This document shows, one piece after another, positions 1-45,121 of a stretch of DNA of 45,121 bases (position 1 is the stretch's first letter; the number at the start of each line of letters is the position of its first letter). The translations under genes were made by a program, and so were the position numbers. This DNA is from Thermodesulfovibrio sp. GTDB lineage: Bacteria; Nitrospirota; Thermodesulfovibrionia; Thermodesulfovibrionales; Thermodesulfovibrionaceae. Where the stretch lies: assembly GCA_025057595.1 (NCBI GenBank), contig JANXBK010000011.1, positions 1 to 45,121 on the forward strand, written 5' to 3'. The notes beneath the pieces are model-generated. The model was not told the origin of the DNA, did not search any database, and worked only from the letters and a program-made list of their open reading frames with translations.

Positions 1-348
1 CTTGAAGAAAAAAACTTTGATGCAGTTGTTCTTTCAAGAGCATATCTTTGGGATCCAGATATATATGATCTATGGCATTCCTCAAAGGCAGAAAGAGGTG
101 GATGGAACCTATTTTCATTTAAAGACAAGGAGGTAGACAGCTTGCTTGAGACAGGAAGAAAAACTGTTGATACTAAGGTAAGAGCTGAAATCTATAGAAA
201 AGTTCATAAGCTACTTTATGAAAAGCAGGCATGTGTTTTTCTTTATGAGACACCACTTATTTTTTACGCAAATAAAAAGATAAAGGGTATAAAGGCAAAT
301 CCTCAAGGAATGCTATATGGAGTTGAAAAATGGTTTCTTAAAGATTAG
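1..348 (+). CDS. ABC transporter substrate-binding protein, family 5 (C-terminal fragment)
   Basis: The reading frame is open from the first base, so the gene starts left of the window. The 115 visible residues resemble the C-terminal end of SBP_bac_5 (DppA/OppA-type) periplasmic binding proteins: a segment with WDPDIYDLWHSS, then a helix in which residues of the type AEIYRKVHKLLYEKQ precede the closing lobe (VFLYETPLIFYANKKIKG), ending near MLYGVEKWFLKD. The family delivers peptides, nickel or other small ligands to a membrane ABC transporter; the ligand cannot be told from this piece. It ends 18 bases before the stop of the convergent membrane-protein gene, with no evident GC-rich terminator between them. 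Confidence 0.8.
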   Translation, partial: LEEKNFDAVVLSRAYLWDPDIYDLWHSSKAERGGWNLFSFKDKEVDSLLETGRKTVDTKVRAEIYRKVHKLLYEKQACVFLYETPLIFYANKKIKGIKANPQGMLYGVEKWFLKD

Positions 349-366
349 GACATTCTTAATCAAAAC

Positions 367-1545
367 CTATATGTATTTAGTTTTATTAACTAAAGGAACT
401 TCAAGATTTTTAGAGATATTTTCACCTAAAAAAATAATATTTTCATAAACTTCATAAATTTTTTCTCTTTTGTAAGAAAATTCCGAGTAAAAAAGCTGAT
501 GTCTTCTATTATTCTTCAGTATTGCATCAAGATGAAATATAAAAGTACCAATTCTTTTTATGATCTGATCTGAAATCTCTATTTGAGTGATTTGAGAAAT
601 AGGGAAAGTCATAGAAAAAATAAATCTCCTGACTTTGACTACTCCTCTTAATTTATCTATAACTGTTTTCATAGGACTTAAAAATCTTCGCATAAAGTAA
701 AAAGTAAATAAATATGCGAATATAGCCACTATTACAGCTATGTACTTTTGAGGCTCCTTTGGCATAAATGATAAAAATAAAATAAAAGGAAAAACAATAA
801 AGACAGTTACAAGCCTCATAATATCATATAAATTTGGCTTTCTATAAATTATGATTTTTAATGGATTTAGCTCTTTTATGATTGTGTTAGGAATCTTGAT
901 CGCCTCTTTTTCAATATAATCTTGGCTTTCAAAGACTAAATCTCTTAGATTTTTATTAATCCTTCTTTTCTCATCAAATGCTTTGCTGAATCTCACTCTG
1001 TATCCATAACTTCCACGATAGGCTGTATAACTTTGAAAATCTATAATTATTGCCATATTAAGAAAGAGAGTTAGAATATTTTCTAAAGACTCAATACTGA
1101 AAACCGAAATTATTTTTTCTCCGCTTGTCTTTTCTATTTCCATTTTTATCCTGTTTTCATCCTTTATTGTATAGACAGAGATATTCATTGCCTTTATATT
1201 TTCAAACAGTACAGATTCTTTTGATCTAAAGATAAAATTTTTTATCCAGCCCAAATACAGAGTTCTGTCTGCCTTTGTGATCTTAATTAAAGATAGCTTT
1301 GCAGGAGCCGATAAGAAAACTAAAAGAAAAATTCCTAACATAAAAGCAACCATTGCTGTAGCGAGTAATAAAAATTCCTTACTACTTTCTGAAAACTTCC
1401 TAATAAGAAGTAAAATAATAGGCATCTCAACAATAACTAAGACAAAAAGCAGAGTTATAACAATTAAATCCCTTGAAAATATTCCTTTTTTATAAGTTAA
1501 TACTACCGATTCTGACCATATATTTTCATCTACATATAACTTCAT
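367..1545 (-). CDS. Uncharacterised membrane protein, two TM hairpins with soluble domains
   Basis: I do not recognise this 392-residue protein. Hydrophobic segments lie near residues 25-50, 58-80, 238-262 and 266-286, so it looks like two membrane hairpins. Each is followed by a soluble region rich in beta-strand-like sequence (about 90-230 and 290-380), which could be PH-like, but that is only an impression. It is the last gene of a three-gene run behind the P-type ATPase and the M50 protease. Its ATG overlaps the protease stop by one base (TAATG), which suggests translational coupling and a shared envelope role. I propose no function. Confidence 0.7.
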   Translation of the reverse strand: MKLYVDENIWSESVVLTYKKGIFSRDLIVITLLFVLVIVEMPIILLLIRKFSESSKEFLLLATAMVAFMLGIFLLVFLSAPAKLSLIKITKADRTLYLGWIKNFIFRSKESVLFENIKAMNISVYTIKDENRIKMEIEKTSGEKIISVFSIESLENILTLFLNMAIIIDFQSYTAYRGSYGYRVRFSKAFDEKRRINKNLRDLVFESQDYIEKEAIKIPNTIIKELNPLKIIIYRKPNLYDIMRLVTVFIVFPFILFLSFMPKEPQKYIAVIVAIFAYLFTFYFMRRFLSPMKTVIDKLRGVVKVRRFIFSMTFPISQITQIEISDQIIKRIGTFIFHLDAILKNNRRHQLFYSEFSYKREKIYEVYENIIFLGENISKNLEVPLVNKTKYI

Positions 1546-2681
1546 TAACCTGTCTCATTAATTTTAGTTAGATATCCTTTTACCTCTAAAAATTTAGAGA
1601 TTCCGTTTCTTGTTATCATTCCTGTAATTTTTTCTCCATCTAAGATAACAAGTCTTCCAATGTCATTCTTTATCATTTTTTCAAGAGCGCTTATTACAGA
1701 ATCCTCTGGAGAGACCTCCCAGTCTAATTTATGTCTACCGTAATATTCGGATACTTCTTTATGTATTCTGTCTTTTTCAGGAATGTTTCTGATATCTTTT
1801 AAACTCAAAATTCCAAGATATTTGCCTTCATAAACTACTGGGAATCCTGTATAACCATATTTTAGAAAGTAATTATTGATCACTTCTTGAATCTTCATTG
1901 AAGGATAAATTGTAATTAAATCTCGCACCATCAGGTCTTTTACTTTAACATTTTCAAGTAAAGCCTGAAGTGTGGACTGCTGATAACTTCCATAGGCTGC
2001 AGAGTAAAGAAACCATCCAACAAGAATGAGCCAAAGTCCTGTTGGAACTCCCATGAATAGTGAAAAAATTCCGAAAATAATAAAAAACATCGCAATAGTT
2101 TGACCAATTTTTGATGCTTTGCGAGTAGCGTAAAGATAATCTTTCTTTTTACTCCATAGAAAAGCCCTAAGAACTCTACCACCATCCATTGGAAAACCCG
2201 GGATCAGATTAAAAAAACCAAGAATTAAATTTATTCCGTAGATATAGGAAAAAAGCGATCTAAGAGCAATGTCTTTTACACTTATATTTAGTAGAAAAAA
2301 AACTCCTGCCAACGCGAAGCTTGAAGCTGGACCAGCTATAGCGATTATAAACTCAGCCTTTGGATGAGAAGGCTCTCCTCTAATTTGAGCAACACCTCCA
2401 AAAATAAAAAGTGTGATACTTTCAATCTTAAGTTTGTATCTCCTTGCTACTAATGAGTGAGCAAGTTCATGTATAGCCACAGACAGAAAAAGAAAAAAAG
2501 ATCCTATTAATCCCTTGATCCAGTAAGCCGTAGGTGGCAAATTTGTTACAACCTTAGGAAAATAAAATTTTGCAAGAGACCAAGTTATTAAACCAAAAAC
2601 TATAAGCCATGTATAATGTATTCTTATGGGAATTCCAAAAACTTTTGCAATCTGCCACGCCCTCTGCCTTAATTCATTCAT
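1545..2681 (-). CDS. Site-2 protease family (M50) metalloprotease with tandem CBS domains
   Basis: This is an integral-membrane zinc protease of the SpoIVFB/Rip3 type. The zinc motif is HELAH in the second membrane segment (about residues 75-79), and the second active-site motif is FPMDGGRVLRA, about 100 residues later. Six or so hydrophobic segments fill residues 15-230. A CBS pair occupies about 240-375 and could sense adenine nucleotides. I chose the ATG at 2681, giving 378 residues. It overlaps the ATPase stop as ATGA and has an AAGGAG Shine-Dalgarno at 2691-2696 with 9-base spacing. An upstream ATG at 2705 lacks a ribosome site. The substrate is unknown. Confidence 0.9.
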   Translation of the reverse strand: MNELRQRAWQIAKVFGIPIRIHYTWLIVFGLITWSLAKFYFPKVVTNLPPTAYWIKGLIGSFFLFLSVAIHELAHSLVARRYKLKIESITLFIFGGVAQIRGEPSHPKAEFIIAIAGPASSFALAGVFFLLNISVKDIALRSLFSYIYGINLILGFFNLIPGFPMDGGRVLRAFLWSKKKDYLYATRKASKIGQTIAMFFIIFGIFSLFMGVPTGLWLILVGWFLYSAAYGSYQQSTLQALLENVKVKDLMVRDLITIYPSMKIQEVINNYFLKYGYTGFPVVYEGKYLGILSLKDIRNIPEKDRIHKEVSEYYGRHKLDWEVSPEDSVISALEKMIKNDIGRLVILDGEKITGMITRNGISKFLEVKGYLTKINETG

Positions 2682-5350
2682 TTTTTCTTTCTCCTTCTTA
2701 GCCATTTATCAAATTCCACAACTATAATAACTGAAAGAGCAATAAAAATATTATACCAATCCTCTACTGAAATCGGCTCTGTTCTAAACACCCATTGAAA
2801 AGCTGGAACATAGATAAAAGCAAGTTGTGCAAGAGTTGAGGCTATAAGACTGAAAAAAAGAAAAGGATTACTTAAAATATTAATCTTAAATATGGACTCA
2901 TACTCAGACCGACTATTCCATGCCTGAAAGAATTGAAAAAAAACCATTGTGGTTACTGCTATCGTTCTTGCCTTTTCAACAGATGCGCCATTTTCCAAAG
3001 CGTTGATAAAACTAAAAACTACTCCTACTGATATTAAAACTCCAACAATTATTGTTCTTTCAATCAAAAGTCTTGACATTATTCCTTCTTTTGGGTCTCT
3101 TGGAGGCCTCATAAGTACTCCCTTCTCACCAGGTTCAAAAGCCAGTGCAACATCTTGAAGACCATTTGTTACAAGGTTTATCCAAAGAATCTGTGCAGGA
3201 ACATAAGGAATTGGGACACCAAATATCATAGCTAAAACAATTGAAAGTATTGATGCAACTCCTGTAGGAATAAGAAAGAATGTTACTTTGCGTATATTAT
3301 CAAAAACTATTCTTCCCTCTCTTACAGCATGGAAAATGCTTACAAAGTTATCATCAGTAAGCACCATATCAGAAGCCTCTTTTGCTACATCTGTTCCGCT
3401 TTTACCCATTGCAACACCTATGTGAGCTGCCTTCAATGCAGGTGCGTCATTTACTCCATCACCAGTAACTGCCACAATTTCTCCATGACGTTTAAGTTGT
3501 TCAACGATTCTTAGTTTATGCTCAGGAGATACTCTTGCATATATGGATACTTCCTTTACTTTATGAAAAAGCTCTTCATCATTCATTTTTTCAAGCTCCT
3601 TTCCGGTAAGAACTTTTGACTTAGCCTCTGAAATTCCAAGCATCTCTCCAATTGCTTTTGCAGTTACTGCATGATCTCCTGTTATCATTATTACTCTGAT
3701 TCCTGCTTTTTTACATCCTTTTATAGCCTCTATTGCCTCTGGCCGCGGAGGATCAATCATTCCTTGAAGTCCTGCAAAAACTAAACCTGAGACTTCATCA
3801 CATTTTTCTATTTCTTTACATCTTATCTCTTCAACTTCCTCTGTAACCTCTCTATAGGCAAAAGCAAGAATTCTGAGCCCTCTTTTTGCAAACTCAGCTG
3901 CAATATGCAGAATTTTTTCTCTGTCTATTTCATCACCAAAAGAGTCTTTTATACACATATTTAAAACTTTTTCTGGTGCTCCCTTTACAAATATGTATCT
4001 TTTTCCTCTGTAAACATGTAATGTTGCCATATATCCTCTTTCAGACTCAAAAGGAATTAAAGCGAGTTGTCTATATTTCTCTCTTTCCTCATCTAAAGAC
4101 AGTCCTGCCTTCATTGCTGAAATAATTAAGGCAGCCTCTGTTGGATCTCCCTCAATTTTGTATTCTCTATTGTCTATATAAACTGAAGATTCATTACAGA
4201 GTAGACCTATTCTTAAGACATTTATAAGATGTTTTCTTTCCTTTACATTTATAGGTAAGCCTTCATGAAGTATGTTTCCTGTAGGTTCGTATCCGCTTCC
4301 TTCAACCTCATAAACGTCTTTTCCATCATAAAGAATCTTGACTGTCATCTCATTCTTTGTCAATGTTCCTGTCTTATCTGAACCAATAACAGTAGTACTT
4401 CCAAGAGTTTCAACTGCTGGTAGTCTTCTTATAATTACATTATGTTTTGCCATTCTTGATACACCAACTGCGAGTGCTATTGTTACCACTACCGGTAATC
4501 CTTCAGGAATTGCAGCAACTGCAGCAGCAACTGCAGTCATAAACATATTTTTTATTGACTCACCAACAATCAATCCTGCTAAAAAAAGTAATACAGATGC
4601 TGAAAGAACAAAAACTCCTATAACATTAGCAAACTTAGTTATCTTGTCTTGAAGAGGTGCTTTTACTGTTTCAACCTCCTTTATATGTTTCGCAATCTTA
4701 CCAAAAACTGTATTCATCCCTGTGCCAACAACAACACCTCTTGCTCTCCCGCTCACCACAATAGTTCCCATAAATGCCATATTTTTCTGATCTCCATAAG
4801 TGAGATTTTCTTCCTTTATAGTATGATGATGTTTTTCAACAGGAAGTGATTCTCCTGTAAGTATAGATTCATCGATTTTGAGTTCTACTGTATGAATAAG
4901 TCTTATATCTGCAGGAACACGGATACCTGAATAGAGAAATACTATATCTCCTGGAACAAGCTCTTCGCTGTTTATCTCCTTTTCAGCACCGTCTCTTAAA
5001 ACTTTAGCTTTTTGAATAAGCATTCTTTTTAAAGCTCTTATACTTCGTTCAGCCTTATACTCCTGTATAAAACCAATTGTTGCATTGAGTAGGAGAACAG
5101 CAAATATAACACCTGCGTCAATATATTCTTTAAGAAAAACTGTTACTACTCCGGCTATCAAAAGGATATAAATAAGAGGACTTGCAAACTGATGGATAAA
5201 GATTTTAATTTTATTTATTTTTTCTTCTTCTAAAAGTTTATTCAGTCCATATTTAGTAAGTCTCTTTTTTACCTCCTCGGAGGTAAGTCCTCTTTCTGAA
5301 GTTTGCAACTTCTGATAAATCTCTTTTAAACCAATCTGATACCACTGCAT
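2678..5350 (-). CDS. P2-type cation-transporting ATPase
   Basis: This 890-residue ATP-driven cation pump has the full P-type layout: an N-terminal cation-ATPase domain, TGES actuator motif, PEGLP in M4, the phosphorylation motif DKTGTLT, KGAPE in the nucleotide domain, TGDGVNDAPAL hinge and a six-helix C-terminal domain. Overall it resembles PacL/PMA-like type II pumps. The M4 PEGLP glutamate is present, but M5 reads FLIPTGVAS and M6 reads NLVTNGLQD. The acidic ligands of SERCA (M5 Glu, M6 Asp after NLVT) are therefore replaced, and calcium specificity should not be assumed. I chose the ATG at 5350; an in-frame TTG at 5374 falls inside the predicted -10 box. First gene of a three-gene operon. 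Confidence 0.93.
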   Translation of the reverse strand: MQWYQIGLKEIYQKLQTSERGLTSEEVKKRLTKYGLNKLLEEEKINKIKIFIHQFASPLIYILLIAGVVTVFLKEYIDAGVIFAVLLLNATIGFIQEYKAERSIRALKRMLIQKAKVLRDGAEKEINSEELVPGDIVFLYSGIRVPADIRLIHTVELKIDESILTGESLPVEKHHHTIKEENLTYGDQKNMAFMGTIVVSGRARGVVVGTGMNTVFGKIAKHIKEVETVKAPLQDKITKFANVIGVFVLSASVLLFLAGLIVGESIKNMFMTAVAAAVAAIPEGLPVVVTIALAVGVSRMAKHNVIIRRLPAVETLGSTTVIGSDKTGTLTKNEMTVKILYDGKDVYEVEGSGYEPTGNILHEGLPINVKERKHLINVLRIGLLCNESSVYIDNREYKIEGDPTEAALIISAMKAGLSLDEEREKYRQLALIPFESERGYMATLHVYRGKRYIFVKGAPEKVLNMCIKDSFGDEIDREKILHIAAEFAKRGLRILAFAYREVTEEVEEIRCKEIEKCDEVSGLVFAGLQGMIDPPRPEAIEAIKGCKKAGIRVIMITGDHAVTAKAIGEMLGISEAKSKVLTGKELEKMNDEELFHKVKEVSIYARVSPEHKLRIVEQLKRHGEIVAVTGDGVNDAPALKAAHIGVAMGKSGTDVAKEASDMVLTDDNFVSIFHAVREGRIVFDNIRKVTFFLIPTGVASILSIVLAMIFGVPIPYVPAQILWINLVTNGLQDVALAFEPGEKGVLMRPPRDPKEGIMSRLLIERTIIVGVLISVGVVFSFINALENGASVEKARTIAVTTMVFFQFFQAWNSRSEYESIFKINILSNPFLFFSLIASTLAQLAFIYVPAFQWVFRTEPISVEDWYNIFIALSVIIVVEFDKWLRRRKKK
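2691..2696 (-). promoter_or_regulatory. Shine-Dalgarno AAGGAG that fixes the M50 protease start
   Basis: AAGGAG reads on the minus strand, 9 bases before the ATG at 2681. It lies inside the last codons of the P-type ATPase gene, so the two genes are likely translationally coupled. It favours 2681 over the in-frame ATG at 2705. Confidence 0.7.
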
Positions 5351-5370
5351 AGTTACTTCTCTAATTTCTA

Positions 5371-5399
5371 ACAATACAAATTTTAATTTAAGTTGACAA
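5371..5399 (-). promoter_or_regulatory. Promoter for the P-type ATPase operon
   Basis: TTGTCA (5399-5394) and TATTGT (5376-5371) lie 17 bases apart on the minus strand. A start of transcription near 5364 would leave about 14 bases before the ATG at 5350. The -35 box overlaps the -35 box of the opposite promoter. Confidence 0.55.
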
Positions 5400-5422
5400 A
5401 CTATGTCTACGGATGTTATGGT
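5393..5422 (+). promoter_or_regulatory. Promoter for the amphi-Trp-like gene
   Basis: A perfect TTGACA (5393-5398) is followed after 18 bases by TATGGT (5417-5422), which carries an extended -10 TG at 5414-5415. Its -35 box shares five bases with the divergent ATPase promoter, so the two should compete for polymerase. Confidence 0.6.
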
Positions 5423-5451
5423 GAAAAAAAACTAAGGTAAGAGGTATAGCA

Positions 5452-5664
5452 ATGAAAAGACAGATAAAAAGAACATCAGATAAGGCTTCATTAGTTGAAC
5501 TTCTTGAGAAAAAATTAGCCGAGATCCGTAACAACTATATTCAAATTGATGATTTAAGGATTAACCTTCCTGAAAGCTTTGAAGTTGAGCTTGATTATGA
5601 AGAAGAACAAAAATCTGAAAAAACAAAGTGTAAGGTTGAAATTGAGATAGAATGGATTAAGTAA
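5452..5664 (+). CDS. Small amphi-Trp-domain-like protein
   Basis: This 70-residue acidic protein has a basic N-terminus (MKRQIKRTSDKAS), a predicted helix (LVELLEKKLAEIRNN), then a beta-rich tail (LPESFEVELDYEEEQ and VEIEIEWIK). This helix-then-strand layout ending in EIEW resembles the small amphi-Trp domain family, whose function is unknown; the match is by eye. The start is well supported: AGAGGT lies 7 bases before the ATG and a good promoter lies further upstream. It is transcribed alone and meets the ceramide synthase-like gene tail to tail with only 2 bases between the stops. Confidence 0.75.
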   Translation: MKRQIKRTSDKASLVELLEKKLAEIRNNYIQIDDLRINLPESFEVELDYEEEQKSEKTKCKVEIEIEWIK

Positions 5665-5666
5665 GT

Positions 5667-6779
5667 CTAATTGATTAATCTTTCATAAACTCTTAAGGTT
5701 TTATATTTTTTTGCATTCACGATGCGAGTAAGATTTATTGTATCGTAGTTGTCTTCAAGTATCCATGAAAACTCACATCTTTTAAATCCATATTTTTTAG
5801 CTCCTCTAAAAGCCTCCTTTAGCATTATTGATTCAACTCCCTTATGTCTAAAACTCCTTTTAACACCAAAAAGAAGTAGTCTAATTGAAGAAATTTTTCT
5901 TCTATAATATAGGATTTTTAAAATTGACAGAGGTGTAAGTCTTCCCCTTATTTTTCTTAATACTTCATTAAAATCAGGTATAGCACCAAAAAAGCCTACA
6001 GGTAAAGAATCTTTTTCTGCAACTATGACTAACTCTGACAAGGCTATAAATTTAAGTTTTTCTGCCATATAGTCAACTTCTTCTTTTGTTATAGGAATAA
6101 ATCCCCAATTCTCACTCCACGCATCATTATAGATTTCCATGAAAGCATAAAGCTCCTCTTTGAGATTTTCTAGACTTACTGTTCTTGCCTTTATTCCTTG
6201 TTTTTCAGCAAAATGAGCAATTCTGTCTATCTTTGTGGGAAGCTCCACTGGTATATCTGTTAAAAAACAATATAAATCCTTAACCTTCTCCATTCCATAA
6301 GCATTTGCAAGCTCATTGTAGTAAGGTGGATTATAGGGAATCATAATCATAGAGGGAGTATCAAAACCTTCGTATAGAAAGCCACATTCTTCATTTGTTG
6401 ATAAATTCATAGGACCGCGCATAGTCTTAAGATTATGCTTAGCAAGAAACTCACTGGCTGCATCAAAAAGGGAAAATGCTACATCTTTCTCATTTATACA
6501 TTCAAAAAGTCCAAAAAAACCTACATTGTCTTTATGATAATCAAGATGAGCATAATTAACTATGCTTGCAATTCTTCCAACTGGTTTTCCCTCTTTGTAG
6601 GCAATAAAAAATTTTGCTTTTGCTCTTCTAAAAAAGGGATTCTTTTCACTTAAATGTTCCATCATATCTTTTATTAGTGGAGATGCATAAAATGGGTCAT
6701 TTTTATAGAGAAACAGAGGAAAAGTAACAAACTCTTTTAATTTCCTTTTATCTTTGACTTCTAAAACTTTAACACTCAA
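5667..6779 (-). CDS. GNAT-fold acyltransferase, candidate bacterial ceramide synthase (bCerS)
   Basis: This 370-residue soluble protein has the character of the GNAT-like family that includes Caulobacter bacterial ceramide synthase, which N-acylates 3-oxosphinganine with acyl-CoA. Visible family traits are an N-terminal PLFLYKNDPFYASPL block (about 20-35), PVGRIASIVNYAHLDYH, the strongly conserved-looking MRGPMNLSTNEECGFL (about 120-135) and a C-terminal acetyltransferase-like half with RHKGVESIMLKEAF. The call rests mainly on its place directly after serine palmitoyltransferase and a CerR-like reductase. Such proteins are often annotated only as N-acetyltransferases. It starts with TTG, 4 bases after the preceding stop. 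Confidence 0.65.
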   Translation of the reverse strand: MSVKVLEVKDKRKLKEFVTFPLFLYKNDPFYASPLIKDMMEHLSEKNPFFRRAKAKFFIAYKEGKPVGRIASIVNYAHLDYHKDNVGFFGLFECINEKDVAFSLFDAASEFLAKHNLKTMRGPMNLSTNEECGFLYEGFDTPSMIMIPYNPPYYNELANAYGMEKVKDLYCFLTDIPVELPTKIDRIAHFAEKQGIKARTVSLENLKEELYAFMEIYNDAWSENWGFIPITKEEVDYMAEKLKFIALSELVIVAEKDSLPVGFFGAIPDFNEVLRKIRGRLTPLSILKILYYRRKISSIRLLLFGVKRSFRHKGVESIMLKEAFRGAKKYGFKRCEFSWILEDNYDTINLTRIVNAKKYKTLRVYERLIN

Positions 6780-6783
6780 AATC

Positions 6784-8010
6784 TCAGATTACACCTAAAG
6801 TCTTACCAACCTTATAGAATGCTTCAAGGACTCTGTCAAGATGCTCATCTGTATGGGTAGCCATATAACTTGTCCTTATAAGTGCCTTGCCTGGTGGGAC
6901 GGCAGGAGACACTGCTACATTAGCAAAAATTCCTTCTTCCTGAAGCATCATAACAAATTTGAAAGCAAGCTCATCATCACCAACAATCACAGGAATAATT
7001 GGTGTTTCTGCCACCCCAATATTAAATCCAAGCTCACGGAAACCTTTTAACATCTTATTTGTATTTTTCCAAAGCTGCTCCCTTCTTTCAGGTTCACTTT
7101 CAATTATATCAATAGCTGCTGAGACTGCAGCAACTGAAGCAGGTGGAGGACTTGCGCTAAAAATAAAGGCACGAGCAAAATGTTTAATATACTCTATAAC
7201 ATCTTTGTCTCCAACAATAAATCCACCGATAGATGCAAGAGATTTACTATATGTTCCCATTATTAAATCGACTTCTTTTTCGAGACTAAAGTGCTCTGCT
7301 GTTCCACGTCCTGTAGCACCGAGTACTCCGATACCGTGAGCATCATCAACCATAAGACGAGCATTGTATTTTTTACAGAGCTCATAAACCTGAGGAAGCT
7401 TAACTATGTCTCCTTCCATACTGAATACTCCATCAACTACAACAAGTTTAGGTTTATCTTCAGAGTCTCTTAAGACTCTCTCAAGATCTTCCATATCATT
7501 ATGCTTGTATCTTTTTATTTCACCAAAAGAAAGTCTACACCCATCTATAATACTTGCATGATCCATCTTATCAATTATTACTACATCGTCTTTACCAATA
7601 AGAGAGGATATTACTCCAAGATTTACTTGAAATCCTGTTGTAAAGACCAAAGCTGCCTCTTTTCTCATAAACCTTGCAAGCTTTTCCTCAAGCTCAACAT
7701 GAATATCTAATGTTCCATTTAAAAATCTTGAGCCCGCACATCCAGTTCCATATTTTTTTATTGCATTAATAGCAGCTTCTTTAACCTTTGGATGATTCGT
7801 CAGCCCCAGATAATTATTTGAGCCGATCATTATCATCTTTCTTCCATTCATTATTACTTCTGGACCTTGAGCAGACTCAATCATTCTGAAATAGGGATAA
7901 ATTCCTAAGGATTTAACTCGGCGTAGTTGTTCTTTGAATTTAAAACATTTTTCAAAAGGATCAACTTTTCTTATATCCATTGATTCGTTTTGTACCATTT
8001 TGCTGTCCAT
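6784..8010 (-). CDS. spt: Serine palmitoyltransferase
   Basis: This PLP enzyme of the alpha-oxoamine synthase family has 408 residues and should condense serine with an acyl thioester to 3-oxosphinganine in the cytoplasm. The relatives KBL, BioF and HemA share the fold. Features pointing to Spt are PYFRMIES near residue 40, [23 protein letters not shown], and the PLP-lysine segment [13 protein letters not shown], instead of the GTLGKA-type segment of KBL/Bio[12 protein letters not shown] and the DHASIIDG histidine motif are present. The start at 8010 is fixed by AAGGAAGG at 8017-8024, so the gene overlaps the reductase by 40 bases. Flanked by CerR-like and bCerS-like genes. Confidence 0.85.
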
Positions 8011-8933
8011 AATATCCCTTCCTTTAACTTAATTTTCGATTTATAGCCAAGCATACGCTCGGCTTTCTCTGTGGAGCATACCCAGCAGGGCTGGATAAGC
8101 TCCTTCAGTTTATCGGTATTTATTATACTCCTTTTGTTAAACTTTTGAAAAACTCTTATAAAAATTTTAGCTATATTTTCAGAAACTTTAATTTTTAAAG
8201 GATTTTTCTTTAAAGCATCAGAAATTACTCTAATAATCTCTTCTGTTGTATAAGGTTGATTATCTGCAATAAAGAAGCATTCACTAACTGCCTTGTCACT
8301 GTGAGTAGCTAAAATTATTCCCTCAATGAGATCGTCTATATAGACAAGAGAGTAAACTCCTTCTTTGAAGTAGAAAATAAAACCCTTATTTATAAACTTA
8401 AAAAAAGTTAAAAAATCGCTATCTCTTGGACCATAAACTGCCGGAGGTCTTATTATTGTTACAGGAATTTTATTTTTGAAAAACTCAACTGCTTTTTCTC
8501 CCAAAAGTTTACTTTTACCATATTCAGATACTGGATGAGGCTCTGTTTGCTCTGTCACTGGGCTGCCATTAATACAAGGACCAACTGCTGCAAGGCTACT
8601 TACATGAATAAATCTTTTAACTGAGGGATTTACCTCAGCAACTGTCTCTACTAAGTTTTTCGTTCCGATATAGTTTGACTGAAAAAACTCCTCAGGATGA
8701 GTTGCTTTTGTTACTCCTGAAATATTAAAAATATAATCAAAATCCCAATCAACTTTTCTAAGTGAATTCTTATCTGAAAGATCCGCCTTAATTAAGTTTA
8801 CATTTAATCCTTGGAGAAATCTAAGTCTTGAGGGATTTCTTACAATGCAGGAAACATCATATCCGTATTTTATAAGTGCTTCTACCAGATGACTACCTAT
8901 AAAACCTGTCCCTCCTGTAACGAGAGCTTTCAA
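7971..8933 (-). CDS. NAD(P)-dependent epimerase/reductase, candidate ceramide reductase (CerR)
   Basis: This is an extended short-chain dehydrogenase of 320 residues. The Rossmann motif is [10 protein letters not shown] at residues 7-16 and the catalytic YGKSK lies near residue 138. PPAVYGPRD follows as in NAD-dependent epimerases. In Caulobacter the protein CerR from this family reduces the 3-oxo group of the acylated long-chain base. The place here, just before spt and the GNAT gene, suggests that role. A sugar-nucleotide epimerase or sterol/flavonol-type reductase remains possible from sequence alone. It starts with TTG, overlapping the previous stop as TTGA, with GAGGAAG about 7 bases upstream. 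Confidence 0.7.
8017..8024 (-). promoter_or_regulatory. Shine-Dalgarno that sets the spt start
   Basis: AAGGAAGG lies 6 bases before the ATG at 8010, inside the coding end of the upstream reductase. It favours this ATG over in-frame ATGs at 7998 and 7980. Confidence 0.6.
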
Positions 8934-10201
8934 CTAAGCTTCCTCACTTTAAGAGTAAGCCCTATAACTTCCTCAACAACTACTTCTTCGTCTTTTTTAA
9001 TCTCTTCATCAGAAATAGCCTGCCAAAGCTCTCCATGAACCATAACCATTCCATTTTGGCTGTTAATATCAGTTTTAGCAACTCCCTTAAGTCCAATAAG
9101 TTCTTCAACTCCTGTAACAGGCTTCCTTTTATGTGCCTTATAGGCAAGCCTAAGCAATACGCCAAAAAACAAAGCTGTTACTATTGTAACAGGGATAATA
9201 ACAGAAAGAGAAAGTTTGAAAAGAGGATTTGCAGTATCAAAAAGCATTAAGGATCCAAGAGCAAAGCAGATTATCCCTCCTAAAGTAAGCAATCCATGAG
9301 AGGGAAATTTAAGCTCTAAAATAAAAAGAATTACTCCCAGAAGAATTAATCCAGCTGCTGCATAGTTTATAGGAAGAGTCTGAAGGCTATAAAACGCAAG
9401 AATCAAGGAGATTGCACCAATTACTCCAGGGAAAATTGCACCAGGATTACTCAACTCAAATATAATTCCGTATATTCCAATCATTAAGAGAATATAGGCA
9501 ATATTTGGGTCACTTATGAAATTAAGAAATTTCTCTCTAAAATTCATATCAACTCTATTTATCTTCGCTGCTTTCGTATTTAAAGTGATCTCACCTTTAA
9601 CTGTTTTTACTTTCTTACCATTTATTTGTTTTATTAAAGAGTCTAAATCTTCAGCTATCAAATCTATAACTCCAAGCTTTAAAGCTTCGGACTCAGTTGA
9701 GGATATACTTTTTCTTACTGCCTGCTCAGCCCAGCTTATGTTTCTTCCTCTTTCTTTTGCAATTGATTTAATATAAGCAACTGCATCATTAGTTATCTTT
9801 TCAGCCATTTTTTTATCCATCTTTTCACCTATTGCTACCGGATGGGCAGCACCTATGTTGGTACCAGGTGACATAGCAGCTATATGAGCTGCTAAGGTTA
9901 TAAAAGCTCCTGCACTTGCAGCACGAGCACCCTTTGGTGAAACATAAACAACTACAGGTAGTTGAGAGTTCATTATCTCTTTAACAATACTTCTCATTGA
10001 TGTATCAAGACCACCAGGTGTGTCAAGTTGAATTATAACCGCTTCTGCATTAATTTCGTGAGCCTTTTTTATTCCCTTTGTCACATACTCTGCATGAGGT
10101 GGATTTATTACTCCGTTTACAGTAAGAACAACTATATCTTTTGCATAGGCAAACTTAAAGGAAAATATTAATATTAATAAAATTAGAAAGAATAGGTTCA
10201 T
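8930..10201 (-). CDS. NfeD/ClpP-class membrane serine protease
   Basis: This is a 423-residue long NfeD (NfeD1b). A signal peptide fills residues 1-20, ending FAYA. A ClpP-like domain follows with VSPKGARAASAGAFI, where the Ser after ASAG's first Ala is the expected nucleophile, and a lysine in DAVAYIKSIAKERG as general base of a Ser-Lys dyad. Four to five membrane segments lie at about 228-350, and an OB-fold NfeD domain closes the protein (GLKGVAKTDIN onward). The family cleaves stomatin-like proteins, but no stomatin gene is adjacent. It lies 6 bases after the AOR stop, shows no Shine-Dalgarno, and has its own TGTTATAAT box. The CerR-like gene follows with a 4-base overlap. Confidence 0.9.
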   Translation of the reverse strand: MNLFFLILLILIFSFKFAYAKDIVVLTVNGVINPPHAEYVTKGIKKAHEINAEAVIIQLDTPGGLDTSMRSIVKEIMNSQLPVVVYVSPKGARAASAGAFITLAAHIAAMSPGTNIGAAHPVAIGEKMDKKMAEKITNDAVAYIKSIAKERGRNISWAEQAVRKSISSTESEALKLGVIDLIAEDLDSLIKQINGKKVKTVKGEITLNTKAAKINRVDMNFREKFLNFISDPNIAYILLMIGIYGIIFELSNPGAIFPGVIGAISLILAFYSLQTLPINYAAAGLILLGVILFILELKFPSHGLLTLGGIICFALGSLMLFDTANPLFKLSLSVIIPVTIVTALFFGVLLRLAYKAHKRKPVTGVEELIGLKGVAKTDINSQNGMVMVHGELWQAISDEEIKKDEEVVVEEVIGLTLKVRKLS

Positions 10202-10206
10202 AAAAA

Positions 10207-10215
10207 ATTATAACA
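10207..10215 (-). promoter_or_regulatory. Extended -10 box predicting a leaderless nfeD-type transcript
   Basis: TGTTATAAT reads on the minus strand and ends 5 bases before the ATG at 10201. It overlaps the AOR stop codon. No -35 match and no Shine-Dalgarno are visible. It could be a separate start for the nfeD-ceramide genes. Confidence 0.45.
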
Positions 10216-11968
10216 AACTTTTAATCTTTTCTCTTAGAATCTCAATTATTCTGTCTGCAAAATCCTTTTTTAGTAAACCAATTGAGGAGGGTAGCTCAAA
10301 AACTCTTTTTGGTAAACTTAAACTGCTAAGATCAAAACCAGATTTAATTTTAAAACGATACTTATCTATGTAAATCTTCTGCCCAATCTTCAATAACTCC
10401 TCTTTGCTTATATTATATCCAGTAAGCTTAAGACATCTTAAAATCACATCTACTGTATAAATCTCTCTTCCAAAGAAACATATTACAAGAGTTGAAAGAA
10501 TCTGTCTCCAACATTCCTCTGATATTATTTTATTAGCTATCTGCTCCTCATTTAATGGTCTCACCATAGCTTCTTTATCAATAGCATATCCTGCGGAATC
10601 GAGATGGCTATGTCTTGCACCAAATAGATAACCAATATGAGCAGCATATCCAGTATGATAACCAGGCATCTCATTTCCTCCATAGGTTAAAGCAAACTCT
10701 TTCCCTCCATATTTAGAGGATACATAATCAATACCTCTTCTTGTATCGTTGAAAAACTCACTTGTACCATAAACAATTTTCTTTATTATCTCAATATAGG
10801 TGTCTACATTACCCCATTGAGGAATGAGACCTTCTGTCATTTTTTCACTTATAACTCCCTTTTCAAAAGCTTCAGTGATCCAGGAAAGTACTACACCTGT
10901 TGATATAGCATCAAGACCCATATCTTCAACAACTTCAATTAGTTTTAAAACTCCCTCTGAGGAAGTTACTCCAAGCATGCTGCCAAGAGCATAAATTAAC
11001 TCATAATCATAAGATAAATAAACTGTTCTATAAAAATAGGGTTCATCCTCATAGGGTTTTCTTAATGTTGCTAAATGAATACAAGCTACAGGACAGTGAG
11101 AACAAGCAACTCTTCTGCCAAGATGTTTCTCTGCAAAACTCTCTCCTGATATATTGCTAATCTCTTGAAGCTCGTTTGTCAGTAGATTTTTTATAGGAAT
11201 ACCCCTTGAAAAACTAAGAGGCATTATATTTGAGGAAGTACCAAGCTCATGATACTTTCTCATCTTATCAGATTGAGCGAGTTGAGCAAGTAGTTCTCCA
11301 TAAACTTCTTTGTATTCTTTAAAATTAGTAACTTTTAAATCCCTTTTGCCTGAAACAACTACAGCTTTTAAATTTTTGCTCCCAAATACTGCACCAAGAC
11401 CGAGTCTGCCAAAGTGTCTATAAGTTTCGAGAGTAACACAGGCAAAACTTACCATTTTCTCTCCTGCAGGACCTATTCTCATGATTGTTCTAAGTCCTGC
11501 TCCCGGTTCTTGATTTCTTATGAGCCTTCCGGCAGAAACTCCTTCTTCAAGCCCCCATAGAGTTGTTGCATCTTTGAAGTAAACTTTATCTGAATGAATT
11601 GCAATATAGCAAGGTCTATCACTTCTTCCTTTTATAACTATTGCGCCGTATCCTGCCATTCTTATTGCTATAGCACTTCTTCCACCTGCGTGAGACTCTC
11701 CAAGATTACCTGTATGAGGAGATTTAAATACTGCAACTGTTTTTGAAGCAATCGGGAAAAGTCCATTTAAAGGACCTATAGCAAAAATGATAGGATTTTC
11801 AGGAGAAAAAGGATCTATATCATATCCACAGTTTTCGTGTAAAAGCTTAATAGCAACTCCTGTACCGCCTATAAATTGAGAAAATAGATCAGTTCTTTCT
11901 TCAACCCAAAATTTCTTTTTTGAAAGATCGATGTATAAAACTTTTTTTAATGTGTCCTCTTGAATCAT
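10208..11968 (-). CDS. Tungsten-dependent aldehyde:ferredoxin oxidoreductase
   Basis: This 586-residue enzyme of the AOR family should oxidise aldehydes to acids, passing electrons to ferredoxin, with a tungsten bis-pyranopterin cofactor. The N-terminal domain shows FIGGTGVAIKLL, GPLNGLFPIASK and GRLGLGAVFGSKNLKAVVV, typical of AOR_N. The cubane ligands appear as CSHCPVAC near residue 294, with a later cysteine in LVICFFGRE. Length is near the usual 600-620. The upstream ferredoxin overlaps it by ATGA, so the pair is probably a two-subunit enzyme. The aldehyde substrate cannot be read from the sequence. Confidence 0.93.
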   Translation of the reverse strand: MIQEDTLKKVLYIDLSKKKFWVEERTDLFSQFIGGTGVAIKLLHENCGYDIDPFSPENPIIFAIGPLNGLFPIASKTVAVFKSPHTGNLGESHAGGRSAIAIRMAGYGAIVIKGRSDRPCYIAIHSDKVYFKDATTLWGLEEGVSAGRLIRNQEPGAGLRTIMRIGPAGEKMVSFACVTLETYRHFGRLGLGAVFGSKNLKAVVVSGKRDLKVTNFKEYKEVYGELLAQLAQSDKMRKYHELGTSSNIMPLSFSRGIPIKNLLTNELQEISNISGESFAEKHLGRRVACSHCPVACIHLATLRKPYEDEPYFYRTVYLSYDYELIYALGSMLGVTSSEGVLKLIEVVEDMGLDAISTGVVLSWITEAFEKGVISEKMTEGLIPQWGNVDTYIEIIKKIVYGTSEFFNDTRRGIDYVSSKYGGKEFALTYGGNEMPGYHTGYAAHIGYLFGARHSHLDSAGYAIDKEAMVRPLNEEQIANKIISEECWRQILSTLVICFFGREIYTVDVILRCLKLTGYNISKEELLKIGQKIYIDKYRFKIKSGFDLSSLSLPKRVFELPSSIGLLKKDFADRIIEILREKIKSLL

Positions 11969-12360
11969 ATTCTTCTATACTCTAAGACTCTATAGTGACA
12001 ACTCTTTGCACATTCTCCACATTGAATACATATGACAGGCTTATTTTTAATGGTACTCCATCCAATAGCATCAAGAATACATGCCTTTACGCAGTAGCTA
12101 CAACCTGTGCATCTGTCCTCCTTCAGTAAAACTCCACCACTTTTTCTTACTATTAAAGCATCTTCAGGACAGCTACGAGCACAAGGAGGATCTTCACAGC
12201 CTCTACAGACAAATACAGAAAATCCACGAGAGATTCCACCTTGAGATCTTACTTTTATACAGGAGCTTTCAAGACCTACTGCTAAATGTGCTCTTCCACA
12301 AGCAAACATACAGATGAGACAACCAACACATTTTTCAGAATCTCTCACAAAAACAGGCAT
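11965..12360 (-). CDS. Polyferredoxin subunit of the AOR (four [4Fe-4S] clusters)
   Basis: This 131-residue electron carrier has four cysteine groups: CVGCLICMFAC, CRGCEDPPCARSC, CTGCSYCVKAC and CIQCGECAKSC. Together they give sixteen ligands, enough for four [4Fe-4S] clusters in the HycB/CooF/AOR-ferredoxin style. There is no signal peptide, so it works in the cytoplasm. Its stop overlaps the AOR ATG, and it should carry electrons from that enzyme. Its ATG lies 6 bases after a TATAAT box, inside a perfect palindrome, with no Shine-Dalgarno. Confidence 0.92.
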   Translation of the reverse strand: MPVFVRDSEKCVGCLICMFACGRAHLAVGLESSCIKVRSQGGISRGFSVFVCRGCEDPPCARSCPEDALIVRKSGGVLLKEDRCTGCSYCVKACILDAIGWSTIKNKPVICIQCGECAKSCHYRVLEYRRI

Positions 12361-12364
12361 AGAA

Positions 12365-12386
12365 AAATTATAACATGTTATAATTT
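12365..12386. promoter_or_regulatory. 22-base perfect palindrome carrying divergent extended -10 boxes
   Basis: The palindrome lies between two genes that start 36 bases apart. Its right arm is TGTTATAAT (12376-12384) on the plus strand; the left arm is the same sequence on the minus strand (12375-12367). The minus-strand box ends 6 bases before the ferredoxin ATG and the plus-strand box ends 12 bases before the PAP2 gene ATG. It could also be a dyad operator; nothing else here distinguishes the two readings. Confidence 0.6.
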
Positions 12387-12396
12387 CAAATTAAAT

Positions 12397-14409
12397 ATGG
12401 AACGAGAGATTTTACTTTTTTTTCATAAGACTCTCGCCAATAATTTCTTAGATGTTATTATGATTTTCTTTACCAAAAAGGGTTGGATTTTTTTGACTCC
12501 TCTGTTGTTGTGGATTATGTTTAAATTTCTAAGAGATAAAAACTATAAATTATTTTTTTATTTGATATTTGCAATTTTATTAGGAGTCTTTTTTTCTGAT
12601 TGGCTCTCCCATGAACTAAAAAATATTATTCAAAGAGTTCGCCCCTGCCAAACTGAGTACTTCAGAGGTATTGTAGGATGTGCTCACTCATATAGCTTTC
12701 CCTCAACTCATGCTTCTAACGCCTTTACTTCCTCAACAGTTTTAATTTTTTTTCTAAGAAAGCTTTCAGTATCAAAAAAAATTAAAAATATTCTGTCAAT
12801 ATATATATTGTTAATCGCCTCTTTGATCTCAATTTCCAGAGTATATCTTGGTGTTCACTGGGCTACAGATATCTTAGCTGGTGCAATATTTGGAGTAATT
12901 TTAGGATATCTTATCTTTTACACCCTCCTAAAAATAAACTCCTTAAAAAGGGCTTTTTATTTTTTTCTTTTTATAATAACTATTTTTAGAATTTACTTTA
13001 TTCTCTATTCACCAATAGATCTTTCACCTGATGAAGCCCATTATTGGGAGTGGAGTCGAAGACTTGACTTAAGTTATTACTCAAAAGGTCCAATGATTGC
13101 CTATTTAATTGCTATTTCAACTGGCGTTTTTGGAAACAATCCTTTTGGAGTAAGAGTCCTTGCAGTGGTATGCTCTTTTCTATGCAGTGTTTTTCTCTAT
13201 AAAATTGGAAATAAACTTTTTAATGAAAGAGTCGGATATATAAGTGGATTACTTTTTCAATTAATACCTCTATTTTCAGCTTTTGGAGTTATCTTTACAA
13301 TTGACAGTCCTTTCATTCTGTTTTGGATTATCTCAACGTATCTTTTTATACTTGCCCAAGAGGGTAAAATAAGATATTGGTTACTTCTTGGAGTATTCAT
13401 CGGATTTGGACTTCTTACTAAGTATACTATGGCTTTTTTCTACTTGTGCATATTTATTTATCTACTGAAAAAAACTCATAGCTACATAGACAATTTTAAA
13501 AACCCAATGCTTTATTTATGCGTAGTTTTATCCATATTTGTATTTTCTCCAGTTATAATTTGGAACTTTCAACACGACTGGGTTACACTTAAACATACAG
13601 CAGGACAAGCAAATTTATATGAAGGGGTTAAAATTTCTCTAAGATCTTTTGCTGAATTCGTAGGAAGCCAACTATTAGTTGTTACACCTTTAATCTTTAT
13701 TGCGGGTTTTTATCTTCTTTTTAAAAGAAATATTTTCCAAAACAAACACTGGTGGTTTCTTATTTCTTTTTCTATGCCTGTATTTATCTTTTTTTTACTC
13801 AAAAGCTTACAAGGTAAAGTTCAAGCAAATTGGGCGATGCCCGCATATATTCCTTTTTTATTAGTAATATCTTATGCCTTTGAAAGGAATATACTCAAAA
13901 AACTCATTATTTCTTCAGTGATCTTAGCCTCTATTTTTACATTTTTAACTTATGTAATACCCTTCTTCAATCTACCGGCAAATATTGATCCCTCTTTAAG
14001 ACTTAAAGGCTGGAGACAGCTTGGAATTAAAGTATCAGAAATTAAAAAAGAGATGGAAAAATCTGGAAATGTGATAATCTTTTCTGATAGATATCAAGTA
14101 TCTAGTGAGCTTGCTTTTTATGTAAAGGGATATCCTACAGTTTACTGTATTAATCTCGGAAGACGAATGAATCAATATGATTTATGGCAATCAATAAATA
14201 GTGAACTTAAAACCGAAACAAAAACTCACGGAATTTATGTTGTCTATGGAATAAAAAACGAACCTGCAGCTGAGGTCTCCTCGGCTTTTGAAAGATGTAC
14301 TTCTGAGACTTTTACAGCAAAACAAAAGGGTGTTAAAATTAGAGAGTATACTATTTTTAAATGCTATAATTTTAAAGGTATGATTTTAAGAAAACCTGAA
14401 AAATACTAA
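12397..14409 (+). CDS. PAP2 phosphatase fused to ArnT/PMT-like (GT39/83) glycosyltransferase
   Basis: This 670-residue membrane protein has two enzymes in one chain. Residues 1-190 are a PAP2 phosphatase with KNIIQRVRP, SYSFPSTHASNAF and SRVYLGVHWATD, the three lipid-phosphatase motifs. Residues 200-560 are a multi-spanning PMT_2 glycosyltransferase whose first loop has LSPDEAHYWEWSR, holding the family's acidic catalytic residue. A soluble tail of about 100 residues follows. The phosphatase could recycle an undecaprenyl or lipid A phosphate while the transferase moves a sugar from a polyprenyl-phosphate carrier. The open frame extends upstream to 12286, but that lies in the ferredoxin gene; the ATG at 12397 just after the promoter is the natural start. 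Confidence 0.88.
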   Translation: MEREILLFFHKTLANNFLDVIMIFFTKKGWIFLTPLLLWIMFKFLRDKNYKLFFYLIFAILLGVFFSDWLSHELKNIIQRVRPCQTEYFRGIVGCAHSYSFPSTHASNAFTSSTVLIFFLRKLSVSKKIKNILSIYILLIASLISISRVYLGVHWATDILAGAIFGVILGYLIFYTLLKINSLKRAFYFFLFIITIFRIYFILYSPIDLSPDEAHYWEWSRRLDLSYYSKGPMIAYLIAISTGVFGNNPFGVRVLAVVCSFLCSVFLYKIGNKLFNERVGYISGLLFQLIPLFSAFGVIFTIDSPFILFWIISTYLFILAQEGKIRYWLLLGVFIGFGLLTKYTMAFFYLCIFIYLLKKTHSYIDNFKNPMLYLCVVLSIFVFSPVIIWNFQHDWVTLKHTAGQANLYEGVKISLRSFAEFVGSQLLVVTPLIFIAGFYLLFKRNIFQNKHWWFLISFSMPVFIFFLLKSLQGKVQANWAMPAYIPFLLVISYAFERNILKKLIISSVILASIFTFLTYVIPFFNLPANIDPSLRLKGWRQLGIKVSEIKKEMEKSGNVIIFSDRYQVSSELAFYVKGYPTVYCINLGRRMNQYDLWQSINSELKTETKTHGIYVVYGIKNEPAAEVSSAFERCTSETFTAKQKGVKIREYTIFKCYNFKGMILRKPEKY

Positions 14410-14412
14410 AAA

Positions 14413-15357
14413 ATGGATCTGTCAATTATTATTCCTCTTTACAATGAAGAAGAAAATATTGAGGAGCTTCATAAAAAACTTACAGAGACTCTAAGTAAGC
14501 TTTCTCTTTCTTATGAGATTATATATGTGGATGATGGAAGTATCGATAACACTTTAAAAATTCTTGAAGAAATTCAGAAAAACGATCCCCACGTAGTTGT
14601 CTTAAGCTTTAGAAGAAACTTTGGACAAACAGCAGCTTTTGCTGCAGGATTTGATTTTGCAAGAGGTGACATAGTTGTCACGATGGATGGAGATCTTCAG
14701 AATGATCCTGCAGACATACCAAAACTTCTTGATGCAATAAAGGATGCTGATTTAGTAAGTGGATGGAGAAAAAAGAGAAAAGATCCCTTTTTTTCAAGAA
14801 GACTTCCATCAATGATTGCGAATTGGCTAATTGGAAAAGTTACAGGAGTAAGAATTCACGATTATGGATGTTCTCTTAAAGCTTACAGAAGAGATGTTAT
14901 AAAAAACTTAAGACTTTATGGAGAGATGCATCGCTTTATTCCCGCACTTGCAAGTTGGTATGGAGTAAAAATAAAAGAAGTGGAAGTAACACATCATCCC
15001 AGATATAAAGGAAAATCAAAATATGGAATAGGAAGAACAATAAAAGTACTTCTTGATCTTGTCACAGTAAAGTTTCTTCACAGTTTTTCAACAAAGCCAA
15101 TTCAATTTTTTGGTCCAATTGGTGTTTTATTTATGGTATTAGGTACTGTTACAGTAGGATATCTTTTTGTACTGAAAATTATTAAAGGAGTATCTATTGG
15201 TGGCAGACCTCTACTTCTTGGAGGTTTTTTCTCTGTCTTGATAGGATTAAACTTTATTGGTATGGGGCTTCTTGGTGAGATGATTGTAAGGGTTTATCAT
15301 GAAACACAAAAAAAACCCATCTATATTATTAAGAAAATTTTAGGTCCTGGAGATTGA
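14413..15357 (+). CDS. GT2 polyprenyl-phosphate glycosyltransferase (GtrB/ArnC/Dpm1-like)
   Basis: This 314-residue enzyme probably loads a sugar from a nucleotide onto polyprenyl phosphate on the cytoplasmic face. The GT-A domain has IIPLYNEEENI at the start, YVDDGSIDNT, the metal motif DGDLQNDP, and DYGCSLKAYRRDV. Two membrane segments near residues 235-260 and 270-295 anchor it, as in GtrB. It begins 3 bases after the PAP2-GT fusion, which is a plausible user of its product, and its stop overlaps the next TTG. The sugar is unknown. Confidence 0.9.
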   Translation: MDLSIIIPLYNEEENIEELHKKLTETLSKLSLSYEIIYVDDGSIDNTLKILEEIQKNDPHVVVLSFRRNFGQTAAFAAGFDFARGDIVVTMDGDLQNDPADIPKLLDAIKDADLVSGWRKKRKDPFFSRRLPSMIANWLIGKVTGVRIHDYGCSLKAYRRDVIKNLRLYGEMHRFIPALASWYGVKIKEVEVTHHPRYKGKSKYGIGRTIKVLLDLVTVKFLHSFSTKPIQFFGPIGVLFMVLGTVTVGYLFVLKIIKGVSIGGRPLLLGGFFSVLIGLNFIGMGLLGEMIVRVYHETQKKPIYIIKKILGPGD

Positions 15358-16247
15358 GAAACTATTTAAAATTCCTTATTCGTCTTCTAATTACAACTGT
15401 TTTGATATTTTTTCTTTTTCAAAAACTAAATTTTTCAGAATTTTATCAAGCTTTGAAAAAATCAAATCTGATTTATATTGTTTTTGCCTCTTTTCTCTAT
15501 CTGCTTTCTTCCTATATATCAACTTTAAGATGGAAAATATTTATTTCTTCTTCAAAAATAAAAATCTCTGAACTTTTCTCTCTTTATTTGATTGGCTCCT
15601 TTTTCAATATTACTTTGCCAGGAATAGTAAGTGGTGACATAGTAAAAATTTTAATGATCAAAGATAAAGTTAACTTAAGAGAAGCTATTTTTTCTATATT
15701 TATGGATAGATATATAGGATTTTCCGTCTTACTTTTTGTTGGCTTTATATTTTTTTTGATTTTCTATCCAAAACTACCCAAAAGTTGGATTTTATGGAGT
15801 GTGCCTATAAGTTTTCTTGGCTTTATACTCTTTTCTTTATTTCTATATATATTAGTCAACTTTAGATTCCTAAAGGAGTTTAAATCGTTACTGGGTTGTC
15901 TTAAAAAAAATCAGATTTTTATGACCCTAATACTCTCTCTGTTTATTCAGTTTTGTGTTATCTTTTCTGTATATGTGGTGACAAAATCTATAAATCTTGA
16001 ACTGTCTTTTTTTAAAATTGCTATCTTTTTGCCAGTGATAATTTTAATTACCACATTGCCTATATCGATCTCAGGAGTGGGAGTAAGAGAGTGGTGTTTT
16101 CTTTTGTTTTTTGAAAAATTTATACCACCAGAAAAAGCTTTGGCTACCTCTGTTCTTTGGTTTGCTTCTGTAGTTTTTGCATCCCTGATAGGTGGATTTG
16201 AATATCTAAGATTAAAAAAGAAGTCTTTGAATATAAAACAAAAATAG
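15354..16247 (+). CDS. Lysylphosphatidylglycerol synthase TM/UPF0104 family protein (flippase-like)
   Basis: This 297-residue protein consists largely of hydrophobic segments (about seven or eight) and matches the LPG_synthase_TM family by pattern: TLRWKIFI, LIGSFFNITLPGIVSGDIVK, the FMDRYIGF block and ISGVGVREW. Members are proposed flippases or membrane parts of glycan pathways; the catalytic MprF lysyl-transfer domain is absent. It starts with TTG overlapping the GT2 stop (TTGA). It likely serves the same lipid-linked sugar pathway as the two preceding genes. Its 3' end overlaps the convergent HDOD gene by 36 bases. Confidence 0.85.
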   Translation: MRNYLKFLIRLLITTVLIFFLFQKLNFSEFYQALKKSNLIYIVFASFLYLLSSYISTLRWKIFISSSKIKISELFSLYLIGSFFNITLPGIVSGDIVKILMIKDKVNLREAIFSIFMDRYIGFSVLLFVGFIFFLIFYPKLPKSWILWSVPISFLGFILFSLFLYILVNFRFLKEFKSLLGCLKKNQIFMTLILSLFIQFCVIFSVYVVTKSINLELSFFKIAIFLPVIILITTLPISISGVGVREWCFLLFFEKFIPPEKALATSVLWFASVVFASLIGGFEYLRLKKKSLNIKQK

Positions 16248-17771
16248 AAGTCTTTTTAGGTCTTTAAGATTATTTGGAAAAGAGTCTTTTCTTAATTTTT
16301 CTAAAACTTCTTGACTACTAATGCTTTCTTCAATTGGAAGATGATACTTCTTTATTATCTGTTCTGCAATATAGAAAACATCCTCTCTTCTTTCTCTTAA
16401 AGGAGGAATTTTAAAGAAAACAGGATTTAATAAATTAATCAATTCAGCTGAAAACTCTCCAGCTGCTGCTTTAACTCTTATATCCTCTTTTCCAATTAAG
16501 ATAAATTTTATGTCTTTTATCTCTGTTGCCTCTATTTCTCCCATTCTATAATATATTCCTGTCTTAAGGGCTTTTTTTAATTTTTCTTGAAACTCTATTG
16601 GCATTCTATCAAACTCTTTTATTACTAAAGTTGCACCTTGGGCGATCTCTAAAATTCCTTTCTTACCTTTTCTACCCAAATATCCTTCCTTTATTCCAAA
16701 AAACTCCTCTTCAAGAGTCTCTACATCAACATCAGAAAAAATCATTATGAGAGGTTTATCTCTTCTTGGATTGTCTTCTGAAAGATGAAGTGCTGCAGCT
16801 AATAATCTTTTACCTGTAGCTGTTTCTCCATAAATATAAATATTTCTATTAGATGCATTCTCCTTGAATAGATTTTGTAACATCTTAGCAAACGTAGAAT
16901 TTTTAGTTTCAAACTTAAATCTTCTAAGCTCATAAAATCTATCTGCTGAAAATCGTATCTCTTCAGTAACGTTAAACTGCTCTGCAACTTTAAGAAATCT
17001 GTCCATTGAAGTTTGAAGAATCTCTAAGGAGTCAGATTCTTTAACTCTGAAGTATCGTTTTGAAAGCTCTAAAAAAAGCTCTTTGTTGTCAATCACAGAG
17101 GGAAACATTAAAGCTTGAGCTCCGTAAGCAGACAGATCTGACAAAAGAGCAAGATTACAACTTCTTTGAATCGTTGAACCAAAAGGAGCTATACAATGAC
17201 TAATATCTTTACGACCATCTTTCGTAAAGATTTTACTTAAGGTGTTAACAACTTCTTTAAAGGGTAAAAAAATAATATTTCTTTTTAATGCCTCTATATT
17301 ATTTGTACCAAAAACAGCTTCTTCAAGGAAAACTCTATCTTCTATAGGTAGTTTGACAAGAAAATGAATTATACGCCGGTATTTTGGAAACTCATTCATC
17401 ATGAATATTAATCCAAGACAGGGAAGTAAACCTGCAAAAAAAGCCTCATCCTTATGAATATAGGCGAACCTTAATGCAAAAGAAAAACAGATTTCAGCAC
17501 TTAAAACTCCGTATATCCAAATTTGTAAGTCCTCTTCTTCAAGAAATAAATCTCTCTCAATTATTATCTCTTCTAATTTTTTCGTACCAAGATAGGTAAC
17601 TATTTGAGAGAAATCTGTTATCTCTATCTTGCTTGCTGGCTTATTTACCTCTCTTAAAAGAATATAAGCAATAATTGGATCATACCTTATATAATCTGAA
17701 ACTTTATTGCTATCTTCTATAAGGATTTCTCTTAATTTAGATATTGTATGTTTGAATACAGGTAAACTCAT
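16212..17771 (-). CDS. HDOD domain protein with degenerate sigma54-activator AAA+ domain
   Basis: This 519-residue regulator has an HDOD-like helical N-terminus (about 1-210), a linker and an NtrC-type AAA+ domain (about 285-500). Walker A is GETATGKRLL. The GAFTGA loop that contacts sigma54 is replaced by EGYLGRKG after EEEFFGIK, and the Walker B region reads GATLVIKEF instead of the usual GGTLFLDEI, so its aspartate is a lysine. The arginine-finger region PPLRERREDV is kept, but no Fis-type HTH follows. It is unlikely to be a working sigma54 activator and may be a signalling or binding protein. It has a TATAAT box 7 bases before its ATG and no Shine-Dalgarno. Confidence 0.8.
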   Translation of the reverse strand: MSLPVFKHTISKLREILIEDSNKVSDYIRYDPIIAYILLREVNKPASKIEITDFSQIVTYLGTKKLEEIIIERDLFLEEEDLQIWIYGVLSAEICFSFALRFAYIHKDEAFFAGLLPCLGLIFMMNEFPKYRRIIHFLVKLPIEDRVFLEEAVFGTNNIEALKRNIIFLPFKEVVNTLSKIFTKDGRKDISHCIAPFGSTIQRSCNLALLSDLSAYGAQALMFPSVIDNKELFLELSKRYFRVKESDSLEILQTSMDRFLKVAEQFNVTEEIRFSADRFYELRRFKFETKNSTFAKMLQNLFKENASNRNIYIYGETATGKRLLAAALHLSEDNPRRDKPLIMIFSDVDVETLEEEFFGIKEGYLGRKGKKGILEIAQGATLVIKEFDRMPIEFQEKLKKALKTGIYYRMGEIEATEIKDIKFILIGKEDIRVKAAAGEFSAELINLLNPVFFKIPPLRERREDVFYIAEQIIKKYHLPIEESISSQEVLEKLRKDSFPNNLKDLKRLLFLFYIQRLLF

Positions 17772-17773
17772 TG

Positions 17774-17791
17774 TTTTTATTATAATAAAAA
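17774..17791. promoter_or_regulatory. 18-base palindrome with overlapping TATAAT boxes, divergent promoter
   Basis: The minus-strand TATAAT (17784-17779) ends 7 bases before the HDOD gene ATG. The plus-strand TATAAT (17781-17786) would start mnmG mRNA near 17793, leaving a short leader with AAAGG before the ATG at 17816. The two boxes share four bases, so only one direction can open at a time. Confidence 0.55.
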
Positions 17792-17815
17792 GAGGATAAA
17801 ATTAAAAGGTAAAAA

Positions 17816-19693
17816 ATGTACAAAGAAAGAGATTTTGATATAGTTGTAGTCGGAGCTGGACACGCAGGATGTGAAGCAGCTATGGCTGCAGCAAAGATGG
17901 GACTTACTGTAGCTTTATTTACCCTTTATCTTGACACAATTGCTCAACTAAGTTGTAATCCTGCTATTGGCGGATTGGCAAAAGGACATCTTGTAAGAGA
18001 GATTGATGCGCTTGGTGGAGTTATGGCAAAAGTCACTGATATGGCAGGAATACAATTCAGAATGCTTAATCGTTCAAAAGGTCCTGCTGTTTGGTCTCTG
18101 CGTGCTCAAGCTGATAGAGTTCTTTATCCCTTTAATATGAGAAAAATTCTTGAGTCTCAAGAAAATCTCATAATTAAACAGGCTGAAGTTCAGGAAATTA
18201 TTGTTGAAAATGGCAAAGTAAAAGGAGTTATAACTTCATTAGGAGTTTTATATGAAGCAAAGGCGGTAATAATAACTCCCGGAACATTTCTCAATGGACT
18301 TATTCATATTGGACTTGAAACTTTTGAAGCCGGACGTGCTGGAGAGTTTCCTTCAAAAAGACTCTCAGATAGTTTAAAAAAACTTGGATTAAAGCTCGGA
18401 AGACTTAAAACAGGTACACCTCCAAGAATAGATGCAAAAACAATAGATTTTTCTAAAACTGAAGAGCAATGGGGAGATGATCCTCCAATTCCATTTTCCT
18501 ACTCAACTGAAAAAATAACAAATCCTCAGGTTCCCTGCTATATAACCTATACCAATGAAAAAACACACGAGATAATTCTTAAAAATCTTGATCGCTCTCC
18601 TCTTTACAGCGGAAAAATAAAAGGAATTGGTCCGAGATATTGTCCCTCAATTGAAGACAAGGTTGTAAAATTCAGAGAAAAACCAAGACATCAAATTTTT
18701 CTTGAACCTGAAGGTCTTAGTAGAAAAGAATACTATGCAAATGGAATATCTACATCTCTTCCCTATGATGTTCAAATTGCCTATGTCAGAACAATTCCAG
18801 GTCTTGAGAATGCAGAAATAATGAGACCTGGATATGCAATTGAGTATGATTTTGTATATCCAACACAGATAAAACATACGTTAGAAGTAAAGGGAATTGA
18901 TGGGCTTTATCTTGCTGGACAGATTAATGGTACAAGTGGTTATGAAGAGGCAGCAGCACAAGGATTAATGGCTGGAATAAATGCAGCTCTTAAAATTAAG
19001 GGTAATCCACCCTTAATTCTTGGAAGAGATGAGGCATATATTGGAGTTTTAATAGATGATCTTGTTACAAAAGGAACAACAGAGCCTTACAGAATGTTTA
19101 CCTCTCGAGCAGAGTTCCGTCTTCTTTTAAGACATGACAACGCTGACTTAAGATTAAGAGAGCATGGATACAGAGTAGGACTTGTAGATGAGGAAACTTA
19201 TGAGAAGTTTCTCAAAAAAAGAGAGATTCTTAACAAAGAGATAAAAAGACTCAAGGAAAAAGTATTAAAACCAACAGAAGAGATTAACAAAGTATTAGTT
19301 GAGCTTCAGACAACACCAATTGAGGAAGCAACTGCTGCTGATAAACTTCTTAGAAGACCTGAAGTTAACTATGACTTCATAAAAAAATTTGCACCTCCTG
19401 ATGATACTCTTCCAAAAGAGATAGAAGAACTTGTTGAAATCCATATAAAGTATGAAGGATATATTCAGAAACAGTTAGAGCTTGTTCAAAAAATGAAACA
19501 GTTTGAGGAAAAGATAATTCCTGAAAACTTTGATTTTAAACTGCCAGGACTTTCTAAAGAAGTTATACAAAAGCTTACTGAGGTTTGTCCAAGAACTATA
19601 GGTCAAGCAATGAGAATCCCGGGTGTTACACCTGCTGCTATATCTATTCTTATGGTTGCTGTTCAAAAAGGAGTAAGACAAAGACAAAATTAA
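17816..19693 (+). CDS. mnmG: tRNA uridine 5-carboxymethylaminomethyl modification enzyme MnmG (GidA)
   Basis: This FAD enzyme of 625 residues works with MnmE to modify wobble U34 of several tRNAs in the cytoplasm. The dinucleotide motif [10 protein letters not shown] is at residues 13-22, [13 protein letters not shown] and LKTGTPPRI are the GidA signatures, and [14 protein letters not shown] marks the second FAD-binding block. The C-terminal helical domain (about 545-620) keeps [11 protein letters not shown]. Length is as usual. It heads a four-gene plus-strand run, with rsmG starting 1 base after its stop. mnmE is not in the window. Confidence 0.97.
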
Positions 19694-19694
19694 A

Positions 19695-20342
19695 GTGCAA
19701 AAGCTCAGAGAATTTATTAAAATCTACCTTTCTGAATACCTTTTTCAGTTTAAAATCAAAGAAGATATTGAAATTGTATTAGATAAATTTATCTCTTACT
19801 TACAGGAGCTTAAAAAATGGAATAAAACTTATAGTTTAACTTCAATCACTGATGAGCAAGAAATAGTAGTTAAACATTTTATAGACTCTTTACTTTATCT
19901 CTGTTTTATTCCAGAAGAGTTTGTAAAAGTTGCAGATGTTGGTTCAGGTGCTGGTTTCCCTGGAATTCCTATTGGTATTGTAAGAGCTAATATTAACCTA
20001 ACCTTAATTGAGCCTTCCTGGAAAAAAGTTGCATTTCTAAAAAATGTAAAGAGAAAACTTCAACTAAAAAATATTGATATCCTTCAAGCAAAGGCTGAAG
20101 AAGTAAATGAAAAGTTTGATATAGTTGTCTCAAGAGCTTTATGGAGTATTAAAGATTTTATAAAAAACTGTAAACACCTTATTGAAAAAGGTAGTCTAAT
20201 TATAAGTAAATCAATAAAAATTGAAGAGGAGCTCAAAGAAATACCAAAAAATGTAAAAATAGAAATAAAAGAGTTTATTCTTCCAATTTTCAATGCAAAG
20301 AGATTTATAATAAAACTTGAAAATGTTAATACTTGGGATTGA
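19695..20342 (+). CDS. rsmG: 16S rRNA (guanine-527-N7) methyltransferase RsmG (GidB)
   Basis: This 215-residue SAM methyltransferase acts on G527 of 16S rRNA. The SAM motif is ADVGSGAGFPGIPIGI, followed by LTLIEPSWKKVAFL and VSRAL. It begins with GTG right after the mnmG stop, a classic gidA-gidB pair. Its end overlaps the tsaB start by 20 bases, so translation is probably coupled. Confidence 0.95.
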   Translation: MQKLREFIKIYLSEYLFQFKIKEDIEIVLDKFISYLQELKKWNKTYSLTSITDEQEIVVKHFIDSLLYLCFIPEEFVKVADVGSGAGFPGIPIGIVRANINLTLIEPSWKKVAFLKNVKRKLQLKNIDILQAKAEEVNEKFDIVVSRALWSIKDFIKNCKHLIEKGSLIISKSIKIEEELKEIPKNVKIEIKEFILPIFNAKRFIIKLENVNTWD

Positions 20343-21003
20343 TACTTCAACAAAATATGCTCAAATAGCTTTGGTAGAGGATGAAAAACTTTTAGCTGAG
20401 GTCACAATTAAATTTAAAGCAACCCATTCGGAAAAACTTCTTCCAGAGATATCACATTTACTGGATATGCTTAGTATCGCAGTTGACAATATAGATTACT
20501 ACGCAGTCAGTATAGGACCAGGCTCATTTACAGGATTAAGAGTGGCTGTTAGCACTATAAAAGGACTAAGTTTTGTTACAGGTAAAAAAGTTATTCCAGT
20601 TTCTACAGTTGAGGCACTTGCTTGGAGCCTTCCCTACTGTAAGTATCAAATATGTCCTATGATTGATGCAAGAAAGGGAGAGGTTTTTTCAGCACTATTT
20701 AGATGGAAGGAAGATGAATTTATAAGAATCACCGAAGATATGGTCTTAGATATTAATGATTTAATCGGATTGATTAAGGAAAAAACGCTTTTTGTAGGAG
20801 ATGCCGCTGAGCTTTACAAACCAAAATTAATTGAAAAGCTTAACAATAATGCTATTATTTCTTCATCCTTTTGGAACACTCCTAAAGCCTCTTCAGTAGC
20901 CTTTTTAGGATTAAAAAAACTAAGAGAAAATCAGTTGGTTGAGGCAAGACAGCTTGTACCAAAGTATCTTAGAAAATCAGAGGCAGAAATTAGATTTGGA
21001 TGA
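20323..21003 (+). CDS. tsaB: tRNA threonylcarbamoyladenosine biosynthesis protein TsaB
   Basis: This is the non-catalytic ASKHA-fold partner of TsaD in t6A synthesis at A37 of ANN-decoding tRNAs, 226 residues long. Visible hallmarks are GIDTSTKYAQIAL at the start, SIGPGSFTGLRVAVSTIKGL near residue 70 and PMIDARKGEVFSALF. I chose the ATG at 20323; an in-frame TTG at 20317 is also possible. rimI follows with an overlap, a common tsaB-rimI pairing. tsaD and tsaE are not in the window. Confidence 0.95.
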   Translation: MLILGIDTSTKYAQIALVEDEKLLAEVTIKFKATHSEKLLPEISHLLDMLSIAVDNIDYYAVSIGPGSFTGLRVAVSTIKGLSFVTGKKVIPVSTVEALAWSLPYCKYQICPMIDARKGEVFSALFRWKEDEFIRITEDMVLDINDLIGLIKEKTLFVGDAAELYKPKLIEKLNNNAIISSSFWNTPKASSVAFLGLKKLRENQLVEARQLVPKYLRKSEAEIRFG

Positions 21004-21439
21004 GCCTATAATAAGAGATTTAAGTGAGAGTGATTTAAATCAAGTTCTTGAGATCTCAAAAGAGAGTTTTATTATTCCTTGGTCATTAAAATCTTTCATA
21101 AATGAACTTTTAAACCAAAATTCAATTTTAAAAGTTGCTGAACTAAACGGAGAAGTTATAGGCTATGTAGTAGCAAGAAAGATAGTTGATGAGGCTGAAA
21201 TACTTTCGCTAGCAGTAAAAAAAGATTTCAGAAGAAAAGGTATTGCTACAAAACTTATGAAAAGTGTCTTAAATGAAATAAAAGATTTTGTAAAATCCTG
21301 CTTTCTTGATGTAAGAGTTTCAAATGAACCAGCGATTAAACTTTATGAAAAATTAGGTTTTAAAAAAGTGGGAATAAGAAAAAAATACTATCTTTATCCT
21401 GAAGAAGATGCCTTATTGATGAAACTTGATATTTCCTAA
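20996..21439 (+). CDS. rimI: Ribosomal-protein-alanine N-acetyltransferase RimI
   Basis: This GNAT acetyltransferase of about 147 residues is placed in the RimI group by its position after tsaB and by its core: LSLAVKKDFRRKGIATKLM (acetyl-CoA loop RRKGIA) and NEPAIKLYEKLGFKKVG. RimI acetylates the N-terminus of ribosomal protein S18. The open frame runs back to 20939 inside tsaB. The likely start is the TTG at 20996, overlapping the tsaB stop and preceded by AGAGG about 11 bases away. Its 3' end overlaps gpsA tail to tail by 4 bases. Confidence 0.88.
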   Translation: MDEPIIRDLSESDLNQVLEISKESFIIPWSLKSFINELLNQNSILKVAELNGEVIGYVVARKIVDEAEILSLAVKKDFRRKGIATKLMKSVLNEIKDFVKSCFLDVRVSNEPAIKLYEKLGFKKVGIRKKYYLYPEEDALLMKLDIS

Positions 21440-22428
21440 TAAAATTCTGGCTTTAAAGTTCTATTCATTAGACTTTCTACGGCTTCTTTTGGATCTTTAC
21501 CATTGTAAAGAACATTATAAACCTCTACAGTAATAGGCATTTCTATATTAAGGGTCTGTAAAAGTTTAACTAGAGAAAAACTTGTCTCTACTCCTTCAGC
21601 AACTGCTCTCATACTCTTTGATATTTCTTCAATAGATTCTCCTTTACCAATTCTGTATCCAACCATATAGTTTCTTGACAGTTTTGATGTGCAAGTAAGA
21701 AAAAGATCTCCAACTCCACTTAAACCTGAAAATGTTATCTCCTTTGCACCCATCTTTTTACCAAGCCTCATAATTTCCTGTAGCCCTCTTGTAATCAAAG
21801 CTGCTTTAGCATTAGCACCGAGCTCTAAAGCATCGCATATACCTGCAGCAATTGCTATGACATTTTTAACTGCTCCTCCTATCTCTGCGCCAACTGAGTC
21901 TTCATGCTCATACACTCTAAAGTAGTTTGTACTGAATATCTCTTGAAGAATTAATCTTTTAGTTTTATCATTACCTGAAACTGTAACAGCTGTCGGTCTT
22001 TCTTGTGCAACCTCTATAGCAAAGCTTGGACCAGAAAGAACATAAACATCTCTCTTGAAAAGCTCTTTTAAAATCATAGAGGGTGTTTTCAAAGAATCTT
22101 TCTCAATTCCCTTAGAGACACTTACTATCATTACCTCATTATCGACTTGATTAACGATTTGACTAAAAACTCCTCTAATGTACTGAGTTGGAACTGCATT
22201 AACTATATAACGAGCTTTTTCAACTGCTTCAAAAATATTATCTGTTGCAACTAAGTTATTGGGCAGTATTATTTCTGAAAGATAATCTGGATTTTGCTTA
22301 TTATAGTTAATTGATTCTGCAACTTCTTTTCTTCTTGCCCAAATTATTACATCAAACCCCTTTTTTGAAAGTAAAGAAGCCAAGGTTGTTCCCCAGCTTC
22401 CTGCACCTATGACAGCTATGTATGGCAT
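21436..22428 (-). CDS. gpsA: Glycerol-3-phosphate dehydrogenase [NAD(P)+]
   Basis: This 330-residue cytoplasmic enzyme reduces dihydroxyacetone phosphate to sn-glycerol-3-phosphate for phospholipid synthesis. The nucleotide-binding motif is GAGSWGTTLASLL at residues 7-19. VSVSKGIEKDS and LSGPSFAIEVAQERPT are signatures, and the substrate-binding lysine lies in GAVKNVIAIAAGI. FSGLSGVGDLFLTCTSKLSRN follows. It sits 3 bases after the acyl-CoA synthetase stop, probably as one transcript. Its product would feed PlsY, encoded at 39916-40506. Confidence 0.96.
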   Translation of the reverse strand: MPYIAVIGAGSWGTTLASLLSKKGFDVIIWARRKEVAESINYNKQNPDYLSEIILPNNLVATDNIFEAVEKARYIVNAVPTQYIRGVFSQIVNQVDNEVMIVSVSKGIEKDSLKTPSMILKELFKRDVYVLSGPSFAIEVAQERPTAVTVSGNDKTKRLILQEIFSTNYFRVYEHEDSVGAEIGGAVKNVIAIAAGICDALELGANAKAALITRGLQEIMRLGKKMGAKEITFSGLSGVGDLFLTCTSKLSRNYMVGYRIGKGESIEEISKSMRAVAEGVETSFSLVKLLQTLNIEMPITVEVYNVLYNGKDPKEAVESLMNRTLKPEFY

Positions 22429-22431
22429 TTT

Positions 22432-24051
22432 TTACTTTGGTGACTTACCAAACTCTTTAAGTTTGAGCTCTTTTCTTTTTATTTTACCACTTATTGTTTT
22501 CGGAAGTTCGTCAACAAACTCTATTTTTCTTGGATACTTATAGGGTGCTGTCTCCTTTTTGACAAACTCTTGAATTTCTCTAATTAGCTCTTCCGAGGGA
22601 GAGTATTCCTCTGTAAGCACTATAAAGGCTTTAACAATCTCTCCTCTTATCTCATCTGGACTTGCCACAACAGCTGCTTCCTTCACTGCAGGATGTTTTA
22701 TCAGGGCACTTTCAACTTCAAATGGACCAATACGATATCCGGCACTAATAATTACATCATCCTCTCTTCCAACAAACCAGAAATAACCATCCTCATCTTT
22801 ATATCCCCGATCTCTTGTGTAATACCAATCACCCTTAAATGCAGCAGCCATCTCAAGGGTATCACCAATATACTCCTGAAATAATCCGATAGGTCTTTCA
22901 GGATTTATCTTTATTGCAATATTTCCTTCTGTATTCGGTGGAAGAGGATTACCCTCATCATCAACTATATCAATGTGAAAACCCGGAGCTGGCAAACCCG
23001 TTGCTCCAGCTTTCATAGGTATAAATCTAAACATTGCTAAAGTGTTAACTGTCTCTGTTTGACCATAACCATTATAAATGTATTCTCCTGTAGCATCTTT
23101 CCATATATTAATAACCTCAGAGTTAAGTGGCTCACCAGCTGCAACAAAGTGTCTTACTGTTTTAAACTTTAACTCCTCCAATGGAATCTCTTTAACTGCC
23201 ATTCTATACACAGTTGGGGGAGCACAAAAGGTATTTATTTTGAATTTTTTTAGCGCCTCCACAATAGTTGCCGGAGAAAACTTACCCTTTCTCTGATATG
23301 TAAAGACAGTAGCTCCCATATTCCAAGGACCAAAAAAACTTGACCATGCTGCTTTTGCCCAACCAGTATCAGAAAGATTCCAATGAATATCTCCTGGTTT
23401 AAGATCAAGCCAAAATTTACCAGTTATGAAATGCCCAAAGGGATAACTTATTTGTGTATGAAGAACCATCTTTGGAAGTCCTGTTGTTCCTGAAGTAAAG
23501 AAAATAAATGCTGGATCAAAGGATTTGCCTCTGTTGCCTAAGAAGGGATCAAAATTAAATAAATCATCATAACTTTTCCAACCAGGTATTCTGTCTAAAT
23601 TAATTAGTAAAACCTCTCTATCATAGTTATTTACTGCCTCTTCTACCTTTAAGGAATTCTCCCTATCAGTTATTACAGCCTTTATATCCGCTGCTTTTAG
23701 TCTATATAAAATATCCTTTGCAGTCAAAAGCGTTGTTGCAGGTATTGAGATAGCATTAATTCTCATCAAAGCAAGAATTGTTATCCACCACTCTGGCCTA
23801 TTTGGAAGAATTACTAAAACCTTATCAGATTTACTAATTCCTATACTTTTTAATCCTCCAGCCAACTTACTTGAAAGAACTGTCAAATCTCGGAAGGTAA
23901 ACTTTTTCAGTTCTTCTCCATCAGTCCATATAAGAGCCTCTCTGTTAGTATCCCATCTGTCAAAAACATCCAATGGAAAGGAAAACTCTTCAGGAGCATT
24001 GAGTTTAAAGTTTTTTAGTATTCTATAATACTTTACTAACTTTTTCCTCAT
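22432..24051 (-). CDS. AMP-forming acyl-CoA synthetase (MACS/ACSM-like)
   Basis: This 539-residue adenylate-forming enzyme activates a carboxylic acid to its CoA thioester. Motifs are FFTSGTTGLPKMVLH (P-loop), YNGYGQTETVN, YYTRDRGYKDEDGYFWFVGR with the adenylate-binding Asp, hinge DVIISAGYRIGP and the C-terminal catalytic lysine in KTISGKIKRKEL. The pattern around YGQTE and the length suggest the medium-chain acyl-CoA synthetase group over acetyl-CoA synthetase (about 650 residues). It has a clear promoter and a GGAGG ribosome site 4 bases before ATG. The substrate is unknown. Confidence 0.92.
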   Translation of the reverse strand: MRKKLVKYYRILKNFKLNAPEEFSFPLDVFDRWDTNREALIWTDGEELKKFTFRDLTVLSSKLAGGLKSIGISKSDKVLVILPNRPEWWITILALMRINAISIPATTLLTAKDILYRLKAADIKAVITDRENSLKVEEAVNNYDREVLLINLDRIPGWKSYDDLFNFDPFLGNRGKSFDPAFIFFTSGTTGLPKMVLHTQISYPFGHFITGKFWLDLKPGDIHWNLSDTGWAKAAWSSFFGPWNMGATVFTYQRKGKFSPATIVEALKKFKINTFCAPPTVYRMAVKEIPLEELKFKTVRHFVAAGEPLNSEVINIWKDATGEYIYNGYGQTETVNTLAMFRFIPMKAGATGLPAPGFHIDIVDDEGNPLPPNTEGNIAIKINPERPIGLFQEYIGDTLEMAAAFKGDWYYTRDRGYKDEDGYFWFVGREDDVIISAGYRIGPFEVESALIKHPAVKEAAVVASPDEIRGEIVKAFIVLTEEYSPSEELIREIQEFVKKETAPYKYPRKIEFVDELPKTISGKIKRKELKLKEFGKSPK

Positions 24052-24086
24052 ACTTCCTCCATCTGTTAAATTTTAAACAAAATTAA

Positions 24087-24115
24087 ATAATAAAATATCG
24101 AAAATAAAATTTCAA
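24087..24115 (-). promoter_or_regulatory. Promoter of the acyl-CoA synthetase-gpsA transcript
   Basis: TTGAAA (24115-24110) and TATTAT (24092-24087) are separated by 17 bases on the minus strand, each five of six to consensus. The predicted start near 24080 leaves about a 29-base leader with GGAGG before the ATG at 24051. Confidence 0.65.
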
Positions 24116-24134
24116 GACTTTTTAGTTTCATTTA

Positions 24135-25190
24135 ATGAAAAAAGAGGAAGACTTCTAGATGTTTGTCCTTCTTTTTATTATCCGTTATGCTCATATTCTT
24201 GGACACCGCCTATTAGATCCAACTGAGAGATGACCTCAAAAATTTCATGAAAATCCTACTCCTCGGACTGGAGGATTAGCTATACTAGGAGGGATAACTG
24301 CCAGCGCATTAGTTTTTTTAATACAGAAAAAAGATTTTACTTTAGATTTTTTAATTATTCTTTTATGCTCTCTGCCTGCATTTTTTGGCTGGATTTGCTG
24401 AGGATTTAACAAAAAAAGAAAGTCTCAGCGAGGACAAGACTTCTACTATGCAGTATATCTGCTATTTTGATTTTCCTTTTTGCTAATGTTATCTTGAGAG
24501 TTAACATACCCTTTTTAGATAATATTGTTAAATTAATCCCATTTTCTTTTATCCTTTCAATGCAATAGTAGGTCTTTCAAATGCTATAAACATAATTGAT
24601 GGATTTAACGGCCTTGCAAGTGGAGTGTCAATAATAATTCTTGTAGGACTTGCCTACGTAGCATTTAAGGTTAACGATACTTTTATTCTTTTCAGTTGCA
24701 TTGTTTTAATAGCCACAATTTTTGGCTTTTTTTATATGGAATTATCCCAGAGGTTTTATTTTCTTAGGTGACTGAGGTGCATATCTATTAGGAGTTCTTA
24801 TAGAAACTTTCTCTGTATTGCTTGTTAAAAAAAATGAACAGATTTCAGCATGGTTCCCCATGTTACTTTTTTATAAAGAAGAAAATTTTTAAAAAGGATG
24901 TCTCCATTACAGCCAGACGGTTTACATTTTCATACGTTAGTTTATAAAAGAATAGTGAAATGGGCTATTGGCCCGAAAGATGCTAAATATATTACAAGAA
25001 GAAATTTAGCCACATCTGTTTATCTGTTGGAACTTACTTTTATCAGTTTTATACCTGCTGTGCTTTTCTGGAAAAACTCAAATTCTTCAAATATGTGTTT
25101 TTCTTTGGATTTTTATGTATGTATTGATTTATAGAAAAATTGTAAAGTTTAGATTCTTCAATATTAAAGGAAACAGTAAAAAAATTTATG
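24135..25190 (+). pseudogene. Decayed WecA/MraY-family polyprenyl-phosphate sugar-phosphate transferase
   Basis: No intact gene fills 24052-25196, but the plus strand holds ordered fragments of this family in shifting frames. Near 24159-24300 comes a segment ending NPTPRTGGLAILGG, with a TGA just before PQKFHE. Then follow GFAEDLTKKESLS and ARTRLLLCSISAI in two different frames, NAINIIDGFNGLASGV (the catalytic Asp motif, near 24580-24630), PRGFIFLGD then TGA then GAYLLG, and SPLQPDGLHFHTLVYKR near 24900. I count at least five frameshifts and several stops. The gene would have made a lipid-linked GlcNAc-1-P-type sugar for surface glycans. Its 3' end runs up to the rhomboid gene. Confidence 0.85.
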
Positions 25191-25196
25191 AGTACT

Positions 25197-25919
25197 CTAC
25201 CATTTACTCCAAGCACAGTAGTAATCAAATTGATCAGTATAGATACGAAGTCTTCTTTTAATCACGAAAACTCTATGTAGAATTACTCCAAAGAGAAAAC
25301 CTCCTATATGTGCCCACCAAGCAACGCCTCCAATATTTTGAGGTGCCAGAAGCGAGCCAAAACCTGAAAGGAGCTGGATGAGAAACCATAGGAGAATATA
25401 AAAAATCGCAGGCAATGCAAAAAAGAATGGGAAAAATAGAATCGGCACTAAAGTTATCACCTTTGCGCGAGGAAACATCAGCATATAGGCACCTAAAACT
25501 CCTGAGATAGCACCTGAGGCTCCAACTGTTGGAATAGTAGATGTGGGGTTGACAAGACAATGAATCCAACCAGCACCAATACCACATAAAATATAAAATA
25601 TTAAAAACCTAAAAGATCCCATCTTGTCTTCTACATTATCAGCAAAAATCCACATAATCCACATGTTACTTATAAGATGAAACCAACCTCCATGAAGAAA
25701 CATGCTTGTCAGAAATGGAATATAATAAAAAGGATCAACTGGTAAAGTATCAACTAACATATATCTTGCTGGTATTATTCCAAAAATATAAATAAGATAT
25801 TGTAATTTCTTCTCACTTAACATTAACTCAAATATAAAAACTAATGTATTCAATCCTATAATTAACCATGTGATATAGGGTGTATATCTTCTTGGAAGGC
25901 AATCCCTTAAGGGAATCAT
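25197..25919 (-). CDS. Rhomboid family intramembrane serine protease
   Basis: This 240-residue protein has six or so membrane segments. The catalytic serine sits in GASGAISGVLGAYML and the histidine in AHIGGFLFGVILH. HGGWFHLISNMWIMWIFA carries the conserved HxxxNxxxL-type helix 2 features. The family cleaves membrane-spanning proteins within the bilayer. The substrate is unknown. It overlaps the DedA-family gene by ATGA, at the end of a long minus-strand run beginning around 35604. Confidence 0.93.
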   Translation of the reverse strand: MIPLRDCLPRRYTPYITWLIIGLNTLVFIFELMLSEKKLQYLIYIFGIIPARYMLVDTLPVDPFYYIPFLTSMFLHGGWFHLISNMWIMWIFADNVEDKMGSFRFLIFYILCGIGAGWIHCLVNPTSTIPTVGASGAISGVLGAYMLMFPRAKVITLVPILFFPFFFALPAIFYILLWFLIQLLSGFGSLLAPQNIGGVAWWAHIGGFLFGVILHRVFVIKRRLRIYTDQFDYYCAWSKW

Positions 25920-26551
25920 TTTGCTTCCCTTTTTCTCATTGATAAAGCCTTTATAACTCCAGGTAATACTGAAACTATAATAATTCCTAATATGAATAAA
26001 GAGAAATTATTTTTCACAATAGGAATATTACCAAAAAAATAGCCTGCCATGATTAAAGAGCTATTCCATAGAATACTACTTAATGTATTGTAGAATTGAA
26101 ATTTTAAATAACTCATTCTTCCAATTCCTGCAACAAAAGGTGCAAAAGTTCTAATAATTGGTAAAAATCTTGCAATTATTATAGTTTTCGCTCCATGTTT
26201 TTTATAAAACTCATGAGTAGTAATAAGATGTTTCTTATTGAAAAAGAGTGATTTTTCTTTAGTAAACACTTTAGGACCTGCAAACTTTCCAATGTGATAG
26301 TTTACTGTATTGCCTAGAATAGCAGCCAAACTTAAAAGAAAGAAAGAGCTCCAAGGACAAAGAAGCTGTCTTGATGACAGAGCTCCCACTGTAAAAAGAA
26401 GTGAGTCTCCTGGCAGAAAAGGTGTAACAACAAAACCTGTTTCAGAGAAAACTATAAGAAAAAGAACTAAATAAATCCAGTAACCAACTTCATGAAATAC
26501 TTTTTCAAGATAAACATCAATGTGAAGTATGATATCTAAATAATCAAACAT
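25916..26551 (-). CDS. DedA/VTT family membrane protein
   Basis: This 211-residue membrane protein shows the DedA pattern: SETGFVVTPFLPGDSLLF in an early re-entrant region, GNTVNYHIGKFAG, and ARFLPIIRTFAPFVAGIGRMSY with the conserved arginines. DedA proteins are needed for membrane homeostasis, and some flip undecaprenyl phosphate or phosphatidylethanolamine. It overlaps the ApgM-like gene by 8 bases and the rhomboid gene by 4. Which lipid it handles cannot be read from the sequence. Confidence 0.93.
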   Translation of the reverse strand: MFDYLDIILHIDVYLEKVFHEVGYWIYLVLFLIVFSETGFVVTPFLPGDSLLFTVGALSSRQLLCPWSSFFLLSLAAILGNTVNYHIGKFAGPKVFTKEKSLFFNKKHLITTHEFYKKHGAKTIIIARFLPIIRTFAPFVAGIGRMSYLKFQFYNTLSSILWNSSLIMAGYFFGNIPIVKNNFSLFILGIIIVSVLPGVIKALSMRKREAK

Positions 26552-27749
26552 ATCCTTTTATAAACAAATCCATTAATTTGTAACCATCTTCTATAACAAC
26601 TTCAGAAAAGTCAAGAATCTCTTCAGAGAATTTTATTTTTCTTTTTTCTACATTATTGCTTCTGTAAATTATGAAAGGAACTGGCTCTGCTGTATGAGTC
26701 CTTACCTTTATCGGAGTTGGATGATCAGGTAAAATTAAAATTTTAAAATCTTTAAATTTTTTTTGAGCTTTCTCAAGAATTCTTCCAACAACTCTTCTGT
26801 CAATATCCTCTAATGCTTTAATTTTTAGTTTATAGTCTCCTTGATGTCCTGCTTCATCTGGAGCTTCTATATGAATATAAACTAAATCAACTCTCTCAAG
26901 AGCGCCTAATGCATAATCTGCTTTGCCTTCATAGTTTGTATCTATCCATCCAGTAGCTCCAGGAACATTTATTATATGAAATCCTACTAAAACTCCTAAG
27001 CCTTTTGTAAGATCAACAGCTGAAATCAGCGCACCAGTTAATCCATATTTCTCAAAAAAACTCGGTAAATTAGGTTTTTTGCCCTGTCCCCATAGCCAAA
27101 TACTATTTGCTGGCTTTTTACCTTCTGAGACTCTTTTTTTATTTACAGGATGCTCCTTTAGTATTTCGATAGATTTAAAAATTAAACTCTTCAAAAAATT
27201 TGAGTTTTTACCTATTGGCAAATACCTAGATATCTCTCTACCTGTTATATCATGAGGAGGTGTACACTCCAAATCTTCTGATCCGTCTTTCCATAGCATT
27301 ATATGCCGATAGCTTACTCCAGAAAAAAACTTTATAGTCTCATTTGCTAACTCTTTATTTATTTCTTCAATCAAAATTTTAGCTTCCTCAGTTGAGATAT
27401 GCCCTGCAGAGTAGTCATCCATAAGTATTTGTCTGCCAGAAAATTTAAGTGTAACAAGATTACATCTGAAGGCAACATCTCTGTCAGATAAAGAAACTCC
27501 CATACTTGCTGCTTCAATTGGTGCTCTTCCAGTGTAGTAAATCTTTGGATTGTAACCAAGAATACTTAAATTAGCTACATCACTGCCAGGAGGAAATCCT
27601 TTAGGAATTGTTCTGACTGAACCAACTAAACCATTTGAAGCAATAAAATCCATATTCGGTGTATTTGCTACCTGAAGAGGTGTAAGATTACCGAGCTCTT
27701 CAACTGGATAATCTGTCGCACCATCTGGCACAACTACTATGTATTTCAT
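26544..27749 (-). CDS. ApgM-like alkaline-phosphatase-superfamily protein, proposed homoserine kinase
   Basis: This 401-residue protein belongs to the archaeal-type cofactor-independent phosphoglycerate mutase family. [14 protein letters not shown] begins the metal site, [18 protein letters not shown] holds the serine that takes phosphate, [13 protein letters not shown] follows, and [14 protein letters not shown] near the end supplies metal ligands. One branch of this family has been proposed, from gene neighbourhood, to act as a homoserine kinase. Here it overlaps threonine synthase by ATGA, which supports that reading, but a glycolytic mutase cannot be excluded. No GHMP-type ThrB is present in the window. 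Confidence 0.85.
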
Positions 27750-28819
27750 ATAATCTTTTCCACAAAATCTCTAACTTTATTTATATCTGCTGGAAGAATA
27801 TGCGGTGGCTCTGTAACTTTAAAAACAATATCAGGATCCTTTAAACCATTTCCAGTTAAAGTACATACAACTGTAGCATCTTTTTTAAAATAACCCTGTT
27901 TGTAAAGCTTTATCACACCTGCTACTGATGCAGCTGATGCAGGCTCACAGAATATTCCTTCATAAGAGGCTATTATTTTGTAAGCATTAAGTATCTCTTC
28001 ATCTGTAACCATGTCTATTTTCCCGCCAGATTCATCTCTTGCCTGAACAGCGGTCTTCCAGCTTGCTGGATTTCCTATTCTTATTGCAGTTGCGACTGTT
28101 TCAGGCTTGTCTACCGGATGACCAAGAACTATCGGTGCTGCACCAGCTGCTTGAAATCCAAGCATCTTAGGCAAAGCTGAAATCTTTCCACTTGCTTTAT
28201 ATTCTTTATAGCCTTTCCAATAGGCTGATATGTTTCCAGCATTTCCCACAGGCAAAGCATGATACTCTGGAGCATCGCCAAGTTGATCACAGACTTCAAA
28301 GGCTGCAGACTTCTGTCCTTCAATTCTGTAAGGATTTATTGAATTAACAAGTGTTATAGGATACTCCTCTACTATAGATCTAACTATTTCTAAAGCTTGA
28401 TCAAAGTTCCCTTTAATTTGAATCACAACCGCACCATGAATTATTGCTTGAACAAGTTTACCTGTTGCTATCTTACCCTCAGGTATTATAACTATTGCTT
28501 TAATACCTGCTTTTGCTGCATAAGCTGAAGCTGAAGCAGATGTATTACCAGTAGAAGCACATATTATAGCACGTGAGCCCTCCTCCAAGGCTTTTGATAT
28601 AGCAAGAGTCATTCCTCTGTCTTTAAATGAGCCTGTGGGATTTGCTCCATCAAATTTTAAATAGAGCTCTAACCCTAATCCCAGCTTCTCAATGATATTG
28701 TTTGCTCTTACTAAAGGAGTATTTCCCTCTAAAAGAGTTATAATTGGTGTTTTTTCATTTACTGGGAAAAAATCAAAATACTCTTTTATTATTCCTTTCC
28801 AATTCGATTTTATACTCAT
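27746..28819 (-). CDS. thrC: Threonine synthase (short form)
   Basis: This fold-type II PLP enzyme of 357 residues converts O-phosphohomoserine to threonine. The PLP lysine lies in [14 protein letters not shown] near residue 65. [17 protein letters not shown] binds substrate, [14 protein letters not shown] binds the PLP phosphate, and [14 protein letters not shown] is near the C-terminus. Length matches the Bacillus/Thermus short type. It follows the NIL-domain gene closely and overlaps the ApgM-like gene. It is the more canonical of the two threonine synthase-like proteins here. Confidence 0.94.
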
Positions 28820-28821
28820 AG

Positions 28822-29070
28822 CTACTCAATAATATCTCCCTCTATTAGTTCAACAATAACTCCCTGTTGTCTTAATGAATTAATTCCCTCCTGAAGATTT
28901 TCTTCAAGACCTTCAAGCTCAAGAATCATCTCTCCATATGTATCTGTCACTCTTGCTCTTCTAATGTTTGGCATCACATCGTACTTTTTTGCCATTCTAA
29001 ATAAAACTGGCTCTTTTATTAACTCTTGTGGAAATGTAAGTCTAACTCTTAATTTCTTTACTTCACCCAT
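28822..29070 (-). CDS. Stand-alone NIL domain protein
   Basis: This 82-residue protein is a single ferredoxin-like alpha-beta domain of the NIL type: [20 protein letters not shown], then [20 protein letters not shown] and [17 protein letters not shown] domains occur at the C-terminus of the methionine importer ATPase MetN, where they bind methionine, and next to ferredoxin domains in proteins linked to homocysteine synthesis in methanogens. Here no partner domain is fused. A strong AAAGGAGGA lies 6 bases before the ATG. Position between the ThiS-like and thrC genes suggests a binding or regulatory part in sulfur amino-acid synthesis; that is inference. Confidence 0.88.
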
Positions 29071-29083
29071 AAAAAATCCTCCT

Positions 29084-29362
29084 TTAAATCTTTCCTCCTG
29101 CGATTGCAGGAACTATAGAGAGTTCATCACCCTCTTTAACTAAAGTTTCCTCTCCATCAAGAAATCTTATGTCTTCTTCATTAACATAGATATTGATAAA
29201 TCTCCTTATTTTACCATCCTGGCATATTCTTTCAGCGAATCCAGGATATTTTTTGTCAAGCTCATTAATTATATCTATTACTCTACCTGGTTGAGCCTCA
29301 ACTGTATCTTTACCTTCTGTGATTTTTTGTAGTGGCGTTGGTATTAAAACCTTTACTGGCAT
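29084..29362 (-). CDS. MoaD/ThiS-family sulfur carrier-like protein with GGKI tail
   Basis: This 92-residue beta-grasp protein has VKVLIPTPLQKITEGKDTVE, then IDIINELDKKYPGF, then IYVNEEDIRFLDGEETLV and a C-terminal AIAGGKI. Sulfur carriers normally end exactly in Gly-Gly, which is adenylated and turned into a thiocarboxylate. Here two residues (Lys-Ile) follow, so the tail would need trimming, as known for carriers activated by JAMM-type peptidases. No such peptidase or E1-like ThiF is in the window. It lies between a threonine synthase-like gene and a NIL gene, pointing to sulfur insertion into an amino acid more than to molybdopterin. Confidence 0.9.
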   Translation of the reverse strand: MPVKVLIPTPLQKITEGKDTVEAQPGRVIDIINELDKKYPGFAERICQDGKIRRFINIYVNEEDIRFLDGEETLVKEGDELSIVPAIAGGKI

Positions 29363-29364
29363 TT

Positions 29365-30612
29365 TTACCTCCCCTCTTTCTTGTTTATTCTACTAAGGGT
29401 TTCTTCAAAAGAAGCAAGATTTGGCTTTATGTAGTATATTTCAGTAGTTCTTCCATTAAGTACCTCAGATGTTTTCAGTCCATTACCTGTGATACATAGC
29501 ACAGTTGAGTCTTTTTTATCAATTTTTCCTTCCTTTAAAAGTTTAATATAAGTTGCTAAAGTAACTCCACCTGCTGTCTCTGCAAATATACCTTCAGTTT
29601 TTGCAAGAATCTTTATAGCCTCGACAATCTCTTCATCTGAAACATCCTCCATAGCTCCTCCACTTTCTTTAACTGCCTGTAAAGCGTAGTATCCATCTGC
29701 AGGATTCCCAATTGCGAGAGATTTTGCGACAGTATTTGGTTTTACAGGTTTTATTACATCTGTCCCTTTCTTAAATGCAGTTGATATGGGACTGCAGCCT
29801 GTAGCTTGAGCCCCATAGATTTTTGTTTCCACTTCTTTAAGCATACCGATCTCTCTTAGCTCCTTTAAAGCTTTCCATATTTTAGTAAGAAGCGAGCCAC
29901 TTGCACAGGGAACAACTATGTTGTCTGGTGCTTCCCAACCAAGCTGCTCAACTATCTCAAATCCCATAGTTTTTGAACCTTCTGCGTAGAAGGGACGAAT
30001 ATTGATATTAACAAATGCCCATCTGTATTTATTAGCGATTTCGCTACAGAGTCTGTTAACATCGTCGTAGTTTCCATCAACAGCTATAAGATTCGGCTCA
30101 TATACAATTGAGGCAATGATCTTGCTTTGCTCAAGAGATGCTGGAATAAATATAAATCTTTTAAATCCCGCCTTTGCTCCATGAGCTGAAACAGCATGAG
30201 CAAGATTACCAGTTGAAGCACAAGCTGCTGTATCAAATCCAAACTCTTTCGCTTTAGTTAAAGCAACTGCAACTACTCTATCTTTAAAAGACAAAGTTGG
30301 ATGAGCAACAGTATCATCCTTAATATAAAGCTCTTTTACTCCTATATATCTTGCAAGATTTTCCGCTTTAACCAAAGGAGTAAAACCTGAGCTAAGCCCC
30401 ACCTGTGGCTCTCCATCTATAGGAAGTAACTCTTTATATCTCCATAAAGTTTTAGGTCTTCTTTCTATAACTCTTCGGGATAGTACTTTTTTAATTTTTT
30501 TGTAATCATATACTGCCTCTAATGGACCGAAACAAAACTCGCAAACATATATAGGCTCTATTGGATAATCTCTTCCACATTCTCTACATTTTAATCCTGT
30601 AACATATCCCAT
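29365..30612 (-). CDS. Threonine synthase-like PLP enzyme with N-terminal zinc ribbon
   Basis: This second fold-type II paralogue has 415 residues. It begins with a zinc ribbon (CRECGRDYPIEPIYVCEFC, residues 9-27), followed by a threonine synthase-like core: PTLSFKDRVVAVAL with the PLP lysine, STGNLAHAVSAHGAKAG, PCASGSLLTKIW and FAETAGGVTLATYIKL. Compared with the neighbour at 27746, the [10 protein letters not shown] motif has become PTLSFKDRVV, so substrate choice may differ. It could be a plain threonine synthase of the long type or a sulfhydrylase using a thiocarboxylate donor. GGAGGTG lies 4 bases before the ATG. First gene after a 66-base gap. Confidence 0.88.
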   Translation of the reverse strand: MGYVTGLKCRECGRDYPIEPIYVCEFCFGPLEAVYDYKKIKKVLSRRVIERRPKTLWRYKELLPIDGEPQVGLSSGFTPLVKAENLARYIGVKELYIKDDTVAHPTLSFKDRVVAVALTKAKEFGFDTAACASTGNLAHAVSAHGAKAGFKRFIFIPASLEQSKIIASIVYEPNLIAVDGNYDDVNRLCSEIANKYRWAFVNINIRPFYAEGSKTMGFEIVEQLGWEAPDNIVVPCASGSLLTKIWKALKELREIGMLKEVETKIYGAQATGCSPISTAFKKGTDVIKPVKPNTVAKSLAIGNPADGYYALQAVKESGGAMEDVSDEEIVEAIKILAKTEGIFAETAGGVTLATYIKLLKEGKIDKKDSTVLCITGNGLKTSEVLNGRTTEIYYIKPNLASFEETLSRINKKEGR

Positions 30613-30678
30613 CTTTCACCTCCAATTAAAGAGTTAATTTTTTATTTTAAATAAAATATTTAGTAATTTTAAAAATAT
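30613..30678. other. 66-base AT-rich gap before the threonine synthase-like operon
   Basis: The gap holds the GGAGGTG ribosome site at 30617-30623 and otherwise almost pure A/T sequence. I see no GC-rich hairpin and no convincing -35/-10 pair. The downstream genes may be read through from the Mla genes or use a weak promoter here. Confidence 0.4.
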
Positions 30679-31428
30679 TTATTCAGACTCAGTTACTTTA
30701 AAAAGTAACTCCTTTATGAACTCCTTTAATGCTGGTATTTTTGTCTTGATAAGCTCTTTTTTACTGCCGTCAAATATTAACTTTCCATCATGCAAAAAAA
30801 TAAATCTTTCACAAAGCTGCCACGCTACATAAACAATATGAGTTATTATAATAAATCCTATGCCTTCTTTATTAGCAAGCTCCTCAATCAGTGAGATAAT
30901 TCTTTGAGAGTTTATTGGATCAAGTCCAGCTGTTGGCTCATCATAAAGAAACATCTTAGTTTTACCTACAGAGAGAGCTCTTGCAATAGCAACTCTACGA
31001 TGCATTCCTCCACTTAACTCCTCTGGCATGAGATTCTCAGCATCAGCAACTCCTACTCTTTGAAGCAGTTGACTAACTTTTAAATAAATCTCTTCATCTG
31101 GAATTTTGTATAGCTCTCTCATAAAAAAGGCTACATTTTCTTTAACAGGTAAAGAGTCAAAAAGAGCACCCTCCTGAAATACAATGCTAAACTTTCTTCT
31201 TATTGGGATTAATTCTTCTTCACTAAGTTCTGTTATATCTACTTCATCAATAAAAATTCTGCCTTTATCCGGTTTTATTAATCCAAGAATTAATTTAAGT
31301 AAAGTTGTTTTACCTCCACCGCTTTCCCCAAGTATAGCAATTCTTTCATTGAAATCTGCTTTAAAACTAATACCTCTTAAAACTTCTCTTTCTCCATATG
31401 AAAACCATACATTATCAAAAACTATCAT
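30679..31428 (-). CDS. mlaF: Mla-type ABC transporter ATPase
   Basis: This 249-residue ATPase energises phospholipid transport between the membranes. Walker A is GESGGGKTTLL, the Q-loop QEGALF, signature ELSGGMHRRVAIARAL and Walker B KMFLYDEPTAGLDP, with the late histidine in IIITH. The GMHRRVAIAR variant is typical of MlaF/Ttg2A. It overlaps the permease by ATGA. The MCE-domain protein MlaD, which often follows MlaE, is not here. Confidence 0.93.
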   Translation of the reverse strand: MIVFDNVWFSYGEREVLRGISFKADFNERIAILGESGGGKTTLLKLILGLIKPDKGRIFIDEVDITELSEEELIPIRRKFSIVFQEGALFDSLPVKENVAFFMRELYKIPDEEIYLKVSQLLQRVGVADAENLMPEELSGGMHRRVAIARALSVGKTKMFLYDEPTAGLDPINSQRIISLIEELANKEGIGFIIITHIVYVAWQLCERFIFLHDGKLIFDGSKKELIKTKIPALKEFIKELLFKVTESE

Positions 31429-32201
31429 ACACTGAAACCTAAGATATAAAGTAGAATTCTTGTTAAAACAAAATCCATCGCAATAACTACAACAATTGAT
31501 GTAACAACTGCCTTTGTGGTAGAAACTCTCAGTCCTTTAGCTCCTCCGTAAGTTATAAATCCAAAATAACAACATATACATGATATAAAATAACCAAAGA
31601 TAAAGGGCTTTACTATTCCAGAGAATACATTTTGAAAAGTAAGCTCCTGAATAATACTTGACCAATAAAAGGAACCACTTTGGTGACTAACAAATACAGC
31701 AATATAGTAACCTCCTAAAAGACATACAAGATCACCAATTATTGTTAAACAAGGTAACATAAAAACTGATGCTAATACTCTTGGTATAACCACCTTCTTA
31801 ATTGGATCAATACCATAAACTCTTAAAGTATCAATCTGATGTCCAAGAATCATTGAACCAATCTCTGCAGTTTGTCCTGCTCCAACTCTACCTATGAAAA
31901 CAAGTGCTGTAACAAGTGGGCCTATCTCTCTTATTACTGCTATACCTACTATTTTACCTGTATAAATCTTAAGTCCTAAACCACTTAACTCTGCAGTTAA
32001 CTGAAGACTAAGAGCCATTCCAACAAAAAGACAAACGACAGATACAATAAAAACAGAGGAGGCACCAGCATACTCCATTTGCTCTAAAATGTCATCAAGA
32101 TATAGAGGTTTTCTGAATATTCTAAAGATTGAGTTAAAACATAAAATGTAAAAATCCTGTAAATAAGCAATAGCTAATTTTAATTTTTGCTCTATCTTCA
32201 T
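31425..32201 (-). CDS. mlaE: MlaE family lipid-transport permease
   Basis: This 258-residue membrane permease of the MlaE/YrbE family has about five hydrophobic segments and the signatures AGASSVFIVSVVCLFVGMALSLQ, IGPLVTALVFIGRVGAGQTAEIGSM and GYFISCICCYFGF. It pairs with MlaF to move phospholipids to or from the outer membrane. I prefer the ATG at 32201 to the TTG at 32255, because it gives the usual family length and avoids overlap with the radical SAM gene. No clear Shine-Dalgarno is seen. Confidence 0.9.
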   Translation of the reverse strand: MKIEQKLKLAIAYLQDFYILCFNSIFRIFRKPLYLDDILEQMEYAGASSVFIVSVVCLFVGMALSLQLTAELSGLGLKIYTGKIVGIAVIREIGPLVTALVFIGRVGAGQTAEIGSMILGHQIDTLRVYGIDPIKKVVIPRVLASVFMLPCLTIIGDLVCLLGGYYIAVFVSHQSGSFYWSSIIQELTFQNVFSGIVKPFIFGYFISCICCYFGFITYGGAKGLRVSTTKAVVTSIVVVIAMDFVLTRILLYILGFSV

Positions 32202-32223
32202 AATTTTAATGGATTGAATTAAA

Positions 32224-33291
32224 TTAAAATAACCATCTGTAGCCTTGAATATCAAGATTTGTAAGACCTAATTTTTTTGCCTTATTTACAACTTTTTCAT
32301 ATTCCTCTCTGGTTATCCTTCTTGATATTTCTGGATAATCAAGAGCTTTATAAAGAGGCGTATATTGAGACATAATATTAACATAAGTGTCTTTTGGTAA
32401 ATTATTTGCGATCCATTCTATAACCTTCTCAGAACCTGCAACATCATTGGGCATCACTAAATGGCGTATAATTAATCCTCTGTAAATAATCCCATCCTTT
32501 GAAGGCTTTGCCACTCCAACTTGACGATGCATCTCAAGAATTGCTTCTTTTGTAACTTCAGGATAACTGTCTGCTCCAGCAGAATATTTTGCTGCCATTT
32601 TGCTATCCCAGTATTTAAAATCAGGTAAGTAAATATCTACTACTCCATTAAGAATTTTTAGTATCTCAAGTCGCTCCCACCCTGAAGTATTATATACAAT
32701 TGGTAGTGTTAAGCCTTTCCCAGCTGCTATGTCCAAAGCTTTCAGAATATGAGGTGAGTAATGAGTTGGAGTTACAAGATTTATATTATGACAGCCAATT
32801 TCTTGAAGTTTAAGCATCATATTAGCTAAATCTTCAATACTTCTTTTAAAGCCTTTACCAAGATGACTAATCTCCCAGTTTTGACAGAAAACACAGCGAG
32901 TATTGCAGAAAGTAAAAAAGATTGTTCCTGAACCATATCTTCCCACCAAAGGCCTCTCTTCACCAAAATGAGGATGAAAAGAAGAGATAAAAAGTTGAGC
33001 ACCAGGTGCCTGACAAAATCCTTTTTCTCCCTGAAGACGATTGGCTCCACATCTTCTTGGACAAAGCTGACATTTTTCCATAATTCTCCATAACATATCA
33101 GCTCGTTGTTTGAGTTCACCAGATTTGTGAAGTTTCAGATAGGAAGGCTGAAAATCTATTTGAGCAGTTTTTTTAGCTATTGCTTGGGAAACAGGTGTAA
33201 AAATTGAAGATAGAAAAAAAGGAAGTATTATATTATTAAGTTTTTTTAAAAACTCTCTACGATTAAGTTTACTTAAAAAAAATCCTTCCAT
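32224..33291 (-). CDS. Radical SAM protein of the PflX/PFL-activase-like group with Tat-like signal
   Basis: This 355-residue radical SAM protein resembles the uncharacterised PflX (COG1313) group. A first cysteine set (CQLCPRRCGANR, then GEKGFC) precedes the SAM cluster motif CNTRCVFCQNWE near residue 133. The target is unknown. The N-terminus is unusual: NRREFLKK followed by about 18 hydrophobic residues and VSQAIA resembles a twin-arginine export signal, which is odd for a radical SAM enzyme that needs cytoplasmic SAM and electrons. A TATAAT box ends 5 bases before the ATG. Confidence 0.85.
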   Translation of the reverse strand: MEGFFLSKLNRREFLKKLNNIILPFFLSSIFTPVSQAIAKKTAQIDFQPSYLKLHKSGELKQRADMLWRIMEKCQLCPRRCGANRLQGEKGFCQAPGAQLFISSFHPHFGEERPLVGRYGSGTIFFTFCNTRCVFCQNWEISHLGKGFKRSIEDLANMMLKLQEIGCHNINLVTPTHYSPHILKALDIAAGKGLTLPIVYNTSGWERLEILKILNGVVDIYLPDFKYWDSKMAAKYSAGADSYPEVTKEAILEMHRQVGVAKPSKDGIIYRGLIIRHLVMPNDVAGSEKVIEWIANNLPKDTYVNIMSQYTPLYKALDYPEISRRITREEYEKVVNKAKKLGLTNLDIQGYRWLF

Positions 33292-33296
33292 CTTTT

Positions 33297-33302
33297 ATTA
33301 TA
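33297..33302 (-). promoter_or_regulatory. TATAAT 5 bases before the radical SAM gene ATG
   Basis: A perfect TATAAT on the minus strand, overlapping the stop of the upstream gene, ends 5 bases before the ATG at 33291. No Shine-Dalgarno is present, so a leaderless mRNA is predicted. Confidence 0.4.
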
Positions 33303-35604
33303 ATATCACATCAGCTTTACGTAATAGTCGTGAATTAATAATTAAAATAAGAAAACTCCATAGTTTAAGTAATACCACTACTTTAAAACTTCCAATAACT
33401 CCAAGAATTGGCAAAAGAATTACGCTACCAACTATACCACCAAACCATCCACCCAGAAGATCCAAACTATAAAGGAGTCCTGCGGATTTACTTAAATTTT
33501 TCTTGCTCTCTAATTCTATTTTTGTAGCAAGAGGGAATTGTAGCCCTGTTAAAAATCCTCCAACAAAAGATATGATTAGAAATGATACTTTTAAAATGGA
33601 GAAAAACTCTACTTTTTCTGAATAGGAATACAACACAACGAATATCAAGGGTAAAAGAGCAGAAAACAATATTACTGACAAATCAGTTTTCAGGAAAAAC
33701 TTTATACTATGCTTTATTCGTTTAAGACAGTAAGTCATTGTTAATGCACCTGCAGTTGCGCCTGCCATAAAGAATGTTACAATTAAACCAATCCATGAAA
33801 AAACATATCCATAAATCAATTGGAAAACAAATATAACGGAAATATCAAATAACATTCCAGCAAAACCTGTAGTAGCTATACAAAGAGGAATTCCAGAGCC
33901 GAATAAATCTCTTTTTTTACCTTTTAATAGAAGAAATGTGATAGAGAAAATTAAAAAAAGAATGAAAAAATGCCAAAAGGTTACTCTCTCTAATAATTTA
34001 AAAATGCCAACAAGATAAGGAGCAAAGAGAGTGTTCCAGTAAGAAATGCTGTAGAACAGCCCAATAGGTGCAAAATCAGTATTGATTCTTTGCGTAGTAT
34101 TTTCAAAAAATGTAGAAAGCCAATTTTGCCATCCTTGATGTAATTTCTTTTCTATATACCACGGAAGCAATATTTCAACACTAAGCTTTCTTTGTTTCAA
34201 TCTTTCTATAATTTCTTGAGTATCTATTAGAAAAATATCTTCAGACAAAGAAGAAACAAAAAGATTTATATCATCTCCTGGAAATACTCTTACATAGGGA
34301 AATACACTTTTTAGGGTATTAAAAATACAAGCATTAAGATTTCTCAGTTCATCGTTTATGTAAGATAAAGAGCCGGTCAAACCAATAACAACTATTCCGC
34401 TCTCATTTAGTCTCTTTTTTGCTAAAGTAAAAAACTCCTTTGTAAAAAATCTATTTATCTGTAAGTCCGACGGATTTGATAAACCTATGAAGATTAGATC
34501 ATATTTATTTTTTGTTGCTTTCATAAAAAGATGACCATCAATATGTTCAACTTTCACTCTTTTGTCATCCAACTCTTTTTTTGTTAGAGGAGTAGAGAAC
34601 TTTCTTATGAGTTTAATAATTAGAGGATCTAACTCAGTGTATTCAACTTCTTGAATTGAAGGATGTTTTAAAATAGCATCTATAACTCCTCCAGCACCTC
34701 CACTTATAACTAATACTTTCTTTGGCTCAGGATGAATAAGAAGTGGTAAATGAACAAACTCTTCTACATAAGCGATATCAGGTATGGGAGTAATTAGGTT
34801 TAAAATACCATCTACAAAGAAAATATACTGTCCTTCTCTTTCAATAATACAGATATTTCCATATAAAGAGTTTTGATAATGAGCTACCCTATGTGCTCTC
34901 CATTGATTTTTAATTGAAAGAGTATGAATTTTATCAGCTTCGTCAGTAAAAAGAAGATAACCACAGCCAATGATAGCTAAAACTGATACAGCTACAATAA
35001 CTTTTGTTAATAATACCGTTCTGTAATATAAAAGTATAATAAGAATTACCAGCAAATTTATAAATGCTAATCCAATCACTATTTGAAAAGAGTGAAAATA
35101 GGGTATTAAAAGATATGTCCAGATAATTCCTCCAAAAATTATTCCAACAGTCTCATAGGCATATACTTTACCGGCAGATGTTTCTTCATCAGACAGTAAA
35201 GAATAAATTTTGCATATAAATGGAAATAATGCACCATGAGCTACACTTACTGGTAAAAGTATGAAAAAAGAGGAATAAAACATAGTAAAAAATCCAAGAC
35301 TTTCACCAATAGAAACACCAAGAATCACTTTAAGAACTCTCGTTAGATAAATTGCTACTGGAAGGGATAGAGAGAAAAATATAGTAATAGCTGCAAATAA
35401 CTCCACTCTATTTTTAGATAGTTCGACTCTTTTAGAGGATAAAAAACAACCAAATGCTTCAAGAATAAGCCAGTTAGCAATAATAATACCGATAGACAGT
35501 TCATTACCAGCAAAAACGATAAGTAGCTCTCTTAAAAGAACCATCTGAGCAACAATACTACTAAAACCCATTGTAATCACAGCTATTTTAAGTAAGGTTT
35601 TCAT
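33298..35604 (-). CDS. Membrane-fused spermidine synthase-like protein
   Basis: This 768-residue protein has hydrophobic segments on both sides (about 1-210 and 530-765) around a soluble SAM-methyltransferase-like domain (about 250-490). The soluble part resembles polyamine aminopropyltransferases: VLVISGGAGGVIDAILKHP, then VEYTELDPLII, then NPSDLQINRFFTKEFF. True spermidine synthases have GGGDGG and a catalytic Asp in the VDSTDP region; here these are SGGAGG and GLSNP. It is therefore probably not a working spermidine synthase. It belongs to the fused MFS/spermidine synthase family of unknown function. Confidence 0.85.
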   Translation of the reverse strand: MKTLLKIAVITMGFSSIVAQMVLLRELLIVFAGNELSIGIIIANWLILEAFGCFLSSKRVELSKNRVELFAAITIFFSLSLPVAIYLTRVLKVILGVSIGESLGFFTMFYSSFFILLPVSVAHGALFPFICKIYSLLSDEETSAGKVYAYETVGIIFGGIIWTYLLIPYFHSFQIVIGLAFINLLVILIILLYYRTVLLTKVIVAVSVLAIIGCGYLLFTDEADKIHTLSIKNQWRAHRVAHYQNSLYGNICIIEREGQYIFFVDGILNLITPIPDIAYVEEFVHLPLLIHPEPKKVLVISGGAGGVIDAILKHPSIQEVEYTELDPLIIKLIRKFSTPLTKKELDDKRVKVEHIDGHLFMKATKNKYDLIFIGLSNPSDLQINRFFTKEFFTLAKKRLNESGIVVIGLTGSLSYINDELRNLNACIFNTLKSVFPYVRVFPGDDINLFVSSLSEDIFLIDTQEIIERLKQRKLSVEILLPWYIEKKLHQGWQNWLSTFFENTTQRINTDFAPIGLFYSISYWNTLFAPYLVGIFKLLERVTFWHFFILFLIFSITFLLLKGKKRDLFGSGIPLCIATTGFAGMLFDISVIFVFQLIYGYVFSWIGLIVTFFMAGATAGALTMTYCLKRIKHSIKFFLKTDLSVILFSALLPLIFVVLYSYSEKVEFFSILKVSFLIISFVGGFLTGLQFPLATKIELESKKNLSKSAGLLYSLDLLGGWFGGIVGSVILLPILGVIGSFKVVVLLKLWSFLILIINSRLLRKADVIL

Positions 35605-35627
35605 TGGCTTTCTTGACTGGAATAACT

Positions 35628-37283
35628 TTAAAAAAGTTGTCTTTGCTTAGGTTTGCATTTTTGCTGGCTTGATTTTTTAAAGTAAAGATACTCTTTTGGA
35701 ATCTGAGTAATAAAAGATGAAGAAGGCAAAGAAAGCCTCTTGCCATGTAGGAGCCTACTTTTTGAATAGGTAAGTATTAGCTCATCCATAGCACGAGTCA
35801 TTCCTACATAAAAAAGTCTTCTTTCCTCCTCTATGTCAACATCTTTTGCAAGACTGTAGGGAATTAATCCCTCTTCACATCCGGTAATAAACACAACCGG
35901 AAACTCTAATCCCTTTGTTCCATGAAGAGTGAGTAGACTTACAGCATTTAAGTTTTCAGGAAACAGATCATAAGAAGTAAGTGTTATTAGCTCATCGATG
36001 ACTCCTTTTATTCTCTCAACTAAAACACCTTTTTCATATGTTTTTACAATATTTTCAACTATGTAAGCCTCCTTGTCATTTAAGCTTTCAAAAAATCCAT
36101 AGTTTCTTAAAAGTGCTAGCAAGGAAATCTCTTTAAATAGATGGGGTTTTATGCTGTCTTCATAAACTACTCTTGATAAACTGTCAACCAAACTTCTTAT
36201 TCTGCCCTCCTCTTTAGGAAGAGTTTTAAAGGGTATTCCTGCTTCAGTCAAAAACTCTTTGAATAACTCAAGCTGTGAGTTTGTTCTTGCCAAAATAGCA
36301 AAACTTGAAAAACTATAGTTACTTTCTTCTTTATTTTGATAAAGCTCAGTAAAATCAATGATTCCAACTCTTTTTTTTATCTCCCTTACGACTATTTTTG
36401 CTTCCTCATACTCATCAGAGGCTTCTATAACATAAATTGGATGAGTTTTATCTCTAATTGGTTCTATTTTTTTTGAAAATCTTTTTGTATTTAAGGTTAT
36501 AAATGCATTTGAGGCAAAAACTATATTAGCCTGACAACGATAGTTTAATCCAAGATTTATAAGAACTAAATCTTTAAAATCTTTAGGTAGATTTAGAAAC
36601 AACTCAACTTCCGAGCCTCTAAAAGAGTAAATAGCTTGATCAGGATCTCCGAATACGCAGAGCTGTCCATCTTTCTTAAGTAGTTTTTTGATAATTTCAT
36701 ATTGAATTCGGTTAGTATCTTGAAACTCATCAACTATAATATAGGAAAATAGAGGAGGAATTACTCCCTCAGTTTGAAGCTTTAAAGTTTCTAATAAAAG
36801 ATCATCAAAATCAAATAAATTAAGTTTTCTTTTTGCTTCTTCATATTTAAGATATATCCTATAGGAGTCATCCTCTAAGGGAGCTGATGTGCTTTTAAAT
36901 CTGCTTATTTTTTCAGCTGTTTTATCAGGATTTCCATCTCCTAAACTCTTCAAAATTTCTATTTGTTTTTGTCTTGTGCAGATTTGAAAATTTTTTTCGG
37001 AAAGAAAATCTCTCAAAAGCTTTATACAAAGTAGATGAAATGTTCCAATAAAAGGAAGAGTTTCTTTATTTTTTAAAACATTAAAAATCCTTTGTCTCAT
37101 CTCTGCTGCGGCTTTCTGGGTAAATGTTAAAGCTACTACCTCAGTAGAGGGAATATTTTGATGTAAAAGATTAACTATTTTAGCTGTTATTGTAAGAGTT
37201 TTTCCCGTTCCAGGTCCTGCTAAAACACAGCAACTCTTATCTATAAGTTCAGATGCCAATTTTTGATTTTTATTTAACTCCAT
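35628..37283 (-). CDS. Compact UvrD/Rep-family DNA helicase
   Basis: This superfamily 1A 3'-5' helicase has the standard motif set: AGPGTGKT (I), ALTFTQKAAAEMRQR (Ia), IIVDEFQDTN (II), FGDPDQAIYSFRGS (III), LNYRC (IV), LTLHGTKGLEFPVVFI (V) and RRLFYVGMTRAMDELIL (VI). At 551 residues it is shorter than UvrD (about 720), mainly through reduced accessory domains. It starts 1 base after the stop of the endonuclease Q-like gene, and the two probably cooperate in repair of deaminated bases. Confidence 0.93.
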   Translation of the reverse strand: MELNKNQKLASELIDKSCCVLAGPGTGKTLTITAKIVNLLHQNIPSTEVVALTFTQKAAAEMRQRIFNVLKNKETLPFIGTFHLLCIKLLRDFLSEKNFQICTRQKQIEILKSLGDGNPDKTAEKISRFKSTSAPLEDDSYRIYLKYEEAKRKLNLFDFDDLLLETLKLQTEGVIPPLFSYIIVDEFQDTNRIQYEIIKKLLKKDGQLCVFGDPDQAIYSFRGSEVELFLNLPKDFKDLVLINLGLNYRCQANIVFASNAFITLNTKRFSKKIEPIRDKTHPIYVIEASDEYEEAKIVVREIKKRVGIIDFTELYQNKEESNYSFSSFAILARTNSQLELFKEFLTEAGIPFKTLPKEEGRIRSLVDSLSRVVYEDSIKPHLFKEISLLALLRNYGFFESLNDKEAYIVENIVKTYEKGVLVERIKGVIDELITLTSYDLFPENLNAVSLLTLHGTKGLEFPVVFITGCEEGLIPYSLAKDVDIEEERRLFYVGMTRAMDELILTYSKSRLLHGKRLSLPSSSFITQIPKEYLYFKKSSQQKCKPKQRQLF

Positions 37284-37284
37284 A

Positions 37285-38544
37285 CTAAAAAAGATATCCC
37301 TGCCCTTTTATTTCCTGTATTTTTTGCCCAAAAATTTTTATTGTGCCGTACTGTCCATCATATCCTGGCTCAACGAAAACTTTACCCTCTCTCATTCTCT
37401 CTATCGCATCTCTTAGCTTTGTATCAACCTCTTCTATCTCTTTTAAATCCTTATGCATTAAGATGCTGTATTCGCTTCCTAACTTATAAATAGTCTTCAT
37501 ATAAGAGTTTAAAGCTATCTTGCTCTGTGAAGTAGTATTATTTAGCTCTGCTATTATCTCAAGTAAGGGAACTATAGATTTGTAAGGAGGCGCATCTTTA
37601 GGGATAAAGCCTTCTTGTCTGTCAGCTAATGTTTCAACTCTGTGCATTACTCCTACTGTTACTCTCTTACCACAAACTGGACAAATATAGTTTCTTTTAA
37701 TTGTCTCCTTTGGTGAAAGCCTTACACCACAGAGTCTGTGTCCATCATAGTGATACTTACCCTCTTCAGGGAAAAACTCAACTGTACCAAGAAATCCTCT
37801 CTTAGTTTTAATTGAGTTTATAATACCCTTATAGCTTAATTCGGTATCAAAAATATTTGCTTCTCTGCCTATTTTCATTGGTGAGTGAGCATCTGAGTTG
37901 GATACAAGAGTTACATTGTCAAGAGCACTGAGTCTCCAGTTCATGGGTGGATCTGAGCTAAGCCCTGTCTCAATCGCATAGATATACTCTGTAAGCTCTT
38001 CAAAGCATTCCTGAAGACTATCAAATCCTGATTGAGAGCCAAAAACTGAAAAATGAGGAGTCCAAGCATGGGCTGGAATTATCATTGATTGAGCTGAGAT
38101 TTCAAGAATTATTTTTGTAAGCTCCTTAGCATTTAATCCAAAAATAGGTCTACCATCTGATGAAAGAGCTCCAAACTTTCCAACAATATGATTTATTTTT
38201 AATACATCTTTAACAGATGGTGTCAGCAGAAGTAGATGAATCTTTCTGATTTTTCCATTTTTCTGATATATGCAACTTATCTCAGAGGAAAGAATAAAAA
38301 AAACATCATTTCGACAGCTTTCAGGTACATCTAACTTATACTGCCTTTTTAGTTTGAGCAATCCATTTCCCTCTTCAACTAATTTTTCTTGTATCTCTCT
38401 TAACCATTCAGGATGAGTAAAATCTCCTGTTCCTATGACTTTAATCCCCTTTATTTGAGCCCACTGCTCAACAGTTTCAAGATTCATATCCTTACTTGTA
38501 GCCCTTGAAAATTTTGAGTGAATATGTAGGTCAGCATAAAACAT
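37285..38544 (-). CDS. Endonuclease Q-like PHP domain protein
   Basis: This 419-residue protein matches the EndoQ family in length and layout. EndoQ nicks DNA 5' to uracil, hypoxanthine and related damaged bases. PHP metal motifs are DLHIHSKFSRATS (residues 5-17), GTGDFTHPEW, LSSEISCIY, IPAHAWTPHFSVFG and SNSDAHSPMKIG. A zinc site CPVCGKRVTVGVMHRV follows near residue 290. The family is best known from archaea and a few bacteria. It is coupled with a helicase. A TGTTATAAT box ends 5 bases before its ATG. Confidence 0.88.
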   Translation of the reverse strand: MFYADLHIHSKFSRATSKDMNLETVEQWAQIKGIKVIGTGDFTHPEWLREIQEKLVEEGNGLLKLKRQYKLDVPESCRNDVFFILSSEISCIYQKNGKIRKIHLLLLTPSVKDVLKINHIVGKFGALSSDGRPIFGLNAKELTKIILEISAQSMIIPAHAWTPHFSVFGSQSGFDSLQECFEELTEYIYAIETGLSSDPPMNWRLSALDNVTLVSNSDAHSPMKIGREANIFDTELSYKGIINSIKTKRGFLGTVEFFPEEGKYHYDGHRLCGVRLSPKETIKRNYICPVCGKRVTVGVMHRVETLADRQEGFIPKDAPPYKSIVPLLEIIAELNNTTSQSKIALNSYMKTIYKLGSEYSILMHKDLKEIEEVDTKLRDAIERMREGKVFVEPGYDGQYGTIKIFGQKIQEIKGQGYLF

Positions 38545-38546
38545 AG

Positions 38547-39254
38547 TTAATTATAACATTTTGCAAGAGACTGCCTAATGAAATCTATAATTTGAAGATG
38601 CTCCTTTATTCCTTTTCCCTCTATCTTTATGGGTCTACCAATAAAAAAACATATTGGTTTTGTTGGATCTATTCTTCCAAAATCTTTAAATATTTTGCCC
38701 ACTGCCCAAGCATCTGTCCTAAGCGCAATTGGTATGAGTTGAACATCAGCTTTTTGAGCAAGCTTTACTCCTAAGGTGTTAAACTTATCAGGATTAAAAA
38801 TAATCTCACGAGTAGCCTGAGGAAAGACAACAACAGAGACTCCATCTTTAATTCTTTTGACTCCCTCTTGCATTACAACTTTATAGTCTTCTTTTGGATT
38901 TCTTCTTGTTACAGCAATAGGTTTAAGTGTTTTCAGAATCTCATTAAAAAAAGGATATCTGAGTAATGAGTCCTTAACAACAAAGGTTACTCTAAATTTT
39001 TCTCCTAAAACAGCTGGTAAAACAAATGTCTCAAGAGTGCTCATATGATTTGCAACAAAAACACAAGTAGAGTCAGCTTCCTTTAGGTTTTCTTTTCCTT
39101 GAATTATTATAGGACATCCCATTTGTTTAAGAAGCTCAAGTATACTTAGACCTTCATGAATTAAATCTTTGTATGTAAATTTTCCCCTTTTTGATTTAAA
39201 GAAACCTAAAGCTATTTTTTTTAGAACTTTAAGATAAAAACTTAATGAAGTCAT
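38547..39254 (-). CDS. PlsC-like lysophospholipid acyltransferase
   Basis: This 235-residue protein has the LPLAT fold pattern. The catalytic block reads [14 protein letters not shown], that is NHxxxxE where PlsC has NHxxxxD. The glycerophosphate-binding block is VVFPQATRE in place of the usual FPEGTRS. Both changes suggest a divergent subfamily, so the acceptor might not be lysophosphatidate. It overlaps queC by ATGA. Its last codons carry the -10 box of the next gene. Confidence 0.82.
38550..38558 (-). promoter_or_regulatory. Extended -10 box before the endonuclease Q-like gene
   Basis: TGTTATAAT on the minus strand encodes the last codons of the acyltransferase gene and ends 5 bases before the ATG at 38544. 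With no Shine-Dalgarno, it predicts a leaderless mRNA for the repair genes. Confidence 0.45.
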
Positions 39255-39919
39255 TTTAATAAAGGATCTGTCACTCCAGCCTCATTAAATCCCTTAGCTC
39301 TAATTAGACAGCTTGAACATTTAAGACATGGCTTAGGAGGCTTACCTTTTGGATCGTAACAGCTCCAGGTTAGAGAAAAATCTAGACCAAGTTCAACACC
39401 TTTTTTAATAATCTCTGCCTTTGTTAAATAAAGCAAAGGAGCTTCAATCACGAATTTAATTTTCCCCTCAGTGGCAATCTTTGTTGCAAGATTTGCCATA
39501 TTTTCAAAAGCATGTAAATACTCTGGTCGGCAGTCTGGATATCCTGAATAATCCGTTATGTTTGCACCAATAAAAATATGGGAAGCCTCTAAAACCTCAG
39601 CCCATGCAAGAGCAAAGCTTAGAAAAATAGTATTACGAGCAGGTACATAGGTTATAGGGATACCTTCTTTTATACCTTCGGGAACTTCAATATCTGATGT
39701 TAAGGCACTACCGCCTATTTTTCTCATATCAAAAGAGATTATCAGATGCTCCTTTACGCCGATATGTTTAGCTATCTTTTTAGCCGCTTCAAGCTCAACT
39801 TTATGTCTTTGCCTATAGTCAAAAGAGAGAGCATAACAGTTATATCCTAAATTTTTAGCAACAGCCATAGTTACAGAAGAGTCTATTCCTCCACTAAGTA
39901 ATACTACAGCTTTTTTCAT
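39251..39919 (-). CDS. queC: 7-cyano-7-deazaguanine synthase
   Basis: This 222-residue ATP pyrophosphatase converts 7-carboxy-7-deazaguanine to preQ0 in queuosine synthesis. The PP-loop is [14 protein letters not shown] at residues 8-21, followed by [10 protein letters not shown]-like [13 protein letters not shown], and a C-terminal zinc site [18 protein letters not shown]. It overlaps both plsY and the acyltransferase gene by ATGA. Other queuosine genes are not in the window. Confidence 0.97.
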
Positions 39920-40506
39920 CTTTTTGCTCCAAATCTTAACTCTTCTCCTCTGATTAATCTCTTTATGTTCTGGATGTGTTTTATATAAATCAATATAAGT
40001 AGCACTAAACTGAAATGTAAAATTTCCTTAGGATAACTTAACATATAAAGATTTAAGGGAATTAGAGAAAAAGACAGAAGAGCACTCAGAGAGGAAACTT
40101 TCGAAATTTTAAAGGTTAAAATCCATATAAAAATAGTAATTAAGGCAATCAAAGGTGCAAATGCCAGCATAACTCCTATTGATGTTGCCACACCCTTTCC
40201 ACCTTTAAATTTTAAAAAAGGAGTAAAACAATGACCAATAATGGCTGCTAATCCAGTAGCAGCAACTAAGTAGAGATTTTCTCCATAAGGAGTAAACTTT
40301 ACTAAAAATACAGGTAAGAATCCTTTAAACATGTCAAGTGTTAAAGTCAGTAAAGCCTCCTTTTTACCTAAAACTCTCATAACATTTGTTGTTCCTATGT
40401 TTCCGCTACCTAATTTTCTTAAATCAACTCCTTTTGTTTTACCTATAATATATCCCCATGGAATTGAACCAAAAACAAATGAAAAGATAACTAAAGGAAT
40501 AATCAT
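39916..40506 (-). CDS. plsY: Acyl-phosphate:glycerol-3-phosphate acyltransferase PlsY
   Basis: This 196-residue membrane enzyme adds the first acyl chain to glycerol-3-phosphate. Signatures are [36 protein letters not shown] and [18 protein letters not shown] chose the ATG at 40506: TGGAG lies 9 bases upstream (40516-40520), and the ATG overlaps the pgsA stop as ATGA. An upstream TTG at 40521 would lie before this ribosome site. Confidence 0.96.
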
Positions 40507-41039
40507 CTTATCTGTCTCCAAAAATAGAATAGATATTGAATTCCTGAAATCACTGCAATTATCATTGAGATATAGATTAACACTAAACCAAGATCATACA
40601 GATGTAGACCAAAAATCTCCATATCAAGAAAAAGCAAAAATATTGATGTCATCTGAATAACTGTTTTAACTTTTCCGACAGTTTCCGCTGGAATTACAAA
40701 TCCTTTTGATAAGGCATAAAATCTTAATGTAGTTACGATGAATTCTCTTAAAATTATTACAATAGCAACCCAGGCAGGAACTCTTACAAGATCTACAAGA
40801 ATTACCAAAGCTGAGATAACGAGTAGTTTATCAGCAATAGGATCTAAGATAACTCCGAGTTTAGTTATTTGACGAAACTTTCTTGCAAGATATCCATCTA
40901 AAAAATCTGTAACAGAAGCAATAAAAAAAAGTAGGGCACCTACAGAAGGATTGTGAGGAGCTTCAAATACAAAAAAGGGTATTATCAGTATTCTTGCTAT
41001 GGTTAAAGTTGTCGGAAAATTAAAGATTTTTATATTCAT
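40503..41039 (-). CDS. pgsA: CDP-diacylglycerol-glycerol-3-phosphate phosphatidyltransferase
   Basis: This 178-residue CDP-alcohol phosphotransferase makes phosphatidylglycerol phosphate. The family motif runs from TDFLDGYLAR through GVILDPIADK with all aspartates present. Four to five membrane segments are visible, and the N-terminus FNFPTTLTIARILIIP is typical. I prefer the ATG at 41039 to a TTG at 41042. It overlaps the heptose/KDO fusion gene and is coupled to plsY. Confidence 0.94.
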   Translation of the reverse strand: MNIKIFNFPTTLTIARILIIPFFVFEAPHNPSVGALLFFIASVTDFLDGYLARKFRQITKLGVILDPIADKLLVISALVILVDLVRVPAWVAIVIILREFIVTTLRFYALSKGFVIPAETVGKVKTVIQMTSIFLLFLDMEIFGLHLYDLGLVLIYISMIIAVISGIQYLFYFWRQIR

Positions 41040-42018
41040 CAATAAATCTATCTAAAACTCCCTTTGATCTAAGAATAATATCACAAAGCTCTCTCACTGC
41101 ACCTTCTCCAGCTTTTGCTTTAGTTACATAGTGAACTACCCTTTTTACTTCCTCATGAGCATCATTAGGAGCTACAGATAAACCAACTCTTCTTAGAATT
41201 GAAAGATCAATTATATCATCACCCATAGCTGCAACTTCTTCAAAATTTAATTGATATTTATCAACAATTTCATTGAAAACTTTTAATTTTTCTCTAACTC
41301 CCTGATAAACCTCGTCAATTCCAAGCTCTTTCATTCTTCTTTCAACTGCTTTTGATTGTCTTCCAGAAACAACAGCAACAGCTATTTCTGCTTTCCTTAG
41401 CATTACCAATCCATGTCCATCTCTTACATTGAAAACTTTGAACTCATTGCCCTCATGGTCAAATACAATATCGCCACGAGTTAGAACTCCGTCAATATCA
41501 AGAACCAAAAGTTTTATCTTTTTTGCCTTTTGTAAGAACTCTTCATCTAAAACCGAGGTTGAATATATATCTAAAATTTTTTTTATTATCGCTGTCGTTG
41601 AAACTCCTTCAATATAAGGAAGGCTATAAACTTCTTTGACAATATCTGAGCCAACTATGTCTTCTATCCTCCAGTCTCCTCCCTTCACTAAAACATCAGG
41701 CATAAGATATTTAATTAAGTTGTATGGTGTTTCTTCATCAAAAAAAGTTACATAATCAACAACATTAATTGATGCAACAACCTCAGCTCTTTGGTCCTCA
41801 GAAATAATAGGTCTTAAAGGTTTTATCTTTCTTATGGAGTTGTCTGTATTTAGCGCAACTATCAAAATATCTCCGAGTTTTTTAGCCTCCTTTAAATAAT
41901 TAATATGTCCTACATGAATAATATCAAAACAGCCATTTGTAAAAACTATTTTTTTCCCTTCTCTCTTTAACTTTTCCACTTGAGCCTTAAGCTCTTCAGG
42001 TTTTAGTATAGATGCCAT
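41020..42018 (-). CDS. Fusion of HldE-type heptose nucleotidyltransferase and KdsC phosphatase
   Basis: This 332-residue protein joins two LPS inner-core steps. Residues about 1-155 are a RfaE2/HldE-C nucleotidyltransferase: GKKIVFTNGCFDIIHVGHINYL with the HxGH motif, LIVALNTDNSI, and VKGGDW, forming ADP-heptose from heptose-1-phosphate. Residues about 165-320 are a KdsC-type HAD phosphatase: LLVLDIDGVLTRGD, VNVRDG-like FNVRDGHGLVML, VVSGRQSKAV and AMGDDIIDL, removing phosphate from KDO-8-phosphate. The kinase half of HldE is missing. I chose the ATG at 42018, which overlaps the Nudix gene by 23 bases; an ATG at 42057 is further inside it. Confidence 0.88.
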   Translation of the reverse strand: MASILKPEELKAQVEKLKREGKKIVFTNGCFDIIHVGHINYLKEAKKLGDILIVALNTDNSIRKIKPLRPIISEDQRAEVVASINVVDYVTFFDEETPYNLIKYLMPDVLVKGGDWRIEDIVGSDIVKEVYSLPYIEGVSTTAIIKKILDIYSTSVLDEEFLQKAKKIKLLVLDIDGVLTRGDIVFDHEGNEFKVFNVRDGHGLVMLRKAEIAVAVVSGRQSKAVERRMKELGIDEVYQGVREKLKVFNEIVDKYQLNFEEVAAMGDDIIDLSILRRVGLSVAPNDAHEEVKRVVHYVTKAKAGEGAVRELCDIILRSKGVLDRFIDEYKNL

Positions 42019-42421
42019 GTATTTTCTCAATAGCTTTTTTAAATATCTCTTTATCACTACGGTAGCTTAATCTCTCCATTACCTCTTCAGCAGAAAACCA
42101 CTTTACATCATCTATCTCCCAAGAGGGTTCTACTTCTCCTCCAACATACTCAACAAGAAAGTATTTTACAGTCTTATAGTATTTTTGCCCTTCCATAACA
42201 AACCAATAAGAAACCTCTCCTAATTTTTCAACAACTCTACCCTCTATACCCGTTTCTTCCTTGATTTCCCTTAAAGCAGCCTCTTTCTCATCTTCTCCTT
42301 CTTCAATTAAGCCCTTTGGAAAACTCCAAACGGTTTTGTCTTTTGTAGCAATAATTAAGATTTTTAGCTGATCCTTCTCACACTTATACACTACTCCACC
42401 TGCAGAAAAGACTCTTTTCAT
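41996..42421 (-). CDS. Nudix hydrolase
   Basis: This 141-residue protein has a complete Nudix box, GLIEEGEDEKEAALREIKEETGIEG, split here as GLIEEGEDEKEAAL and REIKEETGI, near residues 38-60. The N-terminus SAGGVVYKCEKDQLKILIIA and the WSFPKG before the box suggest an Ap4A/dinucleotide-type hydrolase, but the substrate cannot be fixed. It overlaps rseP by ATGA and the fusion gene at its end. Confidence 0.92.
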   Translation of the reverse strand: MKRVFSAGGVVYKCEKDQLKILIIATKDKTVWSFPKGLIEEGEDEKEAALREIKEETGIEGRVVEKLGEVSYWFVMEGQKYYKTVKYFLVEYVGGEVEPSWEIDDVKWFSAEEVMERLSYRSDKEIFKKAIEKIHGIYTKT

Positions 42422-43488
42422 GGTTTAGGCATTTTTGATGGATTCAGAATTCTGAGAATATCATTGTAGAAGGCAAGGATCATAAGAGCCACTATGAAGG
42501 CAATTCCTATTTTTTGAGAAATATAAATAAATCTTTCGCTCAAAGGTTTCCTTCTTATAGCCTCAATAAGGAAAAATAAAAGATGTCCACCATCAAGAAC
42601 TGGTATTGGTAAGAGATTAAGAATACCTAAGTTAATGCTAATTATTGCTGCAAAACTTAAGAAGTTCACAACTCCTTGCTGAGCAGTTTTCTCTGCAACT
42701 TGAAATATTAGAATCGGACCACCAATTACTTCAGTAGAGACAACTCTTTGAAAAATCTTAACAATTGTTAAATATGTAAGAGCAACAATCTCATAACACT
42801 TCTGAATTGATTTATTCAAGGCTTCAAAGAGGTTATATCTTTGAATAAAAAACTCTTCTTTAGGTTTTATTCCAATCTGTCCTACAGTGATTTTTTCCCC
42901 AAAGATATTTTTTGTCTCTTTTGGCTGAGGAGTTATATTAAGTGATAGAATTTCATTGTCTCTTTTTATAAGGAAGTTTAGAGATTTACCAGGATTTTTT
43001 TGAATTACCTCTGCCATCTCAAACCAGTTTGTAATTTTTCTATTTTCTACCTCTAAAACTACATCTCCTTTTTTAACTCCAGCAGTTGAAGCTGGTGAAG
43101 GAAGCAAGACCTCACCAATGATAGGTTTAAGAACAGGAATACCATATATATAAATACTCCAGAAGATTAAGATTGCTCCTACGATATTAAAAATTGGTCC
43201 TGCCACTACAATAATTGCTCTTTTGTAGACAGGTTGATGTCTAAAAGACCTTTCTTTTTCTAATACTTCAGTTTGAGCATCTTCACCATACATCTTAACA
43301 TACCCACCAAGAGGAACAGCACTTAAAAGATATTCAGTTTCACCTATTTTTTTACCTATTAGTTTGGGACCAAAACCTATAGAAAACTTAAGAACTCTTA
43401 CTTTACAAATTTTAGCAGCTAAGAAGTGTCCCAACTCATGAATAAATATTAAAAAACCAAGAAGAAGTATTGCATAAATAATGCTCAT
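42418..43488 (-). CDS. rseP: RseP-type site-2 protease
   Basis: This 356-residue inner-membrane zinc protease cuts anti-sigma factors or signal-peptide remnants within the membrane. HELGHFLAAK near residue 18 is the zinc site, and NLLPIPVLDGGHLLFFL near residue 290 is the second motif. One PDZ domain is visible (about 120-190, GDVVLEVENRKI), whereas E. coli RseP has two. It overlaps dxr by ATGA, the standard dxr-rseP pairing. Confidence 0.95.
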   Translation of the reverse strand: MSIIYAILLLGFLIFIHELGHFLAAKICKVRVLKFSIGFGPKLIGKKIGETEYLLSAVPLGGYVKMYGEDAQTEVLEKERSFRHQPVYKRAIIVVAGPIFNIVGAILIFWSIYIYGIPVLKPIIGEVLLPSPASTAGVKKGDVVLEVENRKITNWFEMAEVIQKNPGKSLNFLIKRDNEILSLNITPQPKETKNIFGEKITVGQIGIKPKEEFFIQRYNLFEALNKSIQKCYEIVALTYLTIVKIFQRVVSTEVIGGPILIFQVAEKTAQQGVVNFLSFAAIISINLGILNLLPIPVLDGGHLLFFLIEAIRRKPLSERFIYISQKIGIAFIVALMILAFYNDILRILNPSKMPKP

Positions 43489-44630
43489 CTATTAATTTCC
43501 TCCCAAGCTTTTTTTCGTGCCCATCTGTCAATACTTAATATCTCCTCAACAGAGGATGGCTCTTGAGGAATATGACTATCCATTACTTTTCTAATTATTT
43601 TTGATATTTCAATAAATTTTAACTTACCAGACAAAAATGCTTCAACAGCCACTTCATCTGTAGCATTCAGTACAGTTGGCATACTTCCTCCTACTTTTAA
43701 TGCTTCATAGGCAAGTTCGAGACAGGGAAAAGTTTTTGTATCTGGAAGCTCAAACTCAAGCTTCTTTAATGTGCTCCAATCAATTGAGGGCACCACATTT
43801 GGAAGTCTCTCCGGCCATGCAAGAGCTAAAGCAATAGGAGCTTTCATATCTGGAATGCTCATTTGAGCGAGATATGTTCCATCAATAAATTCAACAAGAC
43901 TGTGTACTATACTTTGAGGATGTATTAGAACTCCTATCTTTTCTGCAGGAAGATTAAAGAGAAAGTGAGCTTCAATCACTTCAAAACCTTTATTCATAAG
44001 TGTTGCTGAATCAACAGTTATTCTCTTACCCATCTTCCACTTAGGATGTTTAAGAGCTTCTGTAGGAGTTACATTTTTGAGTTCTTTAAGTTTTTTACCC
44101 CTAAATGGTCCACCTGAAGCAGTAAGCCATATATTTTTTATAAAATTAATATTCCATCCATTAAGACACTGAAAAACTGCGCTATGTTCACTATCAATAG
44201 GAATAATCTTTGATCCTCTTTTTATACTCTCGCTAAGTATAATTTGTCCTGCCATTACTAAACTTTCTTTATTAGCAAGCCCTACCAGTTTCCCGGCTTT
44301 AATAGCTTCAAATGTAGGAAGAAGACCTGCAGCTCCCACAACAGCAGAAATCACAATATCTGCTTCTTTAAGCTTTGCAACTTCACATATACCCTCTGCT
44401 CCAAATAAAATTTCTGTGGAATTCACTGATTTTTTTAACTCCTCATAAGCTTTCTTCTCATATACTGCCACATATTTTGGTTTAAACTCTTTAATCTGTC
44501 TTAAAAGCAAGGAAACATTGCTTTTTGCAGCAATGCCTACTACTTCAAATTTATCTGGAAACTGTCTTATAACCTCTAAAGTACTCTGCCCTATTGAGCC
44601 AGTGCTTCCGAGTACTACAACTTTCTTCAA
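43485..44630 (-). CDS. dxr: 1-deoxy-D-xylulose 5-phosphate reductoisomerase
   Basis: This 381-residue NADPH enzyme makes 2-C-methylerythritol 4-phosphate in the non-mevalonate isoprenoid pathway. GSTGSIGQSTLEV at residues 8-20 binds NADPH, GLANKESLVMAG and PIDSEHSAVFQ hold metal and substrate residues, and ASGGPFRG and KMGKRITVDSATLMNKG follow. It begins with TTG, preceded by GGGGGT 4 bases away. It supplies precursors for undecaprenyl carriers used by the envelope genes. Confidence 0.96.
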   Translation of the reverse strand: MKKVVVLGSTGSIGQSTLEVIRQFPDKFEVVGIAAKSNVSLLLRQIKEFKPKYVAVYEKKAYEELKKSVNSTEILFGAEGICEVAKLKEADIVISAVVGAAGLLPTFEAIKAGKLVGLANKESLVMAGQIILSESIKRGSKIIPIDSEHSAVFQCLNGWNINFIKNIWLTASGGPFRGKKLKELKNVTPTEALKHPKWKMGKRITVDSATLMNKGFEVIEAHFLFNLPAEKIGVLIHPQSIVHSLVEFIDGTYLAQMSIPDMKAPIALALAWPERLPNVVPSIDWSTLKKLEFELPDTKTFPCLELAYEALKVGGSMPTVLNATDEVAVEAFLSGKLKFIEISKIIRKVMDSHIPQEPSSVEEILSIDRWARKKAWEEINR

Positions 44631-44640
44631 AGTGACCCCC

Positions 44641-45121
44641 TTAAAGTATTGGCAGATATCTTTCTATTTCATAGGGAAATATTCTTATGCGGTAGTCATC
44701 CCACTCTTTCTTCTTACTTTCTATAAGATTTGTAAATATATGCTCTCCTAATGTCTCTCTAAGTAGCTCACTTTTCTCTGCATACTCTATCGCCTCTATC
44801 AGACTGCCTGGTAGACTGTCTATTCCAAGTGCTTTCCTTTCTTCTGGATCAAGATGATATACATCCCTCTCAATAGGCTCTGGTAAAGAATACCCCTCAT
44901 CTACCCCCTTAAGACCTGCCTGAAGCATACATGCAAAAGCAAGATAAGGATTACAAGCTGGATCAGGACTTCTTAACTCTATCCTGGTTGCCTTCTCCTT
45001 GCCAGGTTTGTAAAGTGGTACCCTTATTAGTGTTGACCTGTTTCTTCTTGCCCAACATATATACACAGGGGCTTCATATCCTGGTACAAGCCTCTTGTAG
45101 GAGTTAACCCATTGATTAAGT
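44641..45121 (-). CDS. glnA: Glutamine synthetase, type I (C-terminal part)
   Basis: The frame is open to the right edge of the window, so the first two thirds of the gene are missing. The visible part has NSYKRLVPGYEAPVYI, RNRSTLIRVPLY, the ATP/ammonia-site region RIELRSPDPACNPYLAFACM, and the C-terminal IERYLPIL. These match GlnA of class I. The tail reads RDVYHLDPEERKALGI, with no clear NLYDLP adenylylation site, pointing to the GSI-alpha type. It makes glutamine from glutamate and ammonia. The dxr start lies 10 bases downstream. Confidence 0.96.
   Translation of the reverse strand, partial: LNQWVNSYKRLVPGYEAPVYICWARRNRSTLIRVPLYKPGKEKATRIELRSPDPACNPYLAFACMLQAGLKGVDEGYSLPEPIERDVYHLDPEERKALGIDSLPGSLIEAIEYAEKSELLRETLGEHIFTNLIESKKKEWDDYRIRIFPYEIERYLPIL

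Follow-up and report, generated by a model that had tools for sequence, protein, structure and literature searches.

What is the perfect palindrome that fills most of the gap between two divergent operons of Thermodesulfovibrio sp., from a genus of thermophilic sulfate reducers: a pair of promoters, a site for a regulator, or an accident of AT-rich DNA? In the window (the whole 45,121-nucleotide stretch that was analysed), the palindrome AAATTATAACATGTTATAATTT occupies positions 12365–12386, has its centre at 12375/12376, and ends at 22 bp with the mismatched outer pair 12364 A/12387 C. An earlier sequence-only reading had described such a palindrome with this centre, the same extended -10 element facing outward on both strands, and 36 bases between the two ATGs. 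Direct reading of the sequence agrees on all three: TGTTATAAT lies at 12376–12384 on the plus strand and at 12375–12367 on the minus strand, and the gap between the start codons is 12361–12396, the A of the minus strand ATG being at 12360 and the plus strand ATG at 12397. The two copies of TGTTATAAT meet with their TG ends head to head and zero bases between them, so the palindrome is an automatic consequence of the same 9-mer being written on both strands. Their TATAAT hexamers, 12367–12372 (minus) and 12379–12384 (plus), are 6 bp apart and do not overlap. The features of the locus are the following.

10208–11968, minus strand: 586-aa aldehyde:ferredoxin oxidoreductase (AOR) catalytic subunit (AFOR_N and AFOR_C domains; best PDB match 1aor_A)
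11965–12360, minus strand: 131-aa ferredoxin-like protein with four clusters, the small subunit in an AOR-type enzyme (PDB 8c0z_C, 6x1o_B and 9mqx_E among the best matches)
12360, minus strand: predicted leaderless transcription start, at the A of the ATG, from the -10 position
12365–12386, no strand: perfect 22-bp palindrome AAATTATAACATGTTATAATTT (sequence, mismatch search, resampling)
12367–12384, no strand: conserved core of 18 bp, ATTATAACATGTTATAAT, formed by two TGTTATAAT boxes that abut; the same in 16/16 genomes of the genus
12367–12375, minus strand: extended -10 box TGTTATAAT toward the ferredoxin-subunit/AOR operon (hexamer 12372–12367)
12376–12384, plus strand: extended -10 box TGTTATAAT toward the PAP2-glycosyltransferase operon (hexamer 12379–12384)
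12391, plus strand: predicted transcription start (± about 1–2 nt), leader about 6 nt, from the -10 position
12397–14409, plus strand: 670-aa protein with a PAP2 phosphatase domain and a PMT_2 glycosyltransferase domain (domain match)
14413–15357, plus strand: family 2 glycosyltransferase (3-nt gap after the PAP2 gene; presumably same operon)
15354–16247, plus strand: LPG_synthase_TM/flippase-like membrane protein (TIGR00374; begins with TTG and overlaps the preceding gene; presumably same operon)

On the left the AOR gene overlaps the ferredoxin-subunit gene by 4 nt; AOR enzymes use tungsten, and small subunits of the 9mqx/8c0z type carry electrons. On the right the PAP2-PMT_2, family 2 glycosyltransferase and flippase-like genes are plausibly a single operon serving lipid-linked sugar transfer.

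The length of the palindrome is by itself only moderately surprising, weak to moderate evidence of function, because in Markov-1 resampling of this AT-rich window (40 resamplings) perfect palindromes of 18 bp or longer arose on average 0.575 times per simulated window, those of 20 bp or longer 0.275 times and those of 22 bp or longer 0.025 times. A mismatch search found no second match to the palindrome in the window at up to 3 mismatches (0 in 100 shuffles), and a repeat search of the window does not have this gapless dyad among its entries. The complete genome of the relative G002, sampled over 400 kb, has six perfect palindromes of at least 18 bp, and the corresponding site, at 26 bp, is the longest of them. 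The resampling frequencies are what a functionless chance palindrome would have in its favour; that explanation is refuted by the conservation described next, and we give it practically no credence.

Comparison of the region among related genomes, which the sequence-only reading had offered as a check on the dyad, found the symmetry kept: the 18-bp core is identical in 16/16 genomes of the genus, with one exact copy in each, between the same divergent ferredoxin-subunit and PAP2 genes, a pair kept throughout the genus. All 18 core columns are invariant across the 16 rows despite 16 distinct flanking rows. The columns flanking the core are mostly variable, the exceptions being -1 and +21 (16/16) and -2, -6, +22 and +23 (15/16); since the outer 4 bp of the palindrome are not fully conserved, the conserved unit is 18 bp and not 22. 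Against this, four adjacent genes have 234 four-fold degenerate columns, of which only 7 (about 3%) are invariant (1/28, 2/100, 1/36 and 3/70 gene by gene, 14–16 genomes each); the core is thus subject to strong purifying selection. Two genomes, G015 (L135, C164) and G007 (L045, C60), have a PAP2-glycosyltransferase gene broken by stops or frame breaks beside an intact dyad, which reflects either low-coverage assembly or recent decay. The arrangement ends at the border of the genus: a search of 176 genomes from the order, in which position -13 could be any base, found the pattern once in each of the 16 genus members and in 0 of the 160 others. Named relatives in the alignment of the ferredoxin subunit are either Thermodesulfovibrio or MAGs of uncultured Nitrospiraceae. 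Outside the genus the dyad is absent at the PAP2-glycosyltransferase homologues of 14 order-level genomes and at three ferredoxin-subunit homologues. G019, G024 and G036 have a 37–39% relative of the ferredoxin subunit, followed in G019 and G024 by an AOR-like frame, and their PAP2 homologue is on another contig.

We think it probable, on the evidence of sequence and conservation, that the dyad consists of a pair of complete extended -10 promoters, back to back within one RNA polymerase footprint and hence mutually exclusive. From the left box, leftward transcription of the ferredoxin-subunit/AOR operon would begin at the A of its ATG and yield a leaderless mRNA; from the right box, transcription of the PAP2-glycosyltransferase, family 2 glycosyltransferase and flippase-like operon would run rightward, behind a leader of roughly 6 nt. 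Because both boxes would fall within one polymerase footprint, occupancy in one orientation should exclude the other, and the two operons would compete at initiation. Both boxes have TGn directly before TATAAT in 16/16 genomes, as extended -10 promoters do, and neither is paired with a -35-like hexamer, which such promoters can dispense with: a sigma-70 consensus scan of 12200–12550 found none at 16–18 nt from either -10. That scan, which used -35 and -10 elements together, missed both boxes because no -35 fits them.

The left TATAAT is 6 nt from the ferredoxin-subunit ATG in 16/16 genomes, the spacing (about 5–8 nt) of leaderless genes. The right TATAAT lies outside that range, 12 nt from the PAP2 ATG in eight genomes, 13 in four, 14 in three and 49 in one. 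In this last, G001 (L040, C10:129508–129556), an insertion with a partial CACAAATTAG repeat has moved the ATG and left the dyad unchanged. With the usual -10-to-start distance (compare PMC12825309), the predicted PAP2-side leader is about 6–8 nt in 15 genomes; at about 6 nt in the window it would be too short for a Shine-Dalgarno sequence. Of the two genes described as near-leaderless, only the one on the minus strand is thus predicted to be truly leaderless; the plus strand gene has a short predicted leader.

This asymmetry is the argument for a reading in which the leftward AOR promoter alone is real, the right box being kept for some other purpose (as a spacer element, for example) and the plus strand operon starting elsewhere, e.g. 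inside the ferredoxin-subunit gene; only the left box has textbook leaderless spacing in 16/16, and the G001 insertion has carried the plus strand ATG to 49 nt. We regard this as improbable, since the right box is equally invariant (9/9 columns in 16/16), stands 12–14 nt from its ATG in 15/16 genomes, and has no competitor, there being no further TATAAT in the 36-bp gap to serve the plus strand operon. The case for a plus strand promoter accordingly consists of the box itself and the lack of another candidate, at a distance outside the 5–8 nt class. That the palindrome might act as an RNA structure or riboswitch-like element, as its ability to fold as RNA would allow, is scarcely credible: each transcript is predicted to begin beyond the dyad, which would then be in neither mRNA, and Rfam returned only two sub-threshold matches, both to eukaryotic families.

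Back-to-back promoters of this kind would be built from a unit that appears common in the genus. A 400-kb sample of G002 contains 75 occurrences of TGnTATAAT on both strands. When ATG distances from 0 to 40 nt were tested, requiring an open frame of at least 70 codons, 16 of the 75 were followed by such an ATG at 5–8 nt and 12 at the other 37 distances combined; under a different start rule the count was 16 of 35 within 60 nt. Plain TATAAT gave 21 at 5–8 nt and 98 at other distances, and three scrambled AT hexamers gave 6 and 43, 5 and 71, and 2 and 54. These counts indicate that Thermodesulfovibrio genes commonly start from an extended -10 box 5–8 nt ahead of the ATG, a spacing that would put the transcription start on or beside the ATG, and that the ferredoxin-subunit box is, by its sequence and position, a standard member of this putative leaderless class. 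TGnTATAAT 5–8 nt before an ATG may therefore serve as an annotation rule for gene starts and promoters in the genus.

Lone promoters of the class are almost as invariant as the dyad. At nfeD, directly downstream of the AOR gene, TGTTATAAT is kept in 13/13 genomes, a comparison that is partly protein-coding because the AOR frame ends within the box. In the window this box is at 10207–10215 (minus strand), 5 nt before the nfeD ATG and inside the end of the AOR gene, whose stop codon TAA forms part of the nfeD -10 hexamer. TGnTATAAT is kept before a trpB-like gene in 12/12 readable rows (n is C in 11 and A in 1; 12 of 13 rows were used, G003 being at a contig edge), before a penicillin-binding-protein (PBP) gene in 14/15 (T at n in 13/15; 15 of 17 matches, the partial match in G006 and a second identical G002 copy being set aside), and before truA in 13/15 (15 of 16 rows, G011 being at a contig edge). 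The two G002 copies (C1:1531396 and 1582599; L173 and L189) are 100% identical 736-aa PBP-like genes that lie some 51 kb from each other in a genome assembled as one contig, and represent either a recent duplication or an assembly repeat. The focal half-boxes, at 16/16 each, are at the top of this range and not beyond it; with T at position -13 in 32/32 halves they are slightly stricter than the PBP and trpB-like lone promoters.

These comparisons bear on the suggestion that the dyad binds a dimeric regulator of AOR expression. In its general form this would make the dyad the operator of a dimeric regulator for one or both operons, overlapping the promoter or promoters, and the site does have the expected twofold symmetry, which is perfect, with all 18 bp and the zero spacer strictly kept in 16/16 genomes. 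The edges of the conserved block are nevertheless precisely the edges of two TGnTATAAT boxes, and lone boxes without any dyad are nearly as invariant, so that no dimeric regulator is needed to account for the conservation. A single exact site per genome gives no sign of a regulon, and Pfam found no HTH-type regulator among the 16 neighbouring gene products; the sole regulator-like gene nearby encodes an HDOD and AAA+ (sigma-54 activator-like) protein 4 kb away. We consider an operator unlikely, and the proposed regulator of AOR unsupported. Mismatch and relaxed dyad searches of the genus genomes for a regulon were also made and yielded extra sites without a common set: allowing up to 2 mismatches gave 11 further sites in the 16 genomes, where the reversed control gave 3, and a single one of the further sequences recurs, in two genomes.

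Other symmetric or abutting promoters occur in these genomes. In G000, the genome of the window, the divergent DUF763 and truA genes are separated by abutting TGTTAAAAT/TGTTATAAT boxes (L002 1501–1522, equal to G000 C1:13742–13763), each 5 nt from its ATG. A pattern search on the DUF763 side found a divergent start in 4 of 15 rows (G000, G002, G003 and G005); the DUF763-side box is visible by eye in G001, G004, G008, G010 and G013, and the truA-side box is lost in G008 and G013. A script put the spacer between the boxes at 0 in G000 and at 4 in G003 and G005, and reading by eye gives 3 or 4 for G001, G004 and G010, unlike the spacer of the focal boxes, which is 0 in 16/16. We do not treat the fixed zero spacer of the focal dyad as significant, because a single junction leaves little room for indels and the 12-nt stretch before the plus strand ATG, too, has few length classes. 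It is possible, and we hold this only tentatively, that the zero-spacer symmetry is itself selected, as a one-polymerase switch or as a dedicated site for a regulator with a single target, and would constitute a further bidirectional geometry; if so, a one-polymerase switch would force the oxidoreductase and envelope lipid-glycosylation operons to compete.

The only other 18-bp palindrome of the window is also a symmetric -10 element, TTTTTATTATAATAAAAA at 17774–17791, between the HDOD/AAA+ gene (start 17771, minus strand) and mnmG/gidA (17816, plus strand). Its core TATTATAATA is present at 15/15 orthologues of the HDOD gene and consists of overlapping -10 hexamers with predicted starts 21 bp apart. 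In G005, G009 and G011, where mnmG does not lie directly opposite, the element is retained all the same, a caution that symmetry may be preserved for the sake of a single direction.

Three known kinds of promoter invite comparison. As proposed for the focal site, the bidirectional promoters of Warman, Grainger and colleagues have opposed -10 elements in one polymerase site, whose symmetry lets the enzyme bind in two exclusive orientations, and they drive divergent transcription; in the available passages of PMC10268837 and PMC12825309 their divergent starts are 7–25 bp apart with overlapping -10 elements, spacings of 18, 10 and 23 bp being favoured and 18 bp the commonest, and excerpts of PMC12825309 treat competition between the orientations at E. 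coli bidirectional promoters. As described in those passages, the class has shared or reciprocally overlapping -10 elements; this is true of the 17774–17791 element, whose predicted 21 bp also fits, whereas the focal hexamers are 6 bp apart, each with its own TG extension, and the predicted distance between the focal starts (12360 and 12391, from the -10 positions) is 31 bp. The focal site would thus represent a divergent geometry that a 7–25 bp start-spacing filter would miss. Should the competition prove real, sequence alone would couple the operon of a redox enzyme to an envelope-glycan operon at initiation.

The second kind is the promoter of leaderless genes, already described in other phyla. 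According to the passages available, a -10 box stands directly before the ATG of leaderless (TA-led) bacterial genes (PMC3160421), a -10 motif adjoins ORFs in Deinococcus (PMC12340547), and a TG extension is noted for low-GC genomes; divergent sharing and Nitrospirota are not mentioned in those passages. In the literature searched, to which subscription papers mostly did not belong, we found neither an account of extended -10 boxes that abut at leaderless divergent genes nor any start mapping for Thermodesulfovibrio. The focal site has the same -10 beside the ATG as the genes in these passages and, on one side, a predicted leaderless mRNA, here combined with near-absolute genus-wide conservation and with two such boxes that abut. 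The third kind is the extended -10 promoter of the sigma-70 type, which has the same TGnTATAAT without a -35. The site is a variant of these known kinds and not a new kind, and the symmetric divergent promoter proposed from the sequence gains support from the invariant 18-bp core, the 6 nt to the ferredoxin ATG, the 12–14 nt to the PAP2 ATG and the genus-wide class to which its left half appears to belong: it is most simply viewed as two putative extended -10 promoters, inverted and abutting.
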